This document shows positions 1-22,750 of a stretch of 22,750 bases of DNA, piece by piece. The DNA is from a virus. A model generated the notes under the pieces. It was not told the DNA's origin. It saw nothing but the letters and a program-made list of their open reading frames with translations, and ran no database searches. Position 1 is the stretch's first letter. Each line of letters opens with the position of its first letter. The translations under genes were made by a program, and so were the position numbers. The stretch lies in IMG/VR virus record IMGVR_UViG_3300010885_032749, positions 1 to 22,750 of that record; one strand, 5' to 3'.

Positions 1-990
1 AATAGTTCAAGCTATAACTCAAGAGTATTACTTAATTTTGACTATAACGCTATATCAAGCAGTATTGCAAGTTTGGGATATAATCCAAACGCATTCAATT
101 ACAATCTAAAGTTATTTGTAGCTGAAGCAAATGAGATTCCAACAGATTATTCACTATACTGCTATCCTACATCAGGAAGTTGGGATATGGGAGTTGGAAG
201 ATATGGTAATATTCCAGAAACAACAACTGGAGTAAGTTGGACTTATAGAAGATCTGCAACAGATCTAAGTAGTCGTTGGGAGACAGGTTCTTTTACAGCT
301 AACACAACAGGTTCATCAGTAGCAACAAAAGGTGGTGGCGTTTGGTACACAAATTTTGTAGCATCACAATCCTTCAGCTATACTACATCTGATATCGATA
401 TGGATATCACAAACATAGTACGAGGTGTTCAATCAAGTTCATTTAACTTTACTGGATTAATTCTTAAGAAGGGTAATACGGATGAATCGTCAACTAGTCT
501 TTTTTCAAGTTTAAAATTCTTTAGTAAAGATACACACACAGTATATATACCAATTATTGAAGCTAGATATAATGATAGTGTATCAACAGGTTCATTGCAG
601 TTAATCAACTCACAAGAGGATATAAACATTATACCCATAAATCTCAAACCTTCATACAAAGAGAGTTCAACTCCTATAGTTAGATTTTCATCAAGATATA
701 CATTCCCTATACAAACGTTTGCAACAGAGTCTGGTTATCTAACAAGATACCGATTACCAGCTGGAACACAATATGCTATATATAGCGCACATAATGATGA
801 TGTTGTTATTAACTTCAGTACATATACCACACTAAGTGATGATGCAACAAGTAATTATATAAAACTTTATTTAGATAGTTTTCAACCAGAAAGGTATTAT
901 AGAATACTATTCAAAGTACCTGATACAAATTCAAGTACAACATACAACATATACGATAATAAGTGGATTTTTAAAGTTGAACGTAACTAA
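1..990 (+). CDS. Structural/tail protein with DNRLRE-like domain (5' truncated)
   Basis: The reading frame is open from base 1, so the true start lies upstream of the window. An internal TTG at 73 is not a credible start because the frame before it reads as coherent protein (SRVLLNFDYNAIS). The visible part has the layout of a DNRLRE-type beta domain: an SR-x-L-x-x-F-D strand, a W-D-x-G-x-G-R / V-S-W-T-Y segment, then D-M-D-I-T-N-I-V followed by F-T-G-L-I-L-K and a final strand ending in IPIIEARYND. DNRLRE modules occur in surface and carbohydrate-associated proteins. The last ~30 residues (YRILFKV...IYDNKWIFKVER) look like a separate closing strand set. The stop codon overlaps the next start by one base (TAATG), implying a shared transcript. 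A tail or fibre role is inferred from neighbours. Confidence 0.75.
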   Translation, partial: NSSSYNSRVLLNFDYNAISSSIASLGYNPNAFNYNLKLFVAEANEIPTDYSLYCYPTSGSWDMGVGRYGNIPETTTGVSWTYRRSATDLSSRWETGSFTANTTGSSVATKGGGVWYTNFVASQSFSYTTSDIDMDITNIVRGVQSSSFNFTGLILKKGNTDESSTSLFSSLKFFSKDTHTVYIPIIEARYNDSVSTGSLQLINSQEDINIIPINLKPSYKESSTPIVRFSSRYTFPIQTFATESGYLTRYRLPAGTQYAIYSAHNDDVVINFSTYTTLSDDATSNYIKLYLDSFQPERYYRILFKVPDTNSSTTYNIYDNKWIFKVERN

Positions 991-2810
991 TGAGGTTTCC
1001 AGATAATACATTAATAGGAGATTTAAACGATAACTTTTCGGCTAAAACTTCCGGAAGTCTTGTTACTTATAATTCTTCTTCTATTAATGAAAATGAAACA
1101 GTTTATGATCTTTTACCCGTAATTGTAAATAGACCTCCAATCATTATTGCCTCCATAACAGAAGCTTCTACACCTAAAATACAACCTTACTCAACTGCCG
1201 ATGCTACTGGAAAATATATGTACACATTTCCAGATGGTACAGTTAAAATTGGTTTAGGAACAACATTAACATTCTCAATACAAGCTCAACAACCTAATGT
1301 ATTGAATGTTGAAAATGGAGTACCTACAATGATAGCACCTACAGCAGGATTAGTGTATACATGGCGAAAAAATGGAAACATTATAAGTAGCTACAAAGTA
1401 GATTCATTACAAACATCATTAACAATTACTGATAATAAGGTAGCTATAAAAAATATTCAACCAGAACATGCAGGTACGTATACATGTGATGTATCAAACG
1501 ATATTGGAACAGTATCAAGTGAGCCTATAAATGTAGAAGTATTGAATTTAGATTTTGATAGCTATTTCTATAAGAATCTAATAAAAAATCCTTATGGATT
1601 AGAGGATACTAATGAATGGAACTCTTTAAGTGACGATCTAACAACAAAGACTTTTAGTAAAGCACCATCTGAAGATTTTATTAAGCCTAATGAATTAAAC
1701 AAATTTGGCTATACAATTGATATGATGCATCCAAGACCATATCAAATAGATACAGGAGTAATTAAAAACTTAGATATGACAAAAGCTATTCTAAGTAATA
1801 ATGCAAGTTATTTTACTAGATCAAGATACAAACTAATAAAAGATGGAGGAAACTTTTTAGTAAGAGCTTATCAAGATATAGATGTAACAGACATTGAGTG
1901 GTTAATAAAAGGTGGAGTTTATGGAATAGAAGGAGTGAGAGCAATATTCAGTTGTTACATAGGTAATGGATTAAGTAGCTTTACACCAGTACAAGAATTA
2001 ATAGATCCTGGTACAAGGCTAGATCCTAAAAACTATGCAATGGATAAGCCAAGAATAAGTGCAAAAAACTTCCTAATGGCAGGTCCAAGTACAGGTCCTC
2101 AAGAAACAGTATACATAACATTGGAGGAATATGATAATGAAACTCGATTACCAAGTACCATTTTAAATAACAATAATAGCATTAGTAGACAGAACGAAAG
2201 AATTACTTTATTAGATCCATGGACAAAACGATTTGGAAACTATATAGGTAGAAAATATTATGATACTGATGTTTACGGAATAGGACAATTGAGTCAAGGA
2301 GATGCAAGAGATTCTACTTTATTCACAGCACAAGAGTTATATCCAACTGAAAGCCTAAGATATACTTATGGCCAATATGCTGAATTTAATAAAGTAGTCT
2401 TAGATAGACTGAATCCTAAGACAACTAAAGTCAGAGTAGTAATGAACTTTGAAACATCTGATGGACGACTATTTGATAATTACTTAGCAATAAGAGGAGG
2501 TAATTCAGATGAACCATATGAGTTTGGAACAGGCGAACAACCTTACAACAGAAACTCATGGATAAGAACTGCAAATTATTGGGAAACAAGTGTAGTAAAT
2601 CAACAAGTGAGGTTTGATAAGAACAAAGACAAGAATTATAGAGATTATATTCCATTAGCTAATGATCCACGAGGAATGATAACAGCACTAAACCTATCTC
2701 TGATTCCAATACTGACACAAGACAAGAATACTACAAGACAACATACTGGTATAACACTTACTCAAAACGGAACACCACAATCAAAAGTATCTACAGGATT
2801 ATCTTTGTAA
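990..2810 (+). CDS. Ig-domain-containing tail/structural protein (606 aa)
   Basis: A predicted virion protein whose clearest module is an I-set-like immunoglobulin domain at about residues 83-185. It has a core Trp (YTWRKNG), then LTI, then the hallmark F-strand G-T-Y-T-C-D-V-S-N, ending IGTVSSEPINVEV. The B strand reads TFSIQA, so the usual partner Cys is absent and no canonical Ig disulfide can form. After it comes KNLIKNPYGLEDTNEWN, a likely start of a jelly-roll or carbohydrate-binding module. The C-terminal half aligns by eye with the next gene (YF-R-R, GG, A-x-Q-x-ID, VYG, then a late PRGMIT block), so the two look like tandem paralogues. The ATG overlaps the upstream stop. No Shine-Dalgarno sequence is visible. 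Ig modules are common on phage tail and capsid surfaces; the exact virion position is unknown. Confidence 0.85.
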   Translation: MRFPDNTLIGDLNDNFSAKTSGSLVTYNSSSINENETVYDLLPVIVNRPPIIIASITEASTPKIQPYSTADATGKYMYTFPDGTVKIGLGTTLTFSIQAQQPNVLNVENGVPTMIAPTAGLVYTWRKNGNIISSYKVDSLQTSLTITDNKVAIKNIQPEHAGTYTCDVSNDIGTVSSEPINVEVLNLDFDSYFYKNLIKNPYGLEDTNEWNSLSDDLTTKTFSKAPSEDFIKPNELNKFGYTIDMMHPRPYQIDTGVIKNLDMTKAILSNNASYFTRSRYKLIKDGGNFLVRAYQDIDVTDIEWLIKGGVYGIEGVRAIFSCYIGNGLSSFTPVQELIDPGTRLDPKNYAMDKPRISAKNFLMAGPSTGPQETVYITLEEYDNETRLPSTILNNNNSISRQNERITLLDPWTKRFGNYIGRKYYDTDVYGIGQLSQGDARDSTLFTAQELYPTESLRYTYGQYAEFNKVVLDRLNPKTTKVRVVMNFETSDGRLFDNYLAIRGGNSDEPYEFGTGEQPYNRNSWIRTANYWETSVVNQQVRFDKNKDKNYRDYIPLANDPRGMITALNLSLIPILTQDKNTTRQHTGITLTQNGTPQSKVSTGLSL

Positions 2811-2836
2811 TTACAATACGTTGATATGTATTATAG

Positions 2837-5173
2837 ATGGATAAGAAGCGAACAATCAAACTAACATTACTTTCTCAAGAACAAGCAATTCGTGCTGGTG
2901 ATTTTTCATTAATGCCAGTTGTTAGAGAAGCTCCATTTATAGTATCACAACCAATAAAGAACTTTTCACAATACACTTGGATTGAAGGAATACAAAATGC
3001 AACTCCAACCTATCAGTCTATAAAAATCAGTGCAACTACAGTAAGTGTATTAGAAGGAACTGCTTTTAGTTTTGGTCTCAGAACTATTGATCCTTCAAAT
3101 GTAAACGATAGCAATAGTACAGAAAATCTATCATATAGATGGAAAAAAGATGATTCGCAAATCTTTGAATTAAATAGATTAAATAATGGAGTTGGGACAG
3201 AGGCAGTACTTATTGATTCTGGAAGTAGCAAGATAGGTTTATCTGGAAGATATACATGTGAGGTATCTAACAAGTATGGTACAATAGAATCAGATCCAAT
3301 TGATATTAATATAATTGATCCACTTAAACATCCAAAGATTTATAAAAACTTATTACTTAATGGTGATGGTGAAGGAGGATTAGATGGATGGCAAGGAAGT
3401 CCAGATATCAAAATAATACCATTTCTAAACAACACATATCAAGGTAGAAATTTTGGTAGTTTTAGATTAGGCTCAGTAATAACACTACCACCAGACTTTG
3501 ATATAACAGGACCAAATTTTGTTAATGAATCTCTAATAACACCTATAGACCAACCACCTGAATTTTATTTTAGTTTAGGAGGTCACTCATCATTATTTTT
3601 TCCATACTATTGGAGAAGACGTGAATCAGATCCTTCATTTAAAAACATTAATGTTAAATCTTATTCATCGTTAGTATTAAATCCAACAGAGAGATGGATA
3701 TCAGAAGGTTTAACACCAAGCATAGTTTTAAACGAAGATTTTAATAAAACAGAATTTGCAGGATTTTTTCCTGGAATTGGTTGGTTAGACAATTATAATA
3801 AAAACAATAACAAAAACATAGTAAGTCTATACTCAGAGTTTAAAAACTATATGCCAACATATTTTGGTAGAGATAGAATTAAGTTTGCAAAGTTTGGAGG
3901 AAAAGCAAATGCTTCAATAGCTCAAACAATAGATTTAACTGAAGCTTCTGATTTTGTTGATGGATTAGTTTATGGTGTAAAATATTCTACATCACAGTTC
4001 TTTGCTTATGTAGGTGCTGGTATAACAAACTATGAAATAAAAATAACTACAGCTGAAGGAATTAAAACATTTAATTATGGTATAGCTGATTCAGAGATTT
4101 GGTATGATAGAATATTTGAACGTACAAATGTAGCTTTTCCAGAAGTGAGAGCAAACAATCTAGGTTTTCAGAAATATACACCACTTCCAGGAACTCCAAT
4201 TGAAATAAATCCTATTGTTAACGATAAAACTACAATAACCTTAGATTATATTGATGAGTCAGGTAAAGTGCTTAAGACAGAGGTTATTAATGGTCCTGAT
4301 GAATCAGATGTGTGGGCTATTAAAGAAAAAGTATTTTTTCCATTAACACTGTTACCTATATTTTTATTTGTTCAATCAAGCAACAATCCTATAACAGTGT
4401 TTGGTCAGCAGTATACAACCACAACAGCACTATTACCGCTATTTGATAAAACAAACGATTTATTCAGTTTATCAACACCAGTTCCTAATACATTAAAAGA
4501 TACTAATGCTAAGTTTTTATTAAACAAGTATGATTTTAAACAGCAAGGAGCTACTAACTTTGCACCATATGGGTCAATGGAGGAATATAAATACAGAGCA
4601 GTAGAAGATCATGGAGCAGCTGCAATGTTTGGAGTTGGTAAGAATATAATTATACCATTTAAAACAAGAACAGTAAACATAACAGTAAACTTTAATCACA
4701 ACTCTGAAATTATTAATGATATGAATCCCGAAATAAAAGGATGGACATCTCAAGATATATACAATGAAGAGTTAGGACAGAATACAGGTGTAAGTGCAAG
4801 GTATGCAGAATATGGAGCTCCAAGATGTGGAATAACTAAAATGAAGTTTTTAATTGCACCTAACGATATTAAGCTATCAGATAAGTATGTAACATACCAA
4901 ATACCACCTGCTTCATCAACAGTATTGGGATTACAAAAAAAGAAATACAATATTCCAAATAGCTTTAACAGTGCTAATAAAGCAGACTTTACTTACGATA
5001 TAATTCAACCTAAGTTACCATCAACTGCAACCCCAACAACTAACCCTTTTATAATATCTAATAATCTATCAGCTTATATAACTGCAACAAATGAATTGAT
5101 ATTTCAAGACGTTAAGAACATACCTTCAACAGCTCCAACATCATCTGCAACAAACAATATTCAATCAAAATAG
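2837..5173 (+). CDS. Ig-domain-containing tail/structural protein, paralogue of upstream gene (778 aa)
   Basis: The second of two tandem Ig-bearing structural proteins. Residues ~66-160 form an Ig-like domain with core Trp (YRWKKDD) and F-strand S-G-R-Y-T-C-E-V-S-N (Cys 141), followed by YGTIESDPIDINI. The B strand (AFSFGL) again lacks Cys. Next comes NLLLNGDGEGGLDGWQ, the typical first strand of CBM4/9-like jelly rolls. The middle (YFGRDRIKFAKFGG...AQTIDLT...GLVYGV) and the C-terminal part (APRCGITKMKFLIAP) match the upstream paralogue. This copy is about 170 residues longer. The ATG is preceded by 26 bases without a Shine-Dalgarno sequence. A degenerate version of the late-promoter-like element (TATGTATT) begins 12 bases before the start. 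A role in tail or fibre decoration is inferred from context. Confidence 0.85.
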   Translation: MDKKRTIKLTLLSQEQAIRAGDFSLMPVVREAPFIVSQPIKNFSQYTWIEGIQNATPTYQSIKISATTVSVLEGTAFSFGLRTIDPSNVNDSNSTENLSYRWKKDDSQIFELNRLNNGVGTEAVLIDSGSSKIGLSGRYTCEVSNKYGTIESDPIDINIIDPLKHPKIYKNLLLNGDGEGGLDGWQGSPDIKIIPFLNNTYQGRNFGSFRLGSVITLPPDFDITGPNFVNESLITPIDQPPEFYFSLGGHSSLFFPYYWRRRESDPSFKNINVKSYSSLVLNPTERWISEGLTPSIVLNEDFNKTEFAGFFPGIGWLDNYNKNNNKNIVSLYSEFKNYMPTYFGRDRIKFAKFGGKANASIAQTIDLTEASDFVDGLVYGVKYSTSQFFAYVGAGITNYEIKITTAEGIKTFNYGIADSEIWYDRIFERTNVAFPEVRANNLGFQKYTPLPGTPIEINPIVNDKTTITLDYIDESGKVLKTEVINGPDESDVWAIKEKVFFPLTLLPIFLFVQSSNNPITVFGQQYTTTTALLPLFDKTNDLFSLSTPVPNTLKDTNAKFLLNKYDFKQQGATNFAPYGSMEEYKYRAVEDHGAAAMFGVGKNIIIPFKTRTVNITVNFNHNSEIINDMNPEIKGWTSQDIYNEELGQNTGVSARYAEYGAPRCGITKMKFLIAPNDIKLSDKYVTYQIPPASSTVLGLQKKKYNIPNSFNSANKADFTYDIIQPKLPSTATPTTNPFIISNNLSAYITATNELIFQDVKNIPSTAPTSSATNNIQSK

Positions 5174-5195
5174 ATTAATAAGTTGCAACTGGTAA

Positions 5196-5203
5196 TATTT
5201 ATA
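5196..5203 (+). promoter_or_regulatory. Putative phage late promoter element TATTTATA
   Basis: TATTTATA followed by TAAAAAA in a 40-base gap, starting 18 bases before the GTG of the 1494-aa gene. The same element occurs in three other intergenic gaps of the window. No obvious -35 box. A perfect 10-base palindrome (AGTTGCAACT, 5181-5190) lies just upstream. The promoter role is inferred from recurrence and position. Confidence 0.45.
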
Positions 5204-5213
5204 TAAAAAATAC

Positions 5214-8200
5214 GTGGCTAAAAAAACTATAGATCTAAATTCTAACCCAAGAAATTTAATGGTTCAGAAAACAACCGTAGATGGAGATAGTATGACTTCA
5301 CCAGTAGTTGCAATTCAACCAACAGCATCTTATGTATCTGCACCAATAGTAAAAGACCTTAATGTAGCTATAACACCATTTGGATTAAGTAACAATACAA
5401 TAGGAGCATATCCTAACGACACAGTTCAATTAAACATTACAAATGCAATTGATCAATACTTAGAGACAAATTATAGAATTGATACATATGTTTTAGATCA
5501 ACAGCTAGTAACATTAGATCCAGAAAAAGATTTAAGTGATTTGGGTTACATTTCTGGTAAATATAAAACCGAGTATAGCTTTAATAGAAACTTGTTAGGA
5601 TCGGGTGATGCTCACAAATTACAAATACAAGAGATAAGTGCTGATGGATTAGAGATAAGAGTTATTCCTATTTTATCTTCTAAATATGATAACGTAAACT
5701 TCTTATCATTCTTTGAAAGTGGTTTTTTTAAGTTATCTAAAACACAAACACTTACGAACTTATTTTTATACAAAAGTGCAAATACTCCAATTAGAGTTTT
5801 TGATTACGTACAAGATAAATTTACTTATACAACATCACCTTATAGTATTATCTTTAAGTTAAATGCTCCTGTATCAGCTGATGTTAATATAGGAGATGCA
5901 ATTTGGTTAAGCCAACAAGTTAGTGATAGTATATTGGATGAAATTACAATTATTCCTCCTAAATCTAGATTAAAAAAAATTAAGATAGCAGGTCCTAATT
6001 GGGATGCGGTTAATAAAGAAAGTGTAAACTCATCAACACAATATAAAGATTGGGATGATCTACTATCTACAAATACTCAAACATCACAAGACATAGTTAA
6101 TATGTTATTGAGTGGTTCTTCTATTGAAGGTATACCATTAAATATAGATTACAAATTGTTTGAGAATCATACACATTTTGGATCAGCTGCTGAGAGATTA
6201 CACAACTTTAAATATAAGCTACAGCTAATAGAAAACTATACAAGTAGAATAGGAGAACTTACAACAGGACTAACTGGATTACCAAGTAGTAGTGTATCGA
6301 GTAGTATATACTTTCAAAGTAATGTGATAGATGCACAAAACAAGCGTGCTGCAACATTAGGTAGTTTAGATGGGTATGAAAAGTATTTGTATTATGAATC
6401 AAGTAGCTATGTATCAAGTAGTTATGGTGAATTCTATCCTACTACATGGCCAAAAAGAACAAGCACAAAACCTTATTTAAATTATTCAGTATCCTCTTCT
6501 CAAGTTGAAGACTGGTTTGATGGAATAATTACATCAGCAAGTATCTTTGATCAAAATAATGATAAAGCCTTGTATAGGTTAATTCCAGCTCACGTTTTAG
6601 AAGATCAAAACAATCAAGATTATGTTCTATTTACACAAATGATGGGACATTATTATGATTTAATTTTCAACTATATAAAAAGTATTCCACAAGTCTATGA
6701 TAGAAATCAAAGTATATTAGAAGGATTTAGTAAAGAGCTCGTTTATCATATATCTAAGAATTTAGGTTTAGACTTTGAAAATGGTAACACGTTAGAAGAG
6801 CTTTGGAGCTACACATTAGGAACAAATACAACAGGATCTTTATCTTCAACATATGGTATATCAACTGAAGATAAAACCAAAGAAGTATGGAAACGTATTG
6901 TAAACAATTTACCACATTTACTAAAAACTAAGGGAACTGAAAGAGGTGTAAGAGCTTTAATTAATTGTTTTGGTATTCCTCAAACTATCTTAAGAATAAG
7001 AGAGTATGGCGGTGCTGAACCTGAATTTGACACTAAGACAGATTTAGTATATGAAAGATTTAACTACTCTAATACAGTAGGATATAATGGAAAGACTTCT
7101 GGACAGGTAGCTCAATTAATACAAGTTCCATGGACAAACTTATCAGAAACTAATTTATTTCCTCTTACAGTAGAAATGCGAGTTAAGATGGCTGTAAGTC
7201 AAAGCAAAACTCAAACTATATTTGAAGTTCCAAATAAATGGAAAGTTCAAGCATACAAGAGTGGTAGTGGTGATTATATTGGTTTCTTTTTGAGTGGTAG
7301 TAGTGGATGGGCAACATCAAGTGTTAGTTCGTCTATCTATAATGGTAATTTTCATAACATTGCTTTAGAGAGAGCAGTTGCAAATGATGGAGCAATTGAT
7401 CAAACATATAAACTTGTAGTAAAAGAAGCTAACTATCAAAAAGTTGTTTCAACAACATCAGCATCCCTTTTTATAAGTACAGCATTAAGCTCATCATATA
7501 ATACATCATTTACAACTAGTGGTAGTTTATGGATTCCTGGCTCAGGCTCATTTGCAGCAAGTACCTCGCAATCTATGACTCTATTATCAGGAAGTATTCA
7601 AGAGTTTAGATACTGGACAACAGCATTACAAGATTCAATATTAGATAATCACACTTTAGCACCAACAAGCTATCAAGGAAATTCAAATGATACATATACT
7701 GGAAACACATCAAGCTATAGTGATTTAGCATTTAGATTGTGTTTAGGTTCAGATAATAAGAAAGTAAATTTAGCTACAACAGCAAGTATAGTATCACAAC
7801 ATCCTAATCAAAACATATTAACATTTGGTAATGGAGCTTTTAAAAGTGCATCATTTTATAACTACTCAGGATCTTATTATAATCCTATAGTAGAAATACA
7901 CTCTTTAGAATGGCCTGATTTAGGAGGTAATAGAAGTATAAGTAATAAAATACGTATTGATCAAACATCGTTAGTAAGTGATAATCAATTATATAGAAAC
8001 AATAGTGCTGAAAGATCATTAACAGATAATTATCCTATTGAAAGTTCTCGTTTAGGAATTTACCTATCACCAGTCAATGAAATAAACCAAGATATTGCAG
8101 AACAATTTGGAGGTATAAGTATTGATGATTATATAGGTAATCCGGCTGATGTAACTTTAGATCATTATCCTGATTTAGAGAAATTACAATATGCTTACAA

Positions 8201-9698
8201 TAAGAAATATGGTGCTCGAAATAATCCACAAAATTATATAAGATTAATTAAGCATTATGATGCATCTTTATTTAAGTTAATAAAGAAGTTTGTACCTTAT
8301 AGAGCAAACACACAAGTAGGCTTAGTAATAGAACCAGATATCTTACACAGAAGCAAGATTTCTAATGCATTACCTACATATGAAGAATTACAATATTCTT
8401 CATCCTTAGATACAAACATATTTTCAGTAGGTGGATTTGTAGAAGATGCAGGAGGAGAACCATTCAGAGACTTTTCAGGATATGTTCCTCAAGGAGTAGT
8501 TGAAGAAAGTCCTTTGCAAATTGAAGGTATAACACAAGTTGTTGTAGATGGAACACAGCAACTTCCAATGATAGCATTATCAGGAAATGCAAATGAGTAT
8601 AATCAAGTAGGAATAAACGATTTACCATCACAGTCAGGAAGTTTAACTGGTCTAATAGATACAGCTATAACTGCATATGGACGTGATACAAGAGTATTAG
8701 GTTCTCAATATGTATTTATGACATACAACAGATTATCAGTACCAGCTATAACAAGTTCTTATGGATCAGCATCTTATGGAGTCTCAGCTTACGTAGCACC
8801 AGAATCATCTACATACTTTATGGTTACAAGTAGTAGATATGATTATCATGAAGCATTAAATCCAGTTATTATGGATTCAAGATTAAGCCAAAGAGCTAAT
8901 AATGCAAGTAGTATGTATGATGTTGATATTTATGGTAGTAAAGCTTTTGATAAGTTCAGTGCTTATGCAACTGGAGCAACATCAGCATATGTTACAACAT
9001 ATACTTCATCCAATGCAATCTATGAAAATAATTGGACATCTAATTATGGTTTAGTATTAGAAGCACCTTATGAAGCTACAACAGCTCAATATTACCCTAT
9101 ATATAACACACAATCTTTTTGGTCACTAACATCATCATTAGGACTATTACACACAGCATTATTAACACCAACAGCATATAACGTACCAACAGCATATTCT
9201 AAAATACCAGCCTTTTTTTATAAAGCAGACGATATAAAGACACATAACTATATTTACAAAATCACTTACACAATTAACTCAAATACTGCAAACGATGCTC
9301 AAGTAGTATTCTCTTATGGTGATTTGAATTCGAGTTTAACTGATTCATACGCAGTAGTATCAGGAACCACCTATACAAACACCATTGTAACAAAAGCAAA
9401 TGGTCCATGGTTAGGACTGACAGTAGCTTATAATGGAATAGATGCTGATTCTTATTTCTGGTTTAAAAACATTAAAGTAGAATGTTTAAATTATAGAGCA
9501 AATGTGCAAGATTTTCATTTGAATGATAGTTATGGTATGAGGAATGCTCGTTATGATGGATGTAAAATGACATCAGCTGACTTTAATGTAGATAGTCCTG
9601 ATACAATAGATAAAGGACCAGTAGTAAAAATAACAGTTGGAGGAGGAAAACAATTATCTGTTCAACCAAGTGTTCGAGGAAATTTACAAATAAGATAG
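5214..9698 (+). CDS. Giant tail/baseplate protein with P2-gpI-like segment, LamG-like and jelly-roll modules (1494 aa)
   Basis: The largest gene in the window. It starts at GTG; an in-frame TAA at 5193-5195 and no ATG after it leave GTG as the only good start. Residues ~475-600 include MMGHYYDLIFNYI and LPHLLKTKGTERGVRALIN, then FGIP and REYGG. This pattern resembles P2 gpI-type tail proteins (LP-x-x-x-K-x-KGT-x-x-x-x-R, then G-[VI]-P), which sit in the baseplate. Residues ~645-805 form a LamG/concanavalin-like fold (FHNIALERAV, IQEFRYWTTALQDS). Around 944-1100 is a block (SRLGIYLSPVNEINQDI; FVPYRANTQVGLVIEP) that looks like a core tail segment. A jelly-roll-like module (~1340-1424, ending YFWFKNIKVEC) precedes the tail (FNVDSPDTIDKGPVVKI). 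Ser-rich linkers join the modules. Baseplate or tail-tip function with sugar-binding insertions is inferred; the gpI relation is from motif memory only. Confidence 0.85.
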   Translation: MAKKTIDLNSNPRNLMVQKTTVDGDSMTSPVVAIQPTASYVSAPIVKDLNVAITPFGLSNNTIGAYPNDTVQLNITNAIDQYLETNYRIDTYVLDQQLVTLDPEKDLSDLGYISGKYKTEYSFNRNLLGSGDAHKLQIQEISADGLEIRVIPILSSKYDNVNFLSFFESGFFKLSKTQTLTNLFLYKSANTPIRVFDYVQDKFTYTTSPYSIIFKLNAPVSADVNIGDAIWLSQQVSDSILDEITIIPPKSRLKKIKIAGPNWDAVNKESVNSSTQYKDWDDLLSTNTQTSQDIVNMLLSGSSIEGIPLNIDYKLFENHTHFGSAAERLHNFKYKLQLIENYTSRIGELTTGLTGLPSSSVSSSIYFQSNVIDAQNKRAATLGSLDGYEKYLYYESSSYVSSSYGEFYPTTWPKRTSTKPYLNYSVSSSQVEDWFDGIITSASIFDQNNDKALYRLIPAHVLEDQNNQDYVLFTQMMGHYYDLIFNYIKSIPQVYDRNQSILEGFSKELVYHISKNLGLDFENGNTLEELWSYTLGTNTTGSLSSTYGISTEDKTKEVWKRIVNNLPHLLKTKGTERGVRALINCFGIPQTILRIREYGGAEPEFDTKTDLVYERFNYSNTVGYNGKTSGQVAQLIQVPWTNLSETNLFPLTVEMRVKMAVSQSKTQTIFEVPNKWKVQAYKSGSGDYIGFFLSGSSGWATSSVSSSIYNGNFHNIALERAVANDGAIDQTYKLVVKEANYQKVVSTTSASLFISTALSSSYNTSFTTSGSLWIPGSGSFAASTSQSMTLLSGSIQEFRYWTTALQDSILDNHTLAPTSYQGNSNDTYTGNTSSYSDLAFRLCLGSDNKKVNLATTASIVSQHPNQNILTFGNGAFKSASFYNYSGSYYNPIVEIHSLEWPDLGGNRSISNKIRIDQTSLVSDNQLYRNNSAERSLTDNYPIESSRLGIYLSPVNEINQDIAEQFGGISIDDYIGNPADVTLDHYPDLEKLQYAYNKKYGARNNPQNYIRLIKHYDASLFKLIKKFVPYRANTQVGLVIEPDILHRSKISNALPTYEELQYSSSLDTNIFSVGGFVEDAGGEPFRDFSGYVPQGVVEESPLQIEGITQVVVDGTQQLPMIALSGNANEYNQVGINDLPSQSGSLTGLIDTAITAYGRDTRVLGSQYVFMTYNRLSVPAITSSYGSASYGVSAYVAPESSTYFMVTSSRYDYHEALNPVIMDSRLSQRANNASSMYDVDIYGSKAFDKFSAYATGATSAYVTTYTSSNAIYENNWTSNYGLVLEAPYEATTAQYYPIYNTQSFWSLTSSLGLLHTALLTPTAYNVPTAYSKIPAFFYKADDIKTHNYIYKITYTINSNTANDAQVVFSYGDLNSSLTDSYAVVSGTTYTNTIVTKANGPWLGLTVAYNGIDADSYFWFKNIKVECLNYRANVQDFHLNDSYGMRNARYDGCKMTSADFNVDSPDTIDKGPVVKITVGGGKQLSVQPSVRGNLQIR

Positions 9699-9716
9699 GA
9701 ATTACAAATTAACGCA

Positions 9717-9724
9717 TATTTATA
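9717..9724 (+). promoter_or_regulatory. Putative phage late promoter element TATTTATA
   Basis: TATTTATA followed by TATAAAAA in the 43-base gap before the homing endonuclease gene, beginning 25 bases before the ATG. The rest of the leader is A-rich (ACAACAACAA), with no Shine-Dalgarno sequence. It is the same element as at 5196, 12208 and 18558. Confidence 0.45.
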
Positions 9725-9741
9725 TATAAAAACAACAACAA

Positions 9742-10296
9742 ATGGTAGGCATTTATAAAATAACATCACCAACTGGAAGAGTTTATATTGGTCAATCAAC
9801 CAATATACCTAGTAGATGGAATGATTATTATAAATTGCGTGCAAAAGGTCAAGTAAAATTGTATAATTCTCTACTGAAGCATGGACCTATGAATCATAGC
9901 TATGAAGTATTGTTAGAGTGTAAAGAAAGTTGTTTAAACAAGGAAGAGAGACATTATCAAGAACTTTATAATGTTCTACAAGATGGATTAAACTGCAGAT
10001 TGACCAAAACAGATGATAAGAGTGGAAAAACCTTACCATTCACAGAGGAACATAAAGCAAAATTAAAGCAAGCAAGAGCTAATACTATATTTACTGACAT
10101 AAGAAGAGAGCGGATGAGTAGTAGTATGTTGGGTAAAAACACAACCTCTATACTATGTATAAACACTGGTGAGATCTTTTTAAGTATTAGAGAAGCAGCA
10201 AAAAAATATAATATTCTAACAAGCAGTATAGATAATATACTATCTGGTAGAGCTAAACAAACACAGAAGCAAAAATTAAAATTTATATATTATTAA
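9742..10296 (+). CDS. Free-standing GIY-YIG homing endonuclease (NUMOD3-type)
   Basis: A site-specific DNA endonuclease of the I-TevI/Seg type that spreads itself by cutting alleles lacking it. The N-terminal GIY-YIG catalytic domain is clear: GIYKI at residues 3-7, VYIGQS around 17-22, and the following Arg (SRW) in the position of the catalytic Arg. A Glu-containing segment (NKEERHYQ) follows. Residues ~95-130 contain a NUMOD3-like DNA-binding motif (FTEEHKAKLKQAR). The C-terminal ~45 residues (CINTGEIFLSIREAAKKYNI...SIDNILSGR) match the intron-endonuclease repeat/helix-turn-helix seen in phage homing enzymes. Its 184 residues are normal for a free-standing enzyme. It sits between two structural genes with its own promoter-like element. 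No intron or inactivating change was seen; it appears intact. Confidence 0.9.
   Translation: MVGIYKITSPTGRVYIGQSTNIPSRWNDYYKLRAKGQVKLYNSLLKHGPMNHSYEVLLECKESCLNKEERHYQELYNVLQDGLNCRLTKTDDKSGKTLPFTEEHKAKLKQARANTIFTDIRRERMSSSMLGKNTTSILCINTGEIFLSIREAAKKYNILTSSIDNILSGRAKQTQKQKLKFIYY
10280..10287 (+). promoter_or_regulatory. Variant late-promoter-like element inside the homing endonuclease 3' end
   Basis: AATTTATA, one mismatch from TATTTATA, followed by TATTATTAA. It lies in the last codons (K-F-I-Y-Y-stop) of the homing endonuclease and starts 35 bases before the TTG of the next gene. The A-rich leader after it (AAAAATCAAACAAA) resembles the leader before the endonuclease. Weak evidence; could be chance in AT-rich DNA. 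Confidence 0.25.
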
Positions 10297-10314
10297 CATT
10301 AAAAATCAAACAAA

Positions 10315-11040
10315 TTGGGCTATTTAGATAATTCTGCGGTTACCGTAGATGCAATTTTAACAAACAAAGGTCGCGAAGTATTAGCGAGTGGTGGTAGATT
10401 AAATATCACAAAGTTTGCATTAAGTGATGACGAAATCGATTATGATTTATGGAATCCAGCACACACTTTAGGAACAAACTATTATGGAGCAGTAATTGAG
10501 AATATGCCAATATTAGAGGCATTACCTGATGAAACACAAATGCTTCGTTATAAATTAGTAACTTTACCAAAAGATGTAATTGGAATACCTGTAATCAGTG
10601 TATCACCAGAAGCAATTACTTTTACATCACTAAAACAATCAGTAACTGTAACACCAGCAACATTAAATTTAGCAGGTGGTAATACTACAATGGGCTACAC
10701 AGTGATTCTATCTGATGATACTGTTGCAACCTTAACTGTAGCTCCTGATGGTGCTGTATCAGGACAAGGTGGCTCAACAATGGATGTATTAAATCCAACC
10801 AACTTCCTTGATGACGAGATTACAACTATGACCACAGCTGGAACAACAGTTGTAAAGGTTGGTACTAAATTTGTCATAAAAGCAAAAGCTCAAGCTAATA
10901 CAACTACAATAAAACGTGCATTACTAACTATTATTGGAAATGAAACTGGTGGATTTAAAACAATAGCTATAACTGTTAATCCAGCTGGATTCTTAGTACA
11001 AGATATTGGAGTTACTGCAACACCTTTAGGAGGACTTTAA
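10315..11040 (+). CDS. Conserved phage structural protein with N-terminal GYLDN motif (241 aa)
   Basis: Starts at an unusual TTG: an in-frame TAA at 10300-10302 and no ATG between leave it as the only good start, and it yields MGYLDNSAVTVDAILTNKGRE. From memory, this N-terminus recurs in structural-cluster proteins of large environmental phages. Residues 1-90 form the conserved block (FALSDDEIDYDLWNP; ENMPILEALPDETQMLRYKLVTLP). Residues ~90-235 look like a beta-sandwich of bacterial Ig type, with SVTVTPATLNLAGG, then TTMGYTVILSDDTVATL and a final FKTIAITVNP. No catalytic motif is present. It follows the homing endonuclease and precedes another structural gene by 31 bases. Its function in the virion is unknown; a tail or neck component is possible. 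Confidence 0.8.
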   Translation: MGYLDNSAVTVDAILTNKGREVLASGGRLNITKFALSDDEIDYDLWNPAHTLGTNYYGAVIENMPILEALPDETQMLRYKLVTLPKDVIGIPVISVSPEAITFTSLKQSVTVTPATLNLAGGNTTMGYTVILSDDTVATLTVAPDGAVSGQGGSTMDVLNPTNFLDDEITTMTTAGTTVVKVGTKFVIKAKAQANTTTIKRALLTIIGNETGGFKTIAITVNPAGFLVQDIGVTATPLGGL

Positions 11041-11071
11041 GATAAAATAAAATACAATAATAAACCAAACA

Positions 11072-12109
11072 ATGGCAGAAATATATAAAAACTTCACCCA
11101 AGATGACATCATAGTTGGAGATATTCAAACAATATCCCAACCAATCTGGTCTGAGAACATCAATCCATATGTAGCAAACACTACTGGTATTGGATTCTTT
11201 ACAGCATCATCACAATTATCACAATCAGGTGATTATTATATGAATGTGTATAATAGAAATCCACAATCAGCTACAAATGCAGTAGTACAATTTGCAATTG
11301 CATATGGCAATAAGCAAGGTAGTGGTTCAGTAGGTGATGCAAATACAGTTGGAAACAATGCAAATGATACACCATCTCGTGCTATATATTCTCAATATAG
11401 AAACATGTTATTACCACCAACTGATAATGTATTTACTTTTGGAGGTGTAGATTCTAATGAGATCTTAGCTATCAATTTATCAAGAGCTCGTTTCCGTCAA
11501 AAAATTGATCCAGGAAATTGGGAATTAAGAATTGGTAGTGGTTCAGCAGGAACTATATCTACATGGTCATCAAGTTATTCAACATTTATTGATGCATCAG
11601 GAGCAGGAGAAGATCCAGCTATTTCAGCAGCAGGTCGTGTATTTGGAGTATATAGTGGTTCTGGTGGAGTAACTCAATCAAACACACAATATGGTTTATT
11701 TTATCCTGATCAAGGTATAGTAGTATTTCATGCAGGTTTAATGAGAAGGAATTTAGGTATGCCAATCAACTCTGGTTCAGGAGTTCAAGCACGTAATCAT
11801 GTAACAATGTCTTTGAGAATCTCAGGATCTGGTTACTTTGCAGCAAGAAGTGAAGAAAAAGTTACATCCACACACTACTTTGTACGTATTACGAATAAGC
11901 AGTTTAATTTCTCAAACAATCCAACTTTTGTAACTGGTAGTACAGGAACTTTCCTACACTCAAGTATGTTACGTAACCCAAGCGTTTACATCTCAACTAT
12001 TGGAATGTATGATGATAGAAATAGATTGGTAGCAGTTGCTAAGCTGAGTAAGCCATTATTGAAGTCTTTCAATCGTGAGGCACTTGTGAAGGTAAAACTC
12101 GATTTTTGA
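11072..12109 (+). CDS. Phage structural protein (345 aa), shares C-terminal domain with the next gene
   Basis: A predicted virion protein beginning MAEIYKNFTQDDIIVGD. It is Gly/Ser-rich, with no enzyme motif, signal peptide or membrane segment. The central part (SRAIYSQYRNMLLPP; NEILAINLSRARFRQKIDPG) looks like a compact conserved domain. The C-terminal ~130 residues match the end of the following gene by eye: GLFYPDQGIVVFHAG against GNVFYNHGMMTLTS, FNFSNNP against FGMSSNP, and YISTIGMYDDRNRLVAVAKLSKP against the corresponding YITTIG-LYDD strand. The ATG is preceded by an A-rich leader (AATAATAAACCAAACA) with no Shine-Dalgarno sequence. The gene ends at TGA and is followed by a terminator hairpin. 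I do not recognise a named family; a tail or baseplate component is inferred from neighbours. Confidence 0.8.
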   Translation: MAEIYKNFTQDDIIVGDIQTISQPIWSENINPYVANTTGIGFFTASSQLSQSGDYYMNVYNRNPQSATNAVVQFAIAYGNKQGSGSVGDANTVGNNANDTPSRAIYSQYRNMLLPPTDNVFTFGGVDSNEILAINLSRARFRQKIDPGNWELRIGSGSAGTISTWSSSYSTFIDASGAGEDPAISAAGRVFGVYSGSGGVTQSNTQYGLFYPDQGIVVFHAGLMRRNLGMPINSGSGVQARNHVTMSLRISGSGYFAARSEEKVTSTHYFVRITNKQFNFSNNPTFVTGSTGTFLHSSMLRNPSVYISTIGMYDDRNRLVAVAKLSKPLLKSFNREALVKVKLDF

Positions 12110-12167
12110 GAGGTTTTAATAAAAGTTAAACTAGAACATACATTTTGGCAAATCCCCTTACTAGGCC

Positions 12168-12205
12168 AGAAGCCCTTCAGTAATTGGAGGGTTTCTTACT
12201 TTCCA
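12168..12205 (+). terminator. Rho-independent-type terminator hairpin
   Basis: Left arm GAAGCCCTTCA (12169-12179), loop GTAAT, right arm TGGAGGGTTTC (12185-12195). This gives 11 pairs including two G-T wobbles, extendable by one A-T. It is followed by a moderately T-rich TTACTTTCC. It lies in the longest gap of the window (12110-12219), between two structural genes. The T tract is imperfect, so read-through is possible. Confidence 0.65.
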
Positions 12206-12207
12206 CA

Positions 12208-12215
12208 TATTTATA
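12208..12215 (+). promoter_or_regulatory. Putative phage late promoter element abutting the ATG
   Basis: TATTTATA followed by TAAA directly joined to the ATG at 12220, so the element begins 12 bases before the start codon. The terminator hairpin ends at 12196, leaving only 23 bases for a promoter and no clean -35 region. If transcription starts about 10 bases from the element's centre, the mRNA is leaderless. Confidence 0.5.
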
Positions 12216-12219
12216 TAAA

Positions 12220-13989
12220 ATGGCAGGAGTATTTAAAAGTTTAGATCAATCGGACGTAAGAATAACACCTTTTCGTACCTACAAGTTATGGGCTGAAACT
12301 ATTCCTAGTGGTTCAAACACAGGATCTATATATAGTGTATATAAAGCAGACTACAGTCCAATACCAAACTATTTATTGAATGATCCACTTAACGATAGTT
12401 TTGATCAAGGCAACTCATACTTTGAAGCAAGTGAATATAAAACAGTTAATAACAAGTTTCAACGAGTAGTTCATAGATCAGTTGATCATTTATACTATAG
12501 AGACTTCTATATAAACAACAAAGCTTCTTTTGGAAGTGGTAACATAAACAAACAAGATAGATTCTTAGAAGATCAAGCTTATGTTATCAGTATGCCACAA
12601 TCTAAGTTTGGAGAAGCAATATTACCTGGTTCTGTTAAAATAATGTTTAGCTCTTCTATAGGATTTCAAAGCAGTAGTATTAGTAGTTCAAACACTGTAT
12701 GGACAGTAATTGATGATAGCTTTGGTAATTTAGTAATTTCTGGTAGTGATCAAACACCGTTTAAAACTAATTGGGCTGAAACAGTAGGAGATACAAGTAC
12801 AAACTACTCATCATCAGTAACAAAAACATTAGTTGGTGATTGGCCACTTACAGATTTATATAAATATGTAAATTTAGGACCAGTAAATATAACTGGAAGT
12901 TTTAATAAAGGAATGTGGTTAATGGATGCACTTTATAGTAATGTAAGTGTTGATTTTCCATATAGAGCAACTTCAAGCTTTGCATTACCTAAGGATTTAA
13001 TAGGAGCTTCAATGACATTTACATCAACACTTAGTTCAAGTATAGAAATTAAACCGAGTGTAGTACCTGAATACAATCAAAAATACAATTTTGAAAATGG
13101 TGATTTCACTATTAGTATGATGATGAACTACAGATATATACCAACACAAGCATCTGGAGCAATATTAATAGAAAAGCAAGGACCTGTTGAAGAAATAAGA
13201 GTAGATGAGAATGGAGATATACATTCACAGTTAGTACCAAATAAAGCACCATACAGATTGATATTAACTAAAGATGGTATTTTACGTTTTGAAAGAGATG
13301 GAGGAACTAATAACATATTTGCAATAGAATCACGCTCGGCACTTACTATAAACAATCTTTATCATGTTGCTATAGTAAAGTCAGGATCATTAGTAAAATT
13401 AAGTTATCATAACACAGAAGATCCTTTAATTGACTATAGTTATGCAGCAGGAACTTGTCTTATAGAAGGTAAAGAATGCTCTAATCTATCAAACATATTC
13501 ATAGGCAACTCTTACACACAAGATAGAGGATTTGATGGAATTATAGATAATATAAAAATATATAAGCAAGCTCTTTCTGACAACGATTTACTTATATTAT
13601 ATCGTACTTTGGGTGTAGGAAACTTAAATATTGGTAATGTATTTTATAATCATGGAATGATGACATTAACATCTATTCCATCAAGATTTGGATACGTACA
13701 TTCTGTAGAAAGTAGAGGTACACATACTATTTGGGAAAATGAGATCTCATGCACAATAGGTCCAAATGATTTCGGAATGAGTAGTAATCCTTCATTACAA
13801 GAATATAGTAATACAGAAAACAACTATGTATACAAATCATTTGTAACAAGTTCATTCTTTAAACCATATATAACCACTATAGGATTGTATGATGATTATG
13901 GAAGAATGTTAGTAGTAGGAAAACTAAGCACACCAATACAAACACCAAACAATACAGACACAACATTCATCGTACGTTACGATAAATAA
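12220..13989 (+). CDS. Structural protein with LamG/concanavalin-like domain (589 aa)
   Basis: A predicted tail or fibre protein. I choose ATG 12220 (MAGVFKSLDQSDVRITPF). An in-frame TTG at 12184 would add 12 residues but falls inside the terminator hairpin and before the promoter-like element. Residues ~290-466 form a LamG-type jelly roll: NGDFTISMMMNYRYIP, then ILIEKQGP, a Tyr-His-Val-Ala-Ile-Val strand (LYHVAIVKSG), and the typical ending GFDGIIDNIKIYKQALSDNDL. LamG domains often bind sugars. The last ~120 residues repeat the C-terminal domain of the upstream gene (YITTIGLYDDYGRMLVVGKL). The N-terminal ~280 residues are Ser/Thr-rich beta structure without a recognised fold. It may contact host glycans, but only the fold class is visible. 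Confidence 0.85.
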   Translation: MAGVFKSLDQSDVRITPFRTYKLWAETIPSGSNTGSIYSVYKADYSPIPNYLLNDPLNDSFDQGNSYFEASEYKTVNNKFQRVVHRSVDHLYYRDFYINNKASFGSGNINKQDRFLEDQAYVISMPQSKFGEAILPGSVKIMFSSSIGFQSSSISSSNTVWTVIDDSFGNLVISGSDQTPFKTNWAETVGDTSTNYSSSVTKTLVGDWPLTDLYKYVNLGPVNITGSFNKGMWLMDALYSNVSVDFPYRATSSFALPKDLIGASMTFTSTLSSSIEIKPSVVPEYNQKYNFENGDFTISMMMNYRYIPTQASGAILIEKQGPVEEIRVDENGDIHSQLVPNKAPYRLILTKDGILRFERDGGTNNIFAIESRSALTINNLYHVAIVKSGSLVKLSYHNTEDPLIDYSYAAGTCLIEGKECSNLSNIFIGNSYTQDRGFDGIIDNIKIYKQALSDNDLLILYRTLGVGNLNIGNVFYNHGMMTLTSIPSRFGYVHSVESRGTHTIWENEISCTIGPNDFGMSSNPSLQEYSNTENNYVYKSFVTSSFFKPYITTIGLYDDYGRMLVVGKLSTPIQTPNNTDTTFIVRYDK

Positions 13990-14001
13990 AAACACGTTAT
14001 A

Positions 14002-14400
14002 ATGGCAAAAAGGTTTACAAAGAGACAGGCAGCTGTACGACATGGCTACAGAAGTGGTCTGGAAATGGATATCAATGAAGCACTTGAGGAAAAGGGAATA
14101 GAAGGTGAATATGAAAAACACGTAATCAAGTATACTATTCCAGAATCTAATCACAAATATACACCAGACTTCAAACTACCTAATGGAATCTTTATAGAGT
14201 CAAAAGGTCGTTTTATGTTAGATGATCAAAAAAAGCATATATTAATTAGAGCTCAACATCCTGATTTGGATATACGTTTTGTATTTCAAAATTCAAAAGC
14301 TAAGATTCGTAAAGGATCAAAAACAACATATGCTGATTGGTGCGCTAAACACGGATTTATGTTTGCTGATAAGGTAATACCAGATGCTTGGTTGAAATAA
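14002..14400 (+). CDS. T7-type endonuclease I (Holliday junction resolvase)
   Basis: A structure-specific nuclease that cuts four-way junctions and branched DNA, needed to resolve recombination intermediates before packaging. The match to T7 gp3 is strong along the chain: SGLE near residues 18-21, YTIPESNHKYTPDFKLPNG, IESKG, DDQKKHILIRAQHPDLDIR, and CAKHGFMFADKVIPDAW. The PD-(D/E)XK active-site set is intact: Glu21, Asp56, Glu66 and Lys68, corresponding to T7 Glu20, Asp55, Glu65 and Lys67. Its length (132 aa) is close to the 149 of T7. It starts 12 bases after the structural gene and leads into the primase and Mre11-Rad50 fusion genes, so it opens the DNA-metabolism block. Probably cytoplasmic and dimeric like T7 endonuclease I. 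Confidence 0.96.
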   Translation: MAKRFTKRQAAVRHGYRSGLEMDINEALEEKGIEGEYEKHVIKYTIPESNHKYTPDFKLPNGIFIESKGRFMLDDQKKHILIRAQHPDLDIRFVFQNSKAKIRKGSKTTYADWCAKHGFMFADKVIPDAWLK

Positions 14401-14416
14401 TTACAGTTAATCTTTG
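14388..14416 (+). promoter_or_regulatory. Candidate Bacteroidota-type promoter before primase
   Basis: TTG (14388-14390), a 17-base spacer, then TAATCTTTG (14408-14416). The Bacteroidota consensus is TTG, about 19 bases, TAnnTTTG; here the -7 box has one extra base. It lies partly in the end of the endonuclease gene and in the 47-base gap before the primase. It would give host-type early expression of the replication genes. Near match only. Confidence 0.35.
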
Positions 14417-14447
14417 CAAAACGAAATAAAAGTCGTATAGTTAATGC

Positions 14448-15371
14448 ATGACTATAAATCTACTTCAAGTAAAGCATATTATAGATGAGCATTTAGGTTC
14501 AAGCGTACAACATAGGTCTAGTGGTGAGATTACTTATCATTGTCCATTTTGTAACCATCCTAAACGTAAACTTTGTGTGAATCTAAATACACAAAAATGG
14601 CATTGTTGGGTGTGCTCGAGTAGAGGACAATCAATAGGCTCTCTTCTTAAAAAAAGTAGTGCTCCAACACAAACCTTTCAAAAAATAAAGGAGATTTATG
14701 GTGATAATAATTTTAAAGATACAAATAATACAAGAGAGTTAGTAGGATTACCTGAACATTATAAACCATTATGGGTAAATCATAATACACCAGATTACAG
14801 GAATGCTTTACACTATGCTATGAAAGTTAGAAACTTAACTCCATTAGATGTATTAAGGTATGAAGTTGGTTACTGTGAGGAAGGTCCTTATGCTGGAATG
14901 CTTATAGTACCAAACTTTAATGAGAATAATATGATCAACTATTATGTTGGTAGAAGCTATTATGATGGATCAACCATTAAACACAAGAATCCTCCAGTAT
15001 CTAAGGATGTTATAGGGTTTGAGAATCAGATTAATTGGAAACAACCAATTATAATAGTAGAAGGAGCTTTTGATGCAATAGCTACAAAGAGAAATGCAAT
15101 ACCATTATTTGGTAAAAAAATATTAAACAATTTAAGAAGTAAAATACTAACAGAGAAAGTACCTAAACTATATATCGCATTAGATCCTGATGCATTTAAG
15201 GATTCAATTAAAGAAATCGAATATTTCTTAAACAATGGTATAGAGGTTTATATAGTAAAATTATCTGGAAAAGATCCAGGTGAAATGGGATATGAGTTAA
15301 TGGTTGATGCAATTAACAAAGCTCAAAAAGTAGACTTTTTTAGTCTAATACAATTTAAAATGTCATTATGA
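14448..15371 (+). CDS. DNA primase (DnaG-type, zinc finger plus Toprim)
   Basis: Makes RNA primers for lagging-strand synthesis. Residues ~30-60 are a CHC2-like zinc finger (HCPFCNH...WHCWVC; Cys32, Cys35, Cys53, Cys56). Residues ~135-185 match the primase N-subdomain (VGYCEEGPYAGMLIVPNF, then NYYVGRSYY). The Toprim domain shows its acidic metal-binding motifs: IIIVEGAFDAI (~201-211, catalytic Glu) and LYIALDPDAF (~240, DxD). At 307 residues it lacks a fused helicase domain, unlike T7 gp4, so it needs a separate helicase, which is not in this window. It could equally be called a T4 gp61-like primase. Its stop overlaps the next start (ATGA, 15368-15371), implying translational coupling with the nuclease-ATPase gene. 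Confidence 0.92.
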   Translation: MTINLLQVKHIIDEHLGSSVQHRSSGEITYHCPFCNHPKRKLCVNLNTQKWHCWVCSSRGQSIGSLLKKSSAPTQTFQKIKEIYGDNNFKDTNNTRELVGLPEHYKPLWVNHNTPDYRNALHYAMKVRNLTPLDVLRYEVGYCEEGPYAGMLIVPNFNENNMINYYVGRSYYDGSTIKHKNPPVSKDVIGFENQINWKQPIIIVEGAFDAIATKRNAIPLFGKKILNNLRSKILTEKVPKLYIALDPDAFKDSIKEIEYFLNNGIEVYIVKLSGKDPGEMGYELMVDAINKAQKVDFFSLIQFKMSL

Positions 15372-18300
15372 TAAATAAGATTAAAAGCAAACTGAAACAT
15401 GTAGATCATATATTACACGTTTCGGATATCCATTTGAGAAATTGGAAAAGACACACAGAGTTTAAAGAAGTATTTAAAAAATTATTCGTAGCAGTAGACA
15501 ACTTACCTGAAAATAGTATAGTAACGGTTGGTGGTGATATTGTTCATGCTAAGACTGATATGAGTCCTGAATTAATTAAAGTAGTGTCTTACCTATTTAA
15601 TGAATTAGCTGATAGAAGACCTACTGTAGTTATATGTGGTAATCATGATGCTAATTTAAACAACAATAATAGATTAGATGCCTTAACTCCAATAGTAGAA
15701 GCTAACAATCATCCAAATCTATTTTATTTACGTAATTCAGGTTTATTTGAAATTGGTGATGTCTGTATAAGTGTTATGTCTTTGTTAGACTCTGTACAAG
15801 ATTATGTAACAGCTGATAAAATACCAACCGATAAAATATATAAACACAAAATAGCAATGTATCACGGTACTATTGCTAATAGCCAAGTTGATAGTGGATT
15901 ATTTTTATCACATGGATTGGATTGGGACACATTTGCTGGATACGATTTAGTATTGTTAGGTGATATTCATAAAAGACAAGTATTATCAAAACAAGATCCA
16001 ATTATATTCTATCCATTAAGTTTAGTGCAGCAAAACTTTGGTGAGTCCTTTGAAGGACATGGTTATGCTTTAGTAGATTTAACTAATCCAGATAAAATAG
16101 AATATGATTTTCACGATATTAGTAATGATTATGGATATTACACTTTAGATGTGACTGATGGTATATTACCAGATAATTTACCTATAACTTCTAAAACAAA
16201 TGTTAGATTAAGGACAAGAAACACAAGTCCTGCTGAAACTAAGAGAATATTAGCTACAATTAGAAAGCTGTATAAGAATAGTGATGTGATGGTTCAGAAA
16301 CTTGATAAGAATACTGGAAATAAGGATGGTGAATTGTTTGGAGAATCGTTACACCAAGGTGATGTCAGGAATATTCAATATCAAAATCAACTATTAGTAG
16401 ATTATTTAAAACAAAATGATATTGATGAAGAGTCAATAGAAGCGGTATTAAAAATAAACTCTTCTATGAATCAAGCTTTAAATCAAGGAGAGACTGCTCG
16501 CAATGTTATTTGGAAACCTAAGAAATTTGAGTTTAGTAATATGTTCAGCTATGGAGAAAATAATGTAGTAGATTTTAGTAAGTTGGATGGTACTTGTGGT
16601 TTATTCGCTCCTAATCATGCAGGTAAGTCAGCAATATTAGATTCATTATGCTTTTGTTTATTTGATCATTCATTCAGAGCAAGTAAAGCTGAGCAAGTAT
16701 TAAATAGAAAGAAAGATAGTTTTAGTTGTAAGTTTAATTTTGAATTAGAGGGAGTTGATTACTTTATCGAAAAGAAAGCAGTACGTTATGCAAAAGGTCC
16801 TTTAGCTGGTAAACTAAGAGTTAATATTGACTTTTGGTATATTGCAACTGATGGAGAAATTATATCTTTAAATGGAGAACAAAGAAGAGATACTGATAAG
16901 ATTATTCAGACTTATGTAGGAACATTTGATGACTTCATTTTAACTGCTTTATCATTACAAGGTAATAATTCCAACTTTATTGATAAAACACAAGGAGAAA
17001 GAAAAGATCTTTTAGCTAACTTTTTAGACTTAAAGATATTTGACTCTTTATATGAGATAGCTAATAAAGAAAATAGAGTAGCTACAGTATTATTAGAGGA
17101 ATATGCTAAGCAGGATTTTGAGACAAGATTGGGTGATGCTGAAAGTGCTAAAGAGATTAATGAGGAAAAGCATGAAAAAGCTCAAGTAGCTTTGGATGTA
17201 GCACAAGCAGAGTTAGAAGAGTTAAATAAAGAGTTATTGGAGTACAACAAACAATTACAACCCTGTACAGCAGATGGATTAGATATAGCAGTATTAGAAG
17301 CTAATCTAAAAAGCACAACTCTAAAAATATTAATATTAGAGGAATCACGAGAAGCAGCAAAACTTGTATTAAAGGGTTCTAAGGACGTTTTAGAAGTAGT
17401 TAGTAAAGACTTAAAGAATAATAAAGATTCGTTCAATATACCCTTGTATAATGACTATAAAGCCAAATTACAAGAGAAGATTGTATTAGACAATGAGCTA
17501 AACACACTAAAACTAACAGTTGCAAATAAACTGTCTAAAATAGAGAAGTTAAAGAATCATGAGTATGATCCAAACTGCAAATACTGTACATCAAACGTAT
17601 TTGTTAAAGATGCAACTGAGGCAAGTGTTCAGTTAGAGGATGATAAGAAAGTAGTACATGATCTTCTTTTAAAAATTAAAGAGGTTGCTGATTTTATTGA
17701 AAGTAATAAATCAATACAAGATGATGCAATAAGTATTGAAAATCTTATACAACAAAAAAAGGATGCTGAGATTGCTTTTGAACGCAATACTCGTACATAT
17801 GAAGGTTTTGATAAGGATATTAAATTAGAAGATCACCAAATAGCTAAGACTCTTCAACTAATGCAGTTGTATGAAGATAATAAAAGCATATTAAGCAATA
17901 ACAAAACAATTAACGTTAATATTAAAGATGTTAATAACAGAATATCTTTAAAACGTATTGATGTATCTAAGTTAAACAACACTGTGAAAGATTTTCATGG
18001 TAAAGTTAAAGTATGTGAACAAACAATATCAGATTGTGAAAAGTCAATCTTACATATGCAAGAATTATCAGACAAACAAGTAGCTTATGACTTATACTGT
18101 AAAGCTGTTTGTAAAGATGGTATTCCTTATATATTAATAAGTAAAGCAGTTCCATTTATACAACAGTATGTGAATAATATACTAAATCAGATTATTGACT
18201 TTACAGTTGAGTTAGAAACTGATGGTAAAAACATTAATGCATTTATTTGCTATGATGATAGTAAGTGGTTATTGGAGTTGAGTTCTGGTATGGAACGATT

Positions 18301-18553
18301 CTTATCATCTTTAGCACTTCGTATTGCTTTAATTAAGATTACAAACTTACCAAAACCTGATTTTATCGCATTAGATGAGGGATTAGGTGTATTAGATAGT
18401 AGTAATCTAAATTCAATGCACACATTCTTTACTTATATGAAGGATATGTTTAGATTTAATTTGGTGATTTCACATATTGATGTAGTTAGAGACATGGTAG
18501 ATAATATTATTACTATAGATAATGATGGAGAATTTAGTCACATAAATTGTTAG
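15368..18553 (+). CDS. Fused Mre11/SbcD nuclease - Rad50/SbcC ATPase (gp47-gp46-like recombination nuclease)
   Basis: A single chain joining both subunits of the Mre11-Rad50 (T4 gp47-gp46) DNA-end-processing complex, which resects ends for recombination. The N-terminal calcineurin-like phosphoesterase shows DIH (20-22), GGD (55-57), GNHD (91-94), MYHG (~164) and GDIHKRQ (~198). The Rad50-like part starts near 395. Its Walker A reads APNHAGKS (~412-419), with Ala in place of the first Gly. Long coiled coils flank a CKYC zinc hook near residue 737. The C-terminal lobe has the signature LSSGMERFLSSLALRIA (~970-985), Walker B FIALDEGLGVLD and the His-switch ISHID. In T4 and bacteria these are two genes, usually adjacent. 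The start overlaps the primase stop by 4 bases. All catalytic motifs look intact, so the fusion is probably active. Confidence 0.95.
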   Translation: MINKIKSKLKHVDHILHVSDIHLRNWKRHTEFKEVFKKLFVAVDNLPENSIVTVGGDIVHAKTDMSPELIKVVSYLFNELADRRPTVVICGNHDANLNNNNRLDALTPIVEANNHPNLFYLRNSGLFEIGDVCISVMSLLDSVQDYVTADKIPTDKIYKHKIAMYHGTIANSQVDSGLFLSHGLDWDTFAGYDLVLLGDIHKRQVLSKQDPIIFYPLSLVQQNFGESFEGHGYALVDLTNPDKIEYDFHDISNDYGYYTLDVTDGILPDNLPITSKTNVRLRTRNTSPAETKRILATIRKLYKNSDVMVQKLDKNTGNKDGELFGESLHQGDVRNIQYQNQLLVDYLKQNDIDEESIEAVLKINSSMNQALNQGETARNVIWKPKKFEFSNMFSYGENNVVDFSKLDGTCGLFAPNHAGKSAILDSLCFCLFDHSFRASKAEQVLNRKKDSFSCKFNFELEGVDYFIEKKAVRYAKGPLAGKLRVNIDFWYIATDGEIISLNGEQRRDTDKIIQTYVGTFDDFILTALSLQGNNSNFIDKTQGERKDLLANFLDLKIFDSLYEIANKENRVATVLLEEYAKQDFETRLGDAESAKEINEEKHEKAQVALDVAQAELEELNKELLEYNKQLQPCTADGLDIAVLEANLKSTTLKILILEESREAAKLVLKGSKDVLEVVSKDLKNNKDSFNIPLYNDYKAKLQEKIVLDNELNTLKLTVANKLSKIEKLKNHEYDPNCKYCTSNVFVKDATEASVQLEDDKKVVHDLLLKIKEVADFIESNKSIQDDAISIENLIQQKKDAEIAFERNTRTYEGFDKDIKLEDHQIAKTLQLMQLYEDNKSILSNNKTINVNIKDVNNRISLKRIDVSKLNNTVKDFHGKVKVCEQTISDCEKSILHMQELSDKQVAYDLYCKAVCKDGIPYILISKAVPFIQQYVNNILNQIIDFTVELETDGKNINAFICYDDSKWLLELSSGMERFLSSLALRIALIKITNLPKPDFIALDEGLGVLDSSNLNSMHTFFTYMKDMFRFNLVISHIDVVRDMVDNIITIDNDGEFSHINC

Positions 18554-18557
18554 ATGA

Positions 18558-18565
18558 TATTTATA
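18558..18565 (+). promoter_or_regulatory. Putative phage late promoter element abutting the ATG
   Basis: TATTTATA followed by GTAA and then ATG at 18570, beginning 12 bases before the start codon, exactly as at 12208. It fills the 16-base gap after the recombination gene, where expression would need to switch from DNA-metabolism genes to structural genes. This supports a late promoter with a leaderless transcript. Confidence 0.5.
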
Positions 18566-18569
18566 GTAA

Positions 18570-20723
18570 ATGTCATTTCTCTCAACATATAGAATACCAC
18601 TAAGAAGAGGCTACTCCGAAGGAACTTATCTAATTGAAGATACATCAGAGCTATCTCCTGACTATTTTAATGTAGATTTTTTTCCTATGGTACTTGGAGG
18701 AGGTAGGTATGTCATTAAGGTAAAAGGTAATGGTGTAAATATGAGAATGAACTCTACAATAGATGTAGAGATTATTGATGCAGAAGGGCAAAGGATATAT
18801 TGTGAAGTAGTTGATTATGTTGATAGATTCAACAACTATTACATTTCAGTTGATATATATGATATCACAGCTCAAGGATTAGCTACTGCTTACTTTGTTG
18901 GTGAAGCTATAGTTGATTTTAATGGTAATAGAGTTCCAGTAAGCGAACAAGGACAGTATAATGTAAGATGGACAAAACAATTTAATGTATTGCCATTTGA
19001 AAGAAATAATGCTGAACTAATATTTGATGAACCACCTGTAATTACAGTAGCTCAAATAATAATACCAGCAACAGTTACTGCACAATCAAGCGCAAGTGCT
19101 TATAATTTTACAAACATAACTGCAAGTAATTTAAATATTGTAACATCTAATTTTAGTGGATATGATAGGGACTTTGCTTCTAGTGCTGATATATTAGATC
19201 CTAGATTAAAAGCAATAAGAGTTAATCCTCTATCAGAGCCAATGACTATGAATAGTGTTCCAACAGCTGTTAGAACAAATGATCAAGATATTCAACATGG
19301 TAATCATATAAATTATACTTCACGATTTAATACTATTGTACAAGCCTCACAATCGTTCTTTAAAAAAGAACATTTGGGTGGTTACTTTGAGTTTTATGAT
19401 TCTGGAAGCTATCCAAAACAACTTGGTCCTGCATTACCAAATGGAGTAACAGTTTCTGGTAGTATTTGGGAACAATTAGATCATTACAATTCTACTATTG
19501 TGGAGATTGTAAATGATAAGCAAGCAATTATATCAAAACCACTCACTATTATAACGAGAGATGCTAATAATAGGTCGAGAAATACATATTCAACATTTAA
19601 CTATAAAACAGCTAATTTATTTACTGCAAGTATAGCATATGTTCCAACCGATCTATCATTTGTTACAAGCTCAACAGTAAGTCAATCTTATGTAGAGTTT
19701 ACATTCTCAGATTTGAATCCAATAAGTGGTCAAGCTTATAGAATAAGGACTTCCATAAAATCTGGTGCATCAACAGGAGATTATAAAATATTAAACGATC
19801 AGGTAGTTAGTCCAGTAGAGTATTTAACAGATGCACAATACAAAAATGGTCTTAATTATGCAAGACATGAATCAGATTATAGATTAATAGGTTATTTTAC
19901 AACACAGTCACTTATAGACACATATTGGGACTACTATTTAGAAGATAAAACAGGATTTGATATGGTAACTGGATCATTATCTAGTACTAAGATGATCGAA
20001 TCAGCAGTATTACCAGCAGCTTATACACAATCAAGCTTATTGACTACTAAATACAATCAAAACTACTCTAAAGATCAAATATACACATTAGGCTTTTACC
20101 TGACGTTAGATCCATACACTGAACTAGAAGTTTATATGAATAGCGATCCACTTAACGCATATGTTAGTATACCAATGTTGTATCCAAGAGGCTTTAACAA
20201 ATCAGATAATAAAGAAAGACAAAGATATGGTGGTTCTCAGAGTAGATTTGGAAAGTATATTGGTAAAATAAAAAACGATAGACCAACTAGTAAATACTAT
20301 GGAAAGGTTTTATTCGATTTTGAAACTGATGGAAGTGGATATGGACAACCAGTATTTAGATCAAGAGTTATAGATGAAATGTCAGGAGTAACTGGAAGTA
20401 GTTGTATTGGTGAGGTGAGTATAAAACCATATTTGATAAATGGTTTCACACCCAACATTGTACAATATGCAGTACCATTACCAGCCGAGTTTATTGCAAC
20501 AACAGTTTTATCACAATCTATTGATTTTAAAATAGATTACTTTGATTACACAGGAAGACAATCTGAATACGTTACTTTTTTAGATGATGTAATACTAAAC
20601 TTAAAAGGAGAGATACCATCTAATACATGTCAAGATGATAAATTATATTTCTACTACAATTCAGGATTTGCAGTAATACCAGGACCGCCACCATTGCAAG
20701 ATGGAGTGTTTCTACCAGGATAA
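18570..20723 (+). CDS. Tail/structural protein (717 aa)
   Basis: A predicted virion protein beginning MSFLSTYRIPLRRGYSEGTY. The N-terminal ~170 residues are a beta-rich block (VIKVKGNGVNMRMNSTIDVEIID; YISVDIYDITAQG; YNVRWTKQFNV; ELIFDEPPVITV) that resembles N-terminal attachment domains of large environmental-phage tail proteins, from memory. The middle is Ser/Thr-rich beta structure (VTGSLSS; SSTVSQSYVEFTFSDL). The C-terminal third contains a jelly-roll-like set (FKIDYFDYTGRQSEYVTFLDDVILNLKG) and ends in a Pro/Gly tail (PGPPPLQDGVFLPG). No enzyme motif is visible. It follows the Mre11-Rad50 fusion by 16 bases and precedes another structural gene by 14. A tail fibre or baseplate connector role is inferred only from composition and neighbours. 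Confidence 0.82.
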   Translation: MSFLSTYRIPLRRGYSEGTYLIEDTSELSPDYFNVDFFPMVLGGGRYVIKVKGNGVNMRMNSTIDVEIIDAEGQRIYCEVVDYVDRFNNYYISVDIYDITAQGLATAYFVGEAIVDFNGNRVPVSEQGQYNVRWTKQFNVLPFERNNAELIFDEPPVITVAQIIIPATVTAQSSASAYNFTNITASNLNIVTSNFSGYDRDFASSADILDPRLKAIRVNPLSEPMTMNSVPTAVRTNDQDIQHGNHINYTSRFNTIVQASQSFFKKEHLGGYFEFYDSGSYPKQLGPALPNGVTVSGSIWEQLDHYNSTIVEIVNDKQAIISKPLTIITRDANNRSRNTYSTFNYKTANLFTASIAYVPTDLSFVTSSTVSQSYVEFTFSDLNPISGQAYRIRTSIKSGASTGDYKILNDQVVSPVEYLTDAQYKNGLNYARHESDYRLIGYFTTQSLIDTYWDYYLEDKTGFDMVTGSLSSTKMIESAVLPAAYTQSSLLTTKYNQNYSKDQIYTLGFYLTLDPYTELEVYMNSDPLNAYVSIPMLYPRGFNKSDNKERQRYGGSQSRFGKYIGKIKNDRPTSKYYGKVLFDFETDGSGYGQPVFRSRVIDEMSGVTGSSCIGEVSIKPYLINGFTPNIVQYAVPLPAEFIATTVLSQSIDFKIDYFDYTGRQSEYVTFLDDVILNLKGEIPSNTCQDDKLYFYYNSGFAVIPGPPPLQDGVFLPG

Positions 20724-20737
20724 TAAACAAAAATAAT

Positions 20738-22588
20738 ATGGCATTTATAACAAAAGCATTTGATTTAATATATAAAAGATTTGGACCAACAGGTAGCATT
20801 TCTGAATATTGGTTTGATACAACAACATCTATACCACGAGTAGCAAACTCTTTTCTTAACTTTCCTGATGACACACTTACAAACAAGTACGTTACAACAA
20901 GAGACTCAGCAAGCAATGCCTATTATAGTGCATTACCTTGGGGATCAGCAGCAGGAGATTTTTTATGGAATATAAGCACACCATCTTGGTCTTATCAGGA
21001 CCAAACAACACTTATTCCAAATGGTCATGGTAGTGATGTGCAAGTTGACAGAGTATGGTCACCATCATATGTTACTAAAAGCTTTAATTCACAATTTCAA
21101 ACAGGTGGTACAAACTTAGGGGTAACGATTACTGGTAGTTATGCTGTGACCTCTAGTTGGATAATTATAGAACCTAAACTCGATAATGTAAGTCTTTTTT
21201 ATTATACTCACACTTATAATGGTTCTCCACAATATCCTGTAAATGTATCAGGATTTTCTGACACAGTTGCATATAGAGTGTCCTATCCAGCACTTAACTC
21301 CTTTTCAACATCATCAATTGATGGAGCTTATTTCGATCAAGGAGGTGGCGCTGCTATATCGAGAACGTCAATAATAAAGTCCTTAACAACAGCATCAGTA
21401 TCTGGTTCAGATAATTCTGCAATAGGATTAAGACTTATGACTGAAGCTCTAAAAGCAAGAAGGCTCTACTTTCCGATATTCGCGAGCGGAAGTGGCACAA
21501 CAAGAGGTACAGATTACTGGTTTAAAAAATCAACTGGATACAGAGCAAATGAAATATTCACAGATAACGGAGGAATATATAATGTAAAGTTTAGTCTCAA
21601 GAGAAAAGTACCATTTGGATATTATCCAGATACAAATAGTTTTATGACAGCCTTTATTCATAATGTATTACCACAAATACCATCATCATCAGCAAGAATA
21701 CCTGGAGCAGATGGTTGGTATCCACCAGCAAACAATATTGTGACAATAGGTAATGCATATAACGGAACACCTGACATGACCTTTGTAGATATTCAAACAG
21801 GATATTATGTAGAAAAGTTTAACTTTAACCTAATACAATATGGCTATCCAGCACAACTTTGTTTGGAGGTTAGTGGATCATTGAGCGATAGTACATATTT
21901 TGGTATAATAATAGATGAATTTGAAATGTGCAAAGTAGGCGTAACAACTGATGTAAGATTTATTAAACCAACAAGTATTGCTACAACAGTAGTTGGAATA
22001 CGACCAAGGTGGTGGTTTACCTCCTGGTGGTGGTGGATAAAACACAATGAAATGATAAACAACGAAACAATAAGAAATTGCACCAAGCCATTTCCAGCAA
22101 TACAAGGACTGGTCAATGAGCATGCTTTAGGTAAAATTATTATAAAGAATGTTTATCAAGGATGGCAAGGTGAGAGTATTAATCAGATTAGAGGGAAACA
22201 TGAAGATAATCCTTATTCCTTAAGAATAGGAATGCCATCAACTGATAAGCAACTTAAAAATGATGCTATCTATTTTATATTACATTATCTATCTTTTAAC
22301 CCTTTAACTAAGGATGTGGAGATGCGTGAGATTATACCATATAGAAACACAGAAAGAATATATATTGGTCAATCTATTGACGAGAGTACTTATAAAAACT
22401 ATACACTATTTGTTGATGGAAATGCAGTAGTTGATGACATTTACTTAAAAAGACACGATACAATAAAAGACATTCCATTAGGACAAATAATAATAAATCT
22501 TATAGATAAAGTGGAAAAGCTGCAATTAGAGATAGCTCAACTAAAACGTCAAACAATTAACAACCCTATTTATACAAAAGAACAATAA
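20738..22588 (+). CDS. Tail fibre-like structural protein (616 aa ORF; probable frameshift or two genes fused near 22000)
   Basis: One uninterrupted frame, but probably two proteins. Residues ~1-420 are Ser/Gly-rich beta structure of tail-fibre type, with a jelly-roll-like end (CLEVSGSLSDSTYFGIIIDEFEMCKVG). At ~424-435 the frame reads the implausible PRWWFTSWWWWIK. A +1 shift instead gives DQGGGLPPGGGG and a stop at 22038-22040, a typical Gly/Pro phage C-terminus. An in-frame ATG at 22052 would then start a separate 178-residue protein (MINNETIRNC) ending in a heptad coiled coil (IIINLIDKVEKLQLEIAQLK) after FVDGNAVVDDIYLKR. The coiled-coil end is like that of tail-fibre trimers. The start follows the previous stop by 14 bases with an A-rich leader. 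The ORF itself is certain; the product boundary is not. Confidence 0.75.
   Translation: MAFITKAFDLIYKRFGPTGSISEYWFDTTTSIPRVANSFLNFPDDTLTNKYVTTRDSASNAYYSALPWGSAAGDFLWNISTPSWSYQDQTTLIPNGHGSDVQVDRVWSPSYVTKSFNSQFQTGGTNLGVTITGSYAVTSSWIIIEPKLDNVSLFYYTHTYNGSPQYPVNVSGFSDTVAYRVSYPALNSFSTSSIDGAYFDQGGGAAISRTSIIKSLTTASVSGSDNSAIGLRLMTEALKARRLYFPIFASGSGTTRGTDYWFKKSTGYRANEIFTDNGGIYNVKFSLKRKVPFGYYPDTNSFMTAFIHNVLPQIPSSSARIPGADGWYPPANNIVTIGNAYNGTPDMTFVDIQTGYYVEKFNFNLIQYGYPAQLCLEVSGSLSDSTYFGIIIDEFEMCKVGVTTDVRFIKPTSIATTVVGIRPRWWFTSWWWWIKHNEMINNETIRNCTKPFPAIQGLVNEHALGKIIIKNVYQGWQGESINQIRGKHEDNPYSLRIGMPSTDKQLKNDAIYFILHYLSFNPLTKDVEMREIIPYRNTERIYIGQSIDESTYKNYTLFVDGNAVVDDIYLKRHDTIKDIPLGQIIINLIDKVEKLQLEIAQLKRQTINNPIYTKEQ
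21993..22040 (+). other. Alternative +1 frame ending in Gly/Pro tail (possible true end of upstream tail gene)
   Basis: In the +1 frame, after a TAG at 21990-21992, the sequence reads LEYDQGGGLPPGGGG then TAA at 22038-22040. A single-base shift around 21993-22002 would join the tail protein to this ending. The GGT-repeat codons give glycines here but tryptophans in the long frame. Confidence 0.5.
22052..22588 (+). other. Possible separate 178-aa coiled-coil tail protein start within the 616-aa ORF
   Basis: ATG at 22052, in the frame of the long ORF, 11 bases after the alternative stop at 22040 and behind an A-rich leader (AACACAATGAA). The product would be MINNETIRNCTKPFPAIQG onward, ending in a coiled coil. 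It is listed as an alternative reading of the end of the 20738-22588 gene, not as an additional gene. Confidence 0.45.
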
Positions 22589-22750
22589 ATGAACGACTTA
22601 ACAAAATATTTAGTAGAAGGCATAATGCAAGAAGCAGGTGAGACAGGAATTACAATTCTACTTCCTGGAGGATTTAAGCCACCTCATGGAGGTCACTTAA
22701 ACTTAGCTAAACGATATGCATCTCAACCTAATGTATCAGAAGTACAAATC
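22589..22750 (+). CDS. Nucleotidylyltransferase of the HxGH superfamily (NMNAT/cytidylyltransferase-like; 3' truncated by window end)
   Basis: The ATG follows the previous stop directly (TAA then ATG). The 54 visible residues read MNDLTKYLVEGIMQEA, then ILLPGGFKPPHGGHLNLAKRYAS. The G-G-F-K-P-P-H-G-G-H motif is the nucleotide-binding HxGH signature of the cytidylyltransferase/NMN adenylyltransferase superfamily, which transfers a nucleotidyl group onto a phosphorylated substrate. T4-like phages often carry such enzymes for NAD salvage (NadM-like) or for modifying sugars or lipids. The substrate cannot be decided from this fragment because the ISSxx-type motif and the C-terminal half are missing. 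About 15-20 residues precede the catalytic strand, slightly longer than the shortest NMNATs. Confidence 0.8.
   Translation, partial: MNDLTKYLVEGIMQEAGETGITILLPGGFKPPHGGHLNLAKRYASQPNVSEVQI

Follow-up and report, generated by a model that had tools for sequence, protein, structure and literature searches.

The DNA stretch analysed in this work (hereafter the window) is a virus record of 22,750 bases (IMGVR_UViG_3300010885_032749, positions 1 to 22,750) that carries tail-type structural genes together with genes for an Ig-domain protein, a GIY-YIG endonuclease, a T7-type endonuclease I, a primase and a fused SbcD/SbcC-like protein. On its + strand, the gene at 12220..13989 starts with ATG and encodes a 589-aa protein with a Laminin-G/ConA-like domain (Pfam PF13385, E 2.7e-10), a probable virion surface protein whose N-terminus (MAGVFKSLD) is conserved among orthologues from the methionine onward. 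Further downstream, the ORF called at 18570..20723 (+) is a probable structural gene for a 717-aa protein of unknown function, and its N-terminus is likewise conserved from the methionine in many orthologues. The ORF called at 5214..9698 (+) has a GTG start and encodes a probable tail/baseplate protein of 1494 aa, with orthologues in 10 contigs. An immunoglobulin-like domain (PF13895) marks a probable virion protein at 990-2810. The T7-type endonuclease I lies at 14002-14400 (PF05367, E 3e-61), in a phage whose relatives carry T4-type virion genes. At 15368-18553, an SbcD-like metallophosphoesterase and an SbcC-like ATPase are apparently fused in one 1061-aa ORF, whereas gp47 and gp46 of T4 are separate.

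Comparison of the window at the DNA level yielded no close named phage. The nearest by protein are Microcystis phage Mel-JY01 (38.8%, with the SbcC-like protein of the window) and Flavobacterium phage immuto (40.4%, with its primase). Eleven long contigs among the IMG/VR relatives were examined over their full length. One long relative encodes a T4-type prohead protease, gp19, gp25, gp32 and PhoH, and a family A DNA polymerase is found in several clade members. The phages of this clade are presumed to infect Bacteroidota.

Position of the TATTTATA box in the window

The 8-mer TATTTATA lies at 12208..12215 and at 18558..18565 (+), in both cases exactly 12 nt before an ATG (12220 and 18570, respectively), as described in the initial annotation. 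Also as described there, the first of these boxes stands just past a terminator-like hairpin. This hairpin (12168..12196, +), followed by a T-rich tail and matched by a terminator scan, has a predicted RNA fold of -19.7 kcal/mol (z -2.2) and ends 11 nt before the box; orthologues of gene 12220 carry a comparable GGAGGGTTTC hairpin at the same side. The second box sits in the 16-nt gap after the SbcC-like gene. The remaining + strand copies that precede genes are found at 5196..5203 (18 nt from GTG 5214, with an A-rich leader of ~6 nt), at 9717..9724 (25 nt from ATG 9742, with an A-rich leader of ~13 nt) and at 22567..22574, inside the end of the 20738 gene and 22 nt before the ATG of the next gene (22589). 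Gene 9742 encodes the GIY-YIG endonuclease and is followed by the 10315 and 11072 genes. All of these + strand copies (5/5: 5196, 9717, 12208, 18558 and 22567, at 18, 25, 12, 12 and 22 nt) precede genes, and each of them (5/5) has AA at positions 11-12 counted from its first T. At the two closest starts, the profile of leadered promoters presented below predicts that this AA (12219..12220 and 18569..18570, +) marks a transcription start at the ATG, the second A of the former pair being the A of the start codon. The linkers run into the start as TAAAATG and GTAAATG.

The total number of TATTTATA copies in the window is 7, compared with 7.2 in shuffled sequences. Since this raw count is at chance level, counting alone would dismiss the box, and the informative feature is its position. 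The same count is what speaks for a reading in which the two 12-nt copies are chance A/T-rich sequence and genes 12220 and 18570 are expressed by read-through from upstream promoters. Such a reading is very improbable, as the distance of exactly 12 nt is kept across many orthologues while the flanks drift and a terminator-like hairpin stands upstream of the 12208 box.

Enrichment and spacing among relatives

No other 8-mer is as over-represented as TATTTATA (163 copies vs 9.1 expected) in the coding-strand intergenic DNA of ten close contigs and the window, where its reverse complement TATAAATA is present only 7 times. Chance A/T richness was rejected as the cause of TATTTATA on the grounds of position, strand and conservation. 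Genes found behind the boxes include those for terminase, portal, sheath, tube and tape-measure proteins. In immuto, 15/24 boxes fall in the virion half of the genome, which holds 77/210 genes (p 0.007). The initial annotation had named a lack of enrichment before structural genes elsewhere as one outcome that would refute its proposal; enrichment was found instead. In the literature searched, TATTTATA has not been reported as a phage promoter.

Box-to-start distances were collected in eight of the ten close contigs plus the window, for the 133 boxes that have a start no more than 45 nt away, with start codons picked by rule unless N-terminal conservation or annotation supports them. None of these boxes lies at 8-10 nt, 33 lie at 11-13 nt (8/22/3 at 11/12/13 nt, with a peak at 12), five at 14-16 nt and 95 at 17 nt or more. 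By comparison, 55 8-mers of the same composition, taken together, leave no gap (42 at 8-10 nt and 39 at 14-16 nt), and under their proportion the probability of finding zero boxes at 8-10 nt is about 7e-5. Giving one vote to each gene family (75 families) does not change the two-humped shape of the distribution. The 11-13 nt class represents about 21-25% of the boxes, or about 36% when weighted by gene family. Its starts are all ATG (33/33), and GTG appears in 5/95 starts of the leadered class. A motif search at a fixed -12 offset, as initially proposed, thus brings out a sharp class at 11-13 nt, but the offset is confined to that fraction of boxes; a universal -12 offset for all genes was rejected, most boxes being 17-42 nt away. 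In immuto, where genes at record positions 10527 and 142474 are of the 12-nt class, the starts annotated by the depositors themselves account for 2/3 of the 12-nt starts. In G014, a 131 kb contig from a more distant relative, most coding-strand boxes before starts belong to an 11-14 nt class.

Down to a protein identity of about 50%, orthologues of genes 12220 and 18570 retain TATTTATA exactly 12 nt before the start, with four linker bases that vary freely (taaa, gaaa, taca, gtaa, gtag, gtat, gcat and tgaa). When orthologues of 12220 are aligned to the same first residue, most keep the 12 nt and the others have TATTTATT or a slightly shifted start; several orthologues of the two genes that lack the exact word carry TATTTATT one base further off. 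These linkers also bear on a mechanism known from late poxvirus promoters (TAAATG), where polymerase slippage adds a 5' oligo(A) leader. Slippage on an A-run overlapping the ATG could similarly add a leader here, given that many linkers end with AA or AAA before the ATG and that A-rich leaders suit Bacteroidota ribosomes. However, linkers such as gtag, gtat and gcat have no A-run before the TG except the A of the ATG itself, so an A-run is not a conserved requirement, and we give slippage very little weight.

Other families change class between relatives. A 744-aa family has its box 23-26 nt from the start in eight contigs but 12 nt from it in two. In the 5214 family the distance is 17-22 nt, or 12 nt in G003, and in orthologues of the 10315 gene it is 23-36 nt. 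Orthologues thus switch between 12 and 17-26 nt, and the spacings in between are mostly skipped.

Predicted transcription start and absence of a -35 element

After removal of duplicate flanks, 102 promoters were retained, of which 21 have their box at 11-13 nt and 76 at 17 nt or more. Their -35 region is flat, with at most about 0.2 bit per position and no -35 element among the 102 promoters, which bears out the initial view that no conventional -35 box fits. In the 76 leadered promoters, A reaches 93% at both position 11 and position 12 from the first T, and AA at 11-12 is present in 67/76 of them vs 23/70 boxes that are not before a start; sequence beyond this AA is not conserved. In the leaderless class, it is the A of the ATG that occupies positions 11-13, mostly 12. 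The A conserved at this place in both classes would be the transcription start, defined to about 1 nt. Since the sigma-A boxes of Flavobacterium lie at -12 to -5 (PMC9723704), position 12 corresponds to +1 in that register. In the T4 late register, where the first T is at -13 (PMC2988020), the start would fall one base later, on the U of the AUG, and the register must consequently be of the sigma-70/sigma-A type.

The initial claim that the mRNA starts at or next to the ATG is consistent with this register for a subset of genes, in which the predicted start coincides with the ATG; elsewhere a leader would be present. Genes 12220 and 18570 share sequence hallmarks of leaderless genes: a -10-type element at a fixed distance, a predicted +1 on the start codon, and no upstream ribosome-binding site, the promoter box taking up that space. 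Their mRNAs are likely leaderless or nearly so. A start 3 nt or more upstream of the ATG, giving a short leader, is unlikely. Start-site choice can vary by several nucleotides, the register is itself deduced, and a leader of 1-2 nt is compatible with the data. Yet transcription from known -10 elements begins 12-13 nt from the first base of the element, against the 8-9 nt that a start 3 nt earlier would entail. In addition, ATGs are absent from the 8-10 nt range, and positions 11-12 hold the conserved AA.

Translation context and a second promoter type

Shine-Dalgarno (SD) enrichment is absent from the clade (10%) and from immuto (5%), the control being 16%. Both have an A-rich stretch at -11 to -14, as Bacteroidota do, and the same A-rich upstream context is known from F. 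johnsoniae (PMC6847099). This context, in a clade without SD sequences, is what could make TATTTATA at -12 an A/U-rich translation signal that keeps the ribosome site open and has no role in transcription. Several features make this quite improbable. The box has a fixed sequence of 8 bases and is followed, 3 nt further on, by a fixed AA, while the Bacteroidota translation signal is A-rich and differs from TATTTATA. The box also occurs at 17-42 nt from starts, after terminators and upstream of a structured untranslated leader RNA, and mostly before virion genes, and A/T words of the same composition show neither its enrichment nor its spacing gap. Finally, a second, two-part promoter has the same 12-nt class.

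This second promoter type, GTTG-N20-TAnnTT (often CGTATATT), occurs in the same phages (relatives G001, G005 and G006, and immuto). Its spacer is 20 in 36/55 cases, and 12 nt is again the most frequent distance between its first T and the start (14/55). Its layout matches that of the Bacteroidota sigma-A promoter (TTTG at -33 and TAnnTTTG at -7), whereas TATTTATA has neither the -33 TTG nor the terminal TTTG. Since no ribosome site could be confused with a promoter of two parts, leaderless placement appears to be general in this phage clade rather than special to late transcription. The suggestion of an unusual coupling between late transcription and leaderless translation is therefore not upheld, the host-like promoter having the same 12-nt class. 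In immuto, GTTG-N20-TAnnTT favours the non-virion half (31/38), and the virion half contains 15/24 of the TATTTATA boxes vs 7/38 of the host-type promoters (p 0.0008). On account of this bias between genome halves, we call TATTTATA a putative late promoter and, more tentatively, GTTG-N20-TAnnTT an early one.

Mel-JY01 shares TATTTATA (14 vs 3.2 expected) and has SD sequences (38% vs 5%). Its boxes are mostly 31-51 nt from the start, with none at 11-13 nt. Compared with the clade, this combination of SD sequences and long spacing indicates that one promoter serves genes with leaders and genes without, depending on the type of translation. Mel-JY01 also encodes ribosomal protein bS21 (PP395634.1, 22231-22392), a gene seen in this Microcystis relative only. 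A phage bS21 was rejected as the cause of altered initiation, since the gene belongs to that relative and not to the clade.

A candidate gp55-like sigma factor

Searches of the relatives with the gp55 families phrog_234 and phrog_12791 gave no match at E up to 1, pairwise phmmer with T4 gp55 gave none either, and family scans of the proteins of one relative included no sigma among the matches listed. The Sigma70 region 2 profile gave weak matches, the best of which (E 3e-4) is to a conserved protein of about 240 aa; a search for sigma region 4 found no match. This protein is present in G001, G002, G003, G006, G014, immuto (gp118) and Mel-JY01, and at least 580 stretches in IMG/VR encode it. 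With hhalign, a colinear alignment was obtained between its profile and gp55 (E 2.7e-4, probability 42%), a likeness that is weak in sequence; the value for phrog_234 is E 0.5. In the profile alignment, gp55 F86 and Y97 pair with F84 and Y95 of the candidate; the two gp55 residues belong to its base pockets (PMC7892883).

The AlphaFold2 model of the candidate (mean pLDDT 78, pTM 0.52) has structural matches almost only among sigma factors. Superposition on gp55 in 7d7c gives Z 9.8 over 130/137 residues at 5.5 A, a score of moderate significance for a protein made of helices, and superposition on E. coli sigma-E gives Z 9.4 over 91 residues at 2.6 A. With Foldseek by itself, no PDB entry matched at E up to 0.001. 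On balance, the model and the profiles make a gp55-like sigma with a region-2 fold a plausible identity for this protein, which is a good candidate for the reader of TATTTATA. The T4-type clamp (PF02916) was found in the T4 control and in none of eight relatives, although a diverged clamp is possible, and a search with the clamp family phrog_223 gave no match.

Proposed mechanism and relation to known systems

Taken together, the fixed box, its spacing and its conservation argue that TATTTATA is almost certainly a promoter. It would be the core of a phage promoter serving mainly virion (late) genes, with one -10-like box and no -35 element. The reader would probably be the host RNA polymerase core associated with a phage sigma limited to region 2 and similar to T4 gp55 (immuto gp118 or a homologue), and transcription would begin at the A conserved 11-12 nt after the first T. 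Most genes would then have a short A-rich leader beyond the start site. In roughly a quarter of genes, including 12220 and 18570, the start codon would lie on the start site, leaving 0 or at most 1-2 leader nucleotides, and these leaderless mRNAs would be translated via recognition of their 5'-terminal AUG. Because the ribosomes of the presumed Bacteroidota hosts work without SD pairing, loss of the leader would cost little, and leadered and leaderless forms could interconvert between orthologues. From sequence, we infer the late timing of this promoter, leaderless translation, the exact start site, the identity of the sigma and the host. A phage-specific, late-type single-box promoter with the start codon on the start site in roughly a quarter of cases is likely to be the best explanation overall.

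T4 late promoters consist of one 8-bp A/T box, TATAAATA, placed roughly a helical turn before the transcription start and without a -35 element (PMC2988020). TATTTATA is likewise a single 8-bp A/T-rich box without a -35, and the resemblance to the T4 system (gp55, gp33 and the gp45 clamp) extends to the virion genes served and to the region-2-fold sigma candidate. By contrast, the box differs at 2/8 positions, the T4 word itself is not enriched (7 vs 163), a T4-type clamp is undetected and several members have a family A DNA polymerase. Leaderless placement of T4 late promoters is not described in the literature examined. The proposal of a T4-type late promoter thus holds for the single box and the virion genes but not for the box sequence. 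Despite the T4-like working, the different box and the undetected clamp led us not to file it as a T4 late promoter; our verdict is a putative late promoter system, T4-like but not T4-identical, with frequent leaderless starts.

Other systems share part of this layout. Late mRNAs of the Thermus phages phiYS40 and P23-45 are leaderless. These phages likewise have single extended -10 promoters for middle and late genes (PMC7403470), but they differ in their hosts, in the use of the host sigma and in the box. The cyanophage late promoter NATAAATA is also a T4-type single box before late-gene homologues (PMC2984593), with another box sequence and no link there to leaderless starts. In Deinococcus-Thermus, leaderless mRNA similarly arises where a -10 element keeps a fixed spacing to the ORF, as in about one third of D. 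radiodurans genes (PMC12340547). The promoter is a cellular housekeeping one in that case, whereas here the box is phage-specific and the hosts are presumed to be Bacteroidota.

In published Bacteroidota data, leaderless mRNAs amount to 5.5% of the F. psychrophilum transcriptome (PMC9723704), 3.7% of B. thetaiotaomicron leaders are under 10 nt, and 87% of F. johnsoniae leaders are over 10 nt (PMC6847099). Such rarity (about 4-6%) probably tempers the idea that hosts translate the phage leaderless mRNAs efficiently. More tentatively, an abundant clade of Bacteroidota phages may combine its own single-box late promoter and a diverged gp55-like sigma with systematic leaderless mRNAs, several-fold above the level in hosts, in which leadered and leaderless states are interchangeable and spacings of 14-16 nt are avoided. 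If so, leaderless use could get phage mRNA translated when infection alters ribosomes or initiation factors. The analysis also names a putative late promoter and a candidate late sigma for a very common, unstudied group of T4-related phages. Besides, it offers a natural and well-defined set of predicted leaderless genes in a phylum without SD initiation, where leaderless mRNAs had been considered rare. The cultured member, Flavobacterium phage immuto, makes both the promoter and the leaderless claims testable.

Finally, a conserved and apparently structured leader RNA of about 65-85 nt, with the core GGCC..GGGAAGTAGGC..AACCA, lies between a TATTTATA box and the next gene in the G004, G006, G009 and G003 contigs and in immuto (137879-137965). 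An Rfam search gave no match for it. The gene that follows is mostly 'MPSWKK'-like, and compensatory changes affect 6/14 predicted pairs in the five sequences.
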